From a virus: a DNA stretch of 37,411 bases. The notes below the pieces were generated by a model. That model was not told where the DNA came from and did not search any database. It saw nothing but the letters and a program-made list of their open reading frames with translations. Shown here piece by piece: positions 1 to 37,411 of the stretch. A program made the translations under genes and the position numbers. Each line of letters begins with the position of its first letter. The first letter of the stretch is position 1. The stretch covers positions 1 to 37,411 of IMG/VR virus record IMGVR_UViG_3300048597_000664, one strand, 5' to 3'.

Positions 1-663
1 TCAGATCGGCCGGAGCTTCATGACACCCAGGATGCGGCCGACCAGGCGAAGATCGGGCGGCTCAACGGCGCGCCAGTCAAACTTGGCGCCGCTGTCGCGG
101 AGCATGCTTAGCGCCGGCCCTTCAAAGCGGCGAACCATGGCGATGTCCCGCATCATGTAGAGGTAACTGCCCTCGCGATCATGGCGATCGGCGTCGCTAC
201 AAAGGATCATGTCGCCAGCTTCCGCACCGGCATCGGCCAGCGCCGCGGGCAGGTCAGTCAGCCAGACCTTATCAGCTCGCCTGGCTTCCGGCGTCAGCCA
301 ATCGACGTGGATGGGCAAGGTGTCGACGGGATCACCGCGATCGGCAGCAGCGAGCTGCGCCAATGTATAGTGCGGCGCCATAATCCAGCGAGAATCGTCC
401 GCCTCCAGCTGCCTCGCCGCTGGGAGTTCACCGGTGATCAGCCATTCCACTGGCACTTCAAGGGCTTGTGCGATCCGTATGGCCCGGTCTGCGCCGGGCA
501 TCTGGCCATAGCGAATTTCGCTGATCGAGCCCGAGCTTATCCCGGTCTGATGGGCGAGCCAAGCCGGCGCCCGCCCCGCCAGGGCCTCGTCAATGCGCGC
601 GCCGACCGGCGAAAGAGACTTTTCGCTTGCGGACTTCCGTTTTACCGGACTATCGTTAGCCAT
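1..663 (-). CDS. CI/S24-like phage repressor
   Basis: Probable lysogeny repressor. The N-terminal third (about residues 18-75) reads as a lambda-repressor-type helix-turn-helix (WLAHQTGISSGSISEIRYG). The C-terminal half resembles the S24/LexA dimerisation fold, with a GDMILC strand and a VRRF strand where LexA has GD and VKRL. The usual nucleophile segment (GxSM) has no serine and the usual lysine is arginine, so self-cleavage looks unlikely. The longest frame starts at a TTG at 672; ATG at 663 is preferred, giving 220 residues. The gene is divergent from ner, with 28 bp between the two ATGs, the standard Mu-like early switch. The window begins exactly at its stop codon, so the phage left end lies just outside. 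The regulator role is firm; loss of cleavage is inferred from residues. Confidence 0.85.
   Translation of the reverse strand: MANDSPVKRKSASEKSLSPVGARIDEALAGRAPAWLAHQTGISSGSISEIRYGQMPGADRAIRIAQALEVPVEWLITGELPAARQLEADDSRWIMAPHYTLAQLAAADRGDPVDTLPIHVDWLTPEARRADKVWLTDLPAALADAGAEAGDMILCSDADRHDREGSYLYMMRDIAMVRRFEGPALSMLRDSGAKFDWRAVEPPDLRLVGRILGVMKLRPI
627..656 (+). promoter_or_regulatory. Candidate early promoter for ner
   Basis: TTGCGG (627-632) and TATCGT (651-656) are separated by 18 bp, and the predicted start is near 663, about 29 bp before the ner ATG. The match to sigma-70 consensus is only partial, but the position inside the repressor 5' end and over the inverted repeats is where a Mu-type early promoter should be. 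Inferred from pattern and context. Confidence 0.3.
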
Positions 664-688
664 AACGAGCAAACACCGGGAATAACGG
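637..688. promoter_or_regulatory. Operator-like nested inverted repeats at the repressor/ner switch
   Basis: The perfect dyad CGTTA-GCCA-TAACG lies at 654-667. It is flanked symmetrically by CCGTTTTACCGG (637-648) and, inverted, by CCGGGAATAACGG (676-688). A further TAACG begins exactly 20 bp after the dyad's right arm. Centres fall near 642, 660 and 682, about two helical turns apart, and the array covers the repressor start codon and the ner leader. In Mu, repressor and Ner bind this interval, and the operators also act as the transpositional enhancer. Which protein binds which repeat here is unknown. Confidence 0.5.
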
Positions 689-691
689 ACG

Positions 692-958
692 ATGCATTAC
701 GCGGACTTCCACCCTGAAGATGTGAAGGCAGCCATTCGTAAGCGCTTCGGTTCGCTTGCGAAATTTGAGCGCGAACATGGGTTGCCCGCCGAATCGGTGA
801 GCAACCTGCTCCGCGGCTTCAAGAGCCGGCGAGTCGCCTCTGTCGTTGATGCTGTGATCGCCATTGAAGCTGCCTCTGTAGCCCCGAGCCTTTCCGGTAT
901 TCCGAGTAGTAGCGCCAAAGCCCCGGTCGCGCAGCGTCAAAATGTGAAGGCTGCCTGA
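692..958 (+). CDS. ner: Ner-like DNA-binding regulator
   Basis: 88 residues. About residues 6-60 match the Ner/Nlp helix-turn-helix family: HPEDVKAAIRKRFGSLAKF, then GLPAESVSNLL and a helix with RVASVVDAV. In Mu, Ner is the first early protein; it shuts down repressor transcription and tunes early transcription by binding the c-ner interval. The gene is first of the rightward operon, diverges from the repressor and sits next to the inverted repeats. The tail after residue 60 is low-complexity (Ser/Ala/Pro). Its stop codon is followed at once by the ATG of the ParB-like gene (one base between), implying translational coupling. Confidence 0.85.
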   Translation: MHYADFHPEDVKAAIRKRFGSLAKFEREHGLPAESVSNLLRGFKSRRVASVVDAVIAIEAASVAPSLSGIPSSSAKAPVAQRQNVKAA

Positions 959-959
959 T

Positions 960-1838
960 ATGGCCGGTGACGTGTCGACGCAGGGCGCGACGGTTGGCGC
1001 CAAGGCCACTTCAGGCGCATCTAGACAGCGCCGGGTGAGCGAAAAGCTGGCGCCTCGCGCCGTCCTCGTGATCCCGGTCGACAAGATCGACATACCGTCC
1101 GATCGGCTGCGCTCTCTCAAAGAGCCGCAAGCCAAGGCCATTGGCGCAGCGATCATCGCTGATCGCCAATATGACCCGATCAGCGTCGCGCAATTGCCGG
1201 GGAGCGATCGATTCACACTGGTGGATGGCCTGCATCGTTTGGCCGGCCTGCGGCTTCATGGTGCCGATAACATCGAGGCGCGAATTGTGCCGGCTGACCG
1301 TGCTGGAAGGCGCCGACAGGAGATCGCCAGCGCCTGGGCGCGGGCTGACGAGGATGTCTTTGACCGCGCAGCAATCATCGCGGAACTGTGCGCATCAGCC
1401 AGTGACGAAGATGCGTTCCAATGCATTGGAACGGCCCTGCGCTGGGACCTGGCCGCCGCCGAAGTGCTCGGCGTCAAGAAGTCGACCATACGCAACTATG
1501 TGGCCCTCAACGAGCGGTTTGACGACGCGGCGAAGAAGCTGCTGCGACAACGCGAGATGGCCGGCCTTCTCGTGCCGCTGCTGCGGCTCGCCGCGCTGCC
1601 GCCCGAAGAACTTGCCACCGTCATGGGCTGGATCGAGCAAGGCGCCGTCGCTTCGATCGCCGAGGCGATGGATCTTCTGTTGCCGACAAAACCGCCCAGC
1701 CACGTCGCCGAAAAAGCAGCCAGATCGCTGATTAAGAAAATGGCGGACTGGGATGTCGTTGATCGCAAGCGACTGATCTCAAAACTGCTCGAAGCCTTTG
1801 ACCGCAACGGCAACCCCCGCGCGGACGGTGATGAATGA
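960..1838 (+). CDS. ParB/Srx-fold (ParB-like nuclease domain) protein
   Basis: 292 residues. The N-terminal domain (about 35-130) has the ParB/Srx pattern: VIPVDKIDIP, a LKEPQAKAIGAAI helix, then LVDGLHRLAG at 87-96, equivalent to the conserved DGxHR box of ParB/Spo0J-like proteins. A helical middle part (VLGVKKSTIRNYVALNERF) resembles the ParB helix-turn-helix region. No ParA partner is encoded nearby, so plasmid-type partition is doubtful. Orphan ParB-like proteins occur in early regions of alphaproteobacterial transposable phages, where they may act as DNA-binding regulators, CTP-dependent clamps or nucleases. Domain assignment is good; function is unknown. Its ATGA junction couples it to the next gene. 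Confidence 0.75.
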   Translation: MAGDVSTQGATVGAKATSGASRQRRVSEKLAPRAVLVIPVDKIDIPSDRLRSLKEPQAKAIGAAIIADRQYDPISVAQLPGSDRFTLVDGLHRLAGLRLHGADNIEARIVPADRAGRRRQEIASAWARADEDVFDRAAIIAELCASASDEDAFQCIGTALRWDLAAAEVLGVKKSTIRNYVALNERFDDAAKKLLRQREMAGLLVPLLRLAALPPEELATVMGWIEQGAVASIAEAMDLLLPTKPPSHVAEKAARSLIKKMADWDVVDRKRLISKLLEAFDRNGNPRADGDE

Positions 1839-2065
1839 GCCGCTACCCCAATCTCAACAGCGTATCCGGCTATGCGACGATGATCGCGGCCTGGGTCATG
1901 GCTGACCACCTTTACCGGCACGGGTTCACGAGGGAGCAGGCTGACCGCTTCGCGGCTCGTGATTTTGGCATCTCGATCGCCAAGGTTCGGAAGTGGCGCA
2001 AGGGTGAGCGCGACAAGCAGATTCGCCGCCAACTGGAGTTGAGCCTCGCAAGGTCGACGTCTTAG
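1835..2065 (+). CDS. Small hypothetical early protein
   Basis: 76 residues, starting at the ATGA overlap with the ParB-like gene. The middle, REQADRFAARDFGISIAKVRKWRKGERD, has the look of a basic helix-turn-helix (AARDFGISIAKVRKW), so a small DNA-binding protein is possible. I do not recognise the family. It lies in the early operon between the ParB-like gene and the gene preceding transposase. Confidence 0.65.
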   Translation: MSRYPNLNSVSGYATMIAAWVMADHLYRHGFTREQADRFAARDFGISIAKVRKWRKGERDKQIRRQLELSLARSTS

Positions 2066-2094
2066 GTGCGTGCCCGGCGAGGCCTTGCCGGCTG

Positions 2095-2568
2095 ATGGGC
2101 AAGCGGCGTCCCTTTGCGCCCCGCGGCCAGATGGCCTTCGACTTCGTGTCGCCGGCGCCGCCGGCCGACGCAGGCGGGTTGGCCAATCTGTCGCGCTGGA
2201 TGGCTTCAAGCTGCGGCGCGATGCTGTCCGAAGATCGCCGCCAGCGCGAGGACATCGCTGCCCGGCTGTCCGAGATGCTCGAAGAGCCGGTCAGCAAGGC
2301 GATGCTTGATGCCTATGCCAGCGAGGCGCGGGATGGCCACAACGTTTCCGCCGCCCGCTGGCTTGGCCTCATCGTCATCACCGGCCGCTATGACCTGCTC
2401 GATGCGGCGCTCGTTAAGATTGGCGCGCGTGCCCTGCAGGGCGACGAAATGGCCACCGCCAGGCTGGGCCATCTCTACGCGCTGAGGGCCGAGCTGGACG
2501 ATGAGATCAAGGCCGTCCGGCCGCTCGCAAAGCCGCTCGAACGCGCCCTTCGCGGAGGTCGCCGCTGA
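2095..2568 (+). CDS. Hypothetical early protein upstream of transposase
   Basis: 157 residues, mostly helical. The segment SKAMLDAYASEARDGHNVSAA (split by the helix ending at ARDGH), followed by RWLGLIVITGRYDLLD, resembles the core of phage CII-like regulatory proteins (a Leu-x-x-Tyr-Ala-Ser-Glu-Ala-Arg-x-x-His pattern). Proteins of this kind often precede transposase in Mu-like phages of alphaproteobacteria. The likeness is from memory and motif only, so a regulatory role is tentative. The stop TGA shares its A with the transposase ATG (TGATG), so the two are coupled. Confidence 0.7.
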   Translation: MGKRRPFAPRGQMAFDFVSPAPPADAGGLANLSRWMASSCGAMLSEDRRQREDIAARLSEMLEEPVSKAMLDAYASEARDGHNVSAARWLGLIVITGRYDLLDAALVKIGARALQGDEMATARLGHLYALRAELDDEIKAVRPLAKPLERALRGGRR

Positions 2569-4550
2569 TGCTGGCGCACGGCACCTGGCTCTCCGCCAAG
2601 GAGATCGCGGATCTCGGTCTGCCGGGCCTGCCGGCCGACAAGCGCAAGGTCTCCGAGCTGATCGCCAATGAGCGCTGGGCGACGCGCACCGGTGCTGATG
2701 GCAAGCTGCTGCACCGTGAACGGCGCGGGCGTGGCGGCGGCTTTGAGTGGCACTCGTCGCTGCTGCCAGAGCGGGCGCGGACTGAGCTGGTCCGTCGCGG
2801 CATTATCGCCGCGCCGATCGCCGACACGTCCAACGTCGTGGCGATGCCGATGCCCAAGGCGGCGCCGGGTGCGGCCTCAGCCGCCGCCTGGGCGGCATTC
2901 GAGCGGATGGGGGCCAAAGCGCAGGCCGAAGCGGCACGGCGGCTAGCAGTCATCCAGGAGGTCGAGGCGCACGTTGCCAGCGGCCTGACCAAGACGCGCG
3001 GCATCGAGATGGTTTCCACCGACAAGGACATCAGCCGCACCACGATCAACAATTGGTTCGCCCTCATCGCGGGCGTTGCCCGGCCGGACCGACTTGCGCA
3101 CTTGGCGTTGGAGAAGAAGGGCGGTGGCAAGACCGCCGAGATCGATCCGCAGCTTTGGCAGATCTACAAGTCCGACTGGTTGAGGCATGAGGGGCCGCCG
3201 ACGCACGCCAGCTGCTACTGGCGGCTGCAGCGCAAGGCTAAGGAACTGGGGCTGACCCTGCCGAGCGCCAAGACGCTGCAGCGCAAGGCCGAGCGCGAAA
3301 TCCCGCCCGAAGTCATCCTTGCCTGCCGGCATGGCCGCGACCGGGTTGCCCAGATTGTGCCCGCGCAGATCCGCACCACGGCGCACCTGCATGCCATGCA
3401 TTCGGTCAACATCGACGGCCATTTGTGGGACGTCATGGTGCGCTTCCCGGATGGGGAGGTCATGCGCCCGATGACGGTCGGCATCCAGGACCTCTACAGC
3501 CGCAAGATCCTCGCCTGGCGCACCGACAAGAGCGAAAACTCGGTCATGGTCCGGCTGGCCTTTGCCGACCTGTTCAAGAACCACGGCATCCCGCGCCGCT
3601 GCTACATGGACAATGGCCGGTCCTTCGCCGGCAAGTGGATCAGCGGCGGCGTGAAGACCCGCTTTCGCTTCAAGGTCAAGGAAGACGAGCCGCTGGGCCT
3701 GCTGCCGCTGCTGGGCATCGAAACCCACTTCGTGCTGCCGTATTCCGGCCAGTCAAAGCCGATCGAGCGCGCCTGGAAGGACTTCTGCGACTTCATCGCC
3801 AAGAGCCCGGAATTCGCCGGCGCCTATACGGGCAATTCGCCGGTGGCCAAGCCCGAAAACTACGGCAGCCGGGCGATTCCGCTGGCGACATTCGAGCAGG
3901 TGATTGCCCGCGAGATCGCCGCGCTTAACGCCAAGATGGGCCGCCGTGGTGGCAACTGCAACGGCCGCAGCTTCGACCAGACCTTTGCCGCATCCATCGC
4001 CGCCGGCGCCCCGGTTGGCCGCGCCACCGAAGAGCAGATGCGCCTGGCGCTACTGGCCGCCGACCGGGTGTTCTCGGACCGCAAGAGCGGCGCCATCTCC
4101 TTTGCCGGCAACACCTATTGGTCCGAAGGCATGCTGCAATATGCCGGCCAGCGGCTGACGATCCGCTTCGATCCGGACAATCTGCACAGCAGCGTCTTTG
4201 CCTATGACGCCAAGGGCGCGTTGATCGCCGAACTGCCGATCTGGGAAGCCAGCGGCTTCGACGACATGGCGGCCGCAAAGGTCCACGCCAAGCGCAAGAG
4301 CGACCTTCGCAAGGCGGTGAAGGCAACGGTGGAAGCCGAGCGGCTGCTGGTCGGCGACGAACTCGCCCGCGCGCTTTCGGGTCTGAGCGAGCCCGAGCCC
4401 GACATGCCGGCGCCGACAGTCATCCGCCCCGTTCGCCCCGCCCGTACCGGCCGCACGGCCGCCGCCCAGGCACCCGATTACCTCGACCGTTTCGCCGACG
4501 CGATGACGGCCGCGACCCCGAATTCTGCCGGTCTCAGGCTGGTGGAATGA
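2568..4550 (+). CDS. A: MuA-like DDE transposase
   Basis: 660 residues, about the length of MuA (663). It catalyses strand cleavage and transfer at the phage ends for integration and replicative transposition. The N-terminus (about 1-70) fits the Mu winged-helix domain (WLSAKEIADLGLPGLP, then GGGFEWHSSLLP). The RNase-H-like core carries the triad D283 (NIDGH), D348 (YMDNGRSF) and E400 (PIERAWKDFC), with spacing 65 and 52, close to MuA. A Mu-type C-terminal beta-barrel follows (VFSDRKSGAISFAGNTYW, about 505-530), then a basic helical tail suited to contact with the B ATPase. Coupled to the upstream gene by TGATG; a hairpin separates it from B. Confidence 0.97.
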   Translation: MLAHGTWLSAKEIADLGLPGLPADKRKVSELIANERWATRTGADGKLLHRERRGRGGGFEWHSSLLPERARTELVRRGIIAAPIADTSNVVAMPMPKAAPGAASAAAWAAFERMGAKAQAEAARRLAVIQEVEAHVASGLTKTRGIEMVSTDKDISRTTINNWFALIAGVARPDRLAHLALEKKGGGKTAEIDPQLWQIYKSDWLRHEGPPTHASCYWRLQRKAKELGLTLPSAKTLQRKAEREIPPEVILACRHGRDRVAQIVPAQIRTTAHLHAMHSVNIDGHLWDVMVRFPDGEVMRPMTVGIQDLYSRKILAWRTDKSENSVMVRLAFADLFKNHGIPRRCYMDNGRSFAGKWISGGVKTRFRFKVKEDEPLGLLPLLGIETHFVLPYSGQSKPIERAWKDFCDFIAKSPEFAGAYTGNSPVAKPENYGSRAIPLATFEQVIAREIAALNAKMGRRGGNCNGRSFDQTFAASIAAGAPVGRATEEQMRLALLAADRVFSDRKSGAISFAGNTYWSEGMLQYAGQRLTIRFDPDNLHSSVFAYDAKGALIAELPIWEASGFDDMAAAKVHAKRKSDLRKAVKATVEAERLLVGDELARALSGLSEPEPDMPAPTVIRPVRPARTGRTAAAQAPDYLDRFADAMTAATPNSAGLRLVE

Positions 4551-4553
4551 AGC

Positions 4554-4592
4554 GGGCGCGGCCGGGGTGGAGCCCTGCCGCGCCCTTAACCG
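4554..4592 (+). terminator. Terminator- or attenuator-like hairpin between A and B
   Basis: A perfect 9-bp GC stem, GGGCGCGGC (4554-4562) with GCCGCGCCC (4577-4585), and a 14-base loop, just after the transposase stop. Only TTAA follows, not a real T-tract, so it is a weak terminator at best. It may attenuate B, protect the A transcript's 3' end, or separate A and B expression. Confidence 0.45.
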
Positions 4593-4639
4593 GCTGGCCC
4601 TGACAAGGGTCAACAGCCACGGAAGAAGGACTGCATATC

Positions 4640-5611
4640 ATGGCTTCGCAGCCGCAGGATAGAGCCACCGAAACGGTCGATATCGATGCCGTTCGCACCC
4701 GGCTCAATGCCTACAAAATGGAACGCGGGCTCAGCTGGCAAGACCTGGCAGCGCGTGTCGGCCTGTCGCAGGGCACGCTCAGCGCCTTTGGCGTCAGCAA
4801 ATACTCGGGCGATAACGCCCGCGTCGCCGCCCAGGTCGACCGCTGGTTCACCGCCGAGATCGAGCAGGAAGCCCTGCGCCGGGCGCAGCCTATCGAGGCG
4901 CCGCGCTTCATCCCGACGCGCGCGGCCAAGCAGATCACTGCCAACCTGCACTGGGCCAAGCGCGGCAACATGGTGGTGGTCGCCGCCGCCCCCGGCTTTG
5001 GGAAGACCAGCACGCTGCGCCAGTTCGAAGAGGACGTTCCGCAGAGCTGGCTGGCGACGATGGCGCCCAGCACGGCTGGCGTCGCCACCATGCTGGCGGA
5101 GATCCTTGACGCAATGGGCGAGCGCGATGCCCGCGGCTCGCCCCAGATGTTGACGAAGCGGATCAAGGACCGGCTGCGCAGCACGAACGGCCTCATCATG
5201 ATCGACGAGGCCCAGCACCTGACCCAGGCGGCGCTGGAAGAGCTGCGCGGCCTGCACGATGTCACCAAGATCGGAATCGCGCTGGTCGGCAACGCCGGCC
5301 TGCTGTCACGGCTGGAAGGTGGCAACCGCCATGTTGCCTTTGCCCAGCTCTACAGCCGCGTCTCCATGCGCGTCGTCAGGAACCTCGCTTATGTCGAGGA
5401 CGGCGTGGCGCTTGGCCGCGCATGGGGCATCGATGACGAGCGCATGCTTGCCTGGCTGGGCGAGCTGACCGTCAAGCCCGGCGGCCTCCGCAGCGTCTCG
5501 ATGGTGATCGAGCTCGCATCGGTCCTGTGCGCTGCCGAGGACACCCCGCTTTCTTTCACCCACCTCCGCGACGCCTGGGCACAGCTCAGCACGCGTCCCG
5601 TCGCCGCCTGA
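4640..5611 (+). CDS. B: MuB-like AAA+ ATPase, transposition target activator
   Basis: 323 residues, close to MuB (312). MuB binds DNA as ATP filaments, delivers target DNA to MuA and stimulates strand transfer. The N-terminal part (about 14-60) is a helix-turn-helix (GLSWQDLAARVGLSQGTLSAF), as in MuB. The ATPase domain has Walker A AAPGFGKTS (116-124, K122) and Walker B GLIMIDEAQHL (D189, E190), then a sensor-like IGIALVGN strand. GAAGGA about ten bases before the ATG is a suitable ribosome binding site. This is the one early gene with a real gap (89 bp) before it, holding the hairpin. Confidence 0.95.
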   Translation: MASQPQDRATETVDIDAVRTRLNAYKMERGLSWQDLAARVGLSQGTLSAFGVSKYSGDNARVAAQVDRWFTAEIEQEALRRAQPIEAPRFIPTRAAKQITANLHWAKRGNMVVVAAAPGFGKTSTLRQFEEDVPQSWLATMAPSTAGVATMLAEILDAMGERDARGSPQMLTKRIKDRLRSTNGLIMIDEAQHLTQAALEELRGLHDVTKIGIALVGNAGLLSRLEGGNRHVAFAQLYSRVSMRVVRNLAYVEDGVALGRAWGIDDERMLAWLGELTVKPGGLRSVSMVIELASVLCAAEDTPLSFTHLRDAWAQLSTRPVAA

Positions 5612-5623
5612 AGGAGAAGACCG

Positions 5624-5890
5624 ATGGCCACCGTTCCCGCCACTGTTGCCGATGCGATCCGCCAGATCCGCACGGCTATCAAGATCCTTGGCGTCCTCGA
5701 AGCGAAGGGCGAGATCGACCGCCGCGAAGTCCAGACTGCCGACGCGACCATCGAGGCCGGCCTGATGGTGATCGAGCGGCTGCTCGACGGGCCGGAGCCG
5801 ATGCCGGTCCTGACCCTGGCAGAGGTAGCTGCCCGCGCCAAGGCGCGCCCAAAGCCCGAGTTGACGTGCATCTCGGGAGACCGGGCATGA
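5624..5890 (+). CDS. Small hypothetical protein after MuB
   Basis: 88 residues with a strong AAGGAG before the ATG. Predicted mostly helical: VADAIRQIRTAIKILGVLEAKGEIDRREV is amphipathic, and the second half is LTLAEVAARAKAR. Similar small helical genes follow B in other alphaproteobacterial Mu-like phages, but I do not recognise a named family. The stop overlaps the ATG of the next gene (ATGA). Confidence 0.65.
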   Translation: MATVPATVADAIRQIRTAIKILGVLEAKGEIDRREVQTADATIEAGLMVIERLLDGPEPMPVLTLAEVAARAKARPKPELTCISGDRA

Positions 5891-6510
5891 CGCCCGACCT
5901 CGACGACTGGGGCCGCGAGCGCAGCTTTACAGCGCCACCGCCCGCACCGCCGGCCGGCCCGGCCGGCCAAGCGTTCTTCACCAAGAAGCGCGGCACGGCA
6001 GACCTCGAAAACAGGGTGGCCGAGCTGGAAGCCATGATCTGCCGCAGCGGCGAAACCGCCAAGCGGCGGATCGACGAGCTGGAGGCGCGGGTCAAGGAGC
6101 TTGAAGATCTGGTCATCACCAGCGGCGACATGCCTGTCGGCGTCGCGCTCAGCGCGCCGTGGGTGCAACGCCTGGTCGTCGTTGTCGCCGATCATTGGCA
6201 GGTGTCGGCCATGGCGCTTGTCGGCAGGGGCCGCACCGCCTGCGTCACGCGGCCGCGGTTCGTGCTGTGCTGGCTGCTCCGTCAATCCACCGATTACTCG
6301 CTGCCGATGATCGCCCGGATGGTCGGATACCTTGATCACACCGCCGCCGTTCATGCCCTCAACCGCGTCAACGACTGGCGCGAAAAAGACGAGGTCGTGC
6401 AGCACGAGACCAATCAGCTGCTGATCATCGCGCGTCGTCTTCACGCCGACTGGGCAGCCGCCGCGATCCAGCGGCGGGAAGGCCTGACTACCGAGCAGGT
6501 GACGCAATGA
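5887..6510 (+). CDS. DnaA domain IV-like protein with coiled coil
   Basis: 207 residues from the ATGA overlap at 5887; the frame is open further upstream but overlaps the preceding gene there. Proline-rich N-terminus (about 17-30), then a coiled coil (about 38-78, ENRVAELEAM and ELEARVKELEDLV), then a C-terminal domain (about 95-180) like DnaA domain IV: VADHWQVSAMALVGRGR, TRPRFVLCWLLR, SLPMIARMVGYLDHTAAVHAL. DHTAAVHA (150-157) matches the DnaA signature DHTTVLHA. There is no AAA+ motor. DnaA domain IV recognises DnaA boxes in oriC and promoters, so this may bind host origin-type sites as a coiled-coil dimer. The fold is well supported; the role is inferred. Confidence 0.8.
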   Translation: MTPDLDDWGRERSFTAPPPAPPAGPAGQAFFTKKRGTADLENRVAELEAMICRSGETAKRRIDELEARVKELEDLVITSGDMPVGVALSAPWVQRLVVVVADHWQVSAMALVGRGRTACVTRPRFVLCWLLRQSTDYSLPMIARMVGYLDHTAAVHALNRVNDWREKDEVVQHETNQLLIIARRLHADWAAAAIQRREGLTTEQVTQ

Positions 6511-6710
6511 GCGCCGCCCTCGCTTTCTGGCAGGCGCGACCCACACCTCTGCGGCAGGTCGCTTTCGGCCTGCTCTACTACCCCGGCGTGCGCTGCCCAT
6601 TCTGCGGCGGCCGCCAGTTCCATGTCCGCACGATCACCGCCGAATGCGCCACCTGCGAGGCCGCGCTGATCGTCTCAAACCCTTCTGAGGAGGTCCTTTA
6701 CCATGGCTAA
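6507..6710 (+). CDS. Small zinc-ribbon protein
   Basis: 67 residues. Two CxxC pairs (C30/C33 in CPFC and C47/C50 in CATC), 14 residues apart, make a probable four-cysteine zinc ribbon. Such miniature ribbons bind nucleic acid or protein partners; none can be named here. Starts at an ATGA overlap with the DnaA-like gene and ends inside the gam start region, whose ribosome site (GAGGAGG) lies within this gene. Confidence 0.75.
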   Translation: MSAALAFWQARPTPLRQVAFGLLYYPGVRCPFCGGRQFHVRTITAECATCEAALIVSNPSEEVLYHG

Positions 6711-7305
6711 AACTGCCCGCCGCAAGGCCGAACGACTGCCCGCCGCGTCGTCGACCGGCGAAGCGATCCAGCTGCTCACCCGCTATGCCGAGCTCGACGC
6801 CCAGCTCGACGCGCGCAAGGCGCGGGTGGATGCTGCCATCGCTTCGCTCAAGGCCCAGGCCGACGAGCTGGATGCACCGGCGATCGCCGAGCAGAAGCAG
6901 ATTTTCCTCAAGCTGAAGCCTTGGTGGGCCGTATCCGGCGCCGACATCGCCGGCGAGCGCAAGACGTGGGAGCTGGGCGGCTGCCTGATCGGCCACCGGA
7001 CCAGCAACCCGGCGCTCGGCCACCCGACGCCCGAGCGTGTGGCAGTTGCCCTGCTGAAGAGCCAGGGCTGGTGGGGCCTTCTCCGCATCAAGACCGAGCT
7101 CGACAAGCCGGCGATCGTCACGGCGATCCGCATGCTCGAGCATGCACCGCCGGAGGACAACGAGGCGCTCGACTGGCTGAAGGCGCAGGGCTTCTCGATC
7201 GTCCAGAAGGAGGAGTTCTTCATCGACCGGCTGCCGCCGAAGGGCGAGGCCACCGAGGTGGTCGTCGACCCGGCTGCTGCCCAGGCCCAGCAGGTGGCGG
7301 CATGA
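6703..7305 (+). CDS. gam: Host-nuclease inhibitor Gam
   Basis: 200 residues, matching the Mu Gam family. Gam binds linear double-stranded DNA ends as a dimer, shields them from RecBCD-type exonucleases, and is an orthologue of bacterial Ku. The first half is a long helical region (TGEAIQLLTRYAELDAQLDA and on); the second half is the beta-rich Gam core (RKTWELGGCLIGHRTSNPAL, then WGLLRIKTELDKPAI). The C-terminal EEFFIDRLPP is typical of the family, where equivalent positions read EFxIEP. A strong GAGGAGG precedes the ATG. The gene overlaps the zinc-ribbon gene by 8 bp and the next gene by ATGA. Confidence 0.93.
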   Translation: MAKTARRKAERLPAASSTGEAIQLLTRYAELDAQLDARKARVDAAIASLKAQADELDAPAIAEQKQIFLKLKPWWAVSGADIAGERKTWELGGCLIGHRTSNPALGHPTPERVAVALLKSQGWWGLLRIKTELDKPAIVTAIRMLEHAPPEDNEALDWLKAQGFSIVQKEEFFIDRLPPKGEATEVVVDPAAAQAQQVAA

Positions 7306-7745
7306 GCGTGACCTTCGACCGCGACCTCGCCGCGCTGCTCCGTGACAGCCCGGGCCGGGTCTCCAGCATCTGGTGTCTTGCCGCCTTCGGGGACACCGCG
7401 CCGGAGAGCTTCCGCGAGGCTTTCGAGGGTGGCCCCTGGCCTACCGAATTGGCCTGGGCGGCTGATCTCTTCGCAGAGGATCGGGAAGAGCCGCTTGAAG
7501 ACTGGGAAGCCTGGGAGCTGTTTCTGGAGGGCTGCTCGGACCGCCGCCTCTTAGGCTTTGTCATCTTGGCAGAATGCCCCGTTTTCACCGCTACATGCGC
7601 CAGCAGCGTCAGTTACTCGTGGGGCCATTATCGCCTCAATGGCATCTACGCAGAGACCATTGAGACCGGCCTCAAAGCGGCCGTCGATTGGTTCCGCGAG
7701 AACTATCTCGCCGCGCTGCGCGCCTTCGACGGAGCCAAGGCATGA
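7302..7745 (+). CDS. Hypothetical protein (early operon)
   Basis: 147 residues from the ATGA overlap with gam; the open frame extends upstream antiparallel to nothing real, only out of phase with gam. The composition is acidic and tryptophan-rich (AWAADLFAEDREEPLEDWEAWELF), with a hydrophobic middle (LLGFVILAECPVF) and a tail WFRENYLAALRAF. I do not recognise the family. It looks like a soluble globular protein with normal codon use for this phage. Confidence 0.65.
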   Translation: MSVTFDRDLAALLRDSPGRVSSIWCLAAFGDTAPESFREAFEGGPWPTELAWAADLFAEDREEPLEDWEAWELFLEGCSDRRLLGFVILAECPVFTATCASSVSYSWGHYRLNGIYAETIETGLKAAVDWFRENYLAALRAFDGAKA

Positions 7746-7918
7746 TGAGCCTGATGCACGATCTCGGCGCGCTGCCGCCGCAGTCGATCGCGGTCGGCCT
7801 GCTGCTGCTCGCCCTGGCCTTCGCCTTCGCCGAAAGCAGCCACCGCAGCATTGCCAACATCCTTCTGATGTTCGCCGCCGGCGGCGTCGGCTTCATGGCC
7901 GCGCGGGTGTTGGCATGA
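7742..7918 (+). CDS. Small two-helix membrane protein
   Basis: 58 residues from the ATGA overlap (a second in-frame ATG follows at once). Two hydrophobic segments: IAVGLLLLALAFAFA (about 18-32) and IANILLMFAAGGVGFMAARVL (about 37-57). No recognised family. It could be a small membrane effector of early infection, for example superinfection exclusion, but that is only a guess from size and location. Confidence 0.6.
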   Translation: MMSLMHDLGALPPQSIAVGLLLLALAFAFAESSHRSIANILLMFAAGGVGFMAARVLA

Positions 7919-8190
7919 GCCGGAAACCCAAAAGCCCCGCCGCCTGCATGACGGACATGCGGATAGGCGTCACGCCGGTCGAGCACGAGCTGCTCGATCT
8001 CATCACTGCCAACCGCGCGGCGCTGTCGCCGCTTGGCCCCGGCCACCTGATCGACACCGGCGCGAAGGACGCCGCGGCCGCTCTGCGCGCCGATCCGGCG
8101 CGGGGGCTGGCCGCCCGACGGCGCGAGAAGGCTCTGGCCGCTGCGGCGCGCCTGCTGCTGGCCGTCGAACAGATGGGAGTGAGCGCATGA
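7915..8190 (+). CDS. Hypothetical protein, first of a tandem paralogous pair
   Basis: 91 residues from an ATGA overlap. Shares with the next gene the pattern V-x3-EH-(E/D)-LL-x2-L-x2-NR-x2-L, then HL-x2-TG and a C-terminal AARLLLAVE-x-M helix, so the two arose by duplication. There is no catalytic signature. The all-helical appearance and conserved EH and NR pairs suggest a small protein- or nucleic-acid-binding unit. Function unknown. Confidence 0.65.
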   Translation: MSRKPKSPAACMTDMRIGVTPVEHELLDLITANRAALSPLGPGHLIDTGAKDAAAALRADPARGLAARRREKALAAAARLLLAVEQMGVSA

Positions 8191-8453
8191 GCAGAACGGA
8201 CGACACTCTCGACACCGTCGAAATGCGGGCGGCCGTTTCGCTGGCGGAGCATGATCTGCTGGTTCATCTGGAGCATAACCGCTCGCATCTGCTCGGCTAC
8301 GGCAAGCGACACCTGATGAAGACCGGTGTCGCCCATGCTCAGTACGTGGTTGCCGGCGAGTGCGAGCCGCTGCAGTTACAACGCCGGCTGATGCTGCTCG
8401 GAGCCGCGGCAAGGTTGCTGCTGGCCGTCGAGCTGATGGACGCCGGCCAGTGA
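8187..8453 (+). CDS. Hypothetical protein, second of a tandem paralogous pair
   Basis: 88 residues, coupled by ATGA to its paralogue. It keeps the AEHDLLVHLEHNRSHLLGYG core, HLMKTG and the LLGAAARLLLAVELM C-terminus, but the middle has diverged. The stop overlaps the GTG start of GemA (GTGA). Adjacent diverged copies suggest a heteromeric pair or a change of specificity after duplication. Confidence 0.65.
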   Translation: MSRTDDTLDTVEMRAAVSLAEHDLLVHLEHNRSHLLGYGKRHLMKTGVAHAQYVVAGECEPLQLQRRLMLLGAAARLLLAVELMDAGQ

Positions 8454-9283
8454 GCCGGGTCTACACCCACGGCGGCAAGCGCGGCGGCATGCCCGCCAGC
8501 ATGCGCACGGCGCTCGGCGGTGCCTATCGGCCGCCCAGCGACTTCGCAAACGTGGTGCCGATCCGGCCGCAGGCCGCACCGCCGAAGGAGAAGGCGAAGT
8601 TCCCGCCGGATCCGCAGCGCCGCGTGATGATCGCCAAGATCAAGATCGCCCAGAAGGACCTGGACTTCGACGACGGCGACTATCGCGCGCTGCTCGACCG
8701 GGTGACCGGCAAGGTCAGCTGCACGACGATGTCGCTGGCCGAGCTGGGCAAGGTGCTCGACGAGTTCAAGCGGCTCGGCTGGGCGCCGGTGACCAGCCAG
8801 AAGTCCAAAAGCGTACCGGGTCGGCCGCCCCTGGCTGACCATCCCGGCGCCCGCAAGGCGCGGGCGCTGTGGATCTCGCTCTCGCTGCTCGGTGCGATTC
8901 GGCAGCCGACCGAGGCGGCGCTTCAGGCCTTTGCTCGTCGCCAAATGGGCTGCCAGCAACTGCAATGGGCGGACCAGTCGCAGGTCTACAAGCTGATCGA
9001 GGCATTGAAGGCCTTTGCCCAGCGGCTCGGCTGGGACCAGTCGGTCGCCGGCCTGGCCGACCCGATCTGGACGCTGAAGTATCGCCTGGTCGCCGCCATC
9101 GTGAAGCGCATGGTCGCGGCCGGCGCGCTGCCGGCGGGGGCGACGATCGCCACCGTCATCGCGGAAAGGCTTGGCCACGACGAAGCGGTGCAGCAGGTCT
9201 CCGAGCGCGAACTCGAAACGCTCGCCAGCCAGCTGGGCCGCGATCTCGCCGCGCACGTCGCCGCCGACTATTACGAGGACTGA
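8450..9283 (+). CDS. gemA: Mu gp16/GemA-like regulator (DUF1018)
   Basis: 277 residues from the GTG at 8450 (GTGA overlap); longer upstream frames overlap the preceding gene. About residues 55-120 match the gp16/DUF1018 family: RRVMIAKIKIAQKDLDFDDG, then YRALLDRVTGKVSCTTMSLAEL and LDEFKRLGW. The rest (LWISLSLLGAI to the end) is a helical region common in the longer homologues. In Mu, GemA belongs to the middle of the genome and alters host gene expression and DNA supercoiling; the molecular action is unclear. It lies directly before the Mor-like activator, as in many Mu-like phages. Confidence 0.85.
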   Translation: MSRVYTHGGKRGGMPASMRTALGGAYRPPSDFANVVPIRPQAAPPKEKAKFPPDPQRRVMIAKIKIAQKDLDFDDGDYRALLDRVTGKVSCTTMSLAELGKVLDEFKRLGWAPVTSQKSKSVPGRPPLADHPGARKARALWISLSLLGAIRQPTEAALQAFARRQMGCQQLQWADQSQVYKLIEALKAFAQRLGWDQSVAGLADPIWTLKYRLVAAIVKRMVAAGALPAGATIATVIAERLGHDEAVQQVSERELETLASQLGRDLAAHVAADYYED

Positions 9284-9307
9284 CCGCTGTCGGCCCGCCT
9301 CGTCTCG

Positions 9308-9661
9308 ATGAACGACGCTCCGCCGATCGCGGCGGAGCTGATCGAGGTCATTGGCGAGGCCGCTTACCTGCAGCTCGCCGGGGCGATGGCCGGCTCGTGC
9401 TTCTACGTGCCGCGCCACCCCGGCGCTGATCATGCCATCACCCAGGCGGTCGGCCCAGAGACCGCCGCGCTGATCGCCGAATACTTCCACGGCCGCCAGC
9501 TGGTCCTGCCGGTCGGCTTCTGGCGCCGCCGCGCCATCATCCAAATGGGGGATGCAATGAGCGGCGATGAAATCGCAAGGGCGTTGCGGCTTTCGCGTTC
9601 CTATGTCTATGAGGTGCTGGCCGAGGCCAAGCGCGAGCGCGAGCCGGACCTCTTCGGCTGA
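9308..9661 (+). CDS. mor: Mor/C-like transcription activator
   Basis: 117 residues, matching the Mor family: a dimerisation half (ELIEVIGEAAYLQLAGAMAG, CFYVPRHPGADHAITQAVGP) and a C-terminal helix-turn-helix (SGDEIARALRLSRSYVYEVLAEAK, about 84-107, interrupted here only for description). Mor and C of Mu bind dyads just upstream of -35 and activate middle and late promoters without a good -35 box. No second family member is seen, so this one protein may serve both stages. A dyad begins 8 bp after its stop and recurs upstream of the protease gene; these are the best candidate targets. The start has no strong ribosome site. Confidence 0.88.
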   Translation: MNDAPPIAAELIEVIGEAAYLQLAGAMAGSCFYVPRHPGADHAITQAVGPETAALIAEYFHGRQLVLPVGFWRRRAIIQMGDAMSGDEIARALRLSRSYVYEVLAEAKREREPDLFG

Positions 9662-9665
9662 GCCG

Positions 9666-9693
9666 TCCCGTCCGCTGCCGGACGTGAGCCGCC
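9666..9693 (+). promoter_or_regulatory. Candidate late (Plys-like) activator site, copy 1
   Basis: Dyad CGTCCG-CTGC-CGGACG at 9669-9684 in the only gap between the Mor-like gene and the endolysin. The 28-base block 9666-9693 matches 21460-21487 at 24 positions, and the outer pair changes from C-G to T-A in the second copy, so symmetry is kept. A possible -10 (TATCGC, 9708-9713) lies downstream with no clear -35 box, as expected for an activator-dependent promoter. Inference from repeat, symmetry and position. Confidence 0.55.
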
Positions 9694-9720
9694 GGCGACT
9701 TCCACCCTATCGCTTTGGGC

Positions 9721-10326
9721 ATGCGCGCAGCAGCCCAGCCCTTCAAAACCGTGCCCGTTTCGGGACGCTTCGAGACGTGCCTGGCGCATCTGCTCAAGCT
9801 CGAAGGCGGCTTCGTCAGCCACGGGAGTGACCGTGGCGGCGCCACCAACCATGGCATCTCGCTGCGCTTCGCCGCGGCCGAGGCGCGGCTCGATCCGGTC
9901 GTCCGCCGACTGCTCGACGTCGATATGGATGGTGACGTCGACTATCTCGACATCCGCGGGCTCAGCCGCGAGGCGGCGGCCGAAGTCTATCGCCGCTGCT
10001 TCTGGGATCGCTACCGCTGCGGCCGGCTGAAACCGCGCATGGACGGCGCGCTGTTCGACCAGGCGGTCAACGGTGGCGGCGTCGCGGCGGTGAAGCTGTT
10101 GCAGCAGGCGGTCAACCTGCAGCGCCAGTTTCCCGACCTGGTGGTCGACGGTCGCATGGGGCCGAAGACGGTGGCGGCCGCCAACAGGTCCGACCCCAAC
10201 CAGGTCGTCGAGTTCATGCGGCAGCTGGCCGCCGGCCGGTACCGCGCCATCGTCAACGCCGACCCCAGCCAGCGCGTCTTCCTGCGCGGCTGGCTGCGCC
10301 GCGCGGCCCAGTTGGGGCACGTTTGA
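9721..10326 (+). CDS. GH108 endolysin (N-acetylmuramidase type) with EF-hand-like loop
   Basis: 201 residues from ATG 9721 (a TTG two codons earlier also exists). The N-terminal part has the GH108 motif LEGGFVSH, with presumed catalytic E28, then DRGGATNHGIS. The C-terminal part (NLQRQFPDLVVDGRMGPKTV and after) fits the peptidoglycan-binding domain usual in this family. It cleaves cell-wall glycan at lysis. There is no signal peptide, so it needs the holin. Between the domains, DVDMDGDVDYLD follows the EF-hand/dockerin pattern DxDxDGxxxxxD, suggesting calcium binding. First gene after the candidate late promoter; coupled by TGATG to the holin-like gene. Confidence 0.9.
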   Translation: MRAAAQPFKTVPVSGRFETCLAHLLKLEGGFVSHGSDRGGATNHGISLRFAAAEARLDPVVRRLLDVDMDGDVDYLDIRGLSREAAAEVYRRCFWDRYRCGRLKPRMDGALFDQAVNGGGVAAVKLLQQAVNLQRQFPDLVVDGRMGPKTVAAANRSDPNQVVEFMRQLAAGRYRAIVNADPSQRVFLRGWLRRAAQLGHV

Positions 10327-10565
10327 TGGCGCCTCGATTCCATCCGCGCGCCGCGCCCGCAGGCCCATGGGCCTTCTATATCCGCGCCTGGCGGCCCGCC
10401 TGCGGCTGGCTGATCTGCGCGCTGCTGCTGCGCGCCCTGATCGTGCCGATCGTCCAGCTGATCCGCTATGAGCCGGTGGAGCCACTCGACTGGTCGGCGC
10501 TCTCGATGCTGGCCGGCGCGCTATTCATCGCCCGCAGCTATGAACGCTCGCGGGGGTTTGCCTGA
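10326..10565 (+). CDS. Holin-like membrane protein (3TM-type)
   Basis: 79 residues, start sharing a base with the endolysin stop. Hydrophobic segments are ACGWLICALLLRALIVPIVQLI (split at about residues 24-45) and ALSMLAGALFIARS (about 57-70). The N-terminal RAWRPACGW and C-terminal ARSYERSRGFA match the pattern of short phage holins of the 3TM type, which end in RTxEKxKG. Holins open the inner membrane to release endolysin. Family membership is from motif memory; position between endolysin and spanins supports it. Confidence 0.75.
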   Translation: MAPRFHPRAAPAGPWAFYIRAWRPACGWLICALLLRALIVPIVQLIRYEPVEPLDWSALSMLAGALFIARSYERSRGFA

Positions 10566-11101
10566 TGCTGGGGGCTGTCCTCGCGCTTCGCGGCTGGAAG
10601 CTCGGCGGCTTCATCGCCGGCCTGCTTGCGCTGGCGGCCATCATCGCCGGCGCCGTCTGGCTGATCCGCGATCATGACCGGCTGAGGGAGGTCGAGCGCA
10701 AAGCGCTGGCCTGCGAGGCCGCCGTGAAGAACGGCGAGCCGACAACGCTCAACTGCCCTCAGGCGATCAGCAACGCCGCCACGCGCGGCCAGCGTTACCT
10801 CGATTGCGACGCCGCGATCGCCGCCGGCGACCTTTACGCCACCCGCGCCGCCTGCTCGGCCGCCGTGAAGCGCCGCGACGCCCAGGCCACCGCCCTTGCC
10901 GCCGGCAACCGCGACCTCGCCACCCAGCTCGCCGCTGCCCGCGACCAGCTGACCGGCGGGCTCGCGCGTGCCGCTGCCCGAAACGACGCCCTTATCCGAA
11001 AGGACCGCAATGCCCAGGCTGTTATCGCCGGTGCACCGCGGGCTGCTGATGGTCGCATCACTTGCGATGATCGGTGCCTGCGAGACCTCACAGGCGACTA
11101 A
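10565..11101 (+). CDS. Rz: Rz-like inner-membrane spanin
   Basis: 178 residues with one N-terminal transmembrane helix (GGFIAGLLALAAIIAGAVWLI, about 14-34, the first charged residues following) and a long periplasmic helical domain rich in Ala, Arg and Gln (AATALAAGNRDLATQLAAARDQL). Several cysteines lie in the periplasmic part. The i-spanin bridges to Rz1 and fuses inner and outer membranes at the end of lysis. It is unusually rich in non-helical Cys/Pro segments near 50-75, so homology to lambda Rz is by architecture, not sequence. Rz1 is nested in another frame at its 3' end, which strongly supports the call. Confidence 0.75.
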   Translation: MLGAVLALRGWKLGGFIAGLLALAAIIAGAVWLIRDHDRLREVERKALACEAAVKNGEPTTLNCPQAISNAATRGQRYLDCDAAIAAGDLYATRAACSAAVKRRDAQATALAAGNRDLATQLAAARDQLTGGLARAAARNDALIRKDRNAQAVIAGAPRAADGRITCDDRCLRDLTGD

Positions 11102-11321
11102 ACCCGTGCCCCGCGCCAGCGACCCCATCGTCGAGACCGTGACGGTCGAGCGCCAGGTCTGCCCGGCCGAGCTGCTCGCGCCTGTGCCGAAGAAGCCGGC
11201 GCGGCCTGCCGGCGGCTCGCTGACCGGCGATCCGGCGACGCTGGGCTGGGTCGGCCAGCTCGCGAGCTGGGGCGAGGCGCTTCGCCTGCTGTTCACCGAT
11301 GCTGCCGCGCAATGCCCGTGA
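11010..11321 (+). CDS. Rz1: Rz1-like outer-membrane spanin lipoprotein
   Basis: 103 residues from ATG 11010, preceded by AAGGA at the correct distance; an upstream in-frame start would destroy the signal peptide. The signal is RGLLMVASLAMIGAC with a lipobox IGAC, so C24 would be lipidated. The mature part has a Pro-rich stretch (VPKKPARPAGG). It overlaps the 3' end of Rz by 92 bp in a different frame, the classic overlapping Rz/Rz1 layout. It should sit in the outer membrane and pair with the inner-membrane spanin. Confidence 0.85.
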   Translation: MPRLLSPVHRGLLMVASLAMIGACETSQATKPVPRASDPIVETVTVERQVCPAELLAPVPKKPARPAGGSLTGDPATLGWVGQLASWGEALRLLFTDAAAQCP

Positions 11322-11587
11322 CCGATATCGTCGATGAAGCCGCCTGGCTGACCGAGGCGGAGCGCAGCGAAGGCGTGCGCCGGGTGCAGGCGTCGCTGGC
11401 CGAGCCAGGCGCAGATGATTGCGTCGGCTGTGGCGAGCCGATCGAGCCGGCGCGCCGGGCGGCGCTGCCCTCGGCCCGGCGCTGCACCGGCTGCCAGGAG
11501 CGCGTCGAGCGCCGCGAGAACACCAAGGCCAGGGCGCCGGTCGTCGGCGACGGGCTCAACATGACGATGCGGGGGACGGGGCTGTGA
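11312..11587 (+). CDS. TraR/DksA-type zinc finger protein
   Basis: 91 residues. The four-cysteine finger C37/C40 and C58/C61 in DCVGCGEPIEPARR, ALPSARRCTGCQ is the DksA/TraR C-terminal signature (CxxC, GxPI, RR, P, CxxC). TraR-like proteins bind the RNA polymerase secondary channel and can mimic DksA plus ppGpp. Such genes are common in Mu-like phages at the start of the head region. Its first codons overlap the end of Rz1 by 10 bp. The N-terminal coiled coil is short, as in TraR rather than DksA. Confidence 0.88.
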   Translation: MPVTDIVDEAAWLTEAERSEGVRRVQASLAEPGADDCVGCGEPIEPARRAALPSARRCTGCQERVERRENTKARAPVVGDGLNMTMRGTGL

Positions 11588-11889
11588 GCTTGGAATTGGT
11601 GCCTTTGGGGGCGCTGGTCATCGCGACCCTCGCTTTCATCCTGGCGGTTGCGACCTTCTGGCGTGCCGGCGACTGGGAAAAATCGAAGGCGGGGGAAGCC
11701 ATGAAGGCCAAGCATTCCGCGCTCGAAAATCGCGTCACCATCATCGAGACGAAGATTAGCGACCTGCCGACGAAGGCCGATATCGCCCGCGTCGAGAGCG
11801 AGATCGACGGCGTCCAGGACAAGCTGGCGCTCACCCATGCCGGCGTCGTGCGCATCGAGAGCTTCCTGATGGAGCATGGTGGTAAATGA
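11584..11889 (+). CDS. DUF2730 membrane-anchored coiled-coil protein (Mu gp25-like)
   Basis: 101 residues from GTG 11584 (GTGA overlap). An N-terminal transmembrane helix (VPLGALVIATLAFILAVATFW, split around residue 16) is followed by a coiled coil: ALENRVTIIETKISDLPTKAD and VESEIDGVQDKLALTH. The phrase E-x3-S-DLPTKAD is characteristic of DUF2730, a family found beside gp26/gp27 in Mu-like phages. The function is not known; it lies just before the small terminase region. Confidence 0.8.
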   Translation: MSLELVPLGALVIATLAFILAVATFWRAGDWEKSKAGEAMKAKHSALENRVTIIETKISDLPTKADIARVESEIDGVQDKLALTHAGVVRIESFLMEHGGK

Positions 11890-12188
11890 GCGGCTATCCC
11901 GAGCACTTCGCCAAGCACGTGCGCCTGGTCATCCTGCGGCTGCTGGCCGAAGCGACCGAGTATCGGCTCAACGCCTCGATCCTGGGCGACATGGTTGCGG
12001 CGCACGGTCTGGCCGCCACCCGCGCTCAGATCCGCACCGAGATCGCCTGGCTTGAAGAGCAGGGCCTGCTGAAGGCCGACGAACTGGCGAATGGCCTGGT
12101 CGTCGCCACGCTCTCCGAGCGCGGCCTCGATGTCGCCGCTGGCCGCGCCAGCGTGCCCGGCGTCCAGCGGCCGGGGCCCGGCCTCTGA
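11886..12188 (+). CDS. VpaChn25_0724-like phage protein, winged helix
   Basis: 100 residues from the ATGA overlap. RLVILRLLAEATEYRLNASIL, then an RAQIRTEIAWLEEQGLL helix, LVVATLSERGLDVAAGRA and the ending VPGVQRPGPG are typical of the VpaChn25_0724/Mu gp26 type. The WLxEQGL and LSxRG pattern is that of a winged helix-turn-helix. Always found before the small terminase in Mu-like phages; role unknown. TGATG junction to the next gene. Confidence 0.8.
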   Translation: MSGYPEHFAKHVRLVILRLLAEATEYRLNASILGDMVAAHGLAATRAQIRTEIAWLEEQGLLKADELANGLVVATLSERGLDVAAGRASVPGVQRPGPGL

Positions 12189-12739
12189 TGCGCAAGGCCA
12201 TGCGCCATCGCCCGTCGTCGATCGACAAGCTCGATCCCGAGATCAAGCGGCTGATCAGCGATCTGCGGCTGGAGCACGGCTGGTCGATCGACCAGATCAA
12301 GGCAAAGCTCGACGAGCTGGCGCAGCCGGTCAGTCGTTCCGCCCTGGCGCGCCACACCAAGTCGATCGAGGAGATCGGCCGGGAGCTCCGCCACAGCCGT
12401 GAAATGGCCAAGGCGCTGGTCGAGAGCGTCGACCCCGGCGACGAAGCCAAAGTCGCCAGCCTCAACATCGAGCTGGCGCACACCTCGCTGATGCGGCTGC
12501 AGACCGCGACGGAAGGCGGCGAGCTGGTGACGCTCGACCCCAAGGAGGCGATGTTCGTCGCCTCGGCAATCAACAACCTGGTCGGCGCCGGCGGCAAGCT
12601 CGCAGAGATCCGCCGCAAGGCCAAGGCCGAGCAGAAGAAGGAGTCGGCCGAGACGGCCAAGAGCGCGGCGACCGCCGCCGGCCTGTCCAAAGAGGTCGTC
12701 GAGAACATCTACCACGCGGTGCTGGGGGTGCAGGCATGA
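12188..12739 (+). CDS. Mu gp27-like protein, probable small terminase (DUF3486)
   Basis: 183 residues. HRPSSIDKLDPEIKRLISDL opens the DUF3486 family, with a helix-turn-helix (GWSIDQIKAKLDELAQPVSRS, then ALARHTKSI). The rest is long helices ending in KAKAEQKKESAETAKSAAT. gp27 is thought to be the small, DNA-recognising terminase subunit that pairs with gp28 at the phage left end. Separated from the large subunit by four small genes and two minus-strand genes, which is a wider gap than usual. Confidence 0.85.
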   Translation: MRKAMRHRPSSIDKLDPEIKRLISDLRLEHGWSIDQIKAKLDELAQPVSRSALARHTKSIEEIGRELRHSREMAKALVESVDPGDEAKVASLNIELAHTSLMRLQTATEGGELVTLDPKEAMFVASAINNLVGAGGKLAEIRRKAKAEQKKESAETAKSAATAAGLSKEVVENIYHAVLGVQA

Positions 12740-12891
12740 GCGTCGGCAAGCTTTCGTTCGTCACCGGCGTTGTGCTGTGCGCCGCGATGGTCGCCGTCCT
12801 GCTGGCCATGGGCGTCTCTGGCCCCGTCGCAGCCTTTGTCGCACCGCTGGTGGTGATCGTCGCCGCCTATGTTTCGGAGTTCGCGGGATGA
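12736..12891 (+). CDS. Tiny two-helix membrane protein
   Basis: 51 residues, from an ATGA overlap with gp27 to a stop that overlaps the next ATG. Two hydrophobic helices: SFVTGVVLCAAMVAVLLAM and AAFVAPLVVIVAAYV. No family recognised. ATGA overlaps at both ends and high GC3 support it as a real gene despite its size. Confidence 0.6.
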   Translation: MSVGKLSFVTGVVLCAAMVAVLLAMGVSGPVAAFVAPLVVIVAAYVSEFAG

Positions 12892-13019
12892 GCGGCCTGC
12901 AGCGCATCGTCGTCGGCATCATCGCGCTCGCGCTGATTGCCATAGCAATCCGCAACGGCCCCATGCTGGCCCGCGCCCAGTGCCGCGCCAACATGGCAAT
13001 CTGGGGACCATCGGCATGA
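12888..13019 (+). CDS. Tiny single-helix membrane protein
   Basis: 43 residues, starting and ending in ATGA overlaps. One hydrophobic helix (IVVGIIALALIAIAI, about 7-21) followed by a short basic stretch with one cysteine. Not recognised. Coupling on both sides is the main evidence that it is translated. Confidence 0.5.
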   Translation: MSGLQRIVVGIIALALIAIAIRNGPMLARAQCRANMAIWGPSA

Positions 13020-13402
13020 GCGATCCTGTCACCCATAGCCGGCCGTTCCTGGTCGATTACACCCACGAGGGCCGGCCCTTCAGCTTCCTGCTGCTCGGCC
13101 CCGGCAGCTGGCCCGAGGCGGAGGCGCACCTGGCCTCGATCAAGGCTGGCGCGATCGTCACGGGCAGCGACGTCGTGGAGATCCCGGTCGACGAACAGCT
13201 CGGCCGCATGCTGGCGCAATGGGCGGGCGAGGCCGAAGCGCTGCTCTCCGCCCATGTCGCCGCCGGCAAGCCGGTCGAGGTCGCCCTCACCGGCGCCGCC
13301 GTGCTCTCCGCCAGCTGCCTGGTCGCCGGCCTCAGCCTCGAAGCCGCCAACGCCACCGCCCTGGAGGTGATGACCGCCGCCTATCGGATGCCCCAGGCAT
13401 GA
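13016..13402 (+). CDS. Hypothetical protein before the moron
   Basis: 128 residues from ATGA at 13016. It begins with a beta-rich part (RPFLVDYTHEGRPFSFLLLG) and the motif GSWPEAEAHLASIKAGAIV, then a helical, Ala-rich half. The family is not recognised; the N-terminus suggests a small alpha/beta domain. Its stop lies in the CATGAG block that is repeated on the far side of the inverted gene. Confidence 0.65.
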   Translation: MSDPVTHSRPFLVDYTHEGRPFSFLLLGPGSWPEAEAHLASIKAGAIVTGSDVVEIPVDEQLGRMLAQWAGEAEALLSAHVAAGKPVEVALTGAAVLSASCLVAGLSLEAANATALEVMTAAYRMPQA

Positions 13403-13407
13403 GCCAG

Positions 13408-14220
13408 CTAGTTCGCGGCCTTGGAGAGCTCCGCAACGATCTCGTCGGTCTTTCCGATGAGGGTCTCGATCGCTTTTTCGACGGTATCGAGCTGCTTAAT
13501 GAGCACGCCAGCGATCGGGTAGTTGCCTATCAGCTTGTGCTCGAATCCGACGTAGATCTCGAGATCGAAGTCGATCAGGATTTGTCCGTCAACGTGGGTC
13601 CGGACCACGGCAATTTCGTTGGTCGCGGGATTCAGCCGCGGCGCCATCATATCGAAGCCATGGCCGCTAAGGGGCTGGATGCGTCTGATCAGCATGGGCC
13701 CGGCTTCGCTGCCCACACGCAGAGTCAGCTTGTGCTTGTTGGGGCCGGACACCAGCCCGACATGATGCAGGCGATCATTGCCCGGTTCGCCGGGTTTGCT
13801 CGGGTAGGGCGCAAAGCTCTGAAGGGTCGGATGCAGCTCGGGAGCAATATCTCGAACTCGCCAGCTTCCCCCGCCAAGCAGCTTCTTCATCTCATCAGCG
13901 CTGTCAGCAAATGGAAAGTGACATCCGTTCTTCGGTGCCTTCCGCCGCGCTGCTGCATTGATGCGCTCGGAGCAATGCAAAACGGCCTGGTCCAGGGCGT
14001 TTCGCATGTTCGTCAAACTCTCGGCCGCCAGGCCACGAACTGGAGGCGGGATCGGACCAAGCTTGATCTTGAGCAGCTTGCTTCCAGGCTCGCTTTCCAG
14101 ATCTTCCACCAGCCTGTGACCGCTTCGCTGTGCGAAGGCGACGCACATGTCGTCGATCATGCGGATTTTGTCTCGCGTGTAAGCGATCAGGTAGCGCTCG
14201 CTCTCGTGCGGATCCGACAT
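13408..14220 (-). CDS. Moron: hypothetical protein on the opposite strand
   Basis: 270 residues from ATG 14220 (a TTG extends the frame to 14256). Local GC is visibly lower than on both sides. The sequence has NMRNALDQAVLHC, KNGCHFPFADSADEMKK and a later GPNKHKLTL; I have an impression of a widespread uncharacterised family with a conserved RNxLD helix and an NKH motif, but cannot name it. The C-terminal part is beta-rich, ending in a helix (KAIETLIGKTDEIVAEL). Opposite strand, own codon use and insertion exactly at a stop/start junction mark a moron expressed independently of lytic genes, perhaps during lysogeny. A host-benefit or anti-phage role is only inference. Confidence 0.75.
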   Translation of the reverse strand: MSDPHESERYLIAYTRDKIRMIDDMCVAFAQRSGHRLVEDLESEPGSKLLKIKLGPIPPPVRGLAAESLTNMRNALDQAVLHCSERINAAARRKAPKNGCHFPFADSADEMKKLLGGGSWRVRDIAPELHPTLQSFAPYPSKPGEPGNDRLHHVGLVSGPNKHKLTLRVGSEAGPMLIRRIQPLSGHGFDMMAPRLNPATNEIAVVRTHVDGQILIDFDLEIYVGFEHKLIGNYPIAGVLIKQLDTVEKAIETLIGKTDEIVAELSKAAN

Positions 14221-14285
14221 GGCGTCAGCCAAACGGTTCTGGGCAATGCGTGTCAAGCTCGCCGCGTTCTCGGGCAGGCTCTGCC

Positions 14286-14453
14286 ATGAGGTGGGCGGTC
14301 GAACAGCAGGCCAAGACCGGCCTGGGCGCGCTGCACTGGCTGCGCGTCGCCGGGCCGTTCGCCACCCAGGCGGAGGCGGAGGCCGCGATGGCGCGCCGCC
14401 AGCTGCGCATCGATGCGCCCATGCGCGTCACCAGCATCGGAGTTGTCGCATGA
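14286..14453 (+). CDS. Small hypothetical protein after the moron
   Basis: 55 residues. AVEQQAKTGLGALHWLRVAG, PFATQAEAEAAMARRQ and MRVTSIGVV form a beta-alpha-beta pattern recalling one short ferredoxin-like or SPOR-like unit (FATQAEAEAAMARR as the helix). Too short to assign. The longer in-frame extension upstream lies antisense to the moron and is rejected. Coupled to the next gene by ATGA. Confidence 0.55.
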   Translation: MRWAVEQQAKTGLGALHWLRVAGPFATQAEAEAAMARRQLRIDAPMRVTSIGVVA

Positions 14454-14683
14454 AGCTCGGATCTTTCGGCCGGCAAGCGCTCGTAGATGGGCTGGGCGCG
14501 GTGTTCGCAGGATTGGACCTGGCAGCGAGGCCAGATTTCAACACCATCGCGGAGGTGCGGCCCTACCAGAAGAAGCTGCTTTACCGTCTCCAGATCGCGG
14601 AGCCGGACCGCCGCACCAAGGGTCGCCGCGGCGCGGCCAAGCGCCTTGCCGATCGCAAGGCCTGGAACGCGGGCAAGCGCTGA
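14450..14683 (+). CDS. Small basic hypothetical protein
   Basis: 77 residues from an ATGA overlap. The C-terminal half is strongly basic (PDRRTKGRRGAAKRLADRKA), which suggests nucleic-acid contact, and the N-terminal half is hydrophobic and helical. No family recognised. It ends at 14683, six bases before the stop of the facing minus-strand gene. Confidence 0.55.
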   Translation: MKLGSFGRQALVDGLGAVFAGLDLAARPDFNTIAEVRPYQKKLLYRLQIAEPDRRTKGRRGAAKRLADRKAWNAGKR

Positions 14684-14688
14684 TGGCT

Positions 14689-14934
14689 TCAGCCCTCGGA
14701 CCAGTCCGCCAGCAGGCCATCGGTGCCGCGCTGGCCCCAGTAGCCGATGGCAACGGCCGCGGCGCGATCGAGCTGCTCGGCCATGCCCTTGCCCGATCCG
14801 GTGAAGACCGGGCGGACGAAGCGCTCGCGGTAGGTGCAGACCTCCACGCGGCCGTCGACAACCTGCCAGAACAGCCGCATCCCTTTGCGGCGAGCGATGC
14901 GCTCCAGCAGCAAGACGTTCTCCGATTCGATCAT
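14689..14934 (-). CDS. Small hypothetical protein on the opposite strand
   Basis: 81 residues, reading ENVLLLERIARRKGMRLFWQ, VVDGRVEVCTYRERF, then GKGMAEQLDRAAAVAIGYWG. It has a normal spread of Trp, Tyr and Phe and codons with very high GC3, whereas the plus-strand frame over the same bases is Ala-rich, lacks aromatics and uses rare codons such as CGA, GTA and GGA. So the minus strand is preferred, although the plus frame is coupled at both ends. No family recognised. It would need its own promoter between 14934 and the terminase start. Confidence 0.6.
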   Translation of the reverse strand: MIESENVLLLERIARRKGMRLFWQVVDGRVEVCTYRERFVRPVFTGSGKGMAEQLDRAAAVAIGYWGQRGTDGLLADWSEG

Positions 14935-14972
14935 GCCGCCAGCCTGGCGTCGGCCGGCGCGGGTGTCGAGGC

Positions 14973-16496
14973 GTGACGACCCTCGCCGCCCCCCAGATCG
15001 GCGCTGAGGAGCGCCAGGCCGACCGCGAGGCGTTCGAGCAGCTCTCGCAGCGGCTCGACCAGGGCCGGCTGCTGCTCCGGTACCAGGCGTCGACGGCGGC
15101 GAAGCTGAAGGCCGGCGTGCAGCTGCTCGTCATCGAGAAGAGCCGGCGTATCGGCCTCACCTGGGGCGTGGCCGGCTGGTCGGCGCTCAAAGCAGCAGCC
15201 CAGGCCTCGGCCGGCGGCGATAACGTCTTCTACATGGGCTATGAGCAGGAGATGGCGCGCGAGTTCATCGACGCCTGCGCCATGTGGGCCAAGGCCTATG
15301 GCATCGGTGCCAGCGCGGTTGGCGAGGAGATCTTCGACGACGTCAACGAGGCCGGCGAAACCAAGGCCATCAAGGCGTTCCGCATCAACTTCGCCAGCGG
15401 CTTCAACATCGTCGCGCTCGCCTCGATGCCGCGCGCCTTCCGCGGCAAGCAGGGCTGCGTCATCATCGACGAAGCGGCGTTCCACAGTCAGCTGGAAGAA
15501 AAGATCAAGGCGGCGCTCGCCCTGCTGATGTGGGGTGGACAGGTGGTCATCATCTCCACCCACGACGGGGTGATGAACCCGTTCAACCAGCTGATCGAGA
15601 AGATCCGCAGCAACGAGCAGAAGGGCGAGGTGATCAAGATCACCTTCGACGACGCCATCGAGGCCGGACTGTATGAGCGCATCGCCGAGGTTGCCGCCAT
15701 TCGCGGCCGCAAGGTGCCCGACAAGGCGGCCTGGATCGCCGACATCCGCGGCTTCTATGGCGCCAACGCCGGCGAGGAGCTGGACGTCATCCCCAAACTG
15801 TCGGGCGGCAGCCTGATCAAGCTGGAGGACCTGGTCGCCTGCCAAAGCGCCGACGCCGGCCGGCCGGAGCTTTACCGTGGCGGCCTCTGGTACCTGGGCC
15901 GCGACATCGCCCGCCGGCGCGACGGCCAGATCCTCTGGGGCTTCGAAATGGTCGGCGACGTCTTCTGGCTGCGCGACCGCTGGGAAGGCGTCGGCCAAAC
16001 TTTCGAGGCGCAAGCCGACGCGGCCGACGCGATGATCAAGCAGCGCCGCATGATGGCCTATTGGCTCGACCAGGGCGGCATGGGCGAGCAGCCGGTCGAA
16101 GAGGCCAGGCGCCGCTATGGCAGCAGCCGGGTCGAAGGCCAGCTGCTGCAGGGCGCCAACCGGCTCGACATCGCCTTGAGCCTCGCCACCCGCTTCGAGC
16201 AGCAGCGCATCCGCATCCCGGCCGATCCGGTGATCCGCGCCGACCTCCTCGCCATCAAGCGCATCCCGACCGCCGGCGGCGGCGTGCGCATCGGCGACGA
16301 CCCGGATGGCACAATTCACGCCGACCGCTTCTGGGCGGCGGCGCTGGCGAGCCGCGCGGCCGACGTGGCGGCACCGGAATACGACTATCGCCCGGTGCGA
16401 CCGGCAGACAGCAGCTCGGGCCGCAGTGGCCGCCTTTCGATGCGGCCGGACCATAGCGGCGACATGCCGCCGCTCGGCCGCGGAGGCGGATGGTGA
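14973..16496 (+). CDS. Large terminase subunit (Mu gp28-like)
   Basis: 507 residues from GTG 14973. The motor that packages DNA into the prohead. The ATPase part has a deviant Walker A, EKSRRIGLTWG (K56-T63), as in gp28, and Walker B GCVIIDEAAF (D166, E167), followed by the coupling motif IISTHDG. The C-terminal part is the RuvC-like nuclease, beginning YLGRDIARRRDG (D311 as the first metal ligand) with later acidic residues near GTIHADRFWA. Mu-type phages cut headfully from the integrated copy into flanking host DNA. Order small subunit, large subunit, portal is as in Mu. Confidence 0.95.
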   Translation: MTTLAAPQIGAEERQADREAFEQLSQRLDQGRLLLRYQASTAAKLKAGVQLLVIEKSRRIGLTWGVAGWSALKAAAQASAGGDNVFYMGYEQEMAREFIDACAMWAKAYGIGASAVGEEIFDDVNEAGETKAIKAFRINFASGFNIVALASMPRAFRGKQGCVIIDEAAFHSQLEEKIKAALALLMWGGQVVIISTHDGVMNPFNQLIEKIRSNEQKGEVIKITFDDAIEAGLYERIAEVAAIRGRKVPDKAAWIADIRGFYGANAGEELDVIPKLSGGSLIKLEDLVACQSADAGRPELYRGGLWYLGRDIARRRDGQILWGFEMVGDVFWLRDRWEGVGQTFEAQADAADAMIKQRRMMAYWLDQGGMGEQPVEEARRRYGSSRVEGQLLQGANRLDIALSLATRFEQQRIRIPADPVIRADLLAIKRIPTAGGGVRIGDDPDGTIHADRFWAAALASRAADVAAPEYDYRPVRPADSSSGRSGRLSMRPDHSGDMPPLGRGGGW

Positions 16497-16756
16497 ACGC
16501 GGCACCATCCCGACGACTGCTGTCGTTCGCCACGGCGACGGCACGCGACCTCAACAAGAGCGAGCGCAATGCCCTCTTCTACCTGGCGCGCGGCTGGAAG
16601 CTGGATCCGATCGTCTGGCCGGCCTGCCGGCGCCTAGTGGCGTTGCGCTTTGCCGTGCCGGCGCATGCTGGCGGTCGAGACCTGGTGAGGGTGACGCGCA
16701 GCGGCCGCAAGCTGGTGAAGCAGCTGCGGCTGCAGCAGCCGGGGATCGACGAATGA
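16490..16756 (+). CDS. Small winged-helix-like protein 1
   Basis: 88 residues, overlapping the terminase by 7 bp. DLNKSERNALFYLARGWKL, then RRLVALRFAVPA and a wing-like LVRVTRSGRKLVKQL suggest a winged helix-turn-helix. The T-x-x-GRxxxxxL ending recurs in the next gene. No named family; position between terminase and portal is not standard for Mu. Confidence 0.6.
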   Translation: MVNAAPSRRLLSFATATARDLNKSERNALFYLARGWKLDPIVWPACRRLVALRFAVPAHAGGRDLVRVTRSGRKLVKQLRLQQPGIDE

Positions 16757-16971
16757 ACGCCGGGTCGCTCTCAATGGGACAGAAGCTGCTGCTCAAGGCG
16801 GTTGGCAAGAAGCCGCGCCTGATCTCGATGGTAGGCGCGCTTCGCGGCGTCGTGCCCCAGCTCGAAGACCGCGGCCTTGCCGAACGCTATGCGCCGGGCG
16901 GCAGCCCCGCAAAGACCATGTTGCGGATCACGCACAAGGGCCGCGACGCCCTCGAACAGTTGAAGGACTGA
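16753..16971 (+). CDS. Small winged-helix-like protein 2
   Basis: 72 residues from the ATGA overlap at 16753. PRLISMVGALRGVVPQLEDR, GLAERYA and a wing TMLRITHKGRDALEQL match a short winged helix-turn-helix. It looks like a distant relative of the preceding gene. Role unknown: a regulator or DNA-binding packaging accessory is possible. Confidence 0.6.
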   Translation: MNAGSLSMGQKLLLKAVGKKPRLISMVGALRGVVPQLEDRGLAERYAPGGSPAKTMLRITHKGRDALEQLKD

Positions 16972-16974
16972 CCC

Positions 16975-18630
16975 ATGGCCCAGCCTCCCACGCTTGTTGC
17001 GGCTGATGGCGTGACGCCGCTTGCCCGCATGCTCTCCAGCGAGATCGCCGCCGCGTCGATGATGTCGGCGCGCAGCGTTGCGACCGGCCGGCCGGCCGAT
17101 GGCCTGACGCCTCAGCGCCTGGCGGTGATCCTGCGCGGCGCCGAGGACGGCAATTTCGTCGACTATCTCGAGCTCGCCGAGGCGATGGAAGAGCGGTACC
17201 TGCACTACCTCTCGGTGCTCGGCACCCGGAAGCGCCAGGTGAGCCAGCTGCCGTTGACGGTCGAGGCCGCCAGCGACGCCGAGATCGACCAGGCCAAGGC
17301 CCAGCTGGTCCGCAACTTCCTGAAGCGGGACACGGTCGAGGCCGAGCTGTTCGACATCCTGGACGCGGTCGGCAAGGGGCCGAGCTTCACCGAGATCGTC
17401 TGGAACACCAAGACCAGCCCCTGGCTGCCGGCGGCGTTGCACTGGCGAGATCCGCGGTGGTTCGACTTTGACCGCGTGGACGGCAAGACGCCGCTGCTGC
17501 GCGGCGCCGGCATGCCGCAGCCGCTGCCGCCGTCGAAGTTCATCTTCCACGTCCACAGCGCCAAGAGCGGCCTGCCGATCCGCGGCGGCCTCGCCCGGCC
17601 GGTGGCATGGGCGTATCTGTTCCAGACTTTTGCCCTGAAGGACTGGGTGGCCTTTGCCGAGGTGTATGGCTTCCCGATCCGCGTCGGAAAATACGATGCC
17701 GGCGCCACCGAGGATCAGATCCGCACGCTGATGCGCGCAGTCGCCAATGTCAGCCAGGACGCGGCGGCAGTGTTCCCGAGCTCGATGCAGATGGAATTCA
17801 TCGCCTCGAACTCGACCGGCTCGGCGGACCTCTACCAAAAGCTCTGCGAGTATCTCGACAAGCAGGTCAGCAAGGCCGTGCTCGGCCAGACCGCCACGAC
17901 GGACAGCGAGGGCGGCGGCCTGGGCGGATCCGGCAAGGAGCACAATGACGTCCGCGGTGACATCGAGCGCGCCGATGCCAAGGCGCTGGCAGCAACGCTC
18001 AACCGCGACCTGGTCAAGCCCATCATCGACTTCAACTTCGGCGTCCCGACCGATGGTGGCGCCCTTTACCCGCAGATCAACATCGGCCGGGAAGAAGCCG
18101 AGGATCTGAAGCTGTATCTGGACGGCGTCAGCACCTTCGTGTCGATGGGCGGCCGTGTGGGTGCCACGGTTGTCGCCGACAAGCTCGGGATCCCCGATCC
18201 ACAGCCCGGCGAGCAGTTGCTTGTGCCGGCCGCGAACGGCGGCGCTGCGGGCGCGCTGGCGACGCCGGGTGGCCCGGTGATGCCCGGAACCGGGCAAAAG
18301 CCCTTCTCGGCGCTTCTCAGCCCTTCTCAGAGGCCGGCCGGGGTTGCGGCCGCGGCCACAGATCCGAACGCCGTGCATGCGCACGACGATATCGACCAGC
18401 TGGTGCAGGTCCTTGCCGACGAAGGCTGGGAACAGGTGCTGGGTCCGATGGTGGAGCCGCTGCGCGCCGCGATCGCGGGCGCCGGCACCTATAAGGAGGC
18501 CCTTGCCGCTCTCGTTCCGGCGCTGGCCAGCATGGACAGCGCGGCGCTTGCCGAGCGGCTCGAACGCGCCGCCTTCGCGGTCCGCGCCGCCGGCCGGACC
18601 GGCGCCGACGGCCAGCTGAGCGATGGCTGA
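16975..18630 (+). CDS. Portal protein (Mu gp29-like, DUF935)
   Basis: 551 residues, near Mu gp29 length (about 510). The dodecameric portal through which DNA enters and leaves, and the docking site for terminase. Family traits: LTPQRLAVILRGAEDGNFVDY near the start, EERYLHYLSVLGTRKRQV, then FTEIVW, the stem region WAYLFQTFALKDWVAFAEVYGFP, and KAVLGQTATTDSEGGGLGGSG before a helical crown. The tail of about 80 residues is Ala-rich and includes AHDDIDQLVQVL, longer than usual. Directly follows terminase accessories and precedes MuF, as in Mu. Confidence 0.95.
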   Translation: MAQPPTLVAADGVTPLARMLSSEIAAASMMSARSVATGRPADGLTPQRLAVILRGAEDGNFVDYLELAEAMEERYLHYLSVLGTRKRQVSQLPLTVEAASDAEIDQAKAQLVRNFLKRDTVEAELFDILDAVGKGPSFTEIVWNTKTSPWLPAALHWRDPRWFDFDRVDGKTPLLRGAGMPQPLPPSKFIFHVHSAKSGLPIRGGLARPVAWAYLFQTFALKDWVAFAEVYGFPIRVGKYDAGATEDQIRTLMRAVANVSQDAAAVFPSSMQMEFIASNSTGSADLYQKLCEYLDKQVSKAVLGQTATTDSEGGGLGGSGKEHNDVRGDIERADAKALAATLNRDLVKPIIDFNFGVPTDGGALYPQINIGREEAEDLKLYLDGVSTFVSMGGRVGATVVADKLGIPDPQPGEQLLVPAANGGAAGALATPGGPVMPGTGQKPFSALLSPSQRPAGVAAAATDPNAVHAHDDIDQLVQVLADEGWEQVLGPMVEPLRAAIAGAGTYKEALAALVPALASMDSAALAERLERAAFAVRAAGRTGADGQLSDG

Positions 18631-18925
18631 GGCCTTCCGCCTCCACTGTTGCATCGCCGGCTGCGCCCGCACCTTCAAGGCCCAGCTCGGCGACCGCCCG
18701 GATGATTGGGTCATGTGCAGCAAGCATTGGCGCATGGCCCCGCTGTCCTGGCGGCGCCGGGTCACGCGCCTGCGGCGGATTATCGGCAGGGGCAAGGAGC
18801 CGAAGGCCGAGCGGGCGCGTGCGCTGCACGTGCGCCAGTGGCACCGCTGCCGCCGCTATATCGAGGACAGGCTGGCTGGCCGCGTCGATGACGCCGATCT
18901 GGCTCAATTCCTGGAAACGATCTGA
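18623..18925 (+). CDS. Small Cys/His protein between portal and MuF
   Basis: 100 residues, overlapping the portal by 8 bp. HCCIAGCARTFKAQL, then WVMCSKHWRM: the cysteines and histidine may form a zinc site. The rest is strongly basic and helical (WRRRVTRLRRIIGRGK, and RQWHRCRRYIEDRL). Possibly nucleic-acid binding. Similar Cys-rich small genes appear near the portal in other alphaproteobacterial phages, but I cannot name a family. Confidence 0.6.
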   Translation: MAEAFRLHCCIAGCARTFKAQLGDRPDDWVMCSKHWRMAPLSWRRRVTRLRRIIGRGKEPKAERARALHVRQWHRCRRYIEDRLAGRVDDADLAQFLETI

Positions 18926-20472
18926 TGGCCGAGGATCCACGCCCCGTCTCGATCAAGCAGATGATCGGGCTGGCGCCCGAGGAGGCGATCCGCTTCCTCG
19001 ACGCCAAAGGCTATCAGACCAGCACCAACTGGGACGAGGTTTACCAGGAGGAGCACGTCAACGCCTTTACGGTTGCCAAGATCGCCAAGCTCGATCTGCT
19101 GCGATCGATCCACGTCTCGCTGCTCGATGCCATGGCCGAGGGCAAGCCGTTCGCCCAGTGGCAGGCCGAGCTGCGGCCGGAGCTCGAAGCGGCAGGCTGG
19201 TGGGGCAAGGTCGCCGACGAGGATCTGACCGGCACGGCCAAGCCAATCATGGTCGGCCCGCGCCGGCTGCGCACCATCTACGACACGAACCTGCGCATGG
19301 CGCGCTCCTCGGCGCTCTGGGATCGCATCCAGGCGCAGAAGGATCTGCTGCCCTATTTGCGCTATTCGGCGGTGCTCGATCGCCGCACGCGGCCGCTGCA
19401 CCGGGCCTGGCACGGCACGATCCTGCCGGTCGACCATCCCTGGTGGCAGGCGCACTTCCCACCGAACGGCTGGAATTGCCGCTGCACCGTCATCCAGCTC
19501 AGCGAAGCGATGATGGCGAGCCGTGGCTGGAAGGTGACGGATCCGGCGCCGGCGCTCGATGACCTGGTCCCGTTCTATCGGCGGTCCACCGGCGAGCGAT
19601 TGGAGGTGCCGCGTGGCGTCGACCCCGGCTTTGCCTACAGCCCCGGCCTCGCCAGGGCAAAGGCGGCGGCAGAGAAGGTCGCGCAGTCGCTGGTCGCGGC
19701 GCGGAATGAGGGTCTGCAGCTGGACGAGGCGGCGATCGCGGAGGTGCTGAGTGATCTGCCCGGTGGCCGAGTTTCGCCAGAGTCGGCGTCAACGCTGGCC
19801 CGGCTGCTCGTCGCCGGCGAGATTGAGGCAATGGCCGCACTGTTGCTGGATCTCATGACCGGCGGCTTGGTCGCGTCGGCGACGCTGATCCTAGACGGGC
19901 TGATCGCGGCAGCGTCGAAGAAGAAGGGCAAGCACGGTGCGGCGATGAAGGGCCGCAGTTACGCCAATGGCGGCCGGCCGGATCAAGATCGTGTCCGCGG
20001 CCGCTTCGTGAAGGAAGACCATCCTGAAAAGGACATCTCCGAGCGGTTCGCCGAGGCGCTGGTCAATCCGACGCGTCAGTGGAAGCACAGCCACGGACCC
20101 GTCAGCCGTTCTGCCATCGAAAGGGTCAATCGAGATGCCAAGATCGATCTTTCCGGGCATCGTTTGACATCGCACGATGACGAGCTGCGCCACGCATTTA
20201 ATGACCACCAGAGCCGAACGAAGGAAGCCCGGCTAAATCAGCGTCCGATCGTGGCGGCTGACTTTGCGCGCTTCTCCAGCGTGCTCAAGGCCCCGGCATC
20301 GGCGGCCAGGTCTTCCGAGCTCTGGCGCGGGCTGAGAGTTGTCGAGCTGAGCAAGAACATCAGCGGGGAGGTTTTTCACGTGCGGGTCGCAGTAGCGCCG
20401 GGCAAAGCCGAAGCACGCTTCATAACCATGTTCGTGAAGAAGTCGGGGATTGCGCAGGGACCCCTGCTGTAA
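18925..20472 (+). CDS. F: MuF-like head morphogenesis protein with C-terminal nuclease-toxin-like domain
   Basis: 515 residues. The N-terminal 250 match MuF/SPP1 gp7: RTIYDTNLRMARSSALWDRI, VLDRRTRPLHRAWHGTILP (D152 on) and the Cys pair in GWNCRCTVI (C185, C187). These minor head proteins ride in the capsid and may enter the new host with the DNA. After an Ala-rich linker (about 300-340) a separate domain follows (about 380-515) with SAIERVNRDAKIDLSGHRL, SHDDELRHAFNDH (H417, H423, H428), PIVAADFARF and a final FHVRVAVAPGK, FITMFVKK hairpin. This resembles the BECR-fold toxin domains (barnase-EndoU-ColicinE5/D-RelE group) at MuF C-termini. Codon use in the last 400 bp is AT-richer. F is firm; toxin is likely. 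Confidence 0.88.
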   Translation: MAEDPRPVSIKQMIGLAPEEAIRFLDAKGYQTSTNWDEVYQEEHVNAFTVAKIAKLDLLRSIHVSLLDAMAEGKPFAQWQAELRPELEAAGWWGKVADEDLTGTAKPIMVGPRRLRTIYDTNLRMARSSALWDRIQAQKDLLPYLRYSAVLDRRTRPLHRAWHGTILPVDHPWWQAHFPPNGWNCRCTVIQLSEAMMASRGWKVTDPAPALDDLVPFYRRSTGERLEVPRGVDPGFAYSPGLARAKAAAEKVAQSLVAARNEGLQLDEAAIAEVLSDLPGGRVSPESASTLARLLVAGEIEAMAALLLDLMTGGLVASATLILDGLIAAASKKKGKHGAAMKGRSYANGGRPDQDRVRGRFVKEDHPEKDISERFAEALVNPTRQWKHSHGPVSRSAIERVNRDAKIDLSGHRLTSHDDELRHAFNDHQSRTKEARLNQRPIVAADFARFSSVLKAPASAARSSELWRGLRVVELSKNISGEVFHVRVAVAPGKAEARFITMFVKKSGIAQGPLL

Positions 20473-20516
20473 AGCCGGAGCCTAACGTCCGAAACGGGCC
20501 GCGCCATGACGATATG

Positions 20517-20535
20517 CCCCAGCGGGACTGGTTTT
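20517..20535 (+). terminator. Possible weak terminator after MuF
   Basis: A short stem CCAG (20519-20522) with CTGG (20528-20531) and a five-base loop is followed by TTTTT (20532-20536). Four base pairs is minimal, so read-through is likely. It lies between the MuF stop and the facing minus-strand gene. Confidence 0.3.
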
Positions 20536-21321
20536 TCAAGGCTTGGGCGCCCAGGCCACGATGGCAGCGAAGAAGAGCACGAGAAAGACGCCGGCCGCGC
20601 CCAGCAGCCAGTTCATGTTGGTCTGCACGGTCGGGTCAAAGAGATCGTCCTGGCGCACATCGGCCGGCCGTGGGGCGGGATCGTCCGAAGCCGACACGCG
20701 GGGCGACAGCTTCAGGGCAACCCGAGGCGCGGACCCATCTGGAGCCCCCTGCTTCAGCAGCTCGGTCCGCCGCGCTTCGAGTTGCGGATAGGATGTAACA
20801 AACATGCAGCGGCAGCTGAGCGCATCGCAGCCGTCCAGTGGAAGCGAGGGCGCCGTGCCGGCGGGAAAGACCGTGCCATGAAGCGCGAGCGCCACAGCGC
20901 ATGTGCGGCTGTCCTGAACAGCGCTGAGACGCTGGGGCTGCGTGCCACTGGATCCCTCATTGTAATCTGCCGGACGCGCCGCTCGCATCGGTGCGGCGAA
21001 GATCGCGGAGAGGCTGGCGTTGATGTCCTCCAGCCCGCGCTCGGTCAGGGTGAACGCCAGCATCCGGCAAACCTTCACTCGCGGGTTGATGCCGAGATGC
21101 CGCTTCTCAGCGGCCGTGAGCAGCTCGTCGAAGTTCTTCCAGGCGGTGATCGTTGGGCCGGGGCCCATATTGCTGGAGGCGCCCTCGATGATGCCCGGGA
21201 TCATCCATTCGGCACGCTCGGGGTGCAGGATGCCGGTGCGCGCCGCCAAGGCAGCCAACGAGGCGCGGACTTGTTCATCGTCAAGCGACGGAGGCTGGAA
21301 CCTCGGATCGAAGTCGGTCAT
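20536..21321 (-). CDS. Moron: tail-anchored membrane protein of unknown function
   Basis: 261 residues from ATG 21321, preceded by a strong GTGGGGGA ribosome site; the TTG 27 bases upstream is less likely. A soluble part (ERAEWMIPGIIEGASSNMGP, TAWKNFDELLTAAEKRHLG), the cysteine cluster DGCDALSCRCMF, a flexible Pro/Ser region, and one C-terminal transmembrane helix (WLLGAAGVFLVLFFAAIVAW, about 236-255). It faces the MuF gene and is read against the late transcript, so it has its own promoter upstream of 21321. No family recognised. Because it abuts the toxin-like end of MuF, an immunity or exclusion role is worth considering, but there is no direct evidence. Confidence 0.75.
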   Translation of the reverse strand: MTDFDPRFQPPSLDDEQVRASLAALAARTGILHPERAEWMIPGIIEGASSNMGPGPTITAWKNFDELLTAAEKRHLGINPRVKVCRMLAFTLTERGLEDINASLSAIFAAPMRAARPADYNEGSSGTQPQRLSAVQDSRTCAVALALHGTVFPAGTAPSLPLDGCDALSCRCMFVTSYPQLEARRTELLKQGAPDGSAPRVALKLSPRVSASDDPAPRPADVRQDDLFDPTVQTNMNWLLGAAGVFLVLFFAAIVAWAPKP

Positions 21322-21429
21322 TGCGAATCCCCCACTTGCGTTGACCAATTGCAGCGACGCAGATGTCGCGAGTCTAGCCCCGATTTCGGAGGCAGCTTGC
21401 CGCCGCCGTCCGAGAAGGTGATAAGGGCC
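21322..21429. other. Short non-coding interval upstream of the minus-strand moron
   Basis: Should hold the leftward promoter of the moron. On the minus strand TAGACT could serve as a -10, but no good -35 lies 16-18 bp before it, so I make no promoter call. Nothing else recognisable. Confidence 0.4.
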
Positions 21430-21460
21430 ACCTGAGGGGGCTCTCAGGTCCTTCTTGTTT
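21430..21460 (+). terminator. Rho-independent terminator upstream of the protease operon
   Basis: A perfect 7-bp stem ACCTGAG/CTCAGGT with a six-base loop (GGGGCT), followed by a T-rich run (CCTTCTTGTTT). It would stop rightward transcripts arriving from the packaging genes (or running antisense through the moron) three bases before the second copy of the promoter-like dyad, giving a terminator-promoter pair. Confidence 0.65.
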
Positions 21461-21487
21461 CCTGTCCGCTACCGGACATGAGCGGCC
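21460..21487 (+). promoter_or_regulatory. Candidate late (PI-like) activator site, copy 2
   Basis: Dyad TGTCCG-CTAC-CGGACA at 21463-21478, directly after the terminator and before the protease gene. It shares 24 of 28 bases with copy 1 upstream of the endolysin. The differing outer pair is compensatory. Mu has its late promoter PI at this place. The dyad overlaps the first ATG of the protease frame, so the real start of translation may lie further downstream. Confidence 0.55.
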
Positions 21488-22611
21488 ATCGCTGCCCGGT
21501 GCATCAAGCGCTGGTGATCAAGCGCCTCCTCTCGCATTTTCGTGCCGCTGCTTCGGGCAGCGCCCTCATCGCGGCTTCGGTTGCGACCCACGGCGTCGAG
21601 CAGGGCGAGCTGGTCGCCGCCGCCAGTGCCGAGGGGACGGCGCTGCAGCGGATCCGCGTGCTGCCGATCGGCACCTTCACCCTGCGTGATGGCCGTGGCC
21701 CGTTCACGGTTGCCGACCGGCAGCACGCACAGGACATCGTCGCCGCCAGCCTGGCCTATGCCGGCAATCGCGACATCCCCTTCGATTACGATCACCAGCT
21801 GCTGCACGCGGTCGGCCCCGGCAAAGGCGGCAAGGCCGAGGCCGCTGGCTGGGTCAAGGGCCTGACGGCCGAAGACGACGGGATCTATGCCGACGTCGAG
21901 TGGACGCCGGCGGCATCCGAAAAGCTCGCCGCCCGCGCCTACCGCTACATCTCCCCCACCTTTGCCTTCGACAAGGCCAGCGGGCGCGTCAGCGCCATCC
22001 GCTACGGCAGCCTCGTCAATGACAACGCCATCGACGAGCTGCTCGCCGTCGCTTCCACCAGCCAGGAGACCATCGTGGACTATTCCAAGATCGCGCTCGC
22101 GCTCGGCCTCGATGCCGCCGCGTCGCTGGACGACATCCTCGCGGCCATTGCCCAGACTGCAGGGCCGAAACAGACCATGACGGCCGCGGCCGCCGCGCTC
22201 GGCCTGGCGGAAACCGCCAGCGGTGATGACATCGTTGCCGCCGCCAGCGCCGCCGCCGCCGCTGCCAATGCGCAGCCCGACCCGGCCAAGTTCGTGCCGA
22301 TCGAGACGCTGCAGGACGCCAACGCGCGCCTGGCGAAGCTGGAAGGCGACCGCCATGACGCGTTGATCGCCGCCGCCACCGAGGCCGGCAAGCTGACGCC
22401 GGCCATGGAGCCATGGGCGCGCGGCCTGCTCGCCAAGGACGAGGCCGCCTTCCGCCAGTTCGTGGGCGCTGCGCCGGTGGTTGTCGCCGCCGGATCGCTG
22501 AAGCTCGACGAGTCGCTGGCCGGTGCCGCCACGCTGACCGCCGACGAGCTGGTGGTTGCCCGCAACATGAGCCTGTCCCCCGAAACCTTTGCCAAAGCCA
22601 AGGAGGCTTGA
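21478..22611 (+). CDS. I: Head maturation protease and scaffold (Mu gpI-like)
   Basis: Up to 377 residues. Mu I protein is a prohead protease whose C-terminal part, also made as protein Z, is the scaffold. The protease part has RIRVLPIGTFTLRDGRGPF, IPFDYDHQLLHAV (the DYxH region of the family), AAGWVKGLTAEDDGIYADVEW and YRYISPTFAF. The second half is helical and Ala-rich (scaffold), ending TLTADELVVARNMSLSPETF. ATG 21478 has no ribosome site and lies in the promoter-like dyad; GTG at codon 13 (21514) is an alternative. An AAGGAGG near its end serves the next gene. Confidence 0.9.
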   Translation: MSGHRCPVHQALVIKRLLSHFRAAASGSALIAASVATHGVEQGELVAAASAEGTALQRIRVLPIGTFTLRDGRGPFTVADRQHAQDIVAASLAYAGNRDIPFDYDHQLLHAVGPGKGGKAEAAGWVKGLTAEDDGIYADVEWTPAASEKLAARAYRYISPTFAFDKASGRVSAIRYGSLVNDNAIDELLAVASTSQETIVDYSKIALALGLDAAASLDDILAAIAQTAGPKQTMTAAAAALGLAETASGDDIVAAASAAAAAANAQPDPAKFVPIETLQDANARLAKLEGDRHDALIAAATEAGKLTPAMEPWARGLLAKDEAAFRQFVGAAPVVVAAGSLKLDESLAGAATLTADELVVARNMSLSPETFAKAKEA

Positions 22612-22617
22612 TCCACA

Positions 22618-23043
22618 ATGGCCGCTCTTTCCGCACAACGTGACACCAAGCAGCGCAGCGGCGCTGTCGCCGATCGCGGCGTTGCCGCTGCTGCCGTCAT
22701 TCATGCCGGCGCGATGGTCGCGCTCAATGCCGCGGGCGACCTGGTCCCGTTCTCTGTCGCCACCACGCTGAAGTCCGATGGCGTCGCCCAGATCAGCGCC
22801 ACCGGATCGGCAGTTGCCGGCGAGGTGCGCTGCACCGTCGAGCGGGGCACCTTCCGCTTCGAAAACTCGTCCGCCGGCGACCTGATCACCAAGGCCGACA
22901 TCGGCAATGATTGCTGGGGCGTCGATGACCAGACGGTCGCCAAGACCAACGGCGGCGCCACGCGCTCGATCGCCGGCAAGATCTTCGATGTCGATGCACA
23001 GGGCGTCTGGGTCACCTTCCCCGGCGGCCAGCTCGGCGGCTGA
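22618..23043 (+). CDS. Probable capsid decoration protein
   Basis: 141 residues, preceded by AAGGAGG at about 22600. It sits between protease/scaffold and major head protein, the slot of capsid cement proteins, and its beta-rich make-up fits: VIHAGAMVALNAAGDLVPF, then ISATGSAVAGEVRC and FDVDAQGVWVTFPGGQL. The phrase DCWGVDDQTVAKTNGG is frequent in such Mu-like proteins (short DUF2190-like type). Not proven by motif alone. Confidence 0.7.
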   Translation: MAALSAQRDTKQRSGAVADRGVAAAAVIHAGAMVALNAAGDLVPFSVATTLKSDGVAQISATGSAVAGEVRCTVERGTFRFENSSAGDLITKADIGNDCWGVDDQTVAKTNGGATRSIAGKIFDVDAQGVWVTFPGGQLGG

Positions 23044-23079
23044 TCCCGGTCTGCCCCCTTTTCTCAGGAGAACCCTCTC

Positions 23080-23970
23080 GTGATCATCAACTCCGGCAAC
23101 CTCAAGACGCTCTTCACCGGCTTCAAGGCGAACTTCCTGGCCGGCCTGGCGGAAGCGCCGCAGGACCATCTGTCTTTCACCACCGTCACCACCTCGACCA
23201 CGGCCGAGGAGGAATATGGCTGGCTCGGCCAGATGCCGGGGATGAAGAAGTGGCTCGGCGACCGTGTCCTCAACAACCTGAAGGAATACGGCTACAAGAT
23301 CCGCAACGAGGATTTTGAAGACACCGTCCAGGTCCCGCGCAACGCCATCGAGGACGACAAGTACGGCGTCTATGGCATGCCGATGACGGCGCTCGGCAAG
23401 GCGGCGGCGCAGCACCCCTGCGAGCTGTCCTATGCCCAGCTCAACCTCGGTTTCGCCTCGGTCTGCTACGACGGCCAGTTCATGTTCGACACCGATCACC
23501 CGGTGCTCGACGTCAACGGCAGCATCCAGTCGGTCTCGAACGTCCAGGCCGGCGGCGGTCCCGCCTGGTTCCTGATCGACAGCAAGGCGCTGGTGAAGCC
23601 GGTGATCCTGCAGAACCGCACCGAAACCCAGTTCACGGCGCTCGACAACCCCGACGATCCGAACGTCTTCTTCCGCAAGCAGTTCATCTATGGCGCCGAT
23701 GCCCGGCGCGCCGCCGGCTTTGGGCTTTGGCAGGCTGTCTTCGCCTCCAAGGCGGCGCTGACGCCGGCGAACTATGCCGCTGCCCGCGCCGCGATGGTCG
23801 GTATGAAGGGCGATCACGGCCGCCCGCTCGGCCTGAAGCCCGATCTGCTGCTGGTCAGCGCGGCCAATGAGTCGCCTGCGCTGAAGATCGTCAACAGCGA
23901 GCTCGGCACCGGCGGTGAAACCAACGAATGGAAGGGCACCGCGCGCGCCCAGGTCTCGGCCTGGCTGTGA
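23080..23970 (+). CDS. T: Major head subunit (Mu gpT-like)
   Basis: 296 residues, like Mu T (305). Start is GTG 23080 with AGGAG about ten bases before. Family features: NLKTLFTGFKANFLAGL near the start, EEYGWLGQMPGMKKWLGDR, NLKEYGYKIRNEDFEDTV, then DGQFMFDTDHPV and NVFFRKQFIYGADARRAAGFG. It forms the HK97-fold capsid shell. Its stop overlaps the GTG of the next gene (GTGA). Confidence 0.96.
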   Translation: MIINSGNLKTLFTGFKANFLAGLAEAPQDHLSFTTVTTSTTAEEEYGWLGQMPGMKKWLGDRVLNNLKEYGYKIRNEDFEDTVQVPRNAIEDDKYGVYGMPMTALGKAAAQHPCELSYAQLNLGFASVCYDGQFMFDTDHPVLDVNGSIQSVSNVQAGGGPAWFLIDSKALVKPVILQNRTETQFTALDNPDDPNVFFRKQFIYGADARRAAGFGLWQAVFASKAALTPANYAAARAAMVGMKGDHGRPLGLKPDLLLVSAANESPALKIVNSELGTGGETNEWKGTARAQVSAWL

Positions 23971-24437
23971 GCAAGCTCGCCGCCCTTGTCCTCGCCGGGC
24001 TGTCGCTGCGCTGCGTCTCGACGCGGCTGCCGTACCGCCGCGCCGGCCTCCAGTTCGAGACCGGGCCGGAATGGGGTCTGGGCTTTGTCCTGGTCCCCGC
24101 ATCCGACCTGGACGAGGGCGATATCGAGCTGCTGCTCGGTGACCCCAACATCGATGTCTCGCTGGGGATCGAAGGCAAAGCGTTCCTGCCGGTCGCCGAC
24201 ATGGCAGCGCTGGAGGACCTGATCGCTGGCAACCCCGACGTTTTCGCCGAGCGGCCTGCCGACCAGGCTGGCGGCGGCGGCGATGACGCCGGCGGCGGCC
24301 AGACGGCCGGGAACGACGCCGGGCAGCCTGCTGCTGGAGACACGCCGCCGGCAGCCGCGCCCGCCGCAGCCGCGCCGCCCGCCGCGAAGAAGCCGCCGGC
24401 CAAGAAGCCCGCGAAGGCAAAGGCCCCGACCGAATAA
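23967..24437 (+). CDS. HI1506-like phage protein (Mu gp35 region)
   Basis: 156 residues from GTG 23967 (GTGA overlap with gpT). The core YRRAGLQFETGPEWGLGF, then DEGDIELLLGDPNIDVSLG is the pattern of the short HI1506-related proteins that follow gpT in Mu-like phages. The C-terminal half is low-complexity: Gly/Asp first, then Pro/Ala/Lys repeats (AAKKPPAKKPAKAKAP), probably unfolded. Role in the virion unknown. A strong terminator follows. Confidence 0.8.
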   Translation: MSKLAALVLAGLSLRCVSTRLPYRRAGLQFETGPEWGLGFVLVPASDLDEGDIELLLGDPNIDVSLGIEGKAFLPVADMAALEDLIAGNPDVFAERPADQAGGGGDDAGGGQTAGNDAGQPAAGDTPPAAAPAAAAPPAAKKPPAKKPAKAKAPTE

Positions 24438-24488
24438 CAAGCAGCAAGCGCGGGTGGCGGCCGGTTTCGGCCGGTACCGCAACCCGCC

Positions 24489-24528
24489 GGGCGGGGCGAA
24501 GTCCGGACTTCGTCCCGCCCTTCTTTTT
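24489..24528 (+). terminator. Strong rho-independent terminator within the head genes
   Basis: Two 16-base arms (24489-24504 and 24505-24520) pair throughout, with one G-T pair: GGGCGGGGCGAAGTCC against GGACTTCGTCCCGCCC, closing in a CCGG loop, followed by TTCTTTTT. It lies 52 bases after the HI1506-like stop and 13 before the next ATG. Partial termination would keep gpT-level expression above that of downstream genes. Confidence 0.85.
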
Positions 24529-24540
24529 CAGGAGACCGTC

Positions 24541-24960
24541 ATGCCGCTGCCTTACCTCGATCCTTCGGTGACCGCCGCCCTGGGCGCCGGCGGCATGGAC
24601 GCCGCCAGGCTGGTGATCGACAACACCACCAAGATCGTGCTGCTCTCGGCCGAGGCCGCCAGCTATGCCGAGGCGGACACCAACCTGGGCAGCGGATCGG
24701 GCAAGAAGATCGCCGAGATCGCGGTCGTCGCCGGCGACTTCAGCGTCTCCGGTACCGGCATCGCCCGCAAGGTGACTTTTGCCGGCAAGACCGGCGGCAG
24801 CGTGCCGATCGCCGGCCCGGCCGACCCGGCGGTTGTCGCCTTCCTCGATGGCGCCACCATCCTTGTGCAGCTGGCCGAGACCGGCGCCGCCACCTTCATC
24901 TCGGGCGGGACGATCACCATCCCTGCGCTCGACGTCCTCGCCTTCGGCCCGCTCGCGTAA
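24541..24960 (+). CDS. Probable structural protein after the terminator
   Basis: 139 residues with AGGAGA before the ATG. It is Gly/Ala-rich and beta-like (KIAEIAVVAGDFSVSGTGIA, then KVTFAGKTGGSVPIAG and FISGGTITIPALDVLAFGPL). Comparable small beta proteins in this position are virion components in siphoviral Mu-like phages, though I cannot name the family. Located between head and joining genes. Confidence 0.6.
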   Translation: MPLPYLDPSVTAALGAGGMDAARLVIDNTTKIVLLSAEAASYAEADTNLGSGSGKKIAEIAVVAGDFSVSGTGIARKVTFAGKTGGSVPIAGPADPAVVAFLDGATILVQLAETGAATFISGGTITIPALDVLAFGPLA

Positions 24961-24981
24961 CGGCCGCCGGAGAGCTTCCCC

Positions 24982-27636
24982 ATGGCAATCGGCGTCTCGA
25001 CCAACGGTGGCGGCTCGCTCCGCTATCCGCCGCTGACCGCGCCGATCCCCGGCGCCAATTTCAAGACGCCGCTGGCAGGCAAGCGCGGGCTTTGGCTCGG
25101 CACGTTCCTCAAGACGTCGACCGGCTTCAACGCCACCGGTGGCAACTCCACGATCCTGGGCGGCAATGCCGACAGCATCGACAACGGCATCCTGACCGGG
25201 CTTAACGGCCTGTGCATCGCCCAGCGCGGCTCCACCGCCACCGAGCCCAGGAAGCTGATCACATCGGCCAGCGGCAGCAACACCAGCGTCCAGCGCATGT
25301 GGTGGGACGGCTCGGCCTCGCAGGCAATCTGGGCGGGCATGACGGCGCTCGACAACCCGGAGAAGTATTTCTTCGCCATCGGCGCCTGCAACATTGGCTG
25401 GCCTGGCACCGACGACTTCCGGGTCTTCCGCGCCATCATCCCGGTCGATGGCGACCCGGCCGATGCGCAGGTCGAGATCGGCACGCCGGAAAGCACCTGG
25501 CTCACCCAGCTGTCGCCCTGGCTCAACCAGATCTTTCTCGGCGCCGAGGGCGGCGGGTCAGTTGCCACGCGGACCAGCGCCGGCACGGCAGTCGAGCATG
25601 TTGCCATCATCGACGGCGCCTTCCCGTTTTCGGGCGGCCTGCCCGACACGCAGATCCTTTCCGACCTCGCCAAGGGCCTCAAGACCTATGCCAGCAGCGA
25701 GGTGCTCAATGGCGGCGAGATCCTCAGCTGGCGGCCGCTGCGCACGCTGGCCGACACAAAGGGCATCGGCAGCCACCCCAGCGATGGCGTCGATCTCACG
25801 GTTCGCGGCACGGGCATCGTCACCGATGGCGAAGTGCTCGGCCCCGGCGCCTGGAACCCGGCCGGGATCACCATCAACGAGCTGCCGGACGGGGATGTGT
25901 TCGAGGGCGTGCTCGGCCCGGCCGAGGTCGTGTTCGATGGCGGCAAGCAGGCCGGCCAGACGCTGCAGTATCGCATCCTTCGGGAAAACGGCGTCGTCCA
26001 GATCGACTGGACGGCCACCGGGCTGAGCTATCCGACCACCACCAGCTGGTTGCTGGGCACCACCGCGCCGATGCGCTGGGATGGCCTCGATTATCGCCTG
26101 GAGGTGCGCGACGCCGCCGTGCCATCGAACGTGGTCAGCGCGGCCAACAAGTTCGGCGTCGGGCCGGTGTTCGTGCTCCACGACCAGTCGACCATCACGA
26201 TCGGCGCCGACAACGGCAAGCCGCCGGTGCCAGGGTCCTTTGCCTCGGTCGCGCCGAACAATGTCCGCATTGCCAGGGCAAGCAACCGCACCAATGTGCC
26301 GGCGGCGCAGTACCAGCTTGCGCGCTGCAATGACGTTGCAGCCGCAGGTTCGGGCGTGATGTCGATCGCCGACGAGTTCGGCCAGCTGCTCGGCCCCAAC
26401 CACCCGCCGGTCAAGATCGTCGAGGTATCTGCCTCCGGCGAGACCATCGACGAGTGGATTGCCGACGAGCTGACCGACCTTTCCGCCGATCCGGCGCGCT
26501 GGCGCCTGTGGTCGGGCTACATGACGTTCATGGCGGCCGCCTGCGACTTCCGCGCCACTGCCCTCATCAAGAACAACGCGGTCTCCGGCTCCACGTCGTT
26601 GATCAACACCCTCGCGGGCATGTTCGACGCGCTGTTCGTCAACAATCCGGCGCAAGCCCAGGTCTGGCTGATCGGTCCCTGGCGCAACATGTCGCTCTCG
26701 CCGGCCAACACGGTCAGCCTGCGGGACCAGATCGCCACGCTCGACACCGGCAGCAGCCGCTACAAGGTGCTCTGCCACATCCACGACAACGCGCTGGACG
26801 GCGATGGCAGCAACCATCAGCCGGCAGGCCAGAACGGCAGCACGCTGGATTTCGCCGGCAATGTGACGTCGTTCTTCAACGGGGCCGCGGCGCATCTGGC
26901 GGGCAACATCCGCGCCTTCCGTCGCATCGGCCGCGGCGCCGTGGCCAGGGTGCAGGCGCTGCTCGGCCTGCCGGTTACGGTCGAGGCGTTCGGCCCCAAG
27001 GTTGTCTCTGCCCGCTTTGTCGACATCGGCAAGACGCAGATCGACATCACCTTTGACCGGGACATCGAGACGCCGGGCGGGGCGACGACCAACCTGCCGC
27101 AGCACTGGGTGACGACCGACAATTGGTCGACCAAGGCGGAGATCCCCGGCGCCATCATTTCGGCGCGGGTCGTGCGGCTCACCAAGCCGTCGGGTAACTG
27201 GATCGGCGCCAGCGTCCGCTACGACTATTGCCGCGACACGCCGTGGCAGCCGACCGGCACGCATGTTCCCGGCGGCGAGGTCAACATGCTCGGCTACCTC
27301 GACCAGCTGATCTACGACACCAGCAGCTTTGAAGGCGGCCGCGGGATCGTCGCGCAGCCGATCCTGGGCACCGGCATTGAAGTCTCCGACGCCAGCAGCG
27401 TGGGCTGGTCCCCGGCTGTCGTGCCGGTGCGCGTTGGCAGCGCCGCCGCGGGCTTTGCCGGCCCTGTCCAGGTCGCGCCGGCGATCGTGTCGCTTCGCGT
27501 CGGCACGACGATCGTCGGCTTCACGCCGGCCGCGCCGTTGCCGCCGACGATCATGGACGTCTCGCTGCCGCCGCCGCGCCTGCTCGATGGCTGGGGCCGC
27601 CGTATCAAGCGCCGGCTGTTCGGAGGGTCAGACTGA
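24982..27636 (+). CDS. Large virion protein with possible SGNH-like hydrolase domain
   Basis: 884 residues, the second-largest product in the window. About residues 25-250 are beta-rich with WDGSASQAIWAGM and a lectin-like flavour (laminin-G or ConA-type, uncertain). From about 394, GPVFVLHDQSTITIGAD (S403) stands where SGNH esterases have GQSN, and DGDGSNHQ (D608-H612) could be the late Asp-x-x-His block; this likeness to sialate O-acetylesterase-type domains is weak but consistent. Next comes an Ig-like domain (GPKVVSARFVDIGKTQIDIT), and a C-terminal part with two similar repeats (VPVRVGSAAAGF and VSLRVGTTIVGF). It may be a capsid-attached fibre or enzyme acting on cell-surface glycans. GGAGAG before the ATG. 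Confidence 0.6.
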   Translation: MAIGVSTNGGGSLRYPPLTAPIPGANFKTPLAGKRGLWLGTFLKTSTGFNATGGNSTILGGNADSIDNGILTGLNGLCIAQRGSTATEPRKLITSASGSNTSVQRMWWDGSASQAIWAGMTALDNPEKYFFAIGACNIGWPGTDDFRVFRAIIPVDGDPADAQVEIGTPESTWLTQLSPWLNQIFLGAEGGGSVATRTSAGTAVEHVAIIDGAFPFSGGLPDTQILSDLAKGLKTYASSEVLNGGEILSWRPLRTLADTKGIGSHPSDGVDLTVRGTGIVTDGEVLGPGAWNPAGITINELPDGDVFEGVLGPAEVVFDGGKQAGQTLQYRILRENGVVQIDWTATGLSYPTTTSWLLGTTAPMRWDGLDYRLEVRDAAVPSNVVSAANKFGVGPVFVLHDQSTITIGADNGKPPVPGSFASVAPNNVRIARASNRTNVPAAQYQLARCNDVAAAGSGVMSIADEFGQLLGPNHPPVKIVEVSASGETIDEWIADELTDLSADPARWRLWSGYMTFMAAACDFRATALIKNNAVSGSTSLINTLAGMFDALFVNNPAQAQVWLIGPWRNMSLSPANTVSLRDQIATLDTGSSRYKVLCHIHDNALDGDGSNHQPAGQNGSTLDFAGNVTSFFNGAAAHLAGNIRAFRRIGRGAVARVQALLGLPVTVEAFGPKVVSARFVDIGKTQIDITFDRDIETPGGATTNLPQHWVTTDNWSTKAEIPGAIISARVVRLTKPSGNWIGASVRYDYCRDTPWQPTGTHVPGGEVNMLGYLDQLIYDTSSFEGGRGIVAQPILGTGIEVSDASSVGWSPAVVPVRVGSAAAGFAGPVQVAPAIVSLRVGTTIVGFTPAAPLPPTIMDVSLPPPRLLDGWGRRIKRRLFGGSD

Positions 27637-28370
27637 TGCCTGAGATCAAACAGCCCAGTGAGGACCTGGTCTATGACTTCGACTTCACCGGCCAGATGGG
27701 TGGCGAGACCATCGCGCAGTTGATCAGCGCTGTCGTGACGCCGCGCGGTGCGGTGGCGGAGTTGCTGCCGCTCGATATCGTCGACCAGGGCTTTTCCGGC
27801 CGCAACGCCCGCATCCGCCTGGAAGGCGGCACCGATGGCGAGACCTATCTGGTCACTATGCTGGTCAGCGACAGCGCCGGCCAGCGCTACGAGCTCGACG
27901 CCGAGTTCGCGGTCATCAACTTCGGCTTTCAGGTGCCGACGATCGCGTCGCCCTATCTCTCGGCCCAGGCGTTCGTGGAGCGGCTTGGCCTCGACGAGGC
28001 GATCCGGCTGACGGACACGATCGGCAACGGCCGAATCGAGGTGCCGCGCCTGGCGACGGCGCTGGCCGATGCGCAGGCCGAGGTCGACAGCTATCTCGCC
28101 GCGCGCCACGCGACGCCGCTGGCCACTGTGCCGGCGCTGATCACCATGATCGTCTTCAACCTGGCCGTCGCCAATCTGTGGCGCGGCGAGTTGCCTGAGA
28201 GCGTCCGCGACCGCCGCGACAATGCCCAGCGCCAGCTGCGCGACATGGCGGCCGGCAAGATCACTTTGCCAGGTGCAGCGCTGCTGGCGCCGGCGGAGGC
28301 GAGCGACGCGCCGGTGCTGTTCAGCACGACCGACCGGCTGTTCACCCGCGATTCGATGAAGGGGCTCTGA
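27636..28370 (+). CDS. Mu gp36-like protein (DUF1320) with extra N-terminal domain
   Basis: 244 residues. From about residue 105 it is gp36/DUF1320: YLSAQAFVERLGLDEAIRLTD, then ADAQAEVDSYLAARHATPLA, IVFNLAVANLWRGELPESV and DMAAGKITLPG. gp36 is a head-to-tail joining protein. The usual family length is about 140-150, so the first 100 residues are an addition: a beta-rich unit (DFDFTGQMGGETIAQLISAV, then DGETYLVTMLVSDSAGQRYE) resembling a BACON/Ig-like virion decoration domain. The upstream TGATG overlap leaves no separate start for the gp36 part. Confidence 0.85.
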   Translation: MPEIKQPSEDLVYDFDFTGQMGGETIAQLISAVVTPRGAVAELLPLDIVDQGFSGRNARIRLEGGTDGETYLVTMLVSDSAGQRYELDAEFAVINFGFQVPTIASPYLSAQAFVERLGLDEAIRLTDTIGNGRIEVPRLATALADAQAEVDSYLAARHATPLATVPALITMIVFNLAVANLWRGELPESVRDRRDNAQRQLRDMAAGKITLPGAALLAPAEASDAPVLFSTTDRLFTRDSMKGL

Positions 28371-28843
28371 TGATCGAGTTCCGCTTCTCGGAGGATCTGT
28401 CGAAACGCCTGGCGGCGGCCGAGAAGGCGCTGGTCGACTTCACGCCTGCGATGGCGGCGATCGCCGACCTGATGCGGTCCGACGCGGTGATCGCGTTCGA
28501 AACCGAGACCGGCCCGGACGGGCTGCGCTGGAAGCCGAGCCGGCGCGCCATCGAGGAGGGCGGCCTGACGCTGACCGACACCGGCCACCTGCGCCAATCG
28601 ATCACCGCCGTCAGCGACAACCGCAGCGCCACCATCGGCACCAACCTGATCTACGCCGCCATCCACCAGAACGGCGGCCGGATCACGCCCAGGAGCGGCA
28701 GGGCGCTGCGCACGCCGGCCGGGCCGCGCGGTGCTGTCAACATGCCGGCGCGGCCGTTCCTCGGCTTCTCACCGGCTTCTGTCGGCGCGATCGAGGACAT
28801 TCTCGGCCGTCACATCGCCAAGGCGATGGGGGCACCGGCATGA
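28370..28843 (+). CDS. G: Virion morphogenesis protein (Mu gpG-like)
   Basis: 157 residues, the Mu G / phage tail S (virion morphogenesis) family. FETETGPDGLRWKPSRRAIEE, then LTDTGHLRQSITAVSDNRSA, GTNLIYAAIHQNGGRI and PARPFLGFSPASV are the conserved stretches. It acts at tail completion or head-tail joining. Coupled by TGATG upstream and ATGA downstream. Confidence 0.92.
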   Translation: MIEFRFSEDLSKRLAAAEKALVDFTPAMAAIADLMRSDAVIAFETETGPDGLRWKPSRRAIEEGGLTLTDTGHLRQSITAVSDNRSATIGTNLIYAAIHQNGGRITPRSGRALRTPAGPRGAVNMPARPFLGFSPASVGAIEDILGRHIAKAMGAPA

Positions 28844-29265
28844 TCCTTGACGATGTCATCGCGCGCATCGCCGCCGGCCAGTTGGGCCTGAAGACCGTCG
28901 ACGGCGTCGAGGCCCTGGCCGAGCTGGCGGCGACGCCGGTCCATGCCCTGCCGGCCGCGTATGTCGTTCAGGCGGCCGAGGACTTCATTCCCGAGCAGGA
29001 AGGCTCTGGCCTTCTCGTCGTCCGGTCCGAGTTCGACTTCGACGTCGCGGTGATCGTCGGCGCCGCCGCCGCACGCGGCAAGGCCAAGGGTGAGCTGGCC
29101 CAGCTGGTCGGGCTCGTCATCCAGCAGCTGCTCGGGTGGACACCCGACGGCATCGAATACCGCCCGATCCGGCCGATCAGCGCCCGCCTCCTCGGCATCG
29201 AAGGCGGCCGGGTCAGCTGGGTCGTCCGCTTCCGCACCTCCTACCGCCTCAGAAAGCAAGGATGA
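28840..29265 (+). CDS. Mu gp37-like protein, probable tail terminator
   Basis: 141 residues from ATGA at 28840. ILDDVIARIAAGQLGLKTVDG, ALPAAYVVQAAED, then LAQLVGLVIQQLLGWTP and WVVRFRTSYRL match the gp37 family, whose fold is like tail terminators that cap the tail tube. In this siphoviral setting it should lie at the head-tail interface. Confidence 0.82.
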   Translation: MILDDVIARIAAGQLGLKTVDGVEALAELAATPVHALPAAYVVQAAEDFIPEQEGSGLLVVRSEFDFDVAVIVGAAAARGKAKGELAQLVGLVIQQLLGWTPDGIEYRPIRPISARLLGIEGGRVSWVVRFRTSYRLRKQG

Positions 29266-29272
29266 GAACGCC

Positions 29273-29515
29273 ATGAGCAAGGCCAAGACGAAGACCGCAG
29301 AGCCGCAGGACGACCAGGTCCTGCCGCCCTGGTTCGATGCCACGAAGCATTCCGCTGGCGACGGCGGGATCTTCGAGACCGCCACCGGCACGCTGCTTGC
29401 CGAAGACGGCGAGCCGGTGTCGCAGGCGCTGCGCATCCAGCGCGCCGCGGCTGCTGCTTCCGCCAAACCCGAAACCGAAGCGCCGGCTGAACCGGCCGCC
29501 AGCACCGAGGAGTAA
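29273..29515 (+). CDS. Small hypothetical protein before the tail tube
   Basis: 80 residues from ATG 29273, with AAGGATGAGAA before it. A short core (DDQVLPPWFDATKHSAGDGG, then FETATGTLLAEDGEPVSQAL) is followed by an acidic Ala/Pro/Glu tail. Similar short proteins precede tail tube genes in related phages; function unknown. The last codons contain the GAGGAG ribosome site of the tube gene. Confidence 0.65.
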   Translation: MSKAKTKTAEPQDDQVLPPWFDATKHSAGDGGIFETATGTLLAEDGEPVSQALRIQRAAAAASAKPETEAPAEPAASTEE

Positions 29516-29520
29516 GCACC

Positions 29521-30474
29521 ATGCCCCTTGATACCACCATCATCGCGGCCGTGCCGGAGACCGTTGCCGGCACCCGCCAGGCGCCGTCGCTGGCGACGAA
29601 CGCCCTGACCGTCTTCGGCTTCAACCCGGTGCCGATCCAGTCGTCTGAAGTGCGCCGCGCCATCGACGTGGCGTTCCCTGGCCGACGCCCCTCGCTGAAG
29701 ACCGGCGTGCATGCCCGCGTGCCGTTCTCGGTTGAGCTGTCCGGCGCTGGTACCGCCGCCGGCGTGCCCTTTTGGGCAGCGCTGCTGCGCGGCTGCATGT
29801 TCGGCGCTTCGGTGCCCAACGGCGTCATCGATTGCGCTCACCCGCTGGCCAGCGTTGGCGACGGCGGCGCGCTGTCAATCGATTGGTGGAAGGACAATGC
29901 CCGCCAGCAGCTGTTCGGTGCGCGCGGCAACGCCGTGTTCGATTTTACCGAGAAGCAGCTGCCGAGCCTCGCCTTCGACCTTCTGGGCCTGATCGTCGCC
30001 GGCGTGCCGGTGCAGGCGAACACCGCCGGGGCCGTGACGCTGCCGACCTATCCGGCGCCGGTGGAGATCAACCTCGCCAACACCGCGATCACGCTCGACG
30101 GCTTCACGCTTGGTTGCCGCAGCTTCAACCTCGACCTGGGCATGAAGACGACGCTCTACTCGACCACCGGATCACGGAGCATCATCTTCGACAAGGCCGA
30201 AGACGGCGATCGCCGCAGCGCGGGCGGCACGTTGGTTGCCGAGCTGCCCGACCCTTCGGTGAAGAACTATTTCGCCGACACCCTGGCGGGAACGCCGCGG
30301 ACCTTCACGCTGACCCACGGCACCGTTGCCGGCAACATCATCGAGATCAGCACCTCGGTGTTCGTGCCGACCGACATCACCTTCAGTGTCGAGAGCAACC
30401 GGTTGTTCATGAACATGCCGTTCGCGCTGCCGCCGACGGCCGCCGGCAACGACTTCGCCCTCAAGACCAAGTGA
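29521..30474 (+). CDS. Siphovirus-type tail tube (major tail) protein
   Basis: 317 residues, beta-rich and with strong GAGGAG upstream. VPETVAGTRQAPSLATNALT near the start, VPFSVELSGAGTAAGVPFWA, then ITLDGFTLGCRSFNLDLGMK and SIIFDKAEDGDRRSAGGTLV are typical of tail tube proteins of long flexible tails. No sheath gene is seen, unlike Mu, so the tail is non-contractile. It is followed directly by the tail chaperones, as in lambda (V, then G/GT). Confidence 0.85.
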   Translation: MPLDTTIIAAVPETVAGTRQAPSLATNALTVFGFNPVPIQSSEVRRAIDVAFPGRRPSLKTGVHARVPFSVELSGAGTAAGVPFWAALLRGCMFGASVPNGVIDCAHPLASVGDGGALSIDWWKDNARQQLFGARGNAVFDFTEKQLPSLAFDLLGLIVAGVPVQANTAGAVTLPTYPAPVEINLANTAITLDGFTLGCRSFNLDLGMKTTLYSTTGSRSIIFDKAEDGDRRSAGGTLVAELPDPSVKNYFADTLAGTPRTFTLTHGTVAGNIIEISTSVFVPTDITFSVESNRLFMNMPFALPPTAAGNDFALKTK

Positions 30475-30484
30475 GAACCGACCG

Positions 30485-30895
30485 ATGAGCAACTTTCGTT
30501 TCGTGAAGAATGCCGCCGTCTGGTGGCCGGTGCGCTGGCAGCTGGCGATCGATGGCGGCCGCACCGAAGAGGTGTCGATCGAGCTCAAGTTCCAACGCGT
30601 CAGGGTAAGTGAGATCGAAGAAATCCGCGCGCTGGAGAATGTCGACTTCGTGCTGCGCACCGCGGCCGACTGGCGCGGCGTGCTCGACGAAGCCGGTAAG
30701 CCGGCGCCGTTCGAGCGCGAGCTCGTTGGCCAGCTGATGGACCAGCCCGGCGTTGCCGAGGCCATCGGCCGCGCCTGGGGCGGCTTCCTCACCGCGACGC
30801 CGGAGAGCCGCCTGGGAAACTCCGTGCCGTCGCCCGCTGGTGGGCCGGCGGCGGCGGCGGAGACAGCCGATCAGACGGCTTCGCCGACAGCCTGA
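30485..30895 (+). CDS. Tail assembly chaperone, short form (lambda G equivalent)
   Basis: 136 residues. RFVKNAAVWWPVRWQLAIDG, ISELEEI-type helix (VRVSEIEEIRALENVDFVLR) and RELVGQLMDQPGVAEAIGRAWG fit a phage tail assembly chaperone, which wraps the tape measure during tail building. At codons 111-112 it has the slippery heptamer GGGAAAC in the right phase for a -1 shift onto the following frame. The last 24 residues after the shift site are low-complexity (Ala/Pro/Ser/Thr), as in other G-type proteins. Confidence 0.85.
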   Translation: MSNFRFVKNAAVWWPVRWQLAIDGGRTEEVSIELKFQRVRVSEIEEIRALENVDFVLRTAADWRGVLDEAGKPAPFERELVGQLMDQPGVAEAIGRAWGGFLTATPESRLGNSVPSPAGGPAAAAETADQTASPTA

Positions 30896-31236
30896 GAAAG
30901 GCATTGGCGGCAACCGGCATGAAGGACCCGGCGGCCATCGAGGCGGAGGTGAAACGCCAGATGGCCGAGCGGCCCAAGCCGGAGCCGATCGAGATCGAGG
31001 ACGAGGATGAAGGGCGGGCGGTGGGATTGTTCCTCGCGCTCGACACCCAGTGGAGCTGGATGCCCAGCGCCATCATCGGAGGGAGTGGCGGTTTGCCGGT
31101 GCGCAGCGGTCTTAGATACGAAGCCATCCCGCCACTGGCGGCCGCGCTCGGCATTACCGTCGACGCGGTGGTGATGCGCGACCTGCAGGTCATGGAAACC
31201 GCTGCGCTGACGGCCCTGGCGGAGGCGCGGCGATGA
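30485..31236 (+). CDS. Tail assembly chaperone, -1 frameshifted long form (lambda GT equivalent)
   Basis: Join of 30485-30820 and 30820-31236 by a -1 slip on GGGAAAC, giving about 250 residues (112 + 138). The second frame is open back past the slip site and forward to 31236. It has no good start: the earliest candidates are TTG 30904 and ATG 30919 with no ribosome site. The T-like part contains EAEVKRQMAERPKPEPIEIE, DEDEGRAVGLFLALDTQWSW, then LGITVDAVVMRDLQVMETAA. Ends four bases into the tape measure start (ATGA). The arrangement mirrors lambda G-GT. Confidence 0.8.
30814..30820 (+). promoter_or_regulatory. Programmed -1 frameshift slippery site GGGAAAC
   Basis: In the zero frame this reads (ct)G GGA AAC, an exact X-XXY-YYZ heptamer; after slipping, GGG AAA. 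Lambda uses GGGAAAG in the same gene. Followed by a GC-rich stretch (CCCGCTGGTGGGCCGGCGG) that could fold as a stimulator. Confidence 0.8.
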
Positions 31237-34118
31237 CTGTGGAAACCCGGGTCAACGTCACAGTCTCGGCCGACGGCAAGGGCGCGTCCGACGCCTTGCA
31301 GAAGCTCAACCGCGACCTGTCTGATACTAAGGTCAAGCAGCTCGATGCCGCGCAGGCCGCAGCGAAGCTGAAGACCGAATACAAGAATCTCGACCAGTCT
31401 GCGGCGGGCGCTGCGGCCAAGGTGGCGGAGCTGCGGAACAAGCTCGTCGGTGCCATCGCCGAAGAGCAGGAGGCGGCGCGCGCCGCGGCCGCCGCCACGC
31501 GCGCCTATGACGAGTATGCCCGCTCGCTGGGCAAGGTCGCCAACTCGGCGGGCCAAATGCGGGCCGCGACCGTCAACCTTGGCCAGCAGATCGGGGATGT
31601 CTCGCAGGGGCTCGCTGCCGGCATCAACCCGGCCACAATCTTTGCGCAGCAGGCCGGGCAGGTATCCTTTGCTCTGTCAGGCATGGGCGGAGCTCTCGGG
31701 AGGGTCGGCGCATTTCTCGGCGGTCCCTGGGGCATCGCGCTGACGGCCGGCCTGGTCGTGCTGTCGCCTCTGGTCGCGAAGCTTTTTGAAGGCGAGAAGG
31801 CCTCCAACGCGGCCGCCGAAGCGACGAAGCGCCAGAAGCAGGCGCTGGAAGAGTTCGACCAGCTGGTCAAGCGGACGATCGAAACCCAGGACGCGATGAT
31901 CAAGCGGCAGGGGGAAGAGGCCGCCAAGCGCCTCGGCCTGGCGGAAGCCACCCGTGCTCAGACTCGCGCGCTGTTGGAGCTGGAGAAGGCCAAGCTCGCC
32001 GGCGAAGTCGCGCGGATGAACGATCCGACCAACGCCACTGAATTCGGCAACCCTGCAGCACAGGCGGCGGGAATTCGTAGCGGCCGCATTGCCGAGATCG
32101 AAAAAGCACTGGCCGACCTCGCGACGCAAACCTCCACCGATCAAGCCCGCGTCCGGGCGGCGGGCGCGTTGGCGAGCCGTGAGAAGATCAGGGAGGCGAC
32201 GGACAAAGCCGCCGCCGCCAACGGCCGTTTCGCGCGCACCGAGGCCGAACTGTTCGAAAAGCGGTCCAAGAACCTGATCACCGAAAAGCAGTACGAGGAC
32301 GGGTACCGAAAGGCGCTGGAGCAGAAGGAGGCGGCGCTCAACAGCATCAAGGACGCGACTAAGGCCGAAGCAGTTGCCCTGCGAGATGCAAAGCGGGAGG
32401 CTAAAGAACTGGCCGATGCCATGGAGCGGCTTCAGTCGCTGCCCGGCCGCAATAGTCAGCTCATCGCCGGACTCGGTGGCGCGGCTGCCGTTGCTGCTCT
32501 TGCTGGCCGACCGATTGGTGGGACGTCAGCCGAGCGGATCGCGGCCAGCGAGCAGGCGAGCCGGGAAAGCGGTCTCGATGGCGTTGTAGAGGGTGCAGCG
32601 GCGCGCGTCGCCGAGGCGAAGCGCCTTGGCGAAGAGCAGGCGCGGAGCTTTTACCAGAAGGCGACGAGGGCCGCGCAGGAGGTCGGAGACCTGATCGGCA
32701 CGGCGTTTGGCGCTCGCGCCGGCGCAGTTGTCAGCGGCATCGGCCAGCTGGGCTTTGGGACCAAGAACAGCAAAGGCATCACCTCCGATCTGACGGGCAT
32801 CGGCAGCCAGTTGACGACGGCCCTTACCGGCGTCTTCGGCAACCGCGCGCAGGGCTTCGCGGATAAGGTCGGCGCGGCCGCCGGCGGCGCCGCAACGGGC
32901 TCCGTCATCAGCGGGATCGGCGACGCGCTGGGCATCAAGAACTCCAAGACGGGGGCACAGATCGGCGGCGCCTTGGGGGGAATTGCCAGCTCGTTCGGCA
33001 TCCCCGGCGGCGAGATCATCGGCTCAATCCTCGGTGGCCTCGTTGGCAACTTGTTTGCCAAGAAGGGCTCGACGACCATCTCAGCCACCGATGGCAAGAT
33101 CAGCCAGACGGGCAGCGGCAATGCCAGCATTCAGAAGGCTACCGGCGCGCTGGGGAACACCCTGACCGATGCGCTGCAGGCCATCGCGGACCAGCTGGGC
33201 GGCGAGATCGGCACCTTTGCAGTGTCGATCGGCAAGCGGGGCGATCGCTTCCGGGTCGACCGCAGCGGTACCGGCAAGATCAACGGCAAGACCGTCACGG
33301 GCACCGGCACCGAGAGCGAAGCGCTGGCGCTGGCCATCGCCGACGCCATCCGCGACGGCGGCGTCGTCACCCGGTCGCCGCGTGTCCAGGCGGTGCTGCA
33401 GCAGTATGCCGACAACATCAACAAGGCGGTCGCCGAAGCCTTGAAGGTGAAGAGCCTGGAGGATCTGATCAGCGATCGGCAGAACCCGTTCGCGTCGGCC
33501 TTCCGCCAGCTCGAAGACCAGCTGAAGCAGCGGGTGAGCATCGCCGAGCAATATGGCTTCGACCTGGTCGAGATCGAGCGGATCAACGGCGAGGACCGTG
33601 CGGCTGTGTTGAAGGACACGCTGGCCAATGCCACGGGCAGCATCAAGAACCTGCTGAACGACCTGCAATTCGGCAGCCGCGCGACCGGCAGCCCGACCGA
33701 GCGGCTTGCCGGGCTGACCGCCGAGCGCGACCGGCTGACGGCGCTGGCGCGCGGCGGCGACGACAGCCAGCTCGACGCGATCGCCAGCATCATCCAGCAG
33801 ATCGATGACCTCCAGAAGGAGACGTTCGGCAAGACACAGGGCTTTGCCAGCGGCCGCGCCGATTCGGTCGCGCTGCTCAATGACCTGGTGAAGACGACCG
33901 AGGATCGCATCAAGGCGGCGGCCGATGCGGCGCGCGCCGGGACCGAGACCACCAACAACAAGCTGACCGAGGCGAACGCCACGCTGGAGGACATCTACCG
34001 CGCCAACCTCCAGACCAACCAGGGCATCGACGGCCTGACCGCCGCCATGCAGGCGATCATCGCCGGCCGGGTGCTCGGCGGCGGCAACCTCAACAGCCAG
34101 TTCGTGAGGCTCAATTGA
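31233..34118 (+). CDS. Tail tape measure protein
   Basis: 961 residues, the largest product. It sets tail length and is ejected with DNA. The N-terminal 110 residues are coiled coil (LQKLNRDLSDTKVKQLDAAQ and on). About 120-185 is the typical tape-measure segment: QIGDVSQGLAAGINPATIFA, QQAGQVSFALSGMGGALG, then a membrane helix (WGIALTAGLVVLSPLVAKLF, about 166-185). A second glycine-rich region (about 490-615, SGIGDALGIKNSKTGAQIGG, GEIIGSILGGLVGNLF) is probably membrane-active. The end (LEDIYRANLQTNQGIDGLTA) is helical. Using the usual 0.15 nm per residue, the tail would be about 140 nm. Overlaps the chaperone stop by ATGA and the next gene by TTGA. Confidence 0.94.
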   Translation: MTVETRVNVTVSADGKGASDALQKLNRDLSDTKVKQLDAAQAAAKLKTEYKNLDQSAAGAAAKVAELRNKLVGAIAEEQEAARAAAAATRAYDEYARSLGKVANSAGQMRAATVNLGQQIGDVSQGLAAGINPATIFAQQAGQVSFALSGMGGALGRVGAFLGGPWGIALTAGLVVLSPLVAKLFEGEKASNAAAEATKRQKQALEEFDQLVKRTIETQDAMIKRQGEEAAKRLGLAEATRAQTRALLELEKAKLAGEVARMNDPTNATEFGNPAAQAAGIRSGRIAEIEKALADLATQTSTDQARVRAAGALASREKIREATDKAAAANGRFARTEAELFEKRSKNLITEKQYEDGYRKALEQKEAALNSIKDATKAEAVALRDAKREAKELADAMERLQSLPGRNSQLIAGLGGAAAVAALAGRPIGGTSAERIAASEQASRESGLDGVVEGAAARVAEAKRLGEEQARSFYQKATRAAQEVGDLIGTAFGARAGAVVSGIGQLGFGTKNSKGITSDLTGIGSQLTTALTGVFGNRAQGFADKVGAAAGGAATGSVISGIGDALGIKNSKTGAQIGGALGGIASSFGIPGGEIIGSILGGLVGNLFAKKGSTTISATDGKISQTGSGNASIQKATGALGNTLTDALQAIADQLGGEIGTFAVSIGKRGDRFRVDRSGTGKINGKTVTGTGTESEALALAIADAIRDGGVVTRSPRVQAVLQQYADNINKAVAEALKVKSLEDLISDRQNPFASAFRQLEDQLKQRVSIAEQYGFDLVEIERINGEDRAAVLKDTLANATGSIKNLLNDLQFGSRATGSPTERLAGLTAERDRLTALARGGDDSQLDAIASIIQQIDDLQKETFGKTQGFASGRADSVALLNDLVKTTEDRIKAAADAARAGTETTNNKLTEANATLEDIYRANLQTNQGIDGLTAAMQAIIAGRVLGGGNLNSQFVRLN

Positions 34119-35995
34119 GCCGGGTGCTGCTCTTCGAATGCAGCCCGCGCCGGATCAGCGATGGCGTCGTGGTGGCCCAGCGCTTCTGCTACAAGGCCGT
34201 CGGCGCGGCCAACTATCTCGGCCAGTCATGGGAGCCGGTGGTCATTGCGCCGCCGGAGTTCACCAGTGCCATCGGCTTCGACGGCCGCGACTTTTCCGCC
34301 AGGCCCGAGACCCAGAATGGCGACCTGTCGTTCGTGCTGACGCCGGCCGTTGCGGGTGCTGCGCGGCTGATCTGGAAGGACGCGGACGTCGTTATAAAGG
34401 CCGCGGCCTGGCTGCCTGGTGGCGGCCGGCCGGCCGATGGCGCGTTCGCCGAGATCTGGAAGGGCAAGGCCGACGAGCTGACCACCATCCTCGGCGTCGC
34501 CCGCGTCACGCTGGTCGACGCCGGCCAGGTGCTGCGCGCGCCGGCGGCGGTGACCAAGTTCGGCAGTGCGGGCAACGCGCTGCTGGATTCGACGGACGCC
34601 GTGAAGGACCGGGCAGCCGGCAGCGTCGTGCCGCAGGCCTGGGGCCAGGTGCTGGGCATTCCGGGGATCCTCGTTGACCGGGCCAACGGCATCTATCTGT
34701 TCGCCAACAGCGTGGCGACGGCAGTGGCGGGGTTTTACGACGGCGGCGCGCCCTTCACGCTGGGCGTGGCCCGCGCCAGCCTCGCGGCGCTGCAGGGCAA
34801 CGTGCCGGCGGCCGGCGCGGTAGATTACTGCCTCAATGCCGGCGGCATGCTGCTGGCGCGGCCCTGGGACACGCCGAACTTTCCCTTCACCTGCGACGCC
34901 ACCTTCGGCAACACCCGCGCGGCCGACATCGCCAGCGCCATCGTGGCCAGCCGATCGGCGCTGACCTTCAAGGCCGGCGTGGTCGCCGCGTTCAACGCCC
35001 TGCAGGGGGCCGCCTGCGGGATCTATGTCGATGACGATGCCAGCCTGGGCACGCTGCTCGATCGCATCTTTGGGGGGCTGGGCGCATTCTGGCGGCTGAC
35101 CGCGGCCGGGACGATCGACATCCAGCGCATCGGTTTCGCCGGCAGCCCGGCGTTGACCATCAACACCTTCCGCGGCCGGCCGAGCCGGCAGAGGATCATC
35201 GTGCCGACCGGCCGCCGCAGCCTCGGCTATGCCCGCAACAACCGGGTCCACAGCGAGAGCGAGATCGCCGCCATCGTGCTGGTCGAGGCGAGTGATCCGG
35301 TGCTGTCGCGGCTGTCGCCGACCAGCGGCCAGGCGGCCAGCAACTTCACCGCGTCGGACGGCAACCCCTATAGCCGGATCGTCGCCAGCGGTGAGGCGCG
35401 CGACGGCGATGTGGTGAGTTTCCCCAGCACCTTGCCCGGTGTGCCCAAGATCACCTTCCTGCCCGGCGGAAACGCAGCGTCGTCGGGCCAGAACATCAAC
35501 ATCATCGCGCAAGGACTGTCGGCCTCGGGTTTCACCATGAAGGCCAAGGCGCAGGGCGTCACGGTCGGCAGCACGATCACCGACAGCCCGTCTTCGGCCG
35601 GCGGCGGCGGCGAGCCAACCCGCGTGATCAACCGCTCGGACGGCGGCGCACCCTTCAACGGCGGCTTCACCTTCCGGTACCAGGTGACGGTCGGCAACAT
35701 CGCGCCTGGTGAGCCGGGCTTCATCACGGTCCTGTTCTGGGCCAAGCGCGGCGGTTCGTGGCAGGAGGTCGGCCGCGAAAACCATTCGGTCAGCACGACC
35801 ACCAACAAAACCGTCTACCCCGGCACGGTCGATTTCGGCGGCGGCAACGAGTTCGGCATGAGCGTCGATTACGCCGAGGGCAGCGGCACCGCCCTGACCA
35901 GCTTCATCAACGTCTCCTACACCCTGGGGACGGTCACCGAAACCAGCCTGACGCCAAGCGGCGCCAGCGCCATTCCGTGGATCGCCTTCCTATGA
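34115..35995 (+). CDS. Distal tail/baseplate protein
   Basis: 626 residues from TTG 34115 (TTGA overlap with the tape measure). The first gene after the tape measure is usually the distal tail or hub component. Beta-rich throughout: QRFCYKAVGAANYLGQSWEP, AIGFDGRDFSARPETQNGDL, PQAWGQVLGIPGILVDRANG; a middle part (LDRIFGGLGAFWRLTAAGTI, DIQRIGF) recalls hub proteins with phage-tail beta barrels; a Gly-rich hinge (about 490) leads to a C-terminal beta domain (GFTFRYQVTVGNIAPGEPGF). A DUF2163-like or hub role is plausible, not proven. TTG start is chosen because it is the only one that spans the conserved beginning. Confidence 0.7.
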   Translation: MSRVLLFECSPRRISDGVVVAQRFCYKAVGAANYLGQSWEPVVIAPPEFTSAIGFDGRDFSARPETQNGDLSFVLTPAVAGAARLIWKDADVVIKAAAWLPGGGRPADGAFAEIWKGKADELTTILGVARVTLVDAGQVLRAPAAVTKFGSAGNALLDSTDAVKDRAAGSVVPQAWGQVLGIPGILVDRANGIYLFANSVATAVAGFYDGGAPFTLGVARASLAALQGNVPAAGAVDYCLNAGGMLLARPWDTPNFPFTCDATFGNTRAADIASAIVASRSALTFKAGVVAAFNALQGAACGIYVDDDASLGTLLDRIFGGLGAFWRLTAAGTIDIQRIGFAGSPALTINTFRGRPSRQRIIVPTGRRSLGYARNNRVHSESEIAAIVLVEASDPVLSRLSPTSGQAASNFTASDGNPYSRIVASGEARDGDVVSFPSTLPGVPKITFLPGGNAASSGQNINIIAQGLSASGFTMKAKAQGVTVGSTITDSPSSAGGGGEPTRVINRSDGGAPFNGGFTFRYQVTVGNIAPGEPGFITVLFWAKRGGSWQEVGRENHSVSTTTNKTVYPGTVDFGGGNEFGMSVDYAEGSGTALTSFINVSYTLGTVTETSLTPSGASAIPWIAFL

Positions 35996-36201
35996 ACTAT
36001 CTCGAACTCGCCGCCGAGGAGCGGCCGGAGCTGCCGACCCGCGAGCGCATGCCCGGCAATGTCGAGGTGCAGTGCCCGACCTGCGGCCAATGGCGGCCGG
36101 GATTTGCCGTCGCCGAGCTCTCGGCCGAGGACGCGGCGCTGCGCGGGACCAGCTGGGCCTGTGATGGCGATCGCACGCGATGGGAGCGCGAGGCCGAATG
36201 A
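35992..36201 (+). CDS. Small Cys-containing protein in the tail module
   Basis: 69 residues from ATGA at 35992. EVQCPTCGQWRPGFAVAELS has one CxxC pair, and a later Cys in SWACDGD, so it is at best a partial zinc ribbon. Similar tiny proteins interrupt tail modules of related phages. Not recognised. Confidence 0.55.
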   Translation: MNYLELAAEERPELPTRERMPGNVEVQCPTCGQWRPGFAVAELSAEDAALRGTSWACDGDRTRWEREAE

Positions 36202-36575
36202 GCACCGCCACCACAGACCGGGCCGAGTTCCTGAAGACCGCAGAAAGGTCGGAAGTGGCCGTTTCGGCGACGCTGCGCACCCGCTGGGGCGATGCCGCCG
36301 GCGACACGGCGCAATCGTCGCTGCTGGTCAACAAGGCCGATGCGACGGCCGAGGCGGCGCGCCAGCTGTCCCTGATGGCGCCGGCGTTCGCGCTCGACAG
36401 CATCGACATCGAGGGGCTGCACTTCGACCTCGAAGGGGCAACCGTGCGGATCGATTATGCCTTCCCTGACGGCAATGCCTTCGGCGGCCCGGCCACTGTC
36501 GACATGCTCGTCGTCCGCGCCACCGTGAGGCTGGCCGACGAGCTCACCACCATCGAAGGGCTGATCGCGCTATGA
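36198..36575 (+). CDS. Hypothetical tail-module protein
   Basis: 125 residues from ATGA at 36198. N-terminal helix-rich part (ATAEAARQLSLMAPAFALDS with preceding SSLLVNKAD) and a beta part (IDIEGLHFDLEGATVRIDYA, VDMLVVRATVRLAD). Looks like a structural or assembly component by position only. Confidence 0.6.
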   Translation: MSTATTDRAEFLKTAERSEVAVSATLRTRWGDAAGDTAQSSLLVNKADATAEAARQLSLMAPAFALDSIDIEGLHFDLEGATVRIDYAFPDGNAFGGPATVDMLVVRATVRLADELTTIEGLIAL

Positions 36576-37411
36576 GCAATGGCCAGATCGTGCGTCTGAT
36601 CCCGATCGCCGGCAGCCAGTTCAACGGCCGCGCCGGCTATGCCGGGATCGCCGGCAACTTCCCGGCTTCGAACCTTGCTGACATCCAGCCCAAGAAGGTG
36701 TGCCAAGGCGGCGCCGGCGGCGGCACGATCGGCATCCAGGTTGATCTCGATCTCGGTGCGGATACGGCGTTCGACACTATCGCGGCGCTCTACACCAACC
36801 TGTCGCTCACGGCGTCCTGGGCGGTTTATGGCTGGACCAACGCTGCCGGTCTGCCCGCCCTGGGCGCCGAAGGGCCGGGCGACCTGATCCTCGGCTCGCC
36901 CAACTTCGGCGGCTTTGGCGTGGCGCCGACGACGCGCGAGCGCCGCCGCCACGGCCTGCTGCAGGGCGCCAGCATCACCCGCCGCTACATCCGCTTCAGC
37001 TTGCAGGACACGGCGGCCGCCAACCCCGATGGCTTCGTCAACTGCGGCAACTTCGTCGTTGGGCAGAGCATCCGGCCCGAGTTCAATTACGAGCTGGGCA
37101 GCGGCCGCAAGATCGATGACCAGTCGATCATCCGCGTGCTTCCTGGCGGTGAGACCGTGCCGGTGCGCGGCGGCCGCACGCCGATCTGGCGCGGCACCTG
37201 GTCGAACCTTTCGGAGGCCGAGCTGCGGCAGATCTACTCGCTGATGCTGGAGGTCGGCATCGGCAGCCCGATCCTCGCCATCGAGGAGCCCGATTCGGTC
37301 ACCGGCCAGTGCGAGGGCCTCCACTACGGCCTGCTCGAAGGCCTCGACTTCAACGAACGGGTCCAGCTCGAAAAGCAGCGCGTCGACGTGCGTGTGCGGG
37401 ACCTGGTGTGA
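36572..37411 (+). CDS. Hypothetical minor tail protein
   Basis: 279 residues, complete: the stop is the last codon of the window. It opens GQIVRLIPIAGSQFNGRAGY, has a discoidin-like feel (beta sandwich with GIQVDLDLGADTAFDTIAAL, SLTASWAVYGWTNAAG, then RRYIRFSLQDTAAANP), and ends with VRGGRTPIWRGTWSNLSEAE and FNERVQLEKQRVDVRVRDL. Such F5/8C-like units occur in phage tail tips. The phrasing suggests a tip or host-contact protein; the rest of the tail module lies beyond the window. Confidence 0.65.
   Translation: MSNGQIVRLIPIAGSQFNGRAGYAGIAGNFPASNLADIQPKKVCQGGAGGGTIGIQVDLDLGADTAFDTIAALYTNLSLTASWAVYGWTNAAGLPALGAEGPGDLILGSPNFGGFGVAPTTRERRRHGLLQGASITRRYIRFSLQDTAAANPDGFVNCGNFVVGQSIRPEFNYELGSGRKIDDQSIIRVLPGGETVPVRGGRTPIWRGTWSNLSEAELRQIYSLMLEVGIGSPILAIEEPDSVTGQCEGLHYGLLEGLDFNERVQLEKQRVDVRVRDLV

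Follow-up and report, generated by a model that had tools for sequence, protein, structure and literature searches.

What is the function of a short inverted repeat that stands just behind the activator gene of a Mu-like phage and recurs ahead of its head protease gene? The window, by which we mean the whole 37.4-kb virus record analysed here (37,411 nt), is such a phage. It encodes a Mu-type transposase, MuB, GemA, a Mor-like activator, a GH108 endolysin, a terminase, a portal protein and gpF, and its head genes include a Mu I-like protease and a gpT-type capsid protein. As with Mor and C in Mu, the Mor-like gene sits between gemA and the lysis genes. The elements around the two copies of the repeat are as follows.

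8360-9283: GemA (PF06252)
9308..9661, + strand: Mor/C-family late activator gene, 117 aa; helix-turn-helix (HTH) at about residues 85-108, C-terminus EREPDLFG
9669..9684, + strand: predicted Plys activator dyad, CGTCCG-CTGC-CGGACG, centre 9676.5
9721..10326, + strand: endolysin, GH108 / PG_binding_3 (Pfam PF05838, PF09374); start placed by geometry
21430..21449, + strand: terminator-like hairpin with a T-rich stretch behind it, immediately 5′ of the second dyad
21463..21478, + strand: predicted PI activator dyad, TGTCCG-CTAC-CGGACA, centre 21470.5
21514..22611, + strand: Mu I-like head protease (Pfam PF10123, E 1e-67); start inferred from relatives

A preliminary description had reported the first dyad directly after the Mor-like stop codon, together with a second copy before the protease gene. 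Its sequence and position were borne out, the stop codon being at 9659-9661 and the dyad running from 9669. The second copy begins 11,794 nt downstream of the first, and we could likewise confirm that 24 of 28 positions are identical between 9666-9693 and 21460-21487 and that the outer base pair is C-G in one copy and T-A in the other. When all same-strand 28-mers of the whole window were compared with each other, two pairs matched at 24/28 or better; the dyad pair was the only one with both members outside predicted genes, and the other pair (25456/28062) we take to be coding sequence. One 24/28 pair somewhere in the window is near the chance expectation. That both copies should fall within the ~100-nt stretches ahead of the endolysin and protease genes is, by our estimate, not a chance event (~1e-5). 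Dyads with 6-bp arms and a 4-nt spacer occur 20 times in the window, so that such a dyad alone is unremarkable, and the dyad pattern with two mismatches allowed was not enriched there (10 observed, 15.7 expected). The case for these two dyads rests on their repetition, their position and the relatives described below. We found no third site in the window: the best other candidates matched at 11/14 and lay either within coding sequence or next to a terminator, and no third dyad was recognisable at the tail genes downstream of 24489-24520. The latter coordinates (+ strand) mark a strong intrinsic-terminator-like hairpin with a 14-bp stem, TTCTTTTT, which separates the head genes from the next gene. 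No σ70 consensus promoter was present between 8000 and 25000 of the window, as expected if the promoters in this region are activator-dependent.

The Mor-like protein scored 26.7 bits against Pfam PF08765 (cut-off 24.9) and matched PHROG 836, 'late transcriptional activator', with E 1e-19. Structural matches were weak. An AF2 model, built with a 10-sequence alignment (pLDDT 87.9, vs 46.5 from the single sequence), returned Mu C (9l0x_I) first at E 0.07 and Mor (1rr7) third at E 0.35 in a Foldseek search of the PDB, and its VIA Z of ~4 was level with generic HTHs. A PDB sequence search with the protein found no relative, a genome scan using it alone gave no match, and tblastn returned no matching phage record. 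The first match of the Mor scan (L001) was spurious, with a stop inside the aligned frame. PDB entries 9l0x and 9l0y, released in 2025-12, are cryo-EM structures of the Mu C and Mor transcription initiation complexes.

Relatives were collected in three sets. A capsid-protein scan yielded 80 IMG/VR loci, with Mor-like genes in 34/50 of these records. Set 1 comprised 34 IMG/VR phages with both sites, set 2 comprised 45 prophages found on contigs of bacterial genomes, almost all of them alphaproteobacterial, and set 3 comprised 26 phages fetched via the portal gene instead of the capsid protein; sets 1 and 2 share some prophages, and set 3 may overlap them too. We determined the best 18-nt match between the 160 nt downstream of the Mor gene and the 300 nt upstream of the protease gene, taken from the same phage or from different phages. 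The own-phage mean was 15.1/18 in set 1 (n = 34), 15.6 compared with 13.2 between phages in set 2 (n = 45), and 14.2 compared with 12.8 in set 3 (n = 26). In each set, 0/20000 permutations were as high, so the scan of relatives' endolysin and protease genes that the preliminary description had called for found matching dyads in all three. Clear palindromes at both places were present in 49 of the 79 phages of sets 1 and 2 (44 distinct), for example CCCGCAAACTGTTGCGGG twice, or the pairs CCCCGAAATCTTTCGGGG / CCCCGAAAGCTTTCGGGG and CCCTGACATTTGTCAGGG / CCCTGACATATGTCAGGG. These palindromes vary among phages yet agree inside each phage; about fifty relatives share the arrangement, each with its private palindrome. 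The remaining 30/79 phages had no matched palindrome by our criterion, several of them having matching, imperfect sites. In most genomes searched, the two sites were the only strong copies of the dyad. Some carried a third copy in the late region (contig position 5015 in G019, 7738 in G007 and 17831 in G011); the one in G019 has the same geometry as the other sites, with an ATG at +46. Such third copies may correspond to Mu PP or Pmom.

Dyad similarity among these phages followed HTH identity (rho 0.43; Mantel 0/2000), also after N-domain identity had been removed (0.25, 0/2000). N-domain identity predicted dyad similarity about equally (partial 0.26), which means that relatedness is incompletely separated from specificity. 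Relatives keeping the same HTH and lacking the dyad had been named beforehand as evidence against Mor-like recognition. We observed the opposite: mean dyad similarity was 0.82 at HTH identities > 65% and 0.41 at < 30%. Specifically, the HTH group DVTVRxYL pairs with CCCGCAA-N4-TTGCGGG, TESGVDKLF with GCCCGCC-GGCGGGC, SESAVNRxF with TGGCGACC-GGTCGCCA, and ITERWVYK with TCACCCTGAA-TTCAGGGTGA; in the window, SRSYVYEVL (HTH SGDEIARALRLSRSYVYEVL) pairs with GTCCG-N4-CGGAC. The consensus YGTCCG-N4-CGGACR had been proposed to define a late regulon by a site unlike that of Mu. It stands as a putative late-regulon consensus unrelated to Mu's site, and it proved to be private to the window phage rather than family-wide, being absent from the fetched loci (for the later portal and endolysin loci, this covers the Mor-downstream region alone). 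The sole IMG/VR match to the exact 20-nt pattern, L002, lay inside an unrelated ORF and was dismissed as chance. Among the relatives as far as tested, none carried the recognition helix of the window protein. With neither helix nor consensus shared, the assignment in the window leans on the shared architecture.

Kinship alone could yield part of the correlation between HTH and dyad, and the dyads might be operators of another phage regulator, e.g. a factor that responds to DNA modification or a late repressor. We consider this unlikely, given that the correlation survives the N-domain control, and that a Mor/C protein agrees with the adjacency to the Mor gene, with the positions ahead of lys and I and with a -44 geometry like that of Mu (PMC4390567, PMC4461284).

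At Mu Pm, a Mor dimer occupies a 16-bp dyad centred at -43.5, and the promoter has a -10 hexamer and no -35 element (PMC4390567, PMC4287176). Profiles anchored on the dyad centre revealed a -10-like NANNNT ~32 nt past the centre that is common to protease and lysis sites. A34 was present in 34/43 protease and 36/43 lysis sites and T38 in 30/43 and 29/43 respectively; the complete NANNNT occurred in 33/43 and 32/43 (shuffled means 4.5 and 4.1). The protease ATG lies 45-46 nt past the dyad centre in 35/43 phages, and on the lysis side an ATG at the equivalent spacing was found in just 11/43. Together with the layout of Mu Pm, the protease spacing would put the transcript start a few nucleotides from the ATG, suggesting a near-leaderless mRNA. 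Overall, the sequence geometry in the 43 phages fits a dyad centred near -43.5 with a -10 and no -35. The corresponding elements of the window, placed by the family profile, are weak and lie 1 nt nearer the centre than the family mode.

9708..9713, + strand: predicted -10-like element TATCGC, positions 32-37 from the centre
21502..21507, + strand: predicted -10-like element CATCAA, positions 32-37 from the centre

By the same geometry, we predict that the endolysin starts at ATG 9721, 44.5 nt past the centre, on a near-leaderless transcript. The protease probably starts at GTG 21514 (43.5 nt past the centre) rather than at ATG 21478, the A of which is the final base of the second dyad. On the lysis side, several relatives among loci L084-L113 (e.g. 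G012, G021, G041, G031 and G044) carry, in place of the ATG, an additional GC-rich hairpin distinct from the dyad and close to where the lysis transcript is predicted to begin, in some cases followed by TTTT; it is possibly an attenuator or a stabilising leader.

The dyads are themselves intergenic GC-rich inverted repeats, and this, like the extra GC-rich hairpin near the predicted lysis-transcript start of some relatives, would suit a role as RNA, i.e. as terminators or leader hairpins ahead of the two operons. We rejected this reading as very improbable: both window copies fold like shuffled sequences (z -0.54 each), have no T run and gave no Rfam match, in contrast to the terminator-like hairpin 24489-24520 (z -3.5). 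Moreover, the arms are 0-2 nt apart in many relatives, a spacing that suits a protein dimer and makes a poor hairpin loop, and both the -10 profile and a start codon at a fixed distance of 45 nt place the dyad 5′ of the transcript. The hairpin at 21430..21449 also takes part in the computed RNA fold around the second site. As for a chance match in a GC-rich genome, single 6-bp dyads are common and each window should hold about one 24/28 pair; we nevertheless regard it as a negligible prospect, refuted at the family level by the dozens of phages that have dyads, unrelated in sequence, at these two positions.

Collectively, the observed repetition and position of the dyads, their geometry, the matching within phages and the correlation of HTH with dyad argue that they are, very probably, where the Mor/C-type activator encoded by the phage binds at two late promoters, Plys and PI. 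The earlier proposal that they are putative targets of the Mor-like activator is thus supported by the matching in relatives, the geometry and the HTH correlation. The dyad recurs ahead of the equivalents of both lys and I, as expected of Mor/C-activated promoters, and its description as an operator of the Mu Mor/C type, private to the phage and serving a late regulon from two copies, is well supported at the sequence level. Plys would drive the lysis operon, which follows directly on the activator gene, and PI the operon of protease and head genes. A dimer of the Mor-like protein would bind the 16-bp palindrome centred ~44 bp 5′ of the start point, stand in for a -35 element and recruit or isomerise host RNA polymerase at the poor -10 ~32 bp 3′ of the centre, with transcription starting a few nucleotides from the start codon. 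Each phage lineage may have come to its private site because site and recognition helix changed together.

Promoters of this kind are already known from Mu, where C acts at the lys, I, P and mom promoters (PMC4461284). With Mu late promoters and Pm, those described here share the activator family (PF08765), an upstream dyad and, as predicted from the geometry, a poor -10 with no -35 (PMC4461284, PMC4390567, PMC4287176); with Mu they also share sites before lys and I and a dyad centre ~44 bp 5′ of the start, as predicted here. Mu uses C at Plys, PI, PP and Pmom and Mor at Pm, whereas we recognised a single activator gene. Also unlike Mu, the site sequence is unrelated and phage-private, with two sites in most genomes and three in some, and we predict a near-leaderless mRNA for the protease. 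The generality and variability of the sites, the fixed near-leaderless protease geometry and a clamp-like activator tail appear to be new; in open-licence PMC text we found no report of site covariation in Mu-like phages.

In a diverse Mor/C alignment, the columns conserved at ≥ 90% were two glycines and a C-terminal-proximal Q and L, the latter two belonging to tails such as DPRQPDLF, DQLSLF and QGSLF. After clustering at 60% identity, QxxL[FL] was present within the last 25 residues of 74/83 Mor/C representatives, among them Mor and C of Mu, vs 7/151 other annotated phage proteins. Mu C ends RRHQPDLFSPETPK (HQPDLF) and Mu Mor ends YRQYQPSLL (YQPSLL); DMS3 Mor has QQSTLFH and Thiobacimonas phage P1 DDRQLSLF, and the tail was seen in the Mor/C proteins of loci L084-L127, L269-L318 and L170. 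Most of the family thus carries a C-terminal motif of the QLxLF type, which the window copy lacks: in its tail (9635-9658), EPDLFG, E replaces Q, and QxxL[FL] is absent.

QLxLF is a β-sliding-clamp motif found at transposase C-termini, and clamp binding has been demonstrated for the IS1634 transposase (PMC4549789). In T4, the late factors gp33 and gp55 are tethered to the sliding clamp gp45 by C-terminal clamp motifs (PMC7892883), and in Mu, late gene expression follows the onset of replication (PMC4461284). From the tails we infer that Mor/C proteins may contact the β-sliding clamp. We tentatively propose, as an idea we hold to be plausible yet somewhat short of probable, that Mor/C proteins, including those of Mu, carry a clamp-binding peptide, that the clamp-tethered activator fires replicated templates, and that private sites block cross-activation between prophages. 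Clamps left on replicating phage DNA would tether the activator, so that late promoters fire on replicated templates, and fast-changing private sites would keep co-resident Mu-like prophages from cross-activation. Mu C activates in vitro (PMC4461284), and any clamp tether would therefore be helpful, not essential; in the window phage, with E for Q, it may be weak or lost. If the tether reading is true, late transcription would be coupled to replication in a T4-like manner by an unrelated DNA-binding activator. The likeness to T4 late transcription, in which a late activator has a C-terminal sliding-clamp motif (PMC7892883), is by analogy only: unlike gp33/gp55, Mor and C are site-specific DNA-binding dimers, neither sigma factor nor coactivator, and their clamp contact is putative. 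The same short C-terminal consensus QLxLF occurs in mobile-element proteins, the transposases, whereas Mor and C are transcription activators. Open-licence PMC text yielded no report of a clamp motif in Mor/C and no proposal of a mechanism linking Mu-type late expression to replication.

The analysis provides, from sequence alone, a late-promoter map (dyad, -10, start codon and fixed spacing) for a large Mu-like group. Dozens of natural activator/site pairs with differing specificities may yield a recognition code for the Mor/C HTH, for the modelling of which 9l0x and 9l0y are usable, as well as orthogonal activator/promoter parts; corrected start codons for protease genes may also follow. The near-universal clamp-like tail, a by-product, offers a direct and inexpensive way to ask why late genes of the Mu type are expressed after replication, and may outweigh the dyad finding in importance. 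An ORF on the - strand between gpF and the protease (20539-21321), which has a hydrophobic C-terminus and no PHROG family match, is probably a cargo (moron) gene; it contains an internal RQDDLF, itself clamp-motif-like.
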